A stretch of 41,714 nucleotides of DNA from an uncultured Gallionellaceae bacterium (lineage in GTDB: Bacteria > Pseudomonadota > Gammaproteobacteria > Burkholderiales > Gallionellaceae): the NCBI GenBank assembly GCA_903876625.1, contig CAIRAO010000443.1, forward strand, positions 1 through 41,714, written 5' to 3'. Each line of letters starts with the position of its first letter. The first letter of the stretch is position 1. The position numbers were made by a program, and so were the translations under genes. Below the pieces are notes generated by a model. That model did not search any database, had not been told where the DNA came from, and worked only from the letters and a program-made list of their open reading frames with translations. Below, in pieces: positions 1 through 41,714 of this stretch.

Positions 1-246
1 ATAAAGTTTTTGCAAAACCTCGGTATTGAAAAGTGTCTTGTTAAAAACACCTTTGGATAAATTTGCGTCGTCGTTAGTTGGGAAAGCATCTAACACTGCT
101 TTGCTCCAATTCGAAAACGGGTTGTCAGCTGTTGAAGCGGAATTTTTAAAATACGACTGCATTTGTAGTGCCTGATCGCGCAAAGCGGTAATCGCCTGCT
201 GCTGAGTTTTTATCCAACCATCAAAGTAATCGCTAGAGTTTTCCAC
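1..246 (-). CDS. PhaE-like PHA synthase subunit or granule protein (5' part only)
   Basis: This leftward reading frame enters from position 246 and is still open at the left edge, so only the first 82 residues are visible. The start is GTG at 246-244, preceded by an AGAGGA ribosome site at suitable spacing. The visible part begins ENSSDYFDGWIKTQQQA and is polar and helical, with an aromatic-rich acidic start. That resembles class III PHA synthase PhaE subunits, and the neighbours upstream are phasins. A class III synthase needs PhaE and PhaC, and phaC would be expected beyond the left edge. The assignment rests mainly on context; another phasin-type granule protein is possible. Confidence 0.5.
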   Translation of the reverse strand, partial: MENSSDYFDGWIKTQQQAITALRDQALQMQSYFKNSASTADNPFSNWSKAVLDAFPTNDDANLSKGVFNKTLFNTEVLQKLY

Positions 247-303
247 TTTCGTTCCTCTTCATTCTCGCCTGTTAATCTTGTTGCATATATTGTGGGTAAA
301 GCC

Positions 304-331
304 AGCGTCGGTCACAATTGGCACCGACGCT
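304..331 (-). promoter_or_regulatory. Intercistronic hairpin between phasin and PhaE-like gene
   Basis: AGCGTCGGT (304-312) and ACCGACGCT (323-331) form a perfect 9-bp stem with a 10-base loop. It lies downstream of the first phasin and upstream of the PhaE-like gene. No U-run follows on the minus strand, so it is more likely an mRNA-stabilising or attenuating hairpin than a full terminator. It could make the phasin more abundant than the synthase subunit (inference). Confidence 0.5.
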
Positions 332-349
332 TGCTTACCGAACTTAAGC

Positions 350-709
350 CTATTTTGCAGCTTTAGCTTTTGGAGGGTTTGCAATCTCAATGAAATTCTT
401 GAGCACGTCACGGCTAATCGCCAATTGCTTGTCGTAAGCACTGATCCATGTTTCTTGAAGTTTCAGGGCTTCTTCTGTAGCAGTTTGTGAATTGTTGGCA
501 ACCGTGCTGAACCAAGTTTCGAACTGCGCCAGCGCCTCTTTCGTTTGCGGTGTTTCAGGCAAACCCGGAACGCTGGTGAATGCGGCGTGAGTTTTGCTGA
601 TTGCTTCAACCCACTGTGCACGCAAGTCTTTTTGGGCATTCAGAAGATTGTTGAATACTTGCTTCTGTGTGTTCGCCAATGTGTCAAAATATTCCAATTG
701 CTTATCCAT
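350..709 (-). CDS. Phasin family protein (copy 1)
   Basis: A 119-residue, almost entirely helical, cysteine-free protein beginning MDKQLEYFDTLANTQKQ. It has the look of phasin_2 (PF09361) proteins, which coat polyhydroxyalkanoate granules in the cytoplasm and control their size. The start at 709 has an AAGGAA ribosome site five bases upstream. It aligns without gaps to the next gene over nearly its whole length, with roughly half the positions identical, so the two arose by tandem duplication. It ends in an Ala/Lys tail (PPKAKAAK) common in phasins. It sits in a leftward operon with other granule genes. Confidence 0.88.
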   Translation of the reverse strand: MDKQLEYFDTLANTQKQVFNNLLNAQKDLRAQWVEAISKTHAAFTSVPGLPETPQTKEALAQFETWFSTVANNSQTATEEALKLQETWISAYDKQLAISRDVLKNFIEIANPPKAKAAK

Positions 710-743
710 GTCGGTTCCTTTCGAAATTATTTTTCAATCAGAC

Positions 744-1106
744 TTAAGCGAGCTTCGCTTTTGCCAAGATTGGGTTAACTAAATCAACCGCATTCTTCAA
801 TCCGGCACGATTGATAGCAACTTGTTTTTCGTAAGCTGCGATCAAACTATCTTGTGTCTTCATTGCTTCTTCAGTTGCGGTTTTGGATGCATTGGCAACA
901 GAGCTGAACCAGTTGTTGAACTGAGTCAGGGCCTCTTTAGTGTATGCATTTTCCGGTACGCCAGGAATGCTGGTGATCGCTGCATAAGATTTGCCTACTA
1001 CGTCGATCCATTGAGTGCGCAGTTGTGCTTGAACTTCTGTGAGGTTATTCAAAACCTGGTTTTGTGCGTTAGCCAATACGTCAAAATATTCCAATTGCTT
1101 TTCCAT
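744..1106 (-). CDS. Phasin family protein (copy 2)
   Basis: A 120-residue phasin beginning MEKQLEYFDVLANAQNQ, paralogous to the gene just downstream. I chose ATG at 1106 rather than a start five codons earlier because AAAGGA lies at good spacing before 1106 and would fall inside the coding region otherwise. As in other phasins the chain is a run of amphipathic helices without cysteine, ending in NPILAKAKLA. Two near-identical phasins in tandem suggest gene dosage or mixed oligomers on the PHA granule surface (inference). Confidence 0.88.
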   Translation of the reverse strand: MEKQLEYFDVLANAQNQVLNNLTEVQAQLRTQWIDVVGKSYAAITSIPGVPENAYTKEALTQFNNWFSSVANASKTATEEAMKTQDSLIAAYEKQVAINRAGLKNAVDLVNPILAKAKLA

Positions 1107-1143
1107 GTTATTTCCTTTCAAAGTTAAGTTACAAAGTTAAAAA

Positions 1144-1587
1144 TTACTTTCCCTTAGTGGGAGTTGATTGCTTCAGTACGTCAAAAAAACTCTTTGTGAC
1201 TTCGCGGCTCATATCGAGTTGCTTGTCAACAATTTCTTGCCATGCTTGTTGTGCTTTGGCACTGTTCTCGGCCATGTATCTTTGTTGCAATTCGCCGAGT
1301 GTGGTGCGCAGCATCTGGTTTTCATTTTTGAGGGTTACGTTTTCTTTCTGCAAATCGTCATATTTGGCTTGGGGTACAAAACCAAAGTTCTGATAGAAAT
1401 CCTTCATACCTTCCATCATCTTGTCTGCGCTGGGGAAGGCCTGACTTTGAGATGAAATACCCCAAAATTTGTTTGCCGCTTCGATGCCCTGTTGTTGGGC
1501 AATCTTTATAAATTCGTTTGCACCTTGCTTGAACATGGGATTTGAAAACATTTCCATCATCATTCGCATTTGTTGTTCAGTCATCAT
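1144..1587 (-). CDS. PHA-cluster protein with coiled coil and phasin-like tail
   Basis: A 147-residue protein. ATG at 1587 is preferred over TTG at 1593 because GGAGG lies seven bases before 1587. The N-terminus is unusually Met-rich (MMTEQQMRMMMEMF). A heptad-like stretch follows at about residues 75-110 (YDDLQKENVTLKNENQM), probably a coiled coil. The last 35 residues (VDKQLDMSREVTKSFFDVL) resemble the C-terminal helix of the two phasins next door (YDKQLAISRDVLKNFIEI). It may therefore bind granules through the tail and oligomerise through the coiled coil, like a PhaE or PhaR accessory subunit. I do not recognise the exact family. Confidence 0.7.
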   Translation of the reverse strand: MMTEQQMRMMMEMFSNPMFKQGANEFIKIAQQQGIEAANKFWGISSQSQAFPSADKMMEGMKDFYQNFGFVPQAKYDDLQKENVTLKNENQMLRTTLGELQQRYMAENSAKAQQAWQEIVDKQLDMSREVTKSFFDVLKQSTPTKGK

Positions 1588-1601
1588 GATCAAGCCTCCA
1601 A

Positions 1602-1946
1602 TTAGTTTGGTTTCTTGGCACTATCTTCGCCATTTGCAAGGGAAACTTCAGCAACATGGTCAACACCGTTAGTGCTCCAGACAGCCCAAGGGTTGCTCAT
1701 CATCTTGAACATGTCGGCATCTTTCATGGCGCCAAACTGTTTAAGCCACGACCCCAGCAAGCCGAAATAATTCTTCAGATCCCAGCCGGAATTCAGCATA
1801 AAAGGTAAAGACCGGTTCAAATCACGAATATAAGAACGTACGACGTATGCAACGTTGATATCTGGATCGCCAAATGCTTCCAGATGCGTTTTGAGCTTTT
1901 CGTATTCTTCTTCGTCCAAACGTATTGTGATCGGTTTCAATGCCAT
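1602..1946 (-). CDS. Ribbon-helix-helix protein, putative regulator of the PHA cluster
   Basis: A 114-residue protein starting at ATG 1946 (GAGG six bases upstream). Residues 1-30 (ALKPITIRLDEEEYEKLK) have the pattern of a ribbon-helix-helix DNA-binding strand and first helix. The rest (about 40-100) is hydrophobic and aromatic (DLKNYFGLLGSWLKQFG) and is not a usual RHH partner domain. It is the first gene of the leftward granule cluster, and its promoter carries two GTANTAC boxes. I infer an autoregulator, perhaps sensing granule material through the C-terminal part as PhaR-type repressors do. That function is not demonstrated by sequence alone. Confidence 0.65.
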   Translation of the reverse strand: MALKPITIRLDEEEYEKLKTHLEAFGDPDINVAYVVRSYIRDLNRSLPFMLNSGWDLKNYFGLLGSWLKQFGAMKDADMFKMMSNPWAVWSTNGVDHVAEVSLANGEDSAKKPN

Positions 1947-1979
1947 TTTGTGCCTCACTTGAAGTTCTAAAGTAAGCGT

Positions 1980-2007
1980 ATGGTACTACAAAAGTAATAC
2001 TTGTCAA
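1980..2007 (-). promoter_or_regulatory. Promoter of the PHA-granule operon with possible RHH operator
   Basis: Read on the minus strand: TTGACA (2007-2002), a 16-base spacer, then TACCAT (1985-1980). Within the spacer are GTATTAC (2000-1994) and GTAGTAC (1989-1983), self-complementary at their ends and 11 bp centre to centre. That is about one helical turn, the arrangement bound by paired RHH dimers. The first gene of the operon encodes an RHH protein, so autorepression is likely (inference). Confidence 0.5.
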
Positions 2008-2008
2008 C

Positions 2009-2044
2009 AAAAAAATAAGGCTGGAATCAAAAATCCCAGCCTTA
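2009..2044 (-). terminator. Rho-independent terminator of acsA
   Basis: TAAGGCTGG (2016-2024) pairs perfectly with CCAGCCTTA (2036-2044). On the minus strand the stem-loop is followed by seven Ts (2015-2009). It lies 24 bp past the acsA stop and just before the granule-operon promoter, insulating the two leftward units. Confidence 0.9.
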
Positions 2045-2067
2045 AATTATAAAAATTGAAAAAAGTC

Positions 2068-4026
2068 TTAAGAAACAGTCTGTTTGAATTGTTCCAAAAT
2101 CGCAGGATTTTCCAGAGTGGAAATATCTGCGGTGATTTCTTCACCCTTGGCCAACGTGCGCAGCAAACGTCTCATGATTTTCCCGGACCGTGTTTTGGGT
2201 AAATTGTCGCCAAAGCGAATATCATCCGGCTTGGCAATCGGGCCAATTTCTTTGCCCACCCAATCACGCAGTATGGCAACGATCTTCTTGGCTTCTTCGC
2301 CTTGTGGACGTTCGCCTTTCAGCACCACATACGCGACTATTGCTTCGCCCTTAATGTCGTGCGGTTTGCCTACTACTGCGGCTTCTGCTACGAGCGGATT
2401 GGTTGCCAGCGCTGATTCAATTTCCATTGTGCCCATGCGGTGGCCGGAGACATTCAATACATCATCGATACGACCCATGATGGTGAAATAGCCCGTTTCT
2501 TTATCACGTATCGCGCCATCTCCCGCCAGATAGAGTTTGCCTCCAAGATCTTCAGGGAAGTAAGATTTTTTATAACGCTCGGGATCATTCCAGATCGTGC
2601 GGATCATCGATGGCCAAGGTTTGCTGATGACGAGGAAACCACCTGTACCCCATTCGACTTCATGGCCGGCCTCATCCACCACGGTAATTTTCATACCAGG
2701 GAAGGGCAGTGTGCAAGATCCCGGAATCAATGGGGTGACTGGCAGTGGTGTAATGACATGGCCACCAGTTTCTGTTTGCCAGAAAGTATCTACAATCGGG
2801 CAACGGCTTCCACCGACTTCTTTGTAAAACCACATCCAGGCTTCCGGATTGATCGGTTCGCCGACAGAACCAAGTAGCCGCAGGCTGGTCAAATTGAACT
2901 TCTTAGGTAAATCTCCACCCAATTTAATGAGTGATCGTATCGCTGTTGGCGCCGTATAGAAAATAGTGACTTTGAGTTTTTCGATGACTTGCCAGAAACG
3001 CGAGGCGTCCGGATAGGTAGGAATCCCTTCAAATACGACTTGCGTCACACCCATCGCCAAGGGGCCATAGGTCACATAAGTGTGGCCGGTAATCCAGCCC
3101 ACATCTGCCGTACACCAGAATACGTCATTGTCTTTCACATCGAATGTCCAGCGCATCGTGTTCATGGCATGCAACAGATAGCCAGCTGAAGAGTGCTGCA
3201 CACCCTTGGGTTTGCCTGTAGAGCCGGAGGTATAGAGCAGGAAAAGCGGATGTTCAGCATTCACCCAAACCGGGTCGCAGGTATCAGGCTGGTTGGCAAT
3301 AAGATCGTTCCACAAGATTTCACGCTTGCTATCCAAAGTGATTGGCCCGCCAGTGCGTTTGTAAACAACGACCTTTTCAACACAATTGCACAGTGGGTCT
3401 AACAGTGCCTCATCCACAGCTGGTTTTAGCGGTAGTTGCTTTCCCCCGCGGAACTGACCATCGCAGGTAATGATCACGCGCGCCTGAGCATCAGAAATTC
3501 GTTCAACCAGACTTTTGGCAGAGAAGCCACCAAACACGACCGAGTGAATGATCCCCAAGCGAGCACAAGCTTGCATCGCGACAACAGCTTCAACTCCCAT
3601 TGGCATGTAGATAACGACTCGATCACCCTTATTCAAGCCAAGAGATTTAAGACCATTGGCCAGTTTGCAAACTTGATGGTAAAGAGAACGGTAAGTGACT
3701 GGCGTTGAGGTGCCGTCATCCGCTTCAAAAATAATCGCTGTTTTATCCCCTTTGGTAGCCAAGTGCCGATCAATACAGTTGTAAGATACATTCAATTCGC
3801 CATCGTCAAACCAACGATAGAAAGGAGCTTTGCTTTCATCAAGTATTTTTGTGAAAGGTTTGTGCCAGATCAGTAACTCCCGCGCCAGCTTTGCCCAAAA
3901 GCCTTCGTAGTCACGATCAGCTTCGGCACAAAGCACCTGGTAAGCATCCATGCTCGATATGGTTGCCTGATCTAATGTTTGTTTGCTTGGATGAAATAGA
4001 TGATGCTCATGTAAAACACTACTCAT
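2068..4026 (-). CDS. acsA: Acetyl-CoA synthetase
   Basis: A 652-residue AMP-forming acetate:CoA ligase, the normal family length. It converts acetate, ATP and CoA to acetyl-CoA through acetyl-AMP in the cytosol. Visible motifs are the phosphate loop [11 protein letters not shown] (about 265-275), the TFWQTETGG motif, YLAGDGA and [13 protein letters not shown] in the hinge region, and [11 protein letters not shown] near the end. The lysine of SGK (about 616) is the residue acetylated by Pat-type enzymes in the family. GGAGG precedes the ATG. Next to PHA genes it probably feeds acetyl-CoA into storage polymer synthesis or recovers it (inference). A strong terminator follows. Confidence 0.97.
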
Positions 4027-4387
4027 ATTGCCTCCTCTGGTTTTGGTTTTTGGAATTGCTCAATTAAATACGAATTGATCGTAAATAGAAATGAATTTTT
4101 ATAACAAAATATTAAGTGTGCGCAAACGAAAAATCAGTTTTCTTTTCTATTAGATTCATTTGTGTAAAGTTAGAATCTTTCACCGTTAACTTGGAACTTG
4201 TGATTTTAATCTTCTATCAGCCGAAACGCCTAGAATATTAAAGCAATTTGAAAATTTTTAAATGAGCCGAGATGCAGGCTTTTAATCGTATTGCTTTTGT
4301 ACTATGAAACGCAGAACGATTTGAGAATGGGGTCATGCTCAAATTTAGCCTTGGCGCACTATGTAAAATATCAATTTTGTTAGCTTT
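4027..4387. other. AT-rich intergenic region between acsA and nifE
   Basis: The acsA start and the NifA-type site of nifE face away from each other across this stretch. On the minus strand a TATAAA -10-like element (complement of 4098-4103) could serve acsA, but its -35 partner (TTGCGC) is weak. I see no convincing gene: a 71-codon leftward frame at 4238-4453 overlaps the nifE promoter and has no ribosome site. Confidence 0.5.
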
Positions 4388-4403
4388 TGTCAGTTTTGCG
4401 ACA
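4388..4403 (+). promoter_or_regulatory. NifA-type upstream activator site of nifE
   Basis: TGT (4388-4390), ten bases, ACA (4401-4403) is an exact TGT-N10-ACA match to the NifA enhancer consensus. Its centre lies about 78 bp before the expected transcription start of the -24/-12 promoter at 4448-4462, a normal distance for NifA sites. Confidence 0.75.
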
Positions 4404-4447
4404 CTAGATAATTTCTCAATATCTATATTAATCAATTTGCTAGTCAT

Positions 4448-4462
4448 TGGCACGGCAATTGC
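4448..4462 (+). promoter_or_regulatory. Sigma-54 (-24/-12) promoter of the nifEN operon
   Basis: TGGCAC (4448-4453), five bases, TTGC (4459-4462) is a perfect core match to the RpoN consensus with GG and GC ten bases apart. Transcription should begin near 4474, which rules out a nifE start further upstream than ATG 4498. Together with the upstream TGT-N10-ACA site it predicts NifA/RpoN control. Confidence 0.9.
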
Positions 4463-4497
4463 GAATAGGTGAATGTCAAAACCTAAGAGTCAATATC

Positions 4498-5904
4498 ATG
4501 CAAGCCAAGGATATCGCCGAGTTACTCAACGAACCGGCGTGCTCACATAACACCAAGTCGAAATCAGGCTGCGCACGTCCCAAGCCGGGAGCGACTGCGG
4601 GAGGTTGTTCGTTTGATGGTGCCCAGATTGCGCTACTACCGATTGCGGATGTAGCGCACATTGTGCATGGCCCCATTGCTTGCGCGGGTAGCTCGTGGGA
4701 CAACCGTGGCACACGTTCTTCCGGTTCGACTTTATATCGAATTGGCATGACCACCGACCTGACCGAACAAGATGTCATCATGGGTCGCGGCGAAAAACGC
4801 TTGTTTCATGCTATCAAGCAAGCGGTAGAGAGCTATTCCCCCAAAGCAGTTTTTGTTTACAACACTTGCGTACCCGCACTGACAGGTGACGACATTAGTG
4901 CCGTGTGCAAAGCGGCTGCAGAAAAATGTGGCGTGCCGGTTGTACCTGTAGATTGTGCCGGTTTCTATGGCACTAAAAATCTGGGTAACCGAATCGCGGG
5001 TGAAGCAATGTTCAAATATGTGGTGGGCACCGCCGAACCGTTGCCTGTACTACCCGAATCGCAACGCCCGAATATTAATGTGCACGATGTGAATCTGATT
5101 GGCGAATACAACATCGCGGGTGAATTCTGGAATGTGCTGCCGCTGTTCGATGAACTGGGTTTGCGCATTCTTTGCACCCTTTCTGGCGATGCGCGTTTTC
5201 ATGATGTGCAAACTATGCACCGTGCCGAAGCGGACATGGTGGTGTGCGCCAAAGCGTTGCTCAACGTTGCGCGCAAGCTCGAAACCGATTACAAGATTCC
5301 GTATTTTGAAGGCAGCTTCTATGGGGTGACGGATACCTCGCAAGCATTCCGTGATTTTGCACGTTTGCTGAAAGACCCCTCTTTGAACGAACGCACTGAA
5401 GCATTGATTGCACGCGAGGAAGCCAAGATCAACACAGCGCTTGATCCGTGGCGCGAGAAGTTGCGAAGCAAACGCGTATTGCTTTACACCGGCGGAGTCA
5501 AATCATGGTCGATTGTTTCTGCCTTACAAGATTTGGGCATGGATGTTGTCGCAACCGGCACCAACAAATCCACAGAAGAAGACAAAGAGCGCATCCGCGA
5601 AATAATGGGTGACAAAACCAAGATGATTACTGACGGCAGTCCCAAGGCGTTGCTCGGAGCGGTGAAAGAATATCAGGCCGATATTCTGATCGCCGGTGGG
5701 CGCAATATGTACACCGCACTGAAAGCCAGAATTCCATTTCTCGACATTAACCAGGAACGTGAATTTGGTTACGAAGGCTATTCCGGCATGATCGAACTCG
5801 CACGCCAACTTGCGCTCACACTGCAAAGTCCGGTGTGGGAGTCAGTTCGTAAACCTGCGCCGTGGGCAAAGGCTTCGGCTCCCGGCATTGAGATGGTGGC
5901 ATGA
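4498..5904 (+). CDS. nifE: Nitrogenase FeMo-cofactor scaffold subunit NifE
   Basis: A 468-residue homologue of the nitrogenase alpha subunit that pairs with NifN as the cytosolic scaffold on which the NifB product matures into FeMo-cofactor. With the ATG at 4498, Cys37 (GGCSFDGAQ), Cys62 (IACAGSSWD) and Cys124 ([10 protein letters not shown]) fall exactly at the cluster-ligand positions known in Azotobacter NifE, which supports this start. The mapped sigma-54 promoter also excludes the longer frame from 4447. The ribosome site is weak. The stop is separated from the nifN start by one base, so translation is probably coupled. Confidence 0.97.
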
Positions 5905-5905
5905 G

Positions 5906-7429
5906 ATGGCTGAGATACTAAAACGCAACAAAGCACTCGCGGTGAATCCGCTCAAGGCGAGTCAGCCCATGGGTGCATCGCTTGCTTTTCTAGGCATCAA
6001 TCGCGCGATTCCGATGCTGCATGGTTCACAAGGTTGCAGCGCCTTCGGCAAGGTGTTTTTTGTGCGCCACTTTCGCGAACCCATCCCATTGCAAACAACT
6101 GCGATGGATCAAGTTTCAACCGTGATGAGTGCAGACGAAAATGTGATCTTGGGATTGAAAGCAGTTTGCGAGAAAAGCAAACCCGCCTTGATCGGTTTGC
6201 CGACTACTGGTCTCTCCGAAACACAGGGAACAGACATCAAGCGTTTGGTAAAAGAATTTTACACAGCGCATCCCGAATTTGCGCACATTCCGATCGTGCC
6301 TGTAAATACCCCTGATTTCAGCGGCTGCCTGGAAAGTGGTTATGCACTTGCCGTGAAGGCCGTGATCGAAACATTGCTCCCCGCATCTGCTCACTCCACC
6401 AACGGGGGAGGGTTGGGGAGGGGGTCTGTCGGAAAACGCAAAAAACAAGTCAACGTTCTTGCCGGGTCGTTCTTGACACCCGGCGACACCGAACACATCA
6501 AAGAACTCATTGAAGCCTTCGGTCTGCGTCCGTTGGTGTTACCGGATATTGCTGATTCTTTAGACGGACATCTCACTGAAATGGAAAGTAGTCCGCTGAC
6601 GGTTGGCGGTACACCTGTATCGGACATATCGAGTATGGACGAATCGATTGCTACGCTAGTACTGGGCAATTCACTAAATGAAGCGGCAGATTTTCTCAAG
6701 GAACAAACCGGTGTACCTGATTATCGATTCGATAGTTTGATGGGACTGGATGCGATGGATATTTTTGTCGCCGCACTTGCCGAGATCAGCGGTAAACCGG
6801 TACCGGAAAAAATCGAACGTCAGCGTGCACAGTTGCAGGATGCGATGGTAGATAGTCATTTCATGTTGGGTTTTGCGCGTATTGCGATCGCGGCTGATCC
6901 TGATCTGCTTTACGGTTTTTCGAAGTTCTTGGCCGGGATGGGTTGCGAAGTGGTTGCCGCTGTTGCACCGGCACGCGCCAGCATTTTACAAAATGTGGCA
7001 GCAGCCCAGGTCGGCATTGGCGATCTGGAAGATTTGGAAATTGCTGCCAGGAAAAATGGTGCACAACTCATCATCAGCAATTCACACGCTGTGGAAACGT
7101 CGCATCGTCTTGGTATACCACTGCTACGCGCAGGCTTTCCCCAATATGATTTGATCGGAGGATATCAGCGCCTGTGGGTGGGTTATCGCGGAACGCGTCA
7201 AGCATTGTTCGATCTCGCCAACATGATGGTGGAACACGGACATCAAGAGACTGAACCCTACGTTTCAATTTACTCCCGGCGAACAGGAGATGCTGCGCAT
7301 TTCCCTTACACTAACCCTCTTCCCAAGTTCGAAAAGCTTTTGGCCGGGCACCTGGAAGAGGGGGCAAAAATGAAAAGCAATTTAGGAGACTTGTGTCATG
7401 CGACACCTGCGACTGGTCAAACACACTAA
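5906..7429 (+). CDS. nifN: Nitrogenase FeMo-cofactor scaffold subunit NifN
   Basis: A 507-residue beta-type partner of NifE. Cys44 ([11 protein letters not shown]) is the conserved cluster ligand, and the N-terminal part through PVNTPDFSG is typical. The start at 5906 follows the nifE stop by one base. The protein is about 50 residues longer than usual NifN (roughly 458 in Azotobacter). Part of the excess is a Gly/Arg/Lys-rich insert at about residues 161-178 ([17 protein letters not shown]) encoded by a dispersed G-rich repeat. A second, diverged repeat-like stretch encodes part of the C-terminal extension. The catalytic core looks intact. Confidence 0.96.
6391..6426 (+). repeat. G-rich dispersed repeat inserted in frame in nifN
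   Basis: The stretch CCACCAACGGGGGAGGGTT followed by GGGGAGGGGG is shared, with few changes, with 8324-8358 (same orientation) and 8260-8292 (opposite orientation). Here it lies inside nifN and is read through in frame, adding a low-complexity Gly/Arg segment. Confidence 0.8.
7311..7364. repeat. Possible diverged copy of the G-rich repeat in the nifN 3' end
   Basis: CTAACCCTCTTCCC (7311-7324) and GGAAGAGGGGG near 7354-7364 match the two arms of the inverted G-rich repeat but are separated by about 30 extra bases. CCTCTTCC and GGAAGAGG can pair. It encodes part of the C-terminal extension of NifN. The match is partial and could be chance. Confidence 0.35.
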
Positions 7430-7439
7430 GGAGGTCAAT

Positions 7440-7853
7440 ATGTCCGTGAAAATTGCTTTTGCAACGAGTAACCGTCGCGCGGTTAACCAGCATTTCGGCG
7501 CAGCCGAAGCTTTCGCCATTTATGAACTTGGCGAGAGCGAGACGCGGATGGTTGAAGTGGCTGAATTTATCGAAACGGCAATGGATGGACACGAAGGAAA
7601 GCTTGCAGCAAAAGTTGATCTGTTGGGAGATTGTGCGGCTGTTTATTGTAATGCGGTAGGGGCCTCGGCAATCCAGCAATTGCTGGCGAAAAGCATCCAG
7701 CCTATGCGTGTCGATGAAGGCACGCTCATTGATGAATTACTGCTTGGCTTGCAAAAAAATCTGGCGAACGATCCTCCGGTATGGATGACAAAGCATCTCA
7801 AAAAGCAGTCGAAGTCAGCAAGCTTTGCCGAAGATGAGGCGTGGCAAGAATGA
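7440..7853 (+). CDS. nifX: FeMo-cofactor carrier/insertion protein NifX
   Basis: A 137-residue member of the NifX/NafY dinitrogenase-cofactor-binding family. It carries FeMo-cofactor precursor between NifB, NifEN and the apo-enzyme. The family pattern is seen at the N-terminus (KIAFATSNRRAVNQHFG, then FAIYELGE). An AAGGAGG site five bases before ATG 7440 fixes the start. It follows nifN by ten bases and overlaps the next gene by four (ATGA), consistent with one operon. The C-terminal 25 residues are lysine-rich and probably disordered. Confidence 0.94.
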   Translation: MSVKIAFATSNRRAVNQHFGAAEAFAIYELGESETRMVEVAEFIETAMDGHEGKLAAKVDLLGDCAAVYCNAVGASAIQQLLAKSIQPMRVDEGTLIDELLLGLQKNLANDPPVWMTKHLKKQSKSASFAEDEAWQE

Positions 7854-8272
7854 TAGAGACAACTGCGCGTGTAGTTTCCATCAGCAATGGCACGGCACAG
7901 ATCGACCCGACCACCACGTCCGGTTGTGGTGGGTGCAAGTCACGCAACAGCTGCGGAGTCTCCGGGCTGGGGAAATATTTTTCCAATACGCGCAAATCGA
8001 TTGAGGTGGCGTGTGATGAAAATATACGTCCAGGGGACGAATTGCAATTGAGCATGAGCGAAGGAGATCTGCTTAAGGCTGGGTTGCTGGTTTATTTTCT
8101 TCCCGTTGTGCTTTCCCTGGTGGGGGCAGGTGTCGTGTCATCGCTGGGATTTGGTGATGCGGGTGCTGTGCTGGGGATGGTGACTGGATTCGTAGTTGGA
8201 TTTTTACTGACGCGATTGTCAGGGTGGGCACCGAACTTAGTGGCGCACAAGGTGGAAGCACCCCCTCCCTAA
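7850..8272 (+). CDS. RseC/MucC-family membrane protein in the nif operon
   Basis: A 140-residue protein with an N-terminal small domain holding a Cys cluster (SGCGGCKSRNSCG, about 25-37) and two membrane helices at about 78-95 and 103-122. This is the layout of the RseC family, which in other bacteria acts with Rnf-type complexes in reducing SoxR or tunes sigma-E. Its ATG overlaps the nifX stop. In a nif operon a role in electron delivery to nitrogenase or in iron-sulfur redox control is plausible (inference). The last residues (APPP) and the stop codon are supplied by a G-rich repeat, so the natural C-terminus may have been altered. Confidence 0.85.
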   Translation: MIETTARVVSISNGTAQIDPTTTSGCGGCKSRNSCGVSGLGKYFSNTRKSIEVACDENIRPGDELQLSMSEGDLLKAGLLVYFLPVVLSLVGAGVVSSLGFGDAGAVLGMVTGFVVGFLLTRLSGWAPNLVAHKVEAPPP

Positions 8273-8292
8273 CCCTCCCCTGGTGGGAGGGG
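8260..8292 (-). repeat. G-rich dispersed repeat, inverted copy, ending the RseC-family gene
   Basis: Read on the minus strand it matches the nifN copy: CCCCTCCCACCAGGGGAGGG then TTAGGGAGGGGG. Internal CCTCCC and GGGAGG can form a hairpin. The preceding gene's last codons and stop lie inside it. Confidence 0.8.
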
Positions 8293-8323
8293 ATAAAGCG
8301 CCTGGATGGAGAGGATAAAAAGT

Positions 8324-8358
8324 CCTTCTCCCAACGGGGGAAGGGTTGGGAAGGGGGA
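8324..8358 (+). repeat. G-rich dispersed repeat, direct copy
   Basis: CCTTCTCCCAACGGGGGAAG followed by GGTTGGGAAGGGGG. With the inverted copy 32 bases upstream it makes a large inverted pair between the RseC-family gene and the DUF269 gene. It may reduce readthrough or stabilise the upstream mRNA (inference). Confidence 0.8.
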
Positions 8359-8418
8359 AATGATTTCACCAATTAATGAATTCTTAAGCAATAGTCAATC
8401 AACCGAAGGAGTATCACC

Positions 8419-8880
8419 ATGAATCAAGTTGCAGAAACAGATCCGTTGTTGTCCACTGATTTCATCAAAGAGATGGTCAAGCAAATGCGCGCCATTGACA
8501 GTTATGGCACTTACGATGGCTGGCCTTCGGATCGTATCCTGGCGCCTTACGTGGTGACCAAAGAACAACGCCGTTCTATTCCGGTGATAGGTGATCCCGA
8601 CGAAATCATGTTGGCGCGCATCAAGGCTTTTTACAACGCGATCTCTTCGCTGATCGAAAAAGAATGCGGTCTGATGGCAGTGCCCAGCATCAACATTACG
8701 CATGAAGGATTCGGTCGTGCGCTGATTACAGTGGGTAAGTTGGTGGTGATGGACCGCACCCTGCGTGACGTGCATCGTTATGGCTATGAAAGCCTGTCCA
8801 AGATGAAAGACGAGGGCGACAAATTATTGTCAGTGGCGTTGGCTCTCGTGGGCAAGTTTCCGGAAGTCGCAGGCTTGTAA
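8419..8880 (+). CDS. NifX-associated nitrogen fixation protein (DUF269)
   Basis: A 153-residue cytosolic protein with the features of the DUF269 family (PF03270), nearly always found after nifX or near nifB. It has no known catalytic motif and is taken as an accessory of FeMo-cofactor assembly. AAGGAG lies seven bases before the ATG. The segment IDSYGTYDGWPSDRIL is a typical family stretch. It is preceded by the repeat-containing gap and followed at 23 bases by the DUF683 gene. Confidence 0.92.
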   Translation: MNQVAETDPLLSTDFIKEMVKQMRAIDSYGTYDGWPSDRILAPYVVTKEQRRSIPVIGDPDEIMLARIKAFYNAISSLIEKECGLMAVPSINITHEGFGRALITVGKLVVMDRTLRDVHRYGYESLSKMKDEGDKLLSVALALVGKFPEVAGL

Positions 8881-8903
8881 GGAGGGATCGTAAGGAGAGC
8901 ATG

Positions 8904-9122
8904 ATGACCGAAGAAGAATTGAAGGTTCTTGATAAAGACGTAAAAAGATTGAAACGAATCTCCAGCGAGTGGGCATCGCAGTTGCACGATTTAGTGGAAG
9001 ATAAATTACCCGCCGGGTATGAGCAGATACCTAACATTGCGCAGTCCACTTACGACGCCTGTCAGGCGTGGGCGGTTGCCAATGCAAAACTGGCGGCAGC
9101 ACAAAAAGAAATACAAGGATAA
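8904..9122 (+). CDS. Small nif-cluster protein (DUF683, CCE_0567-type)
   Basis: A 72-residue helical protein (MTEEELKVLDKDVKRLKRI) of the small DUF683 family, which forms helical hairpins and is encoded between the DUF269 gene and a ferredoxin in many nif clusters. Two ATGs are adjacent (8901 and 8904). The second is preferred because AAGGAG lies six bases before it. Its biochemical role is not established; some relatives bind metal or haem-like ligands, but nothing in this sequence shows that. Confidence 0.9.
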   Translation: MTEEELKVLDKDVKRLKRISSEWASQLHDLVEDKLPAGYEQIPNIAQSTYDACQAWAVANAKLAAAQKEIQG

Positions 9123-9132
9123 AAGGATAGCT

Positions 9133-9423
9133 ATGTCGAATATTACCGGCGTCACCCGAGGCGGCAAGCCTTACGAGCCCACCTTTGTAACTGCATTGAA
9201 TGCCGACAATTGTATCGGCTGTGGCCGCTGCTACAAGGTCTGTCCGCGCGAGGTTTTTGAACTGGTTGAGCGTGCCGAAGATGACCCGGCCTTCGACGAA
9301 GACGAAGATAACAGCATGGTCATGACCCTGGCAAATGCACAAGACTGTATTGGCTGCGGCTCCTGTGGTCGGGTTTGTCCGAAGCAGTGCCACACCCATT
9401 CACCACTTCCTGCCGGAGGCTGA
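9133..9423 (+). CDS. fdxB: Nif-specific ferredoxin III (2[4Fe-4S])
   Basis: A 96-residue ferredoxin with two cluster motifs: Cys27, 30, 33, 37 (CIGCGRCYKVCP) and Cys72, 75, 78, 82 (CIGCGSCGRVCP), plus an extra Cys86 in PKQCHTH. An acidic loop (about 49-59) lies between them, as in nitrogenase-linked FdxB. It probably supplies electrons for cofactor assembly or to nitrogenase reductase. AAGGAT precedes ATG 9133. The gene follows the DUF683 gene by ten bases. Confidence 0.94.
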   Translation: MSNITGVTRGGKPYEPTFVTALNADNCIGCGRCYKVCPREVFELVERAEDDPAFDEDEDNSMVMTLANAQDCIGCGSCGRVCPKQCHTHSPLPAGG

Positions 9424-9425
9424 GC

Positions 9426-9485
9426 ATGGCAAGACCGGCACAGGTAAAGAGGCTGATCGTATCATCAGATATATGGAAGAGGTAG
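9426..9485 (+). other. 19-codon leader-like ORF with strong ribosome site
   Basis: ATG 9426 is preceded by GGAGG at six bases, better than any other site nearby, yet its frame stops after 19 codons (MARPAQVKRLIVSSDIWKR). It overlaps ATG 9473 of the next gene in another frame. It may couple translation of that gene, or mark a frameshift near the 5' end of a longer gene. Confidence 0.4.
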
Positions 9486-9853
9486 CTGAAACCTGCCGGA
9501 TTCCCGTTGCGTTAGAGAAGGTCGCTCAGCGCATTGTGATCGCTTTGCGACAGGAGGCAGAAAAATATACTGCGGTCGGGGCTACGCCCAAAATCGCTAT
9601 GTCGGCTTTGCAATTTACCCGCGTCATTGACCCGGGAAATCAGCTACCAGGCTACGAAGGTGTGTGGCGAAATTCGCGTAATGCTCGTTGCGGCACACTG
9701 ACTTTTAATACCGACAATAGCTTTTTTGCCGAGTACGATTTGTTCTGTCCACACCCGCGCGATACACGCTGGTTCGTTGAGTCGGTAACGGCATGGGGGC
9801 GCGATGAAACATTGCGCTGTGAAGTGAAATTGATTCCAAGTATGGAGAAGTAG
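9473..9853 (+). CDS. Nif-operon protein of unknown function
   Basis: A 126-residue protein between fdxB and nifZ, not a family I can name. It has a helical N-terminal third (AQRIVIALRQEAEKY) and a strand-rich C-terminal part (CGTLTFNTDNSFFAEYDLFC, then WFVESVTAWG). Cysteines occur at three scattered points, with no cluster motif. The frame is open back to 9335, but ATG 9473 is the only good methionine and lacks a ribosome site. The strong site lies upstream before a short ORF in another frame, so either coupling or a small frameshift is possible. It is probably nitrogen-fixation related by position. Confidence 0.7.
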   Translation: MEEVAETCRIPVALEKVAQRIVIALRQEAEKYTAVGATPKIAMSALQFTRVIDPGNQLPGYEGVWRNSRNARCGTLTFNTDNSFFAEYDLFCPHPRDTRWFVESVTAWGRDETLRCEVKLIPSMEK

Positions 9854-9856
9854 GCG

Positions 9857-10129
9857 ATGAGTCGATTTCAAATGGGTGACATGGTCTTTGCTGCACAAGA
9901 TCTTTTCAATGAGCCTCTGGAACAAACTGGAGAGAGTAGCATTCCGGGTGTTGAACCCGGTGAATTACTGGCCGCGACAGGTACGCGTGGTGTGGTCGTA
10001 AATGTCGGACATGCACAGGAAATACCAGAAGAAGAAATTTATCTGGTGAGATTTGAAATAGATGCCGAAGGAAAGTTGGCAGAGCCGATTGGTTGTTTGA
10101 GTGACGAGTTGAGCGAAACGAAAAATTGA
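9857..10129 (+). CDS. nifZ: Nitrogenase maturation protein NifZ
   Basis: A 90-residue NifZ-family protein (PF04319). NifZ acts in forming the second P-cluster of NifDK in the cytosol. The family core is a small barrel with the pattern FQMGDMVFAAQDLFN, then GTRGVVVNVGH and EEEIYLVRFE. It starts three bases after the preceding stop and is the last gene of the rightward nif operon. The next gene is convergent. Confidence 0.93.
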   Translation: MSRFQMGDMVFAAQDLFNEPLEQTGESSIPGVEPGELLAATGTRGVVVNVGHAQEIPEEEIYLVRFEIDAEGKLAEPIGCLSDELSETKN

Positions 10130-10180
10130 GTTTTTCTTATGATGCCTACTTGTTTTCGATTCCAAAAGCCTTTATGGAAT

Positions 10181-11170
10181 TTACTTGAGCGCCTGCTCGA
10201 TCTCGTCGTGTAACGCTTCTGCGTCTTCAACTTGTAAACCCAGCGAAGCGGCAACCTGCGTGTTAACCATCACTTCAAACTCGCGGGGATATTGGGCTGG
10301 TGGCAAGATATGCGTCTCATTGAATTTAACAATCAGCTTTGCAGTCTGCGTTGCGATTTGAGCCGGTGTACTAAAAACGGCACAAAGTGCGCCAGCCTTG
10401 ACATACCCCGCTGAATATCCGATTAAAGGGATGCCTCTGCGATAGGTCGCCAGCAGAATGTTGCGTATAGTTGAATCGTTATAGATTTCTGCATCAGGCA
10501 ATGCAAGCAACATTTCGCTGCGCCCCAGCAAAAGTTCCTGTAGCGCAATTGGCAGAGTTTGGGTTTGGTCGACTTTTTGTTCTTGCAGCTTCAAGGAATA
10601 ATCTTTCAACTTCTGGTGTATTTCATCCAGTTCTTTTGAAACGTTTGTGTACAAAATGCCAACGTTGCGTTTGCCCGGCATGACGGCAGTAATAAGATGC
10701 AGTTGGCGTTGAACCGGCTGATTCAGATAAATGGCAGTCATACCCGGCGAAGTGATCCGGGCAGGAAAATCGTGCAACAATTTTTCGTGGCTGGTTTTTG
10801 TGAGCAGAACATTGATAACAGCCGGGGCCTTACTAGCGGCTAACTCTGTAGCCGCTTTAATTCCCACGCCTATTAGCAGTCCCGAATCGGGAACAGGTTG
10901 GGAAACGTCAATTACCTGATGAGAAATGTTAGTGTTGGAAAGAAGCCTGTCTAACGCATTGCTGTATTCTTCATAGAAGCCGTTTCTCTCACTTAAAACG
11001 ATGGTCACATTTGTGCGTTCGGGTGCCTCAGGAGAGCCGGCGCAGGCAAGACTGGATACACAAAACAGCGGCAAAAACCACCACTTCGCAGCTCGGCAAA
11101 TTTTACCGGCGAAACAAAGTACCGAGATAATTAACGCTATTATCCGGTTGAACTTTTTGACGGAATGCAT
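10181..11170 (-). CDS. ABC-type substrate-binding protein (PF04392-like)
   Basis: A 329-residue exported protein of the ABC_sub_bind family (TrpX-like). Two hydrophobic segments (about 8-23 and 30-44) precede the mature part, the second ending SSLACAGS, so export is by a long signal region. The mature domain shows the Rossmann-like two-lobe pattern (TNVTIVLSERNGFYEEY, then KRNVGILYTNVS, then RRGIPLIGYSAGYVKAGAL). No permease or ATPase lies nearby, so it may be a sensing or orphan binding protein. It is divergent from a TPR/beta-barrel outer-membrane gene and may share regulation or a substrate with it (inference). Confidence 0.8.
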   Translation of the reverse strand: MHSVKKFNRIIALIISVLCFAGKICRAAKWWFLPLFCVSSLACAGSPEAPERTNVTIVLSERNGFYEEYSNALDRLLSNTNISHQVIDVSQPVPDSGLLIGVGIKAATELAASKAPAVINVLLTKTSHEKLLHDFPARITSPGMTAIYLNQPVQRQLHLITAVMPGKRNVGILYTNVSKELDEIHQKLKDYSLKLQEQKVDQTQTLPIALQELLLGRSEMLLALPDAEIYNDSTIRNILLATYRRGIPLIGYSAGYVKAGALCAVFSTPAQIATQTAKLIVKFNETHILPPAQYPREFEVMVNTQVAASLGLQVEDAEALHDEIEQALK

Positions 11171-11517
11171 CCAGTTAAGTTTTGACTATTAATGTGCAAT
11201 CGTTTTTACGGGAAGCGAAAGATACTATAATTGTCTGAAAACCAACATAGACCATTTGGCCTATATCTATTGCTTAACTATCTAGATATATCTAGGGAAA
11301 CACCTAATAAGTCCCCTCTCCCCGAGGGAGAAATGCACACTTGATCGGCGCTTCCCTATATCTGTATCTGGGCGAGTTGATCGGCTGGCGGTCGTTGCAT
11401 TGGAAATGCCCAAAGTTTGCAACAACACAATTTCAGGTCAAATTACTCAAAAAAATCATCTTGTATTAATTAATTCGATTAATATTCGTCCATCTGCACT
11501 CTAACTCACTGCCTACT
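11171..11517. other. Intergenic region between the divergent binding-protein and OM-barrel genes
   Basis: It holds a perfect 14-bp palindrome CTAGATATATCTAG (11282-11295), a partial G-rich repeat (11313-11330), a TGT-N10-ACA match at 11232-11247 without a matching -24/-12 element, and two CCTATATCT boxes (near 11260 and 11355). These could be operator elements shared by the divergent genes. No coding region is apparent. Confidence 0.5.
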
Positions 11518-14500
11518 ATGAAATATTCGAGCTATTTTTGGTTATCTTTTGTTGGATTAAACATTCTGGCCGGAGCAGCACAGGCGGCAGATGAAGATGC
11601 CTTTCTGGGCAAGCTGCGCCAACCAACGGAACAAACTCTGGGGCAAGGCCACAGCGCGATCTGGACAATGCCGCTGGTCGCCACACAATATCAGCCCGTT
11701 AACCCGACACCCGCGATGCAAACGGCCTTGCAGGCACAAAGTGAAGCGCGTTTTCTGGATGCGCTTATCGTGCTCGAAAACGAAGACAAAAATATGCAAG
11801 CCGGTTCAGATACCGCAGCCGAACTGAATTTATTGCATGCCAGTTTTTTGCTGCAAGGCAATCAGTCCAGGCAGGCGATCAGCTTATTGACGCCTTTGCT
11901 GACCAACACCAAATATGCCGCGGATACTTTCGCGCTCACTGCCATGGCCCACCTGCAACAAGGGCAAAGAGAGCAAGCGCTGGAAGCGGCGAGTCACGCG
12001 CATATCAATAAAGGGGGTGTGCTTGCACATCTGGCGTTGACCTATGCTCTGCAAGGCATGGGCCGTTTGGAAGAAGCACGCTTGGAAATTCATAATTTTG
12101 ATTCTGGTAGTCTCTCGGCGATTTCGTTAGCTCGAGAAGCAGAAATTGCACTGACACTCAACCAACCTGATGCTGCCTATGCTCTGATTAATCAGGCGAA
12201 GCAAGTGGACGCCACGCATCCCTATGTGATCGCCGTGAGCGGTCTCACCTATTTGATCAACGACAAAGCCGCAGAAGCCAAGGCCGCGTTTTCGGTTGTC
12301 TTGCAGCGCGACTCCAAAGATGCCAAGGCTTTATTCGGCTTGGGTCTGGCCGAGATCAAGCTGGGCGATTTGCAGGCGGGACTGAAAAATCTGCAGGCGG
12401 CTAATGAATCCGATCCAAGTAGCGCATTGATCCTCACTTATCTTGGTCGCGTGCAACAACAACTCGGCCAAACCGCCGCAGCAAAAGAAAGCTGGCGCAG
12501 CGCCGAACAGGCAGACCCCAAAGATCCTGTACCTTATTTGTATCAGGCGCAGGCTGCATTACATGCCAACCAGCCGCTGGAGGCGCGAGACTACTTGCAG
12601 GAAGCACAAGCTCGTAGAGCGAATCGATCAGTTTACCGCGGTGACAATTTGCTCAAAGAAGACAATGAAATTTTGCAGGCGAATCTTTCTGAAGTTCAGC
12701 GGCAATTGGGTTTGGACAGCATCGCATTTCAAACTTTGTCCGATACAACCGGAGAAAAAAGTTCAGCCAACTTGAGAAATCAAGCAGATGTTTTGCAAGG
12801 GCAACGTTTTGGCGAATCGGCACGGCGTAGTTTGTTGCTGCAAAGTTTGTTCAACGACAAGCCTGGCAACTTACTTTCGTCCATGGACATTTATGGCGAC
12901 GGTGCAGGGCTCACCGGCGCAGTAGTTCCGCAACACGGTGCAGTCAGCGATCTCAATGCTTCACAGGCTAGCTATAACAATTACGACTCGTTGTTCACTC
13001 AACGTGCCACGCTGGTAGCCGATGCCACATCGGGCAGCCAAAATACCAATGGTGAACAAGTTCGGCTGGGCGTGGGTAACGACACGGTGGGCATCAGCCT
13101 CGCTGGCTTGCAATTCAAAACCGATGGTTTCGATTATCAAAATCCCGATTACGGTATTCCGTCAGGCCTGTTGCACCAGAATCTAGATAACAGTGTGGCG
13201 CAAGGCGTGGTGCAATGGCGACCGACCCAAGACACGCAGGCGTTTGTGTCTTACCAGAGCTTTAAATCCAACCATGGAGAAATTAGTCCGCCCGCAGATC
13301 CAAATTATTATGGGGTATATTATCAATATCAAGACACCAGCGGCATCACCCGAGTGGGACTGCGGCAAACCTTGGATGATGGCAGTGAATTGCGCGCCAT
13401 CTTCAGCCACCAGCAGTCCAGCCAAATAGAAAATAGGGAATGGGTGAGCGATTTCTTGCCAACGACCAATCCAAATTATAGCGGTCCGGGCAATACGATT
13501 GGCTATACCGCGCTGGACACAATCTTTGCCTACAATAACAGCAGCGAATCAACAACCGGTGAACTACAATATCGCCGCAGCGGTACGGATTATCTTTCTC
13601 AATGGGGCGTCAGCTCAACTCGCTCGCAGTTAGCCGAACAGCAATGGAGTACACCTCCAAATACGAATATCACCCACCAAGTCTATTTGGATTGGCAGCA
13701 TACGCTAAACCCGTATTGGCAACTGGAAGCGGGTTTGGGCTGGGGCGAATATGTTGTTCAGAGCTTAGCCTTAGATAACAGCGGAAATCTTGTCGACAAT
13801 AGTACGTATGTGCATGACTGGCTGCCAAAGCTGGGGCTGGTTTACACGCCGGATAACTCGATGCATGTGCGCCTTGCCGGTTGGAAAGGTCTGGATAGCG
13901 CAGCGGCTGGTGATGCCTCGTTGGCACCGGCTACGCTGGCAGGCTTCATGCTAAACCGCACCAACGATACCTATAAATTGGTGCGAGGAGTTGCGCTAGG
14001 TGCAGACAAACAACTGAATGCTGCATGGCTGCTGGAAGGCCACGCTCAGCGGCGCTGGACTGACTCTCCAGTATTCATTGATAATGCTACTCGTTTATCC
14101 CCAGAACATACTGACGAATCCCGATTGGCTTTACATTGGCAACCCGTTAATCAACCCTTGAATTTAACCGTCGCGTATGACGATGAATTCTACAATTATG
14201 ACGACAGCAAATTCTCTTCACAGCCTAATTCACTTCAGGAGCAACATTTGCGTTCGGCGCAAGTGGAATTGCGCTGGTTTGCAAATTCGCAATGGACGGC
14301 GAACATTGGTTATAGCCATAATCAACTCGCCGCCATTCAGCAATCTTCCGATATCAATCTTAACCCGATCCTGCTCGATGTTTCGCAGAGTTTCAATGAT
14401 GTAGATGCCAGCGTGAGTTGGAAATATAATAAGACAGGCACGCTGGATGCCGGTGTGCGCAATGCCGCCAACACGAGCATTTTACACACGGAACTTGATC

Positions 14501-14562
14501 CGTTAATTCCTCGCTTTAGTCAAGGGCGGCAGGTGTATGCAAAAGTTAAATTGAGTTGGTGA
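11518..14562 (+). CDS. Outer-membrane protein with TPR domain and C-terminal beta-barrel
   Basis: A 1014-residue protein with a signal peptide (cleavage after about residue 23, AAQAAD). Residues about 60-380 are TPR-like repeats (ALFGLGLAEIKLGDLQAGLK, then ALILTYLGRVQQQLGQ). From about 440 the sequence becomes rich in alternating aromatic strands and Asn/Gly turns and ends in KVKLSW, the aromatic C-terminus of outer-membrane barrels. PelB- and BcsC-type exporters have a periplasmic TPR part before a barrel in the same way, so export or uptake of a polymer or peptide is possible. No clear ribosome site precedes the ATG. A small exported Cys-rich protein follows and may be cargo or partner (inference). 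Confidence 0.8.
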   Translation: MKYSSYFWLSFVGLNILAGAAQAADEDAFLGKLRQPTEQTLGQGHSAIWTMPLVATQYQPVNPTPAMQTALQAQSEARFLDALIVLENEDKNMQAGSDTAAELNLLHASFLLQGNQSRQAISLLTPLLTNTKYAADTFALTAMAHLQQGQREQALEAASHAHINKGGVLAHLALTYALQGMGRLEEARLEIHNFDSGSLSAISLAREAEIALTLNQPDAAYALINQAKQVDATHPYVIAVSGLTYLINDKAAEAKAAFSVVLQRDSKDAKALFGLGLAEIKLGDLQAGLKNLQAANESDPSSALILTYLGRVQQQLGQTAAAKESWRSAEQADPKDPVPYLYQAQAALHANQPLEARDYLQEAQARRANRSVYRGDNLLKEDNEILQANLSEVQRQLGLDSIAFQTLSDTTGEKSSANLRNQADVLQGQRFGESARRSLLLQSLFNDKPGNLLSSMDIYGDGAGLTGAVVPQHGAVSDLNASQASYNNYDSLFTQRATLVADATSGSQNTNGEQVRLGVGNDTVGISLAGLQFKTDGFDYQNPDYGIPSGLLHQNLDNSVAQGVVQWRPTQDTQAFVSYQSFKSNHGEISPPADPNYYGVYYQYQDTSGITRVGLRQTLDDGSELRAIFSHQQSSQIENREWVSDFLPTTNPNYSGPGNTIGYTALDTIFAYNNSSESTTGELQYRRSGTDYLSQWGVSSTRSQLAEQQWSTPPNTNITHQVYLDWQHTLNPYWQLEAGLGWGEYVVQSLALDNSGNLVDNSTYVHDWLPKLGLVYTPDNSMHVRLAGWKGLDSAAAGDASLAPATLAGFMLNRTNDTYKLVRGVALGADKQLNAAWLLEGHAQRRWTDSPVFIDNATRLSPEHTDESRLALHWQPVNQPLNLTVAYDDEFYNYDDSKFSSQPNSLQEQHLRSAQVELRWFANSQWTANIGYSHNQLAAIQQSSDINLNPILLDVSQSFNDVDASVSWKYNKTGTLDAGVRNAANTSILHTELDPLIPRFSQGRQVYAKVKLSW

Positions 14563-14609
14563 TATTGTTTACGATGACACTATTTTTAAACACAAAGGAG
14601 AGTGAAACC

Positions 14610-14885
14610 ATGAAATACTTGTTGCTGTTGTTGGCTTTGATCGTCGTACCTGTCTGGGCAGCCGATGCCACACCTGCTGCCACATCTGGCGCGGCGACCG
14701 CAAGTACTTCTCCCGCACAAGCAACTCAACCCGCCACAAAAAAACCAGCTAAAAAGCACAAGAAAAAGAAGGCTGAGCTTCTCGCGTGTACATCCCAGAC
14801 TTGTAAAGGCAAGCTCGGATGTTACCAGTCTAAATGCGGCAGTGCTTGTACAGGCTGCCTGCTCGCCTCCGACCAAGCCAAGTAG
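14610..14885 (+). CDS. Small exported Lys- and Cys-rich protein
   Basis: A 91-residue protein with a clear signal peptide (MKYLLLLLALIVVPVWA, cleavage before AD). An Ala/Thr/Ser/Pro-rich linker follows, then a very basic stretch (KKPAKKHKKKK), then a 30-residue tail with six cysteines (ACTSQTC, GCYQSKC, SACTGC). AAGGAG precedes the ATG by nine bases. The tail could bind metal or form disulfides. The gene lies 47 bases after the OM-barrel gene and probably shares its mRNA. I do not recognise a family; it might be a cell-surface metal-binding protein or a secreted peptide. Confidence 0.75.
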   Translation: MKYLLLLLALIVVPVWAADATPAATSGAATASTSPAQATQPATKKPAKKHKKKKAELLACTSQTCKGKLGCYQSKCGSACTGCLLASDQAK

Positions 14886-14960
14886 TTAAGGTATCAATCT
14901 GACTGAACCGGCGCGGACACATGATGCCCTCTTTGCTTAGAGAGTTTGCCGTTCCATTTT

Positions 14961-15011
14961 GTAGGAGGCCGATTTATCGGGCGAAACAGGCCATCATCGC
15001 CCGATAAATCG
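14961..15011. repeat. REP-like palindromic element
   Basis: CGATTTATCGGGCG (14970-14983) and CGCCCGATAAATCG (14998-15011) form a perfect 14-bp stem with a 14-base loop, preceded by GTAGGAGGC. The layout (GTAGGAG then a palindrome) is like the REP elements of proteobacteria. It lies between convergent genes and could also terminate transcription, but no T-run follows on either side. Confidence 0.65.
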
Positions 15012-15057
15012 AACGCTTACGACGGAATTTATTTTTATTGGATTAAATAGGATGTAC

Positions 15058-15603
<546 letters not shown>

Positions 15604-15612
15604 TTAGCTTCT

Positions 15613-15644
15613 CTGCTGAATGTCGCAAAGGTGACATTCGGCAG
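15613..15644 (-). promoter_or_regulatory. Intercistronic hairpin before nifF
   Basis: CTGCTGAATGTC (15613-15624) and GACATTCGGCAG (15633-15644) pair over 12 bp with one mismatch. No T-run follows, so an RNA-processing or stabilising hairpin ahead of nifF is more likely than a terminator. Confidence 0.5.
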
Positions 15645-15660
15645 CAGATACGACAGAAAA

Positions 15661-16218
15661 TTAAACCGGGCCACGTCCGGCGCGTTTAAGTTCAACAGTG
15701 CGCGTCAGTGCTTCGTCGAAAGACACTTTATCGCCCTTGGGTTTGTAATCGGAAAGTGCTTTGTAAACGGTGACGATTTTTTGAGTCGCTGATTGGCCTT
15801 TAAAGTCTCCCTTATCCAGCGCGGCGATGTCGATCAGTTCGTTCCAGATCAGACCTTCCTGCATGCCGATTGCGGCAATACTCAAACCGCCCAGTTCGAT
15901 GACCAAAGGTTTATTAATATTCACGACGAACATGATGATACGCACGTCCTCAGCGAAGTCGGCTTGGTAGTAGTCCAGCACTTTGGTCAGCAAAGCGAGT
16001 TCGTCCAGGCTGCCGACATAGAGTTTGATTTTGTCGTTATCTGCAAGCACGATCGTGTTTTTGATGGTGTAGACAGGCGGCTTGCGGTGGCCGTGGGCAT
16101 CGCCCACTTCGCCCAATTCCAAAACCAGGTCTCCACGGTAAGCGGCTAAGCTTCCCTCGGATTCCTTGAAGTTCATATTGAATAACAGACCTTTTTGATC
16201 GTAAGCGTCGAATAGCAT
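15661..16218 (-). CDS. Conserved-looking protein of unknown function upstream of nifF
   Basis: A 185-residue soluble protein without signal peptide, cysteine or membrane segment. It is strand-rich at first (GDLVLELGEVG, then YTIKNTIVLADND, then IKLYVGS) with a later hydrophobic pair of strands (VRIIMFVVNIN, then KPLVIELGGLSI). AAGGTG precedes the ATG. It sits between an NmrA-like gene and nifF in one leftward unit, so a link to nitrogen fixation or redox control is possible. I do not recognise the family. Confidence 0.75.
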   Translation of the reverse strand: MLFDAYDQKGLLFNMNFKESEGSLAAYRGDLVLELGEVGDAHGHRKPPVYTIKNTIVLADNDKIKLYVGSLDELALLTKVLDYYQADFAEDVRIIMFVVNINKPLVIELGGLSIAAIGMQEGLIWNELIDIAALDKGDFKGQSATQKIVTVYKALSDYKPKGDKVSFDEALTRTVELKRAGRGPV

Positions 16219-16311
16219 GGGGCACCTTGTCGTATAAATGAAAGTGACTTAGGTTCAGCAATATCCGTACCAAGACGAAATCAAAGGACTCAGTTATTTC
16301 GTGAAGGCAAG

Positions 16312-16338
16312 TGAGATGGAAACCGGTACTCCATCTCA
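16312..16338 (-). promoter_or_regulatory. Intercistronic hairpin after the NmrA-like gene
   Basis: TGAGATGG (16312-16319) pairs perfectly with CCATCTCA (16331-16338). It lies 18 bp past the NmrA-like stop in the leftward unit and lacks a T-run, like the hairpin before nifF. Confidence 0.5.
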
Positions 16339-16356
16339 ATTACTTATTTTCTCAAA

Positions 16357-17211
16357 TCAACCAACCAACGAATCGATCACGCTGTCAATCTGAGTCTTTC
16401 CGGTAACCATACGTTCGCCTCTGGGGGCCACTTTTCCGGTAAGCATACCTTGGTACATTTCCACATATTGTTCAGCCCAAGGTTTGGGTACGCCGGCATT
16501 GACAAGCGCATCCAGCCAACCGGCTTGGGGAATATCAATGATGGGTATCGTCTTCTTCAGGGCTTTGCCAACTTTCTCGGCTAACTGTTTAACGGTGTAA
16601 CCAGGGCCGGTGAGATCCACGATTTCGGATTTCGGTCCGGCCAAGAGAGATTCTGCCACCAATTGTCCAATGTCCTTGGTCGCGACCATCTGCATAACGA
16701 TGTCCTGTGAGGGAAGCATGTTTGGATAAATTCCAGCGGCTTTGGCAGCGCCAATACCTTGGGCGACATTTTCCATAAAGTATCCTGCCCGTATGGCGGT
16801 AATTTTGGCACCACTAGCGCGCAAGGAATTTTCTAAATGATACAGACCTTTAATTGGACCGGTACCTTCAGCAAGGTCGGCACCAATGGATGAGAGCATC
16901 GCAACATGGGGAATTTGAGACGATTTGACCGCAGCGGCAATGGTCGCTCCCAGTTTTTTCTGATCAGCCAGAATATCAACTGAAGCGAAATTAGGCGGTA
17001 GCAGCAAGAAAGCACCCTGAGCGCCCTTAAGTGCCTGAGTTAAAAAAGCCTGATCGTCCAAGTTTCCTACGGCAACTTCGGCGCCACGCTGAGCCCATTT
17101 GTCTCCCTTGTTCTTATCCCGCACGATGACTTTTATCTTGTGACCTTTGCCGAGCAGTACTTCTGCGGCTGCTGAACCAACATGTCCGGTAACGCCTGCG
17201 ATGACGAACAT
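16357..17211 (-). CDS. NmrA-like NAD(P)-binding protein
   Basis: A 284-residue atypical short-chain dehydrogenase of the NmrA/NAD(P)H-binding group. The N-terminal nucleotide loop is VTGHVGSAA within IAGVTGHVG (about 4-12), followed by VIVRDKNKGDKWA, where a basic residue would read NADP. The usual YxxxK catalytic pair is not evident, as in redox-sensing NmrA proteins. It is the first gene of a unit ending in nifF. A sensor of NAD(P) redox state is an inference; an ordinary quinone or aldehyde reductase is also possible. Confidence 0.88.
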   Translation of the reverse strand: MFVIAGVTGHVGSAAAEVLLGKGHKIKVIVRDKNKGDKWAQRGAEVAVGNLDDQAFLTQALKGAQGAFLLLPPNFASVDILADQKKLGATIAAAVKSSQIPHVAMLSSIGADLAEGTGPIKGLYHLENSLRASGAKITAIRAGYFMENVAQGIGAAKAAGIYPNMLPSQDIVMQMVATKDIGQLVAESLLAGPKSEIVDLTGPGYTVKQLAEKVGKALKKTIPIIDIPQAGWLDALVNAGVPKPWAEQYVEMYQGMLTGKVAPRGERMVTGKTQIDSVIDSLVG

Positions 17212-17244
17212 AACCTTCTCCTTAATTTAAAAAACCGAAAGGAT

Positions 17245-17273
17245 ATTGAACTGCACAAGTAACACTTTGTCAA
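17245..17273 (-). promoter_or_regulatory. Sigma-70-type promoter of the NmrA-nifF unit
   Basis: On the minus strand TTGACA (17273-17268), a 17-base spacer and TTCAAT (17250-17245) lie about 34 bases before the ATG at 17211. The -35 is perfect and the -10 matches four of six. No -24/-12 element was seen here, so this nifF-containing unit may not be under NifA control. Confidence 0.5.
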
Positions 17274-17724
17274 AAAAATGACTTTCTTTAATACATCTAT
17301 TTTGAATGACTGTTTCTCAACTTATTGAGAAATAAAACACTTTATTTTTCTTCTGAATTCTTGATTTAATTTTCTAAAAAATTGCTAAGGAAACTATTGA
17401 CAAACAAAAATAATTCACAAATCCAGTATGGATGCGGATTGTAGCGCTATATTCATGACTGAATTATTGCAACTTACTGTAACTTGTTGTTTATTAGCGC
17501 CTATGGTGTCGCCTAAAAAATAGGCAAATGGGTAATACCGTATATTTTTCGCCATTTTGGAAAGGGCCAAAAGGAGTTATCCACAACTTTGTGCACAGAA
17601 TTTGTGGATAAGAAAAAGTAGCTGGAAATGCAAGAACAAAACTTTTTAAATGAGAAACCAAAGGAAACCGGATAAATCTGCGTTTCCCTAAAATACTGAG
17701 TGAGCAGACCGGGAAATTAAAGAT
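17274..17724. other. AT-rich non-coding region with DnaA-box pair
   Basis: About 450 bp without a convincing gene, AT-rich with many A/T runs at 17275-17430. It contains the inverted pair of perfect DnaA boxes listed separately and a TAGCGCTA palindrome near 17443. No dnaA, dnaN, rpmH or parAB gene is in the window. Confidence 0.5.
17577..17611. promoter_or_regulatory. Inverted pair of perfect DnaA boxes
   Basis: TTATCCACA (17577-17585) and TGTGGATAA (17603-17611) are both exact strong DnaA-box consensus sequences in opposite orientation. The repeat extends to a perfect 10-bp inverted repeat with a 15-base spacer holding GTGCAC. It may titrate DnaA or regulate a flanking gene; a replication origin would need more boxes and an unwinding element. 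Confidence 0.6.
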
Positions 17725-17758
17725 AAAAAAATGCGCACAACCTTTTCAGGTGTGCGCA
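17725..17758 (-). terminator. Rho-independent terminator downstream of aroG
   Basis: On the minus strand TGCGCACACC (17758-17749) pairs with GGTTGTGCGCA (17742-17732), with one bulged base and a TGAAAA loop, followed by seven Ts (17731-17725). It is a strong leftward terminator, though about 220 bp beyond the aroG stop. Confidence 0.8.
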
Positions 17759-17978
17759 AAATAGATGTGCAAATCGTTGTGACTAACCGTCTTAAGGTTG
17801 ACTCAGAAAGTCTCAACATGCGTAATGTAGTACAGAATCTAATAAGCAATTGCAGAAACAGAAGCTTAAAGCATATTCAATTCGACCGATTGACTAAGCA
17901 GAAAATTGCTCAGGGACGACAATAGTCAACTGGCGCCAAGATAAAGTGATAATTCTTGCAGCCAAACAACAAGTGCGC

Positions 17979-19046
17979 TCAGCTATTGGCCAAAACCAAT
18001 CGCCGTTTTCTGACGGCGCTCGCGAGAACATCGAGTATGCACACGGTATCTTCCCAGCCAAGACACGCATCGGTAATTGATACACCCTGTTGCAGAACGA
18101 CATCGGGAAGCAGGTCCTGGCGGCCTTCCTTGATGTGTGATTCGATCATGACGCCAAGTATCCGCTCTTCTCCACTTTCCAATTGTTTCGCAACGACTTG
18201 CGCCACTTCGATCTGGCGCTTGTAGTCCTTGCGACTATTTCCATGCGAAAAGTCGATCATTACCCGGCCCGCGAGACCTGAACGAGCAAGCTCATGACAA
18301 GCCGCGTCGACTGACTCTGCATCGAAATTGGTCTGTTTGCCGCCGCGCAGAATAATGTGGCAGTCCTCGTTGCCATAAGTCGAAACGATAGCCGAATGGC
18401 CAGTCTTTGTGACGGAAAGAAAGTGATGAGGGCTGGCTGCCGATTTGATAGCGTCAACCGCGATGCGAATATTGCCATCCGTGCCATTCTTGAATCCGAC
18501 CGGGCAAGATAAGCCGGAGGCCAATTCGCGATGCACCTGTGATTCTGTCGTACGTGCTCCGATTGCACCCCATGAAATCAGGTCGGCCGTGTATTGTGGA
18601 ATGATCGTGTCGAGGAATTCAGTGGCACAGGGCAATCCCAATTCATTAATTTCCCAGAGCAGGCGGCGTGCGATTTGTAGACCGTCGGTAATCTTGTAGC
18701 TTCCATCAAGTTGCGGATCATTAATGAGTCCTTTCCAGCCTATAGTCGTGCGAGGCTTCTCAAAATATACTCTCATCAGAATGACCAAATCTGCTTCAAG
18801 ACGGTTGTTTTCGTTTTTCAGTCTCGCCGCATATTCCATGGCAGAATTTATGTCATGAATCGAGCACGGTCCGACGACGACCAGCAGCCGGTCATCGGCG
18901 CCGTTCAGAATACGATGGATTGCTGAACGGGCGTTAAAGGTAGTCTCAACAGCCTGTTTGGTAACTGGAAAATCGCGCAAGAGCTGGCTTGGCGGCATAA
19001 TTTCTTTAACTTCTTTGATTCGGACATCGTCGATGATGTGTTTCAT
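17979..19046 (-). CDS. aroG: 3-deoxy-7-phosphoheptulonate (DAHP) synthase, AroG type I
   Basis: A 355-residue class I-alpha DAHP synthase. It condenses phosphoenolpyruvate with erythrose 4-phosphate as the first step of aromatic amino acid synthesis. Starting at ATG 19046 puts the metal-ligand cysteine of VVGPCSIHD at position 61, as in E. coli AroG, which supports this start over TTG 19064. Other landmarks are MRVYFEKPRTT, KGLINDP, SWGAIGARTTESQ, PVGFKNGTDG, HIILRGGK and VMIDFSHGNS. It is monocistronic, with a terminator at 17725-17758. Confidence 0.97.
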   Translation of the reverse strand: MKHIIDDVRIKEVKEIMPPSQLLRDFPVTKQAVETTFNARSAIHRILNGADDRLLVVVGPCSIHDINSAMEYAARLKNENNRLEADLVILMRVYFEKPRTTIGWKGLINDPQLDGSYKITDGLQIARRLLWEINELGLPCATEFLDTIIPQYTADLISWGAIGARTTESQVHRELASGLSCPVGFKNGTDGNIRIAVDAIKSAASPHHFLSVTKTGHSAIVSTYGNEDCHIILRGGKQTNFDAESVDAACHELARSGLAGRVMIDFSHGNSRKDYKRQIEVAQVVAKQLESGEERILGVMIESHIKEGRQDLLPDVVLQQGVSITDACLGWEDTVCILDVLASAVRKRRLVLANS

Positions 19047-19235
19047 TACGAACTTAAACTCCAATAAAAGTATTTTAGATTATCACTCAAGCGCCAGATT
19101 TTTTTGACGTAATTGGTAAACTACTATTCTATTTTATCGTGGATACAATGAAGCTCATATCAATTTTATTGGTGAGCAAATTGTTCCAAATAAAACACTT
19201 TGATTTTCAATTCGAATTGCCATCAAATATATTTA
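19047..19235. other. AT-rich spacer upstream of aroG
   Basis: No gene seen. The aroG promoter must lie here on the minus strand but I could not single out a convincing -35/-10 pair. Confidence 0.4.
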
Positions 19236-19316
19236 GGTCAAGTGACATATTGACCGTATCCGTAGATATACGTACGTAGTTCTACGGATGTTAATATTTG
19301 TAAAGTTCCGTATACT
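19236..19316 (+). promoter_or_regulatory. Promoter with two adjacent dyads ahead of the lipoprotein genes
   Basis: GGTCAA (19236-19241) with TTGACC (19250-19255) forms one dyad. ATCCGTAGA (19258-19266) with TCTACGGAT (19281-19289) forms a second, perfect 9-bp dyad whose centre contains TACGTACGTA. A TATACT -10 element lies at 19311-19316, but the -35 position is poor. The second dyad would sit where an activator contacts RNA polymerase at a class II promoter. Confidence 0.55.
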
Positions 19317-19442
19317 ATTAAACCCAAATAGTTGTGCAGATGCGGATGTTCAAACAGCCCGTACGTTAAATTTGTTCGAAGTGCCTTTACATCGAGCTTG
19401 CTTAGGTTAGTTAAGACGTAAGCAACGTGGAAGGGAGGCAGT

Positions 19443-19676
19443 ATGAATATCTCCAGATTGCTTCAAATGGCTTTTAAATGCAGGATGTTTCTATTTGTTT
19501 CTTCAGGTTTGCTTCTTATCAGTTGTGGTGGTGGCGGTTGTGGTGGTGGACAGGAAAGTTCGTCCTACTCAATTTCTGGCAACCATACCGGAGCTGCTTC
19601 CAAATCTTTTCTACAAGGGCTATATAACAACCATATAGCTTCCTTTAGAAGTCTTTCAGAAGGAGGGGCATCATGA
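19443..19676 (+). CDS. Small lipoprotein
   Basis: A 77-residue precursor with a lipoprotein signal ending LLISC; the lipidated cysteine would be Cys28. A Gly-rich stretch with one further Cys (GGGGCGGG) and a short Ser-rich tail follow. GGGAGG lies before the ATG. The stop overlaps the ATG of the next gene (ATGA), so the two are co-translated. No recognised domain; it may be a companion subunit of the 716-residue lipoprotein. Confidence 0.75.
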   Translation: MNISRLLQMAFKCRMFLFVSSGLLLISCGGGGCGGGQESSSYSISGNHTGAASKSFLQGLYNNHIASFRSLSEGGAS

Positions 19677-21823
19677 AACGTTCCCAACGTCAATATTTAT
19701 TCTTCTCAATTCAAGTTTGGTTTTTTTTCTTCCTTGCATTGATATTAGTTGGATGTAGCGGTGGGATTTCCTCTCCTGTTACAACAATGTGTTCAACATG
19801 CGCTGCAAATACCCTAACCGGACAAACGTCATCAGGCGCCATTCTTACAGGAGAAATCGTTTCTGTATATGACAGCACCGGCACCGAAGCGGTGGGCAAT
19901 GTCAACAGTGCTGGCATCTACACAATCAACGTAAAAGGATTGACTCCGCCATTCATTGTTAGAATTGAAGGTTTTGTGAATGGCAATCCGGTCGTGCTCC
20001 ACTCACCCGCACTTGCCAGCGATGTAGGTAGAAATTCAGTGAGCGTTACGCCGCTGACCGAGTTGATGTTGCTTGCATTAGGCATAGAATTCGAGGGACA
20101 AATCAAAGCGGGTACCGTCTATTACGACAGAATCAACACGGCAACTGTCATTAGCGCTGAGTCCCTAGTTAAAACCTTCGTAAAAGATGTTTTGGTGGCC
20201 GCTGGTGTTACCGGCACTGTTGACCTGCGTACCACCGAATTTACTCCAAACCATACTGGTTTGGATAAGAGTCTTGACATGCTACAGCTTGTAATTGCGT
20301 CTCCAAATTATCAAATAAGTACGATATTTTCTAACACTCCGGTAGTTGTTAATCTTTCATCTGCGTTTGCAAGTATATCTCCGTTGGTTATCCCTGCCGA
20401 TGGCACTTCAAAGGTAACAGCGGCTCTTACCGCAGCGAGCGAATTTCAAACACAGCTCGACCTTGTTTCTGCCGAATTGAAGGGCGCGGCCACAGTGGCG
20501 GCTAATTTATCCGGATTTTTTACCACTGACTTTTTTCACACTGGTCTTAATGCGAGTGACTTCATCACCACCGTCTTGAGCCAGGAAGACCCACCTAACA
20601 AAGGTGGTTTTACTCTCAAGGGTGCCAAGCTGGATTCTGTGCAGGTCAAGCGCATCATCGATGCGTCCAATATGGAAGTGAGCTTCCGTGTCGTTCCCGC
20701 ATCAGCTTACCGTCACTGGACAGAAACGATGCTGATCCAGAAGGTCACAGGCAAATGGTTGATGAAAGGCGATGGTCACTATGCCCACATTGGCGTTTTT
20801 ACACAGTCCCGTCTGAAAGAGACACCACTCATCACTGCTGAAATGCTGGCACTAAGTGATGTAACCCCTGTTGATCCTTTGGTAGTGCCGACGTATTATC
20901 AGCGCGCCATAAAGGATGCCAATGGAGCGCCGATTCTGAATAATGGATTCCCACTCAAGGAGTGGCTAGGTAGCCCAGTCGACCCATCTTGGGGATATAT
21001 TGGGTGGGTTGGTGGTGGAATTACGCTCGCTGATCGCGTGTTAGGACAACAATACAATCATATCTATAGCAAAACCAACTCTCGAGTCAGCAATTACCTC
21101 CGTCTTGAAGTTAGTAACTCGCGTGTTTCCGGCACGGTTGATCACGTCCTTGTCACAGGTGATGGTTTGCCTGTGGGAGGATTGACTTTGGTTAGGTCGC
21201 CGGCAGGTTATCCTCGCCCCTACTTTATTTACCAGGGTGATTCTTTCCACTGGGAGGCTTTCAATTCCGAACGCTGCGCTCAGGTTGACCAAGTCGTGAA
21301 TGGAGTCCATTCCGTCCCCAACTGCGCTTTGAATTGGGACGCCATCAGTTCCGGGAGTGTTTATACCTTTACCCTGTTTACTTCCAGCAATACCACACTG
21401 GAAACACTCACCAGCAAACTGGCAGTAAAACCGTATAGTGAAACGACGCTATTCACGTTGAAGAACGAATGGTTCCCTCAGTTCGACTTGCCTACAGCCT
21501 ATAGATTCAACTTCACAAATATGTTTAATGACGTAAACGGGTCGTTTATGCCAGGGAAGACATTTCCATTGGTATGGACCAACCCCACTCGTCAAGGCAA
21601 CAGCTTGGGGTGGATCAGCTTCAATACTCAAGATACTCTTAACGTTCAAGACAATCAGTCAGTTCCCTTGTATGGACTGAATATTTCTGGAACATTGCCG
21701 ACTTCACAATCCTTCATCGTGAACGGCACACTTCCGGTTACTTGGGCATGGGCCACAATTATTGGTTACGATATATTTGGAAATGAAGTTGACCATGAGG
21801 TAAGTCCAAACAATCCATATTGA
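19673..21823 (+). CDS. Large lipoprotein with carboxypeptidase-regulatory-like domain
   Basis: A 716-residue precursor. The lipobox LVGC gives Cys28, followed by SGG, consistent with an outer-membrane lipoprotein. Residues about 50-110 read as a small beta-sandwich (TSSGAILTGEIVSVYDSTG, then GIYTINVKGL) like carboxypeptidase-regulatory or CNA_B-type domains. A helical middle (about 110-270) and a long strand-rich C-terminal region follow. It overlaps the small lipoprotein gene by four bases. The function is unknown; surface display or carbohydrate binding is possible. Confidence 0.8.
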   Translation: MKRSQRQYLFFSIQVWFFFFLALILVGCSGGISSPVTTMCSTCAANTLTGQTSSGAILTGEIVSVYDSTGTEAVGNVNSAGIYTINVKGLTPPFIVRIEGFVNGNPVVLHSPALASDVGRNSVSVTPLTELMLLALGIEFEGQIKAGTVYYDRINTATVISAESLVKTFVKDVLVAAGVTGTVDLRTTEFTPNHTGLDKSLDMLQLVIASPNYQISTIFSNTPVVVNLSSAFASISPLVIPADGTSKVTAALTAASEFQTQLDLVSAELKGAATVAANLSGFFTTDFFHTGLNASDFITTVLSQEDPPNKGGFTLKGAKLDSVQVKRIIDASNMEVSFRVVPASAYRHWTETMLIQKVTGKWLMKGDGHYAHIGVFTQSRLKETPLITAEMLALSDVTPVDPLVVPTYYQRAIKDANGAPILNNGFPLKEWLGSPVDPSWGYIGWVGGGITLADRVLGQQYNHIYSKTNSRVSNYLRLEVSNSRVSGTVDHVLVTGDGLPVGGLTLVRSPAGYPRPYFIYQGDSFHWEAFNSERCAQVDQVVNGVHSVPNCALNWDAISSGSVYTFTLFTSSNTTLETLTSKLAVKPYSETTLFTLKNEWFPQFDLPTAYRFNFTNMFNDVNGSFMPGKTFPLVWTNPTRQGNSLGWISFNTQDTLNVQDNQSVPLYGLNISGTLPTSQSFIVNGTLPVTWAWATIIGYDIFGNEVDHEVSPNNPY

Positions 21824-21985
21824 TAAAAAAAGTTTGAGCATTTGACCGTCGAAAGAATAGTTGAGAATTGTGGTTGCGAAAAAGTTTTTTTTAAAATACC
21901 GCTTGATATATTGATTTTTAACATTGTTAAGCGTACTTTTATTTCTTGGACAGTATCCATATGAACTAAATGAAGGAGGTTCATT
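21824..21985. other. Short AT-rich gap
   Basis: About 160 bp of AT-rich sequence between two lipoprotein genes. No clear terminator or promoter was identified; the last bases carry the AAGGAGG site of the next gene. Confidence 0.4.
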
Positions 21986-22723
21986 ATGAAAAAATTCGAA
22001 TGTGTCTTTTTCTTTATTTTTCTGGTGCTTTCAGGTTGCGGAGCATTAGAACCTAAATTCTATCCGGAGAAAGAAACGATTACCTCCACTTTATTTCCTA
22101 CCGGGTATGCAGAGAAGAGTGATCCTGATTTTGAAAAGAAAGTTGAAGTATTACTTTCTGGACAAACTGTCGATATTTCTGGCCATACTGTTGTAACGAC
22201 CTCCCCTCAGTCTAATAAAAAATCACTCATTCTTGAAAAGGGAAAGTTGCTTATTATTAACAATTTGGCTGGAATCGACACAAAATTTATCGAGGAATTA
22301 AAAGAGGAAATTCATAAAAAGGACTCCGCTATCACAGAGGCGGAAAGTATAGCAGTCTCTTCATTGCCCAACTTGTCGACACTGCGCTTAATGGGCGCAC
22401 GCCAACGTGCTAAATATGTTCTGATATTTAATTCGTTTTCCAATGTTTACCGTTATCACAATGCCTGGACTATTCCAACGATTTTAGGTTTTGGTATCCC
22501 CTATTTTTTCTTGGATACTCAAACAATCAAGGTTTTTGCAAAAATTGAATATTCGCTAATCGACATTAAGGAAAATGTTATTTTGTCAAATGAATCTGTT
22601 ACAGCGGAGTCAGAGGGCAAGGCAATTTTGCCGGAGAGCGGCATCGTACAATTCAAAATGACAAATGAAGCGATTGCCGAGGGAGTGGCTCGGTTAAGTC
22701 AGAAATTTCTTCTGAAAATTTAG
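21986..22723 (+). CDS. Lipoprotein of unknown function
   Basis: A 245-residue precursor with a lipobox LSGC (Cys18) after a Phe-rich signal. AAGGAGG precedes the ATG by six bases. The mature part is mixed alpha/beta with a region YVLIFNSFSNVYRYHNAW and one hydrophobic segment (TILGFGIPYFF, about 165-175). The C-terminal third (IKVFAKIEYSLIDIKENVIL) resembles small periplasmic lipoproteins whose strands pack against a helix. No enzyme motif is seen. It is the third lipoprotein in a row on this strand. Confidence 0.75.
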   Translation: MKKFECVFFFIFLVLSGCGALEPKFYPEKETITSTLFPTGYAEKSDPDFEKKVEVLLSGQTVDISGHTVVTTSPQSNKKSLILEKGKLLIINNLAGIDTKFIEELKEEIHKKDSAITEAESIAVSSLPNLSTLRLMGARQRAKYVLIFNSFSNVYRYHNAWTIPTILGFGIPYFFLDTQTIKVFAKIEYSLIDIKENVILSNESVTAESEGKAILPESGIVQFKMTNEAIAEGVARLSQKFLLKI

Positions 22724-22817
22724 AAACCATGTTGAGTCTTGATTGCTGAAACAGACATAAGTACAGGCCCTCTGATTGTGCGAATTATGAACTTCGCCTT
22801 TGTTTCGGGAGAGGTAC

Positions 22818-23324
22818 TTAGGGGCTCATCAGCCTTTTATAGGTCATCTGGAGAATTCGTGCATCATGCGAAGCCCGGTGGCGTTTCAGGTTCAGTTCGG
22901 CCTGAACATCGGCCTTGATGGAATCCCAGCGCGCGGCCTTTTCATCGTCAAGAAGGCTGAGCAGATCCAGGAGTTCAAAGTGCGGGACCAGTTCTGCGGC
23001 ATCAAACAACCGTTGAATCCAGTTGTAGTCATGGTACCAGGCATCCGTGACTACGCGTTTTTCAGCTAGCTTTTCGTTTAGTTCCATCGCGACGTTATGA
23101 GGCGTGCGGCCGCGCAGTAATAGTAGCTCGCGGGAAATCCCGTGTACTTTTTCAGCGCTTGCGTCCCAATGAAGCCAATCTGGTTCCGGTTTGATCAGGG
23201 AGCAATAGCCGACGCCATCGGGAAATGCACAGCCAACCTCAATCGGATAGCTGGCAGAGCCGAATCCAGATGCTTCGACGTCAATAAAGGCGAAGAGAAT
23301 TACCTCAGTAGAGTTGTTAGTCAT
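22818..23324 (-). CDS. DnaQ-like 3'-5' exonuclease
   Basis: A 168-residue protein of the RNase H-fold exonuclease superfamily. Asp15 and Glu17 (FIDVEASG) fit motif ExoI, DAWYHDYNWIQRLFD near 95-108 fits ExoII, and His149-x4-Asp154 (HRASHD) fits ExoIII of the DEDDh type. Short stand-alone members degrade single-stranded RNA or DNA 3' ends. It is transcribed against all its neighbours and is probably unrelated to the exported proteins around it. No good ribosome site was found before ATG 23324. Confidence 0.8.
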   Translation of the reverse strand: MTNNSTEVILFAFIDVEASGFGSASYPIEVGCAFPDGVGYCSLIKPEPDWLHWDASAEKVHGISRELLLLRGRTPHNVAMELNEKLAEKRVVTDAWYHDYNWIQRLFDAAELVPHFELLDLLSLLDDEKAARWDSIKADVQAELNLKRHRASHDARILQMTYKRLMSP

Positions 23325-23711
23325 ATGGTAAATGTCTTTTGTCGTGATAGAAACAGGCCGGCCACTGTCAAACTCAAATGCGAACCCGAAGTTATTTGGG
23401 CTGCAGTAACCGATTATCTGCCTTGGTTCAGTTTACTTGATGCTCGATGCAGGCCACAATAGGCAGGTTGATTTTGTGCTAACCACCCGAGTGTTTATAT
23501 AGGCAGCTACTAATATTGAATCCAATCTCATTTAAGAGTAACTTGAGGCTTCGTTATCAATGTTAGATATATCATAAAGAAGGAAAGATTTTAGACCAAT
23601 TAGTAAACAGTGTAGTCGCAGGAACGATAGGGCGGTGTCCTTGTAAATCCTTTAAATTAAATACGTGTAAAGTAACTATTCGAGTGTAATAATTTATTCA
23701 GGGAGCTTATC
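23325..23711. other. Intergenic region upstream of the beta-barrel gene
   Basis: About 390 bp. The first half is less AT-rich and the second half strongly AT-rich. A frame across 23142-23462 partly shadows the exonuclease gene and is not convincing. The promoter of the beta-barrel gene must lie here but no clear consensus stood out. Confidence 0.4.
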
Positions 23712-24542
23712 ATGCAATCTTTAAATTCAAGAAATATCAATTGTCATCATCAGATAGGTTCTTTTTTAGCAACTGCGTTTGTACTCGCCACGATTTCAAC
23801 TGCAACATTTGCAGCAGATCGGGTTATAGAAGAATCGCTGGTGTACAAAGATCCGACAGTTTCCCGTCAGAATCAGATGGTAAAAGGCATTTCGCTTGAC
23901 TACTACAGTTTTTCGCAAAATGTGTCATTTGCCAATGCTCCCAATCCTGACATCACAGGAACTATAGCTTATCAGCAACCTGGAATCAGCGGGTTTGTAG
24001 GTTATGGCGACATCACTTTGATGGTTTCATACAGGTCTGGCACTGGAACTGCAGACTTTAGTGCGCAATTCACTGGATTGGGCACGTTAACCTTAAATGA
24101 ATCCTTCACTCAGAGTGAATATGAGTTTGATTTGCGCTGGCTTATGACTAATTTTCAAACTACCTATTTCACACCTTATGCCTTGATCGGGTATGCGGGC
24201 ACAAAATTTAATTCAACTATCACTACGCCCTCGCTACCCTCATATAGTCAATCATCAGAGGCTACAGATACAGTGCCATTGCTCGGTATTGGTGGAATAA
24301 TACCTATAAGTGATAAGTTTGGCTTTCGTGTTGATGAGAAATTTGGTTTCGTATCGGACACTTATTCTGATTCAGCAGGAAGCGTGTCCTCCAGTTATAA
24401 CATCAGTCGATTGACTGCAACCATGTACTACAATTTTGCGGACTCATGGAACGGGCAACTTGGGGCAAGATACGAATCGAATAATACTGGAACACCCTCA
24501 ACTACAGGGTTTTACGGCATGCTAGGCTACACGTTCAGATAG
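23712..24542 (+). CDS. Small outer-membrane beta-barrel protein
   Basis: A 276-residue precursor with a signal peptide cleaved after about residue 34 (ATFAAD). The mature chain alternates polar and hydrophobic residues in strands (GYGDITLMVSYRSG, then EYEFDLRWLMTNF, then YALIGYAGTKF) and ends GMLGYTFR, with the penultimate aromatic signature of barrels. Eight to ten strands are likely. GGAG precedes the ATG. It heads the rightward group of DUF4384, caspase and SHOCT genes, so it could be the outer-membrane part of that module (inference). Confidence 0.8.
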   Translation: MQSLNSRNINCHHQIGSFLATAFVLATISTATFAADRVIEESLVYKDPTVSRQNQMVKGISLDYYSFSQNVSFANAPNPDITGTIAYQQPGISGFVGYGDITLMVSYRSGTGTADFSAQFTGLGTLTLNESFTQSEYEFDLRWLMTNFQTTYFTPYALIGYAGTKFNSTITTPSLPSYSQSSEATDTVPLLGIGGIIPISDKFGFRVDEKFGFVSDTYSDSAGSVSSSYNISRLTATMYYNFADSWNGQLGARYESNNTGTPSTTGFYGMLGYTFR

Positions 24543-24554
24543 AGGCATCAACTT

Positions 24555-24583
24555 TTATGTGGGCCGTTCAGGTTCCCATATAA
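24555..24583 (+). promoter_or_regulatory. Hairpin between the barrel gene and the LPP20/DUF4384 gene
   Basis: TTATGTGGG (24555-24563) and CCCATATAA (24575-24583) pair over nine positions with one G-U, 11-base loop. It follows the barrel stop by 12 bp and lacks a T-run, so partial termination or mRNA processing is likely. Confidence 0.45.
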
Positions 24584-24654
24584 GTGCTGAAAAAAATTGT
24601 TTTCAGAGTTTGGTTTTCTTCAACTCTTGTTCCGAATATAGAGAAAATCCTATT

Positions 24655-26055
24655 ATGTTTATTCGTCTATTTATCCTTGCATTGCTAGTCTTGCCGCTAA
24701 ACTGTCTAGCAGCCATCCTGCAAGCTGAAGCTCGTTCGACGACAGAACAACAAGCCAAACGCGAAGCACTAGCGGCGCTGGCAGACTCAATCCTGGTGAA
24801 TGTGCAATCCGAGTCATCCAGTTATCAGGAAGGGAGCGGTAAGCATAAAGAAGAATTGAAAATCACTTCACGCAGTGATATTCCTTTGATCGGTGTAGAA
24901 ACAGACATGGGTCACAAGGGCAATGATTTTATCTGCAAAGTGAGTTTGGATAGCCACAAGAGCGGCCCACTGTACGCTAAAAAAATTAGCGAGTTGCAGC
25001 AGGAAATCAGCACTCTCAATCAGCGCATCACCAAAGCACAGGGAAACGATCTTTATGCATTGCTGATCCAAGCACTAACCGTCATACAACAATATGAGAA
25101 ATATAGAGCCGTGTCCCAGTTGTTGGGAGATTTACAGATAGCCACACTACCACTTACCCGTGCTGATGTTGAATCGCAGTTGCGTGCTCTTGAAAAGGCG
25201 GCACCCTCTCTTGAATTAGCAGCTCAATTACTAACAAAGGACATGAAAACAGAAAATATTTTCATCTATCCGGCAATGCCTCATGGCTCTCATGAGGTGA
25301 CTGCGTTTGGTCGTGTCCTGAGAGATAAATTGGCCGAAAAAGTTCATACAGTTGAGACTGCAGACAAAGCGCAAAATTATTTCAAGGGGGATTACGAACT
25401 GCTTGATAACAGCATTTACGTAACCTATCGTTTGCTGGATAGCGCAGGCAACACGCTTGAAACTAGAGTGGCAACATTGGCGCCCGCAGCTTACCAAAAC
25501 GTGCAAGTCAAACCGTCAACAATGGATTTTGACAAATTACTGCATGAAGGTTTGGCAATCAGCAGTGACTTTAGAGCCCAGCTCACAACTAATCGTGGTA
25601 GCGAAGATGTATTGTTCAATGAGAGAGATGAAGTTGAGTTGTTGGTTAAATTTAATCGCACCGGATATTTTTACGTGGTGGGGTTTGTTGCAAAGAAGAC
25701 TGAAAACTACTCCTATCTTTTGGAATTATCGAATGCTGACACAGATCGGCGTTTTGTGAGATATATCAATGCCGATGATGTGAATAAATGGTTGAGCATA
25801 GGAAAATTTGAAGCAAGCTCACCATTTGGCGTTGAAAGTCTTCAACTTATTGGAAGCAGCGATGACCCTATTAATCGCCTGCCTGCGCATCAGCTAGATT
25901 CAAAAAACGATCTGTATCTCACTTCGAATAATGCAAAAAAGGGCATTACCATGACCCGTGCACTCAAGCCCAAACGAAGTGAAACTGATAAACAGTATCA
26001 GACAGAAGCAGTATTGATGTTCACCACTATGAAGAAAGTATCTGAAAAGGAATAA
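24655..26055 (+). CDS. Exported LPP20/DUF4384 protein, caspase partner
   Basis: A 466-residue precursor. ATG 24655 is chosen over GTG 24559 because a good signal peptide begins there (MFIRLFILALLVLPLNCLA). Residues about 22-100 (EARSTTEQQAKREALAALAD) resemble LPP20/FlgT-N type domains. A short coiled coil lies near 112-130. Residues about 320-400 (VELLVKFNRTGYFYVVGF, then YINADDVNKW) match DUF4384, a domain that repeatedly accompanies caspase-like proteases in bacteria. It ends one base before the caspase gene, so they form an operon. It may be a substrate, regulator or tether of the protease. Confidence 0.8.
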   Translation: MFIRLFILALLVLPLNCLAAILQAEARSTTEQQAKREALAALADSILVNVQSESSSYQEGSGKHKEELKITSRSDIPLIGVETDMGHKGNDFICKVSLDSHKSGPLYAKKISELQQEISTLNQRITKAQGNDLYALLIQALTVIQQYEKYRAVSQLLGDLQIATLPLTRADVESQLRALEKAAPSLELAAQLLTKDMKTENIFIYPAMPHGSHEVTAFGRVLRDKLAEKVHTVETADKAQNYFKGDYELLDNSIYVTYRLLDSAGNTLETRVATLAPAAYQNVQVKPSTMDFDKLLHEGLAISSDFRAQLTTNRGSEDVLFNERDEVELLVKFNRTGYFYVVGFVAKKTENYSYLLELSNADTDRRFVRYINADDVNKWLSIGKFEASSPFGVESLQLIGSSDDPINRLPAHQLDSKNDLYLTSNNAKKGITMTRALKPKRSETDKQYQTEAVLMFTTMKKVSEKE

Positions 26056-26056
26056 C

Positions 26057-27613
26057 TTGAGTATTGTCATGAAAACAAAATATTTAACGACATTTAGTTT
26101 ACTGCTATTGCTTTTCTGCTCAAGCGCTTGCGCAGGAGAAAATAAAGCATTGATTATCGGCATTAGCCAATACACTGAAATCAACAGTCTTCGTTATGCT
26201 GATTCTGACGCACAGGAATTTTCACAAATCTTGACCGATCTTGCCGGGTACAATAAATCCGATGTCTCAGTTCTACTCAATCAGGAAGCAACAAAAAAAC
26301 ACATTGTAGAAGAAATAAATAAAGTTGTTCATCTGAGCGAAAAGCATCCGCTTGATAACTTTATTTTAATGTTTGCGGGGCATGGAATTGAAAACACCTT
26401 GACTGCACACAATAAGAACAGCAAAGGTGAGGATAGAGAAACAAACATGTTTCTGGCGCCCTCGGATGCGTCTACAGACGAAAATAATTTTTATTCAACC
26501 GGTAACGGCAAAGAAGTTTCAAATGAAACATTCATCAATAAGGCGTGGCTCGCCAGGCAATTGTCCGCAATTCAGGCAAAGTCCATTTTTATTATTCTTG
26601 ACTCATGCTACAGCGGCACAAAATCTTTTGGAACACTTTTTCTTGAAAACGAGGGATATTCAATTCAAAGCTTCAGTGCAAAAGGCTCCAACAGGGGCGT
26701 TGCAGATGTCAAAAGAAAACGGGCATTGAAATTAAAGCAGTCCGCAGAGGATGCCCAATTAACACCGGTCAAGTATGTAGAAAACAGAAAGATTGCCTAT
26801 CTGGCATCGAGTCGTGATGATCAGGCTTCTGCTGAATATGAGGAACTTCAGCATGGAGCTTTAAGTTATTGCATCTTTGAATATATCAAAAGAACTCGAA
26901 GAGAAGTAAGTAAAGGTGATAAGAAAAACATTTCTATAGAAGACGTATACACAAATATCACTAAACTCTTCCATGAAACGAATATTAAAGGAGTTTCCCT
27001 CGACGTGGCGCACCAGCCTCTACTCATGCCCATTCCCGATTTTGCAGACATGAAGGATATGGTATTGATCAGCGTTTCCGGGACTAAAGAAAAAGTAGCA
27101 AACTCGGAGAATGTTAGAAAAGGCATTTTGAAAATTACTTCACGAGACCCTTCCGTAAATGATATTGAAATTTACATAGATGGAACAAAAAGTAACGAGC
27201 AAATTAACAAAGCAATGAAATTGCCTGAAGGTCGCCATTCTGTTGAACTATACGCGCACAAAACCGGTTACAGATATACATTTACTGCAGACATTTCTCC
27301 GGGTAATCCAGTATCACAAGCGGTCAAGTTACAGGGAGAGCTCTTTATTTCATCATTTTGGTTAAAGGATGGAATCAAATCCGAAGGACCGCAACTCGAA
27401 GTAAGTATCGATGGAAATAAAGTGGGTAAATCTAAATTACATCTAGAAAATTTAATGGTTGGGTCACATTTGATCGAAGTTAAATTTCAGGATGTGATTA
27501 AATCAAGACAAGTTGAAATTAGACCGGATTCTCCACTTCGTATAAATTATTCAATTGTAAGAGAAGGTGCTCCGCCACCCGATGAAAAAAAAGTTAGAAA
27601 CGTTATGTTCTGA
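26057..27613 (+). CDS. Secreted caspase-like protease (peptidase C14)
   Basis: A 518-residue precursor with a signal peptide (LLLLLFCSSACAGE). The caspase fold starts at NKALIIGISQY. The catalytic His109 is in FAGHG and Cys184 in LDSCYSG, both intact. TTG 26057 is taken as start because AAGGA lies five bases before it; ATG 26069 lacks a site. Residues from about 345 carry two PEGA-like small beta domains (GILKITSRDPSVNDIEIYID, then LEVSIDGNKVGKSKL). The enzyme should cut proteins after basic or acidic residues outside the cytoplasm, which is unusual for a death-type protease and suggests envelope signalling. Confidence 0.92.
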   Translation: MSIVMKTKYLTTFSLLLLLFCSSACAGENKALIIGISQYTEINSLRYADSDAQEFSQILTDLAGYNKSDVSVLLNQEATKKHIVEEINKVVHLSEKHPLDNFILMFAGHGIENTLTAHNKNSKGEDRETNMFLAPSDASTDENNFYSTGNGKEVSNETFINKAWLARQLSAIQAKSIFIILDSCYSGTKSFGTLFLENEGYSIQSFSAKGSNRGVADVKRKRALKLKQSAEDAQLTPVKYVENRKIAYLASSRDDQASAEYEELQHGALSYCIFEYIKRTRREVSKGDKKNISIEDVYTNITKLFHETNIKGVSLDVAHQPLLMPIPDFADMKDMVLISVSGTKEKVANSENVRKGILKITSRDPSVNDIEIYIDGTKSNEQINKAMKLPEGRHSVELYAHKTGYRYTFTADISPGNPVSQAVKLQGELFISSFWLKDGIKSEGPQLEVSIDGNKVGKSKLHLENLMVGSHLIEVKFQDVIKSRQVEIRPDSPLRINYSIVREGAPPPDEKKVRNVMF

Positions 27614-27646
27614 TGCTGTAGCCATCAAAACCACAAGGAAATCATC

Positions 27647-27868
27647 ATGTCATTTTTTAATAAACTCTATAAATTCATTTTTCGTAAAAAAGTTCAAAAA
27701 GAGTACGATGCTTTATTAGTTGAAAAAAATAAGATTGAAGCCGAACTTGCCAAACTAAAAGAGAATACCTCTAATCAGTTGAACGAATTAGATTCGATGC
27801 TCGAGCAGGGCCTAATAAATGATAGCGAGTATGCGGCCAAGAAAAATTCAATACTATCTTTGCCTTGA
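27647..27868 (+). CDS. Small coiled-coil protein with SHOCT-type C-terminus
   Basis: A 73-residue protein. A basic amphipathic N-terminus (MSFFNKLYKFIFRKKVQKE) could touch the membrane, a short coiled coil follows (EKNKIEAELAKLKEN), and the end (LNELDSMLEQGLINDSEYAAKK) fits the SHOCT oligomerisation motif. AAGGAAATC precedes the ATG. It lies 33 bases after the caspase gene and is probably part of that operon. A function in oligomerisation or membrane tethering is inferred. Confidence 0.75.
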   Translation: MSFFNKLYKFIFRKKVQKEYDALLVEKNKIEAELAKLKENTSNQLNELDSMLEQGLINDSEYAAKKNSILSLP

Positions 27869-27907
27869 ATTTTAGAGCATGACTTCCCACCTTGCACGGA
27901 GAAATTG

Positions 27908-29617
27908 TTGATAAAAAATATCGGACGTTATGAAATCGTGGGCGAGCTTGGGCGCGGCTCCATGGGAATCGTCTACAAGGCACGCGATCCGTTGATCGGC
28001 CGCTTTGTCGCGGTCAAGGTCCCTGATCTTTCGGGCTTGTCCATCAAGGAGATCGAGGAATATGAATCCCGCTTCTATTTGGAAGCGCAGGCAGCGGGGA
28101 GCTTGAACCATAACCATATCTTTACCATCTTCGATATGGGGAAAAGTGACGATGCGGCTTTCATCGCCATGGAAATCCTGCAAGGCCGCGAGTTGCGCGA
28201 ACTTATCAGCGAGAAGGGGATGGCGATCGAGGATGTGCTGAATATTTCGATTCAGGTGTCCAACGCGTTAGGCTACGCGCACCAGCACGGTGTCGTGCAC
28301 CGTGACGTCAAGCCTGAAAATATCATGGTATTGGATAATATGCTGGTGAAAATTGCCGACTTCGGTATCGCGAAGGTACCTGACACCGGAGTGAAAACAA
28401 ACATCAACAGGGTCTTGGGTTCACCGTCGTTCATGTCGCCGGAACAGATACAGTTCAAACCGACCGATGCTCGCTCCGACATTTTCTCGTTCGGCGTGGT
28501 GATGTATCAAATGCTCACCGGGAAGCTTCCATTCATGGGCGCCAATATTATGGAGCTGATGAACCAAATTGTTGGAAGCACTCCTCCGCTGCCAAGTTCA
28601 TTGAATTCAAAAGTATCGGACATGTTGGATTCCATTGTCTTGAAATGCATTGCAAAAAATCCCACCGCGCGCTACCAGACCGCGTATGAGTTGGAAGATG
28701 CTCTGCGCGCGTGCTTGGAGATGGTGCGGGGCATAAGCGAAAGCCACAGGGTCTTCCATAACAATAGTCAATTCAGGCTGTTCAAGTTGCTCACTACTCC
28801 CGGTGGCATTCCGCAGCATATAGCGTTACTTTCCAGCGTCATCGCCATGCTGGCGATCTTTGTTCTGGATCTTTTGACCGACGACAGTATACAAGTACAC
28901 ATGTTGTATATTGTCCCGCTCATCGTGGCGAGTTTTCATTGCGAGAAGTTGCTCTATGTCAGATTTTCCGTGGCGCTCGCCATTATGTTGCAGGGAATAG
29001 CGCTCGTGTTTTTCAGCAATGCAATTCCTATCCAGTCAAAGATCATTCTCGCATGCATGGTTTTGCCATTGAACATTGTCATCTCACTTGTCGCTGTCAT
29101 CGCGCGCATCAATTTCTTGGAAGTTGAACAGCTTGCCACGTTCGACTGGCTCACCGGCCTTTACAACCGTAAAGGCTTTGAGCCGCTGGTGGAAATGGAA
29201 ATCCGCCGGCAAAGACGCTACGGGGGAGAATTCTCATTCGCTTACGTAGACCTCGACAATTTTAAGAAACTGAACAGCACGCAAGGGCAACAAACTGGCA
29301 ACGTGACGCTGAAACTGCTTGCCAAAATCATGCGTGAACAGATTCGCCAAACGGATACAATCGGTAGATTGGACGGAGATGAATTCGCCGTATTGATGCC
29401 GAATACTTCCGAAAATGACAGTCAGGAAGTCTACAATAAACTTAGTGCCACAATTACCGAGCAGATGGATAAGGCCGGCTTTCACGTCTCGGCAAGCATC
29501 GGCTATGTAACTTTTACGAAGGCACCTGATTCGGTTTCCGAAGTATTTGAAACGGCCAATAATGCAATGTTGGCAGCCAAATCATCTGGCAAAGGGACGG
29601 TGGCTAAAGGCGGATGA
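27908..29617 (+). CDS. Ser/Thr protein kinase fused to membrane region and GGDEF domain
   Basis: A 569-residue protein. Residues about 8-270 form a PknB-type kinase: GRGSMG loop, Lys37 (AVK), HRDVKPEN with the catalytic Asp133, and ADFGIAK. About 304-400 holds four hydrophobic segments. About 405-565 is a diguanylate cyclase domain with RLDGDEF; the first Gly of the usual GGDEF is Asp here, and the RxxD inhibitory site is not obvious. TTG 27908 is chosen because GGAG lies six bases before it, while TTG 27905 would be too close. A kinase and a GGDEF domain in one chain should link phosphorylation to cyclic-di-GMP. It is more GC-rich than the caspase genes upstream. Confidence 0.9.
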   Translation: MIKNIGRYEIVGELGRGSMGIVYKARDPLIGRFVAVKVPDLSGLSIKEIEEYESRFYLEAQAAGSLNHNHIFTIFDMGKSDDAAFIAMEILQGRELRELISEKGMAIEDVLNISIQVSNALGYAHQHGVVHRDVKPENIMVLDNMLVKIADFGIAKVPDTGVKTNINRVLGSPSFMSPEQIQFKPTDARSDIFSFGVVMYQMLTGKLPFMGANIMELMNQIVGSTPPLPSSLNSKVSDMLDSIVLKCIAKNPTARYQTAYELEDALRACLEMVRGISESHRVFHNNSQFRLFKLLTTPGGIPQHIALLSSVIAMLAIFVLDLLTDDSIQVHMLYIVPLIVASFHCEKLLYVRFSVALAIMLQGIALVFFSNAIPIQSKIILACMVLPLNIVISLVAVIARINFLEVEQLATFDWLTGLYNRKGFEPLVEMEIRRQRRYGGEFSFAYVDLDNFKKLNSTQGQQTGNVTLKLLAKIMREQIRQTDTIGRLDGDEFAVLMPNTSENDSQEVYNKLSATITEQMDKAGFHVSASIGYVTFTKAPDSVSEVFETANNAMLAAKSSGKGTVAKGG

Positions 29618-29733
29618 TGTACCGCAGAAGGGCTTTGTGTTTTGCAAGAGTTTATAAAGGCAGCTTTGTTTTTACTTCACATTTAAAGAGTGTCGGGCGG
29701 CATGGCGCAATGACTGAAGGGCGGTCTAAAACA

Positions 29734-29790
29734 TTGCCTAAATGTCAGGTCCCTGTTGGCAAATCAGTCAAACACATAATCTTTAGGCAA
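29734..29790. repeat. Inverted repeat with 39-base loop upstream of the GNAT gene
   Basis: TTGCCTAAA (29734-29742) and TTTAGGCAA (29782-29790) form a perfect 9-bp inverted repeat. The spacer is 39 bases, the same as that of the inverted repeat after the GNAT gene (30319-30381). It lacks the core sites of an integron attC. Confidence 0.45.
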
Positions 29791-29808
29791 TTAACTCCAT
29801 TGACTTTA

Positions 29809-30318
29809 ATGACCATTGAAAGCGAACCTCTTCAACTAATTATAGTCAACTCGCCTACTGAAATTCAACAGACACATGACCTATTAACTGAACTCCTAGC
29901 CTGGGATTGTGAATATTCTCGCTCTTTGGGGCTGGATGCGGTGGCGTTGCTGGACTATCAGTATAGTGGTGGTGATGAAATTTTGCCGGGCGACTATGCC
30001 TCCCCTGAGGGTTGTCTGATTCTCGCCACTTATGAAGGAACTCCTGCAGGTTGTTGTGCATATCGCAAACTCACATCATCGATATGTGAAATCAAACGCC
30101 TCTATGTGAGACCTGAGTACCGCGACAAGAACATTGGAAAGCAACTCGTTGCCATGATGATCAATAACGCGAGAATTGCCGGTTATGGCTTCATTCGACT
30201 GGAGACAGTGAGTTTCATGCAAAGTGGCATTGCGATCTACAACCGATTCGGTTTCAAGGAATGCCTGCCATACTATTCGATTCCGAAGAAATTTGACGAA
30301 GTTGCAATCTTCATGTAG
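29809..30318 (+). CDS. GNAT-family N-acetyltransferase
   Basis: A 169-residue protein from ATG 29809; the frame is open back to 29614, but that part shows no conserved sequence and the true start is uncertain because no ribosome site is clear. The acetyl-CoA site is EIKRLYVRPEYRDKNIGKQL, with RDKNIGK matching the Q/RxxGxG/A loop. The C-terminal part (AIYNRFGFKEC) is typical of the fold. The acceptor substrate cannot be inferred; small-molecule or peptide acetylation are both possible. Confidence 0.88.
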   Translation: MTIESEPLQLIIVNSPTEIQQTHDLLTELLAWDCEYSRSLGLDAVALLDYQYSGGDEILPGDYASPEGCLILATYEGTPAGCCAYRKLTSSICEIKRLYVRPEYRDKNIGKQLVAMMINNARIAGYGFIRLETVSFMQSGIAIYNRFGFKECLPYYSIPKKFDEVAIFM

Positions 30319-30381
30319 TTGGCGCTATGAAGATTTCAGTTATTATACCGTTAGTTGTTTGTCCTCACGTCATAGCACCAA
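30319..30381. repeat. Inverted repeat with 39-base loop after the GNAT gene
   Basis: TTGGCGCTATGA (30319-30330) and TCATAGCACCAA (30370-30381) pair over 12 bp with one mismatch across 39 bases. It separates the GNAT stop from the next start and may be a terminator-like or recombination relic. Confidence 0.45.
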
Positions 30382-30390
30382 GGACGTAGA

Positions 30391-30642
30391 ATGTCGAATA
30401 AACTAAAGGCTCTATTGAACGGTGTATTCGAGTTCATTTTTGGAATCGGCTGTTTCATATTTGCTTGGGTTGCTTCCAAAGTAAACCCTAAAATCGACGC
30501 CCGGACAGTCAATCCTCACGCTTCGTTTGCTCGATCTTTTAATCAAATTGCTATGGATGGTTTCATCGTTTTGGGTATCGTCGCATTTATATTTTGTATG
30601 CGTTCTGTACAACGATTTCGAAGCGAAGATCATAATAACTGA
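30391..30642 (+). CDS. Small two-helix membrane protein
   Basis: An 83-residue protein with two hydrophobic segments, about 10-30 (GVFEFIFGIGCFIFAWVA) and 56-72 (GFIVLGIVAFIFCM), joined by a basic/polar loop. AAGGA lies six bases before the ATG, a good site, which supports a real gene. No known family. It could be a small envelope or toxin-like membrane protein; nothing shows which. Confidence 0.65.
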   Translation: MSNKLKALLNGVFEFIFGIGCFIFAWVASKVNPKIDARTVNPHASFARSFNQIAMDGFIVLGIVAFIFCMRSVQRFRSEDHNN

Positions 30643-30659
30643 GTATGGGCACACATTAT

Positions 30660-31112
30660 TTATGCGACTGGAGGCAAAACTATTTGTGTCGACTGATAAA
30701 TGAATGAGAATCCAACAGCCCATAACGCCATTACCCAATAACCAAAGGCAGAGGCGAAACTGGCAAAAACTAGTACCATTGCCGAATTTGGTAACGAATG
30801 CCAGCCAAGCTGAAAAATAAACAATGTGGCAGCCAGAATGTTGGCAGTCAAAATTAGTCGATGTCCCAATTTATAACCATTGCCTTCAGGTTTGCCGACG
30901 ATAGGTAATGACTTCCCCATCAAAAGACGCAAGACATAAACACCGCAGAGCAATATGATGGCTCCTGCGATACGTCCTGGTATTGCTTCTTCCGGGGTGA
31001 CTATGCCGAATAGCTCCAATATCAGGCGGCCAACAAATGCCACCCACCCCATCGCAAGCGTTTGAGGAATAAAGAACCAAGCCATAAAAATATTCAGGTG
31101 CTGAAATCTCAC
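30660..31112 (-). CDS. Four-helix membrane protein of unknown function
   Basis: A 150-residue leftward protein with about four hydrophobic segments (FIPQTLAMGWVAFVG, then GAIILLCGVYVLRLLMG, then ILAATLFIFQLGW, then YWVMALWAVGF). The GTG start at 31112 has AAGGA directly next to it, which is too close; ATG 31085 is the alternative. It converges on the small two-helix gene. It resembles unnamed integral membrane proteins; no transport motif is visible. Confidence 0.65.
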   Translation of the reverse strand: MRFQHLNIFMAWFFIPQTLAMGWVAFVGRLILELFGIVTPEEAIPGRIAGAIILLCGVYVLRLLMGKSLPIVGKPEGNGYKLGHRLILTANILAATLFIFQLGWHSLPNSAMVLVFASFASAFGYWVMALWAVGFSFIYQSTQIVLPPVA

Positions 31113-31354
31113 TCCTTAACTCCTGTCATTTGCATATTTTATATCCATAAAGTTTTTATTCGGTCTTCGTATTCTCGATGATCGCTTACTGATATGATCG
31201 GAACCTTAAGAGACGAATGATAACAGCCGTTCAGTAAATTACGGCTTATTTCTGATATATAATTTCTCACGAATTATCTCAATCGATGATTGACATTGAA
31301 ATTTTGTCAGCTCATATTAATTGATGAAACAAACACCACGCCGGAAAGGAAATT

Positions 31355-31897
31355 ATGCATCTGCAATTCGCTATATCACCCTCAGAGGCCAAGCGAGCCC
31401 GATGGCCTCACGAGATTTTTCTGATCAATCTTATCTTCAATCATATTTTTGTCTTTGTCGCGTCGGTATCCGTTGCAAGAACTTTTCCTTTGATGCCTTT
31501 GCTGTCCCCTGTTATTTCTCTCTGCATTATCAGCTACATTATGATCAAGTCAAAACAAGTGTTAGCCAACGAAGAGTCTTGGTTTGTCAAAGCGCATTGG
31601 ATAATCTGCGCTAGGCGCAATCATTTGTTCATCATTCTATTGTTAGTTCCTTGCGTAGTTACAGCGGCTGGTTTGTGGTTATCAAGGATGCTGCTCTGGT
31701 CAAAAATTCAGACCATCGCATTAATCGGCGGAATAGGTTTGCTGCCCTTCATGGTGGCGTTGCTGATCCTGATCATATTGGGTAATGAATCTGTGCATCT
31801 GGCTCGTTTTGGCAAGTTACCGAAGTCCTTCTTGAACCAACATCCTGAGATAAGTGACCAATCAATCCATAGCGCCACTTTAACCGGCATAAAATAA
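31355..31897 (+). CDS. Membrane protein of unknown function
   Basis: A 180-residue protein with four hydrophobic segments (about 22-42, 48-64, 92-112 and 122-142) and a polar C-terminal tail. AAAGGA precedes the ATG by four bases. Its stop overlaps the next start by one base (TAATG), so the two are co-translated. No domain was recognised; the pair may form an integral membrane protein and its membrane-anchored partner. Confidence 0.7.
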   Translation: MHLQFAISPSEAKRARWPHEIFLINLIFNHIFVFVASVSVARTFPLMPLLSPVISLCIISYIMIKSKQVLANEESWFVKAHWIICARRNHLFIILLLVPCVVTAAGLWLSRMLLWSKIQTIALIGGIGLLPFMVALLILIILGNESVHLARFGKLPKSFLNQHPEISDQSIHSATLTGIK

Positions 31898-32565
31898 TGG
31901 CACGAAAAATCTATCTTGGTATCGCTGCAATTTCCTTACTAATTGTTGGAGCGGCATTTTTCAAAGGTGACGAGATCCCGGAGAAAACTGATTTGCCTTG
32001 GCATATTGAGCATCCGAAGGTGGATACAATTCGAATTTTTGGAATCACATTGGGAACAACGAACGCACAGGAAGCTCAACAGCATTTTAAGGAAGAAGGC
32101 AAACCTATATTATTCAAATCACCAAGTGGTCATTTGGTCGTGGAGGTTTTCTTTGAAGAGGTAAATTTGGCCGGGCTTAAAGCCAGGATTGTGTTGAGTA
32201 TTGCGGTGCCAGAATCGGAACTTCAAGGAATGTTTGATCGTGGTGTGAGAATGAATGCCACTGGCAGCGGTAAGGAAATAACACTGACTCCCGATGACAT
32301 TGCCAGAGTATTCTCATTGCCAGTCAGCAGCCTGACTTACATGCCCGCAACTCGTTTGGAGGACGCCGTTTTCGCAAAGCGCTTTGGTCAACCTGAAATG
32401 AAAGTTAAGGAAAATAAGGGTGGCGCGGTTCACTGGCTTTACCCGCAGAACGGGCTGGACATCGCTTTGGGCGGAAACGAAAAGCCGTTACTGCAATATA
32501 TAGCGCCGAAGAATTTTGACAAGCTTACTCAGCCACTGTTGGCTCATGGCGAGATATTAAAATAA
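31897..32565 (+). CDS. Membrane-anchored periplasmic protein of unknown function
   Basis: A 222-residue protein with an N-terminal signal anchor (YLGIAAISLLIVGAAFF, about 6-22) and a soluble alpha/beta domain without cysteine. The domain starts TIRIFGITLGTTNAQEAQQ, which fits a small periplasmic binding or chaperone fold but is not a family I can name. It overlaps the preceding membrane-protein gene by one base. Confidence 0.7.
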   Translation: MARKIYLGIAAISLLIVGAAFFKGDEIPEKTDLPWHIEHPKVDTIRIFGITLGTTNAQEAQQHFKEEGKPILFKSPSGHLVVEVFFEEVNLAGLKARIVLSIAVPESELQGMFDRGVRMNATGSGKEITLTPDDIARVFSLPVSSLTYMPATRLEDAVFAKRFGQPEMKVKENKGGAVHWLYPQNGLDIALGGNEKPLLQYIAPKNFDKLTQPLLAHGEILK

Positions 32566-32842
32566 TTCGGTTATCTGTTATCTGTTACCTGTGGTTGATC
32601 TTGGTCATGAGCTTCTTTGCATAAGAATATTTAATTGTGTTGATTTGGCATGGTTTGTAAGTCTCATTTGTACTCGGTTGCGGACGTTTAAACGCAGAGT
32701 AATTTTGTAGACCTGAAGGTCGCTGCCCGGCCATGAAGAGGCACTCGCCAATGTCGGCTTTGTGGCAGTCGATACATTAGATTATTGTCTAGTAGTAGTT
32801 GGATTGGAATTAAAATTTCAAAGCCATATCTTAAGGATCTCA
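32566..32842. other. Intergenic region before the antiporter
   Basis: It starts with three 7-bp tandem units TTATCTG, TTATCTG, TTACCTG (32571-32591). A stretch at about 32715-32785 reads as protein-like in frame with the antiporter (GHEEALANVGFVAVDTLDY) but has an in-frame stop just upstream, so it may be a decayed gene fragment. Confidence 0.4.
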
Positions 32843-34081
32843 ATGGAATCATCTGCCTCTTTGGAACTCGCTAAACACACGCTATTAATGATTGGAGCTA
32901 TCCTTGCCGTAGGTACATTCTCAAGTCTTATTGCACGTCTGTTGAAAATTCCCGATGTGGTGGTATTCCTGCTGTTAGGTATATTAATCGGCCCAAGCAT
33001 GTTGGGTTTTGTAGATATTAAGGCCGAATCGACGATGAACCAGTTGATTATGATTTTCGGTTCAAGCTTTATTTTGTTTGACGGTGGTGCAACTGTTCGC
33101 CTCAATGTGCTGAAAGACGTATGGATCACTGTTGTGATTATAGCCACCGCAGGTGTCCTGATTACCGCAGCAATCACAGGTTTGGCGGCACAGTACTTCC
33201 TAGGGCTTACTCCAATTGTTGCGCTATTGCTCGGAACGGTTATAGCCTCTACTGATCCAGCCACACTGGTTCCCGTATTTAAACAGGTACACATTAAGGA
33301 TCGTGTGGCGCAAGCAGTAGTAAGTGAATCGGCTTTCAATGATGCGATGGGTGCCATTCTGACGTTTACCGTACTGAGTATAGTGATGGGTGCGGGGGAT
33401 TTCTCGATTGGCGATGCAATATTCGATCTGTTTAAACAATCACTGTTTGGTATCTTCATCGGCGGGATATTGGGTTACTTTGCAGCGTTTTTAATATCAC
33501 ATGAGAAATTCAACTTTCTTGCCGAATTTGCTCCAGTTGTAGCACTAATGGCTGTGATCGGCGCTTACATGGGCGCGGATGGCATGCACGCCAGTGGTTT
33601 CATGGCGGTATTCGTATTTGGCATTGTTCTGGGAAATCAGGAATCCTTGGGATTCAAATTAACTGAGAGAGAAGGCGACGAATTAGAGGACTTTGTTTTG
33701 ACCACGGCTCTAATAATGCGCATGTTCATCTTTATCCTTCTAGGTACTCAAGTAAACTTCAGCTTAATGAACCTAAACCTATTTGGTGGTATTGGTGTCA
33801 TTATCGTATTTATGCTGGTAGCTCGCCCCGTCACGGTTTTCCTGTGTGCTTTGCCAGACCGTCGCGCCAAGTGGAGTTTTAAGGAAATGTTGTTCATGTG
33901 CTGGACTCGCGAAACCGGCGTGATCCCCGGCGCTCTAGCCGGCATGTTGATTGGTATGAAAGCTCCCGGCGCTGAAGTAATCGCTTCGGTTACTTTCATT
34001 GCGATTCTGATGACGATTTTAATTCAAGCGACCACTACCAAATGGTTGGCCAAAAAACTGGACTTATTGGCAAAAGATTAG
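32843..34081 (+). CDS. Cation/proton antiporter, CPA family
   Basis: A 412-residue integral membrane protein with about 12-13 hydrophobic segments. ATG 32843 is preferred over the open frame from 32762 because AAGGA lies five bases before it and a membrane helix starts soon after. The carrier motifs ASTDPATLVPVF (about 163-174) and ESAFNDAMGA (about 190-199) are those of NhaP-like CPA1 antiporters; the ND pair is the ion site. It exchanges Na+ or K+ for H+ across the inner membrane. It lacks the C-terminal regulatory domain of longer NhaP proteins. Confidence 0.88.
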   Translation: MESSASLELAKHTLLMIGAILAVGTFSSLIARLLKIPDVVVFLLLGILIGPSMLGFVDIKAESTMNQLIMIFGSSFILFDGGATVRLNVLKDVWITVVIIATAGVLITAAITGLAAQYFLGLTPIVALLLGTVIASTDPATLVPVFKQVHIKDRVAQAVVSESAFNDAMGAILTFTVLSIVMGAGDFSIGDAIFDLFKQSLFGIFIGGILGYFAAFLISHEKFNFLAEFAPVVALMAVIGAYMGADGMHASGFMAVFVFGIVLGNQESLGFKLTEREGDELEDFVLTTALIMRMFIFILLGTQVNFSLMNLNLFGGIGVIIVFMLVARPVTVFLCALPDRRAKWSFKEMLFMCWTRETGVIPGALAGMLIGMKAPGAEVIASVTFIAILMTILIQATTTKWLAKKLDLLAKD

Positions 34082-34265
34082 TTCAGCATAAACATTTAAA
34101 TCTAGTGACCGGTGTTGTTTCATCAAGAGACCCTGACCGAGTAATATGACGTACTCGTGCTGTCGGCCACAACCCGTCTATTGCTGTGATTTCTGAGTAC
34201 TCCCGAAATTTGTCCAAACCTGCCGCTGAAGAATATCAAAAACTGAGGTTGATTGAGTCTGAAAT

Positions 34266-34276
34266 AATGTCCGGTT
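34266..34276. repeat. Left arm of an 11-bp inverted repeat flanking the TOTE-toxin module
   Basis: AATGTCCGGTT at 34266-34276 is the exact reverse complement of 37411-37421. The two arms enclose the primase-helicase and toxin-antitoxin genes (34314-37336). They may be the ends of a mobile unit or a chance or decayed repeat. Confidence 0.4.
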
Positions 34277-34313
34277 TTAACTACGGCAACTTGGGCATTT
34301 CGGCCATTGCCGT

Positions 34314-36659
34314 TTAATCTTTTATTTTGTAGCCCATTGCCCGATAACCACGTTGGCGTTTCTCCCACATTCGCACAAGTGCGGGGTGTCCAATATCTAC
34401 GAAGTCGATCACTCTCACATCGCTTTTTGTTGCATGTTCGCGATGCAACCGACCAGCGTATTGTTGCAATGTTCCAGTCCATGAAATTGGCATTGCCAGC
34501 ACCAGCGTATCTAGCGGTGGATGATCAAATCCTTCACCAACCAATTTTCCGGTGGCGAGCAAAACACGCGGCTCATCAGGTGGTAGCGCGTTGAGTTCCG
34601 TGATCAAAGTTGAGCGCAGCTTCTTCGACATCCGGCCATGTAGCACAAACAGCGAAGGTATCTTTTCAATCAGCGCTGTTTTGATTGCATCAAGATGTTC
34701 GGTACGTTCAGTTAGCACGAGTACCTTCCTGCCTTGGCTAAACGAGTTTTCTATTTGAGCAGTTATCGCCGTTGTGCGATCGATATCCACAGCAATGTGT
34801 TGGAACACTTCTTGAATACCAATTTCCTTCGGAAGGTCAATTCGTTTGTATAGCATCTGAGGAATAACTTCCAAATCATGTGGAGCACTGGCTGATTGGG
34901 TGGCCCTATGACGAATCGGTCCGCACTGCATGAAGATGATTGGCTGCTGCCCATCGCGGCGTATCGGAGTAGCGGTCAGTCCTATCACGTATTTCGCCTT
35001 GACCCGTTTTAAGATCGCATCGAACGACACCGCGCCGACATGGTGGCATTCATCAATGACGACGTGACCATAATTCTCGACCAGCGGATTAACTGCGCCC
35101 TGACGCGACAATGATTGCATCACTGCAATGTCTATCATGCCTGTTGGTTTTGCTTTCCCGCCGCCGATGATTCCTACCACACCTTTGCCTACGCCGAGGA
35201 ACGACTGCAAGCGCTCCTGCCATTGCTTGAGCAATTCAGTGCGATGCACCAGTACGAGCGTATTAACTCCGCGCTCAGCGATCATCGCAGCAGCAGTCAC
35301 CGTTTTACCAAAAGCGGTTGGCGCACATAGAACCCCGGTGTCGTGATGCAGCATTGCGGCGACCGCCGCTTCTTGATCAATGCGAAGTGTTCCGGCAAAA
35401 GCGACATCGATAGATTGGCCCTCATATCTTTCGTCGCGCAGATCGCAGTGAATGCCATTTTCTAACAGCAATTCTTGCGCAGCATCTAAGCAGCCGCGAG
35501 GTAGTGCGATGTGTTGTGGATAATTTTCAGCGCAGCCAATCACGCGGGGCGTGTCCCAGACCGACATTCGCATTGCCTGTGCTTTGTAGAATTCAGGATT
35601 CTGAAAGGCAGCAAGGCGAATTAGGCGATTGGCCAGCGCTTGTGGCAATTGCTCCTTCTCAAAGTAGATGAGATTGCCCAGCGTTACCGTGAGTGATGCT
35701 GGCATCACGCCAGTCAGTTTTTTGGATGCCGGTGTAGCTCGCTTCCACGGTTCTTTGAGATCTTCCTCATCAATGAAAGTTACGTCCAGTGGATGCGCGC
35801 CACCGGTGGCACGGAGAATTGTTGGTTCGATGTCGTGTGCTGGCATCTGTAGCATGGATACAAGAAATGCCCACTGATCAGGATATGGATGCAAGGCAGC
35901 GTTTACGAAAACACTACATCTGTGCTCGCGGGGCTTTTTCTGTAATGGCAAGGCGATTAAATTACCAAATCCACCCTTGGGCATTGTGTCCTGATTGGGA
36001 AAAAGGCGATCGTAGGATTCAAGCTTCAATTGTCGAGCGCGAGCGCAGGTATGGCTAATGATGGCAGCCCCCAATCGCCGAGCATCGCGAGCGGACACGC
36101 TGCCGGAGAAGAAAACCCAAGCGTGCGCACCATTGCCAGAGCGAGAAATTTCAAGAGCGACCGGTACGCCCAATTCGTGACATGACTGAACAAATGCCAG
36201 CGCATCTTCTTTCCATTCGGCTTCGTCAAAGTCCGCAGCTAGAAAATGGCACGTGTCGTCGACAAGCAGTGGATATACGCCGATGGTTTGTTTGACTGCA
36301 AGATGTTCGTAGATTATCGTATCGGAAAGCGGACTAAGTGCCCGGTGACTGCAATCTGAACATTTGATGCGTGGCTTATTGCATACTCTGCTCCATTCAT
36401 TCTCACAGGCAGGAGCGTAGCCTGATTTTCCGGTGGTCTTGCTCTCCCAACGGATCGGGTAAACATCGGTGCGTCCTCGAAACAAACGCCGAAAGATGGC
36501 TATTTTATTATCAGTGCTGAATTTGGAAGGCTCTGAAATTGGAGTTGGCAATGACGCTGTTTCTTGTGGTAAGCGCCATTCAATTTTATGCGCCTCAAGC
36601 AAAGCGATAAGCCTGACATTTTCAGCTTTCAGAACTGCAATTGCATCGTGTTCTTGCAT
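34314..36659 (-). CDS. TOTE-type archaeo-eukaryotic primase fused to SF2 helicase
   Basis: A 781-residue protein. A Cys-rich knuckle (C85, C93, C100, C103) precedes a primase-like domain with the DFD metal pair (about Asp143/Asp145) and SGNGAHAWVFF (His179). From about residue 400 there is a superfamily 2 helicase with CAPTAFGKT (Walker A), VIDECHH (DECH box), GLTATPIRRDG and QQYAGRLHRE (motif VI). This order fits the TOTE conflict-system family. It should bind and unwind nucleic acid in the cytoplasm, with the primase part perhaps making or extending primers. It lies 30 bp after the toxin-antitoxin pair. ATG 36659 lacks a clear ribosome site. Confidence 0.88.
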   Translation of the reverse strand: MQEHDAIAVLKAENVRLIALLEAHKIEWRLPQETASLPTPISEPSKFSTDNKIAIFRRLFRGRTDVYPIRWESKTTGKSGYAPACENEWSRVCNKPRIKCSDCSHRALSPLSDTIIYEHLAVKQTIGVYPLLVDDTCHFLAADFDEAEWKEDALAFVQSCHELGVPVALEISRSGNGAHAWVFFSGSVSARDARRLGAAIISHTCARARQLKLESYDRLFPNQDTMPKGGFGNLIALPLQKKPREHRCSVFVNAALHPYPDQWAFLVSMLQMPAHDIEPTILRATGGAHPLDVTFIDEEDLKEPWKRATPASKKLTGVMPASLTVTLGNLIYFEKEQLPQALANRLIRLAAFQNPEFYKAQAMRMSVWDTPRVIGCAENYPQHIALPRGCLDAAQELLLENGIHCDLRDERYEGQSIDVAFAGTLRIDQEAAVAAMLHHDTGVLCAPTAFGKTVTAAAMIAERGVNTLVLVHRTELLKQWQERLQSFLGVGKGVVGIIGGGKAKPTGMIDIAVMQSLSRQGAVNPLVENYGHVVIDECHHVGAVSFDAILKRVKAKYVIGLTATPIRRDGQQPIIFMQCGPIRHRATQSASAPHDLEVIPQMLYKRIDLPKEIGIQEVFQHIAVDIDRTTAITAQIENSFSQGRKVLVLTERTEHLDAIKTALIEKIPSLFVLHGRMSKKLRSTLITELNALPPDEPRVLLATGKLVGEGFDHPPLDTLVLAMPISWTGTLQQYAGRLHREHATKSDVRVIDFVDIGHPALVRMWEKRQRGYRAMGYKIKD

Positions 36660-36688
36660 CAATAAAAAAACCAAATAGATTTTGGTAA

Positions 36689-36976
36689 TTAATCAGGCAA
36701 TAATTCGATGCGCAGTTTTTTTCCAAGAACTGAAGCTGCACTTGAAAGTGTGGTGAGAGTTAGGCTGGTATCTGTGGTATCAAGCAATCGGTTAAGCGCC
36801 GCGCGGCTAGTGTGCATCTTCTTGGCCATAGAAGTTTTAGTCAGCTTCTGAGCCTTCATTTCTTGGTCGATTTGCCAAGCGATCACTCGCTTAACAGCCA
36901 CAGCCGTCACTTCGTCAAGCATAGCTTCTTCTGTTAGAAAATCATCAAAACTGCTACCTATATTTTTTGCTTTCAT
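36689..36976 (-). CDS. HigA/XRE-type antitoxin
   Basis: A 95-residue protein with a helix-turn-helix near residues 45-70 (SMAKKMHTSRAALNRLLD). The N-terminal part probably wraps the toxin. It follows the toxin gene with a one-base overlap, the toxin-first order of HigBA modules. ATG 36976 gives the better spacing to GGAG than ATG 36979. The HTH likely binds the palindrome at 37321-37336 to repress the operon. Confidence 0.9.
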   Translation of the reverse strand: MKAKNIGSSFDDFLTEEAMLDEVTAVAVKRVIAWQIDQEMKAQKLTKTSMAKKMHTSRAALNRLLDTTDTSLTLTTLSSAASVLGKKLRIELLPD

Positions 36977-37311
36977 CATTCACTCCTCATTCTATCTTTT
37001 GCCAATTTCAAATCGGGTTGCGGCGTTGCTTGAGACTTTTTTATAAAGCCGTGCAACAAAACAATCTTGCCACCTGATACAGTAAACAGCACTCTCGCAA
37101 TACGACCATCCAAATGAACACGAACCTCCCATAGATCTTTTTCCATTTTACGTACAAGCGGCATACCCAGAGGCCAACCAAACTGGACCGTCTTAATGTC
37201 TTCACCTATCGTTTTTCGATCAATAGCTGATAACTCTCGCAACCAATCACGTACGGGCTCAGTGCCACCATCGGTTTTAAAGAATCTGACTGCGAGTGTG
37301 GGAGTATTCAT
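36976..37311 (-). CDS. HigB/RelE-like toxin (Gp49 family)
   Basis: A 111-residue basic protein with the RelE/ParE fold signature: DLWEVRVHLDGRIARVLF then KIVLLHGFIKKSQATP. Family members cut mRNA on the ribosome or block gyrase. The conserved basic residues (Arg in VHLDGRIARV, KK in FIKKSQ) are present, so it looks active. It is the first gene of a leftward operon with its antitoxin, and the TOTE-type protein follows. Confidence 0.92.
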   Translation of the reverse strand: MNTPTLAVRFFKTDGGTEPVRDWLRELSAIDRKTIGEDIKTVQFGWPLGMPLVRKMEKDLWEVRVHLDGRIARVLFTVSGGKIVLLHGFIKKSQATPQPDLKLAKDRMRSE

Positions 37312-37320
37312 TGCAGAAGT

Positions 37321-37336
37321 GTATCAATATTGATAC
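37321..37336 (-). promoter_or_regulatory. Palindromic operator of the toxin-antitoxin operon
   Basis: GTATCAATATTGATAC is a perfect 16-bp palindrome ending nine bases before the toxin start codon. This is the normal place for an autorepressor of HigA type. It probably covers the promoter. Confidence 0.85.
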
Positions 37337-37723
37337 GCTCAAGCAACCAAATCAGCCGTATCATCACTCGTTTAAAATTTGATTAGATTGCAATTATTCG
37401 AAAAAGTGGGAACCGGACATTGAGGCAGGCTGAAAGAACACCATTCTAATAAAGCCGCAAAAGTCCGGCTTGATTGAATAGTTTGCCCACATAGAAATTA
37501 ACTCGTAGATCCGCAGTGGGTTAGGAGTTACCCGATGCAATAATTAATAACATTGAGTTTCGAATGACTCCTTTGCCATCGAAATCAGACTATCACCGAA
37601 AATGAAATTCAACCAGGAAATGCGATTTGAATATCGCCTGAATTTTCATCCAATAATTCTTTAAGTTCACTATACACTCACTCATGTAGCCTACCCGTTG
37701 GTTATGTCAGACACGATAAAACG
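37337..37723. other. Intergenic region between ccoS and the toxin operon
   Basis: About 390 bp without a gene. It holds the right arm of the 11-bp inverted repeat (37411-37421) and a weak leftward hairpin AAGCCG/CGGCTT (37452-37471), followed on the minus strand by a T-rich stretch, that could end cco transcription. Confidence 0.5.
37411..37421. repeat. Right arm of the 11-bp inverted repeat flanking the TOTE-toxin module
   Basis: AACCGGACATT at 37411-37421 is the exact reverse complement of 34266-34276. It lies about 75 bp outside the toxin operon operator. Confidence 0.4.
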
Positions 37724-37880
37724 TCAAGGCATCATATCTTCATCATCATCTTGAAGAATACGATTGGCATTTCCTTCCATGTCCTCATACTGCCCTTTTT
37801 TGACAGCCCAGATCATGACTGCAAAAAATATCAGGCCCAAGAACGTCATACCGGGAATTAAAGTAAAAATTACGCTCATG
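37724..37880 (-). pseudogene. ccoS: cbb3 oxidase maturation protein CcoS, apparent frameshift
   Basis: ATG 37880 has an AGGAG site at good spacing and lies eight bases after the ccoI stop. The frame shifts near codon 5: with one T fewer in the TTTTT run it reads MSVILLLIPGMTFLGLI, then IWAVKKGQYEDMEG and NRILQDDDED, a normal 51-residue CcoS with one membrane helix. As given, the ATG frame ends early and the CcoS frame has an upstream TAA. CcoS is needed for cofactor insertion into cbb3 oxidase, so this is either a sequencing or assembly error in a homopolymer or a true lesion or phase variant. Confidence 0.8.
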
Positions 37881-37887
37881 TCATCTC

Positions 37888-40356
37888 CTACGATTTTTCA
37901 TTCTTGAACAAATTGCGTATGCGCGCCGCATTGCCTATCACCACCAGAGAGCTGATAGGCATCGTGATTGCAGCTACAAGCGGATTCACCTTGGCCATCA
38001 TCGCCATCGGCACCATGATAGCGTTATACACAAAAGAAAGCCCGATATTCTGCTTGATCGTGCGCAAGGTACGGCGCGACAACAGAGTCGCAAGGCGCAC
38101 TTTGTCCAGCCCGTTGTGCATCAGTACGATATCGGCACTCTCTACTGATACATCTGTACCCGATCCTAGAGCAATACCCACATCAGCACGTATCAGGGCA
38201 GGTGCGTCATTGATACCGTCGCCCACCATAGCGACCACTTTGCCTTGTTGTTGCAAGCGCTGAATTACCTGATCCTTGTCCTGCGGCAACACTTCTGCTA
38301 TCACTTCCATGCCGCCCAACTGTCTGGCGATTGCTTTTGCCACCACTTTGCGATCCCCGCTTAGCAATGTCATGCCGATGCCTGCCGCACGCAATTCATT
38401 CACCAATTGTTGTGCATCGCTACGCAACTTGTCTGCCAGTGCGAATACAGCCACATGCATGCCGCCAATCGCGCAATAAACACAGCTCATTGCCTGTGCC
38501 TCCAGTTCGTGCGCTTGTGACTGTAATTCAGCATTAAGAGTAATGCTGTTTCGGGTCAGCCATTCAGCGCTGCCCAATAAGACAGCTTCACCGTTAAACA
38601 TCGCTTTAACACCTAATCCCGCAGTGGCATGAAACTCGTGAACGAATACATTAAGATAATTTAGTTGACGTGCTACAGCTTCGTTGATGATTGCCTTTGC
38701 CGCTGCATGTTCACTGTACCTTTCTACTGCCGCTGCGATGCACATTATGTCCGTCTCAGGCATATTGGAGGTTGTATGCATACTGGCCACGCTCATCTTG
38801 CCTTCAGTCAGTGTGCCGGTTTTATCAAACACAAAATGATTTACCTTGGATAATGTTTCCAGCACGAGGCCATTCTTGACCAGAATGCCGTATTTAGCGC
38901 CCAAGCCAGAAGCAACGGCAATCGACATTGGCGTGGCCATACCCAGTGCGCAAGGACAGGTAATGATCAAGACAGAAGTCGCTGCCATGAGCGCAATCTC
39001 AAAACTTTTGCTGTCCCATATAAAAAAGGTGAGTGCCGCGCTCAGCAGTGTGACCAGAACGAACCACGGCACGATGGTATCCGCCAAGCGCTGTATCGGC
39101 GCCTTGGAAGACTGAGCCTCTTCAACCAGCCGGATTATTTTAGCCAGCGTGGTATTTTGCAATGACGTGCTTACTTCAACAAGCAATGCGCCGTTGACAT
39201 TCACTGTTCCTGATGAAACTTTTGCACCTATTGATTTGTTCACAGGAACTGATTCTCCGCTGAGCATGGATTCATCAACTGTGCTATGTCCTTCCACCAC
39301 GATCCCGTCTACCGGCACTTTATAACCGGGCTTGATCAATACAATGTCTCCCAATTTTATACCGCGTATTGGAGTGATTTGCTCTTTGCCATCCTGCATT
39401 AGCGTTGCCACACGAGGTTGTAATTCCATCAGACGCTTGGTTGCAGACAATGCCTGATGACGGAACATGCCTTCCAGATAACGCCCGATCAAAATGACAA
39501 AAATCAGATTGGTAACGGTGTCAAAATACACTTCACCGGCAACATTCGGCATCACTGTGATGTAAGTGGAATAGGCGTAAGTGACACTCAAACCTATGGC
39601 AATTGGCAAATCCATGGTTAAACGCCATGCACGCAAGCCACCGATGGCACCCCGGAAAAAAGGATAACCTGCGTACACCAAGGTTGGTGTAGCCAAGGCA
39701 AAACCCATCCAGTGAAAAAATGAGCGAAACTCGCCCTTATCCGCACCGCTATACAGAGCGATGGAAATCCAGATCAAATTCATCATGGCAAAGCCGGCGA
39801 AAAACAGGCGGAACAGCATACTGCGATTGGCTTTTTTAATTACTCCTTCTGCGTTTTCGGGGTCGTAGGGCACCGCCGAATAGCCGATCTTAGAAAACGC
39901 ACGAATCAAATTTGAAAGTTTGTTTTGACTGTTATCCCAACGCAAATGAACTCGCTTGGCAGCCAAATTGACATTGGCGAATTGAACCCCGGATTCACGC
40001 TTCAGCCCGCGTTCAATCAACCATACACAGGCCGCGCAATGTATACCTTCTACGAGCAAGTGAATATCGCGCAAGTCACCCGAACTGGTAATGAACTCCT
40101 GTTGTACTTCATCGATATCATAGATTTCAATATCTTTGGGCGGCTCCGGAGGAGGAGCAAGCAACTGGCCTTCAGGTGTGCGCTGATAATAGCTTTGTAG
40201 CCCGGCCTCGTAAATTGCCGAGCATACTGACTGACAACCCAGACAGCAAAAATTCTGTTCGGCGCCTTCATGGTGCGCGTGATAATTAAATCCGGCTGGA
40301 ATTGGCAGGCCGCAGTGAAAACATCCCTCTATGCTATGAACGTTTTGCTGAGTCAC
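37888..40356 (-). CDS. ccoI: Copper-transporting P1B-type ATPase for cbb3 oxidase
   Basis: An 822-residue ATPase with an N-terminal Cys-rich segment (CFHC at 12-15, CCLGC at 37-41) and a heavy-metal-binding motif GIHCAAC (about 104-110). About eight membrane helices follow. The transport motif is CPC (467-469), phosphorylation DKTGT (511-515) and hinge GDGINDAP (712-719). It is of the CcoI/FixI type, supplying copper for cbb3 oxidase assembly from the cytoplasmic membrane. The nucleotide-domain motif is SEHAAAKAI rather than the usual SEHPxA. Start is GTG 40356, 12 bases after ccoH, without a strong ribosome site. Confidence 0.95.
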   Translation of the reverse strand: MTQQNVHSIEGCFHCGLPIPAGFNYHAHHEGAEQNFCCLGCQSVCSAIYEAGLQSYYQRTPEGQLLAPPPEPPKDIEIYDIDEVQQEFITSSGDLRDIHLLVEGIHCAACVWLIERGLKRESGVQFANVNLAAKRVHLRWDNSQNKLSNLIRAFSKIGYSAVPYDPENAEGVIKKANRSMLFRLFFAGFAMMNLIWISIALYSGADKGEFRSFFHWMGFALATPTLVYAGYPFFRGAIGGLRAWRLTMDLPIAIGLSVTYAYSTYITVMPNVAGEVYFDTVTNLIFVILIGRYLEGMFRHQALSATKRLMELQPRVATLMQDGKEQITPIRGIKLGDIVLIKPGYKVPVDGIVVEGHSTVDESMLSGESVPVNKSIGAKVSSGTVNVNGALLVEVSTSLQNTTLAKIIRLVEEAQSSKAPIQRLADTIVPWFVLVTLLSAALTFFIWDSKSFEIALMAATSVLIITCPCALGMATPMSIAVASGLGAKYGILVKNGLVLETLSKVNHFVFDKTGTLTEGKMSVASMHTTSNMPETDIMCIAAAVERYSEHAAAKAIINEAVARQLNYLNVFVHEFHATAGLGVKAMFNGEAVLLGSAEWLTRNSITLNAELQSQAHELEAQAMSCVYCAIGGMHVAVFALADKLRSDAQQLVNELRAAGIGMTLLSGDRKVVAKAIARQLGGMEVIAEVLPQDKDQVIQRLQQQGKVVAMVGDGINDAPALIRADVGIALGSGTDVSVESADIVLMHNGLDKVRLATLLSRRTLRTIKQNIGLSFVYNAIMVPMAMMAKVNPLVAAITMPISSLVVIGNAARIRNLFKNEKS

Positions 40357-40368
40357 AATCTGGCTGAA

Positions 40369-40878
40369 TTATTGCTCTTGCGCGACTGATAGTTTGTTAC
40401 TGCTTACTTCAAACACATCATTAGCGCGCTTGACACGGATACGCAATTCCCAGATGCCTTTGAGCGGGAAACTTATATAGCCTTGATATTTGCCGGATGA
40501 TGTCTCGGTAAACGGAACAGCAAAATCTCTTTCAGCATCAGCAGAACGATAGGCAACCACTTCCATTTTTCCGCTAACCGGGACACTTTGACGATCAACA
40601 ACATCAATTTCAAAAGAAGCGGGGGATGCCAGTACGATTTTTTTTGGTTGCTTTAATGTCACTTTCCAGGCTAATGTATTTTGCGCCTGAATGTCATCTA
40701 TCGTTTCAGTATCAGACTTGCGATCCTTGGTGCTGTACTCATGATCCACCAATGTGGAACTGCTGTGATAAGCTTTCCAGATTAAAACAGAATTGACCAA
40801 AACTGCGGTAACGACGATTCCTATCAATCCAACAAACCATGGATTGCGCCAATTCTGCTTATTTTTTTGTGAAAGCAT
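40369..40878 (-). CDS. ccoH: cbb3 oxidase assembly protein CcoH (FixH)
   Basis: A 169-residue protein with one membrane helix (about 14-34, PWFVGLIGIVVTAVLVNSVL) and a periplasmic beta-rich domain ending GIWELRIRVKRAND, as in the FixH family. FixH acts with the copper ATPase CcoI in assembly of cbb3-type oxidase. It lies between ccoG and ccoI in the leftward operon. Confidence 0.9.
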   Translation of the reverse strand: MLSQKNKQNWRNPWFVGLIGIVVTAVLVNSVLIWKAYHSSSTLVDHEYSTKDRKSDTETIDDIQAQNTLAWKVTLKQPKKIVLASPASFEIDVVDRQSVPVSGKMEVVAYRSADAERDFAVPFTETSSGKYQGYISFPLKGIWELRIRVKRANDVFEVSSNKLSVAQEQ

Positions 40879-40902
40879 CTTTTACTCCTTTTTAAATCTA
40901 AA

Positions 40903-41714
40903 TCAGGGTTTGGGTGCGTTGAATTTGGAATCGTATTCCGCAGACACCGACGAGTCTTCTATGCTCTGTATGCGGAATTCAATGTTCGTCACTTCCTGTT
41001 TAATGTTTGCCCCAGGCGCCTTGACGAAGATTGTAAACGAAGTGCCTCGGCCATGGTGAGTCAGCAACGGCTGTTCCGAGCCAATAATTACCTGACCAGA
41101 TACACCGCCTTCAGCCGTAACATTCACATGCAGATCTTTATCGGTCTTGTTGACTACTTTGAATTCATATTTGTTCTGAATCGAACCATCACTCTCGGTG
41201 ATAAACAATGGCTGGCGTTCAGGAATTACCCTCAGTGTCATTGAGCCAAGATGCGTGAGTCCATAAAAGATTACGCCGAAAGATAAGAGGATAATGCTGA
41301 TGTAAATTAAAGTACGCGGGTGTTTATAGACTTTTTTAATTTGCTTGCCTTCGATTTCATTAAGCGAAGCATAGCGGATCAGACCGCGCGGACGACCAAC
41401 CTTGTCCATGATAGAATCACAGGCATCCAGACATAAACCGCAGGTAATACAGCCCAATTGTTGGCCTTGTCGAATATCGACACCAGTTGGACAGACCTGC
41501 ACACACTGAAAGCAGTCTATACAATCGCCCTTTGCTTGTGAAGAGACGGAATGTTCTGCATCTCTCTGAATCTTGCCACGCGGTTCACCGCGTTTGACAT
41601 CATAGGTCGGCATGATAGTCTGGCTGTCTGTCATTACACCCTGAATGCGGGCATAAGGACAAAGCCAAAAACAGGCTTGCTCGCGCAATAATCCAGCCAG
41701 AATACCGGTGTGCG
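40903..41714 (-). CDS. ccoG: cbb3 oxidase accessory protein CcoG (FixG), 3' part
   Basis: The leftward frame is open at the right edge (HTGILAGLLREQACFW, then CPYARIQGVM), so about 270 C-terminal residues are visible of roughly 470. It shows two 4Fe-4S motifs (CIDCFQCVQVCP and CITCGLCLDAC), one membrane helix (LIYISIILLSFGVIFYGL) and a C-terminal Ig-like periplasmic domain. FixG/CcoG is a membrane cupric reductase needed for copper delivery to cbb3 oxidase. It heads the ccoGHIS operon. Confidence 0.95.
   Translation of the reverse strand, partial: HTGILAGLLREQACFWLCPYARIQGVMTDSQTIMPTYDVKRGEPRGKIQRDAEHSVSSQAKGDCIDCFQCVQVCPTGVDIRQGQQLGCITCGLCLDACDSIMDKVGRPRGLIRYASLNEIEGKQIKKVYKHPRTLIYISIILLSFGVIFYGLTHLGSMTLRVIPERQPLFITESDGSIQNKYEFKVVNKTDKDLHVNVTAEGGVSGQVIIGSEQPLLTHHGRGTSFTIFVKAPGANIKQEVTNIEFRIQSIEDSSVSAEYDSKFNAPKP

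Follow-up and report, generated by a model that had tools for sequence, protein, structure and literature searches.

Most discussion of caspases in bacteria treats them as effectors of death or defence in the cytoplasm. Excerpts of a study of prokaryotic metacaspases and orthocaspases report N-terminal helices, possibly signal peptides, in 46 of 398 single-domain proteins, as well as 14 metacaspase operons with OmpA domains (PMC3501461). In the excerpted text of a second study, DUF4384 is placed in one clade of caspase homologues and is said to co-occur with kinases (PMC6426788). A constant partner combined with a variable caspase is found in the EACC1–caspase two-gene system, as outlined in parts of a third (PMC7159879). 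The locus described here shares this last arrangement. In contrast to the EACC1 system, the partner is an exported LPP20–DUF4384 protein.

The window analyzed is a stretch of 41,714 nucleotides from an uncultured Gallionellaceae bacterium. It is contig C443, one of 492 contigs in a 3.9-Mb genome (completeness 99.89, contamination 5.57), and this genome contains one caspase. A preliminary description of the window had named five reading frames in one direction with short gaps, and all five were found at their positions:

23712..24542, plus strand: exported outer-membrane beta-barrel; AlphaFold model with 10 strands over residues 53-275 and a conserved tail before strand 1
24655..26055, plus strand: exported partner protein of 466 aa, LPP20-like (N-terminal) and DUF4384-like (C-terminal); family-level profile evidence, signal peptide
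26057..27613 (TTG start) or from 26069 (ATG start), plus strand: exported Peptidase_C14 caspase carrying PEGA at its C-terminus; Pfam, orthologues in G007 and G003
27647..27868, plus strand: SHOCT protein of 73 aa without signal peptide, doubtful member; SHOCT at 28.9 bits
27905..29617, plus strand: Ser/Thr kinase–transmembrane–GGDEF protein, a neighbour probably outside the module; Pfam, orthologue contexts, GC3

The partner reading frame opens with a GTG at 24559, and the start of its homologues corresponds to the ATG at 24655. Counted from this ATG, the barrel and partner genes are 112 bp apart, and therefore a single transcript for the module stays putative. The gap between partner and caspase is 1 bp (TTG 26057) or 13 bp (ATG 26069), that between caspase and SHOCT 33 bp. 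The 39 bp originally given between SHOCT and kinase hold for one choice of TTG; with the other the distance is 36 bp. The module itself is smaller than first proposed and comprises barrel, partner and caspase (23712-27613).

The caspase was identified by Peptidase_C14 (E 5.7e-18; 65.9 bits, cut-off 21.4) and carries a PEGA domain over cut-off (E 2.7e-6). PEGA domains are termed peptidoglycan-associating in the excerpts of PMC7159879. The catalytic motifs are AGHG and DSCYSG, and His109 and Cys184, numbered from the TTG start, are intact as had been noted. The His-Cys dyad, the acidic pocket pair and the Pfam membership are common to prokaryotic metacaspases and orthocaspases. Unlike these, the window caspase belongs to a subclade of three with a long stem (1.69; support 100/100), conserved insertions and a PEGA tail. 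The other two members are orthologues in G007 (76% identity) and G003 (66%). Close orthologues were found in these two of 40 other relatives, and a scan of the genome collection returned the same two contigs. Only three caspases of this type are known, all on fragmented genomes. Against 399 genomes of the order, partial matches only were obtained, the best outside the window at E 3e-10. An assignment as EACC1-type caspase was rejected (NF047832, 55.2 bits against a cut-off of 140). The nearest solved chain to the subclade profile was yeast-type Metacaspase-1 (E 6e-5), and a broader caspase profile also matched bacterial GSU0716 (3bij; E 2.5e-14). The predicted structure of the caspase had a pLDDT of 43 and was too poor for use.

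Catalytic and pocket residues were compared across 117 caspase domains, a set that passed an E-value and length filter and may thus favour intact domains. The catalytic His was present in 116 and the Cys in 117, and the two acidic pocket residues were kept in 116/117 and 115/117. In the window this S1 pair, of the type usual in metacaspases specific for Arg/Lys, consists of Asp47 and Asp178 (ATG numbering). They align with positions of Metacaspase-1 that, according to excerpts of two studies, accommodate basic residues in metacaspases (PMC6426788, PMC4357240). Since His, Cys and both acidic residues are kept, the window caspase is predicted to cut after Arg/Lys. All three orthologues keep K-R-A-L unchanged in the linker that joins the two halves of the caspase, within variable surroundings. 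With the p20 and p10 parts assigned by sequence, this motif is a plausible candidate for a self-cleavage site.

The identity of the partner protein was confirmed in part. Naming it LPP20/DUF4384 held for the protein family and its export signal; Pfam gave no usable match for the window protein by itself. The LPP20 model was matched over cut-off in the homologues G002:C33 and G005:C9, whereas no match was listed for the window partner. Comparison with the LPP20 protein in the PDB (4kzs) gave E 0.001. Every sequence of the C-terminal alignment (11/11) gave a DUF4384 match at E<=1, the strongest at 5.9e-10, and the profile-profile probability for the partner family was 95.4. The window partner stayed under cut-off (E 0.06; 13.9 bits, cut-off 27). 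A DUF4384 profile built within the family that included weak matches of close homologues reached it (iE 5e-5), and a stricter profile excluding those matches did not. The DUF4384 evidence thus lies at the level of the family, and we term the window partner DUF4384-like. The link between DUF4384 and caspases is common to this locus and to known caspase–DUF4384 proteins; here the two are neighbouring genes, and in some relatives they are fused. What differs is that the divergent DUF4384-like domain of the window shares an exported protein of its own, separate from the caspase, with an LPP20-like domain.

The beta-barrel gene already recognized in the preliminary description was modelled with AlphaFold from three sequences. 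The resulting model is a ten-stranded barrel (pLDDT 71.7, pTM 0.66). Its best fold matches were omptins, Legionella porin I and OpcA (VIA Z about 19-20), and Foldseek gave E 1e-10 to 9e-8 against omptins. Searches by sequence were less productive: Pfam gave no match, NCBIfam one match far under cut-off, and the barrel profile nothing credible among PDB sequences. The omptin protease active site needs a catalytic His. In the window barrel, histidine occurs solely at positions 12 and 13, both in the leader, and the two barrel orthologues share no conserved histidine. A role as omptin protease was therefore rejected. Thus the predicted ten-stranded fold is common to OmpT and Pla, while the window barrel differs by 10-14% identity only, the missing Pfam match and a mature part free of histidine. 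The segment preceding strand 1 is well conserved across the three sequences, and Y-x-D-P-T is kept in 5/5. Barrel genes were found in 5/158 family genomes; among 200 genomes of the order, the window's own was the single one with a barrel gene.

Export signals were assessed with a simple, home-made signal-peptide test in a strict version. The window caspase was positive, in line with its first description as bearing a signal peptide, as were all three caspases of its subclade and 7/7 partner proteins. The window barrel passed; the G007 and G003 barrels failed. We extended the test to the 98 caspases of the family, which include the window and G007:C123 and come from at least 42 of 158 genomes; two of them, open at a contig end, were set aside. 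Signal peptides were found in 58/96 caspases (39/65 N-terminal and 19/31 C-terminal caspases), compared with 92/431 control ORFs, a set that mixes truly exported and spurious ORFs. A looser version of the test (66/98 caspases, 195/431 controls) was too loose and was replaced. Two long family caspases that we examined carry a two-partner-secretion (TPS) domain and thus probably act outside the cell.

Next to the export signals, gene order and its recurrence were computed directly. All known loci of this caspase (3/3) have the barrel gene upstream of it. The barrel is directly adjacent in G007 and G003, with gaps of 51 and 76 bp, and in the window the partner gene sits between the two. The partner is 3' of the caspase in G007. 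In G003 it is on a separate contig between lon- and pntA-like genes, which were named by eye. The flanks of the G007 and G003 loci are unlike those of the window. No caspase was present within the 16-18 kb fetched around the barrel homologues of G152 and G169.

Six of the 158 family genomes carry the partner, at seven loci in all, and six more loci were found in five other genomes among 399 of the order. Stretches of 3.7 to 20 kb were compared, the shortest being G003:C85. A caspase was present within 3.1 kb at 11/13 of these loci (10/12 excluding the window; 5/6 outside the family) and within 1.6 kb at 10/13. Partner and caspase were on the same strand at 10 of the 11 paired loci; G003:C85 and G468:C2 had no nearby caspase. 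The caspases differ in architecture, with PEGA in the window, WD40 in G005 and G283, and FGE-sulfatase in G404 and G185. The partner is thus constant and its caspases are variable. An LPP20-lipoprotein profile matched at 6/13 partner loci. FecR proteins were seen by Pfam at three partner loci. When the partner label (10 rows) was mapped on a tree of the 117 domains, it required at least 7 changes compared with 9.8 in shuffles, and 1 of 500 shuffles was as low. This label was given to domains within 3.3 kb, so that G166:C14 and G185:C12 are unlabelled on the tree, although they count among the 11/13. The partner association is therefore somewhat clustered, yet has been repeatedly gained or lost. 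Pairing of caspase and DUF4384, stated at the outset to be known in bacteria, was frequent: 25 of 29 DUF4384 matches in the 158 genomes are fused to a caspase or have one next door, no more than 3 kb away, and G001:C380 encodes a fusion.

The same neighbourhood search, which had been suggested for all five genes, upheld barrel with caspase (3/3) and partner with caspase (11/13); SHOCT and kinase–GGDEF were not co-conserved. The SHOCT protein itself was correctly recognized (Pfam, 28.9 bits against 27) and was negative in the strict signal-peptide test. By tblastn at E<=1, none of the 239 other loci fetched gave a counterpart, and its place in the module found no support. The kinase–GGDEF protein is a clear one (Pfam kinase 1.8e-51, GGDEF 6.9e-34), and some kinase or GGDEF match occurs in every one of the 158 family genomes. 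Full-length orthologues with 49-74% identity were present in at least 8 other genomes of the 158 when the eight best candidates per genome were scored. Neither barrel nor partner was found in the genomes of these eight orthologues. When the eight kinase stretches were compared with 11 window proteins, nothing but the kinase itself matched. Two of these genomes, G001 and G116, contain unrelated caspases on other contigs. The kinase was negative in the strict signal-peptide test, and its hydrophobic segments lie solely between its two domains. Both domains are therefore most likely cytoplasmic.

Base composition was compared as GC3. The values were 0.386 for the barrel, 0.420 for the partner, 0.348 for the caspase and 0.338 for SHOCT, whereas the kinase had 0.618. 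Among the 16 other window genes measured, 15 lie at 0.43-0.56. Low GC3 is not exclusive to the module, as a lipoprotein gene (21986-22723) has 0.374. In G007 the caspase (0.547) and the partner (0.645) are higher. From the orthologue contexts and the deviating GC3, membership of the kinase–GGDEF protein in the module was rejected, and it is probably a neighbour only.

We infer that the module probably moves horizontally. Carriage of the caspase by phages or plasmids was rejected: it had no match in the phage collection, 0/52 pattern matches in viral contigs were confirmed, and nine plasmid records matched only partly with 24-34% identity. The partner had no match in plasmids. As to insertion hallmarks, the window contains no tRNA and no convincing flanking repeats, and PHROGs returned nothing useful.

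Based on these data we propose, with a probability of about one half, that 23712-27613 is a small envelope protease module consisting of an outer-membrane barrel, a periplasmic LPP20–DUF4384 protein and a periplasmic PEGA caspase, from which we infer regulated proteolysis. The caspase would be exported as a zymogen, and the PEGA domain would hold it near the envelope. A cut after Lys/Arg in the p20–p10 linker, at K-R-A-L, would mature the zymogen, and the mature enzyme would then cleave envelope proteins after Arg/Lys. The LPP20–DUF4384 protein may be the constant regulator or scaffold that controls the caspase, and the barrel the module's own client, as surface sensor or substrate. Zymogen activation, the direction from regulator to target, the role of the barrel and the trigger are proposed parts of this model. 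A wider version is less likely: the LPP20–DUF4384 protein would act in the periplasm as the constant regulator for interchangeable exported caspases (PEGA, WD40, FGE-sulfatase), and one lineage would have gained a dedicated barrel as sensor or substrate.

Other explanations were weighed against the same data. Gingipain is a secreted protease. In the excerpts of PMC4357240 it is a relative from clan CD and has an Arg pocket, and the caspase could likewise be a processing protease of the gingipain or clostripain kind. It would then serve routine maturation of its own barrel or of surface proteins, without a role in sensing or death. The barrel is the most faithful caspase neighbour (3/3), and the TPS domains of the two long family caspases agree with this; but the partner joins caspases at loci without a detected barrel, barrels occur without caspases, and the patchy distribution speaks against housekeeping. 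We consider routine processing unlikely, although a serious candidate. The patchy distribution and AT-rich composition would suit a defence function instead, in which barrel and partner sense phage adsorption or envelope damage and the activated caspase kills or lyses the cell. Bacterial conflict systems use caspases, among them EACC1 with its constant membrane partner and variable caspases, as stated in excerpts of PMC7159879. Of the five window proteins scanned with PADLOC, the caspase was matched by a generic model for caspases (E 3.9e-13), and the kinase, through its kinase domain, by many PD-T4-6 models (best E 1.1e-85), but barrel and partner had no match. The caspase was also absent from the phage collection and the viral contigs scanned, and all caspase effectors known to us act in the cytoplasm. 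A defence function is thus distinctly improbable.

The preliminary description had tentatively joined the caspase module and the kinase–GGDEF protein into one pathway that links periplasmic proteolysis with cyclic di-GMP. Both lie on the same strand and adjoin at 36-39 bp, and no terminator-like site was found on the plus strand between 23712 and 27905, in a promoter and terminator scan that was no richer than shuffled sequences. However, 8/8 kinase orthologues are in genomes without detected barrel or partner, the 10 other window proteins are unmatched beside them, and the kinase differs in GC3. The cyclic-di-GMP link is thus based on gene adjacency in a single genome, and we regard such a pathway as highly improbable. 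The set might finally be horizontally acquired cargo without maintained function here, as its patchy distribution and the rearranged versions among relatives would allow. Against such drift, all frames are intact, the catalytic and pocket residues are kept, and the G007 orthologue has 76% identity with a strongly conserved catalytic domain, which leaves little room for it. The regulated envelope protease module remains our preferred reading.

Since exported caspases and caspase–DUF4384 pairs are common in the family, neither is new and the kind of system is already known. In the open-access literature searched, we found no description of the constant partner with variable caspases or of the pairing of barrel and caspase. 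If the wider version is true, the locus would encode a trans-envelope protease switch, an envelope protease system so far undescribed. The partner that stays constant across caspase architectures is a concrete candidate for the control of exported caspases. Given the signal peptides in 58/96 caspases and the two TPS caspases, much of the caspase repertoire of the family may act outside the cytoplasm.

Upstream of the barrel-partner-caspase module, the window encodes two proteins with a lipoprotein-like leader, as judged by eye:

window 19673-21823, 716-aa protein
window 21986-22723, 245-aa protein

Neither protein had a Pfam match, and the sole match of the shorter one was a sub-threshold NCBIfam hit confined to its leader.

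In both relatives with orthologues of the window caspase, a divergent helix-turn-helix gene lies just upstream of the barrel (L numbers denote fetched loci):

L075:3158-3484, helix-turn-helix gene, one relative
L076:3316-3717, helix-turn-helix gene, other relative

One of these scored above the Pfam cut-off and one under it. No comparable ORF was noticed just upstream of the window barrel. Two further barrel homologues have a proline/lysine-rich spacer preceding the barrel:

L091:7824-9107, barrel homologue
L092:8105-9469, barrel homologue

Within the stretches fetched, no caspase was found near either.

Caspase genes were also observed in arrays of 4 or 5 in about 14-21 kb (G102:C9, L160; G105:C5, L124 and L125; G166:C30, L167), with several DUF4384 domains in those of G102:C9 and G105:C5. 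At L081:110-2957 (G001:C380) lies a caspase-DUF4384 fusion, with a FecR protein gene after it; FecR proteins are likewise encoded close to caspase or partner genes in L080, L237 and G005:C9.

Two very long proteins carry, by Pfam, an N-terminal two-partner secretion (TPS) domain and a C-terminal caspase:

L142:1122-6683 (G099:C50), TPS-caspase protein
L149:5928-11390 (G059:C85), TPS-caspase protein

The N-termini of proteins in G104:C29 and G075:C82 resemble these; the Pfam TPS match applies to L142 and L149. The TPS-caspase proteins would be caspases exported across the outer membrane.
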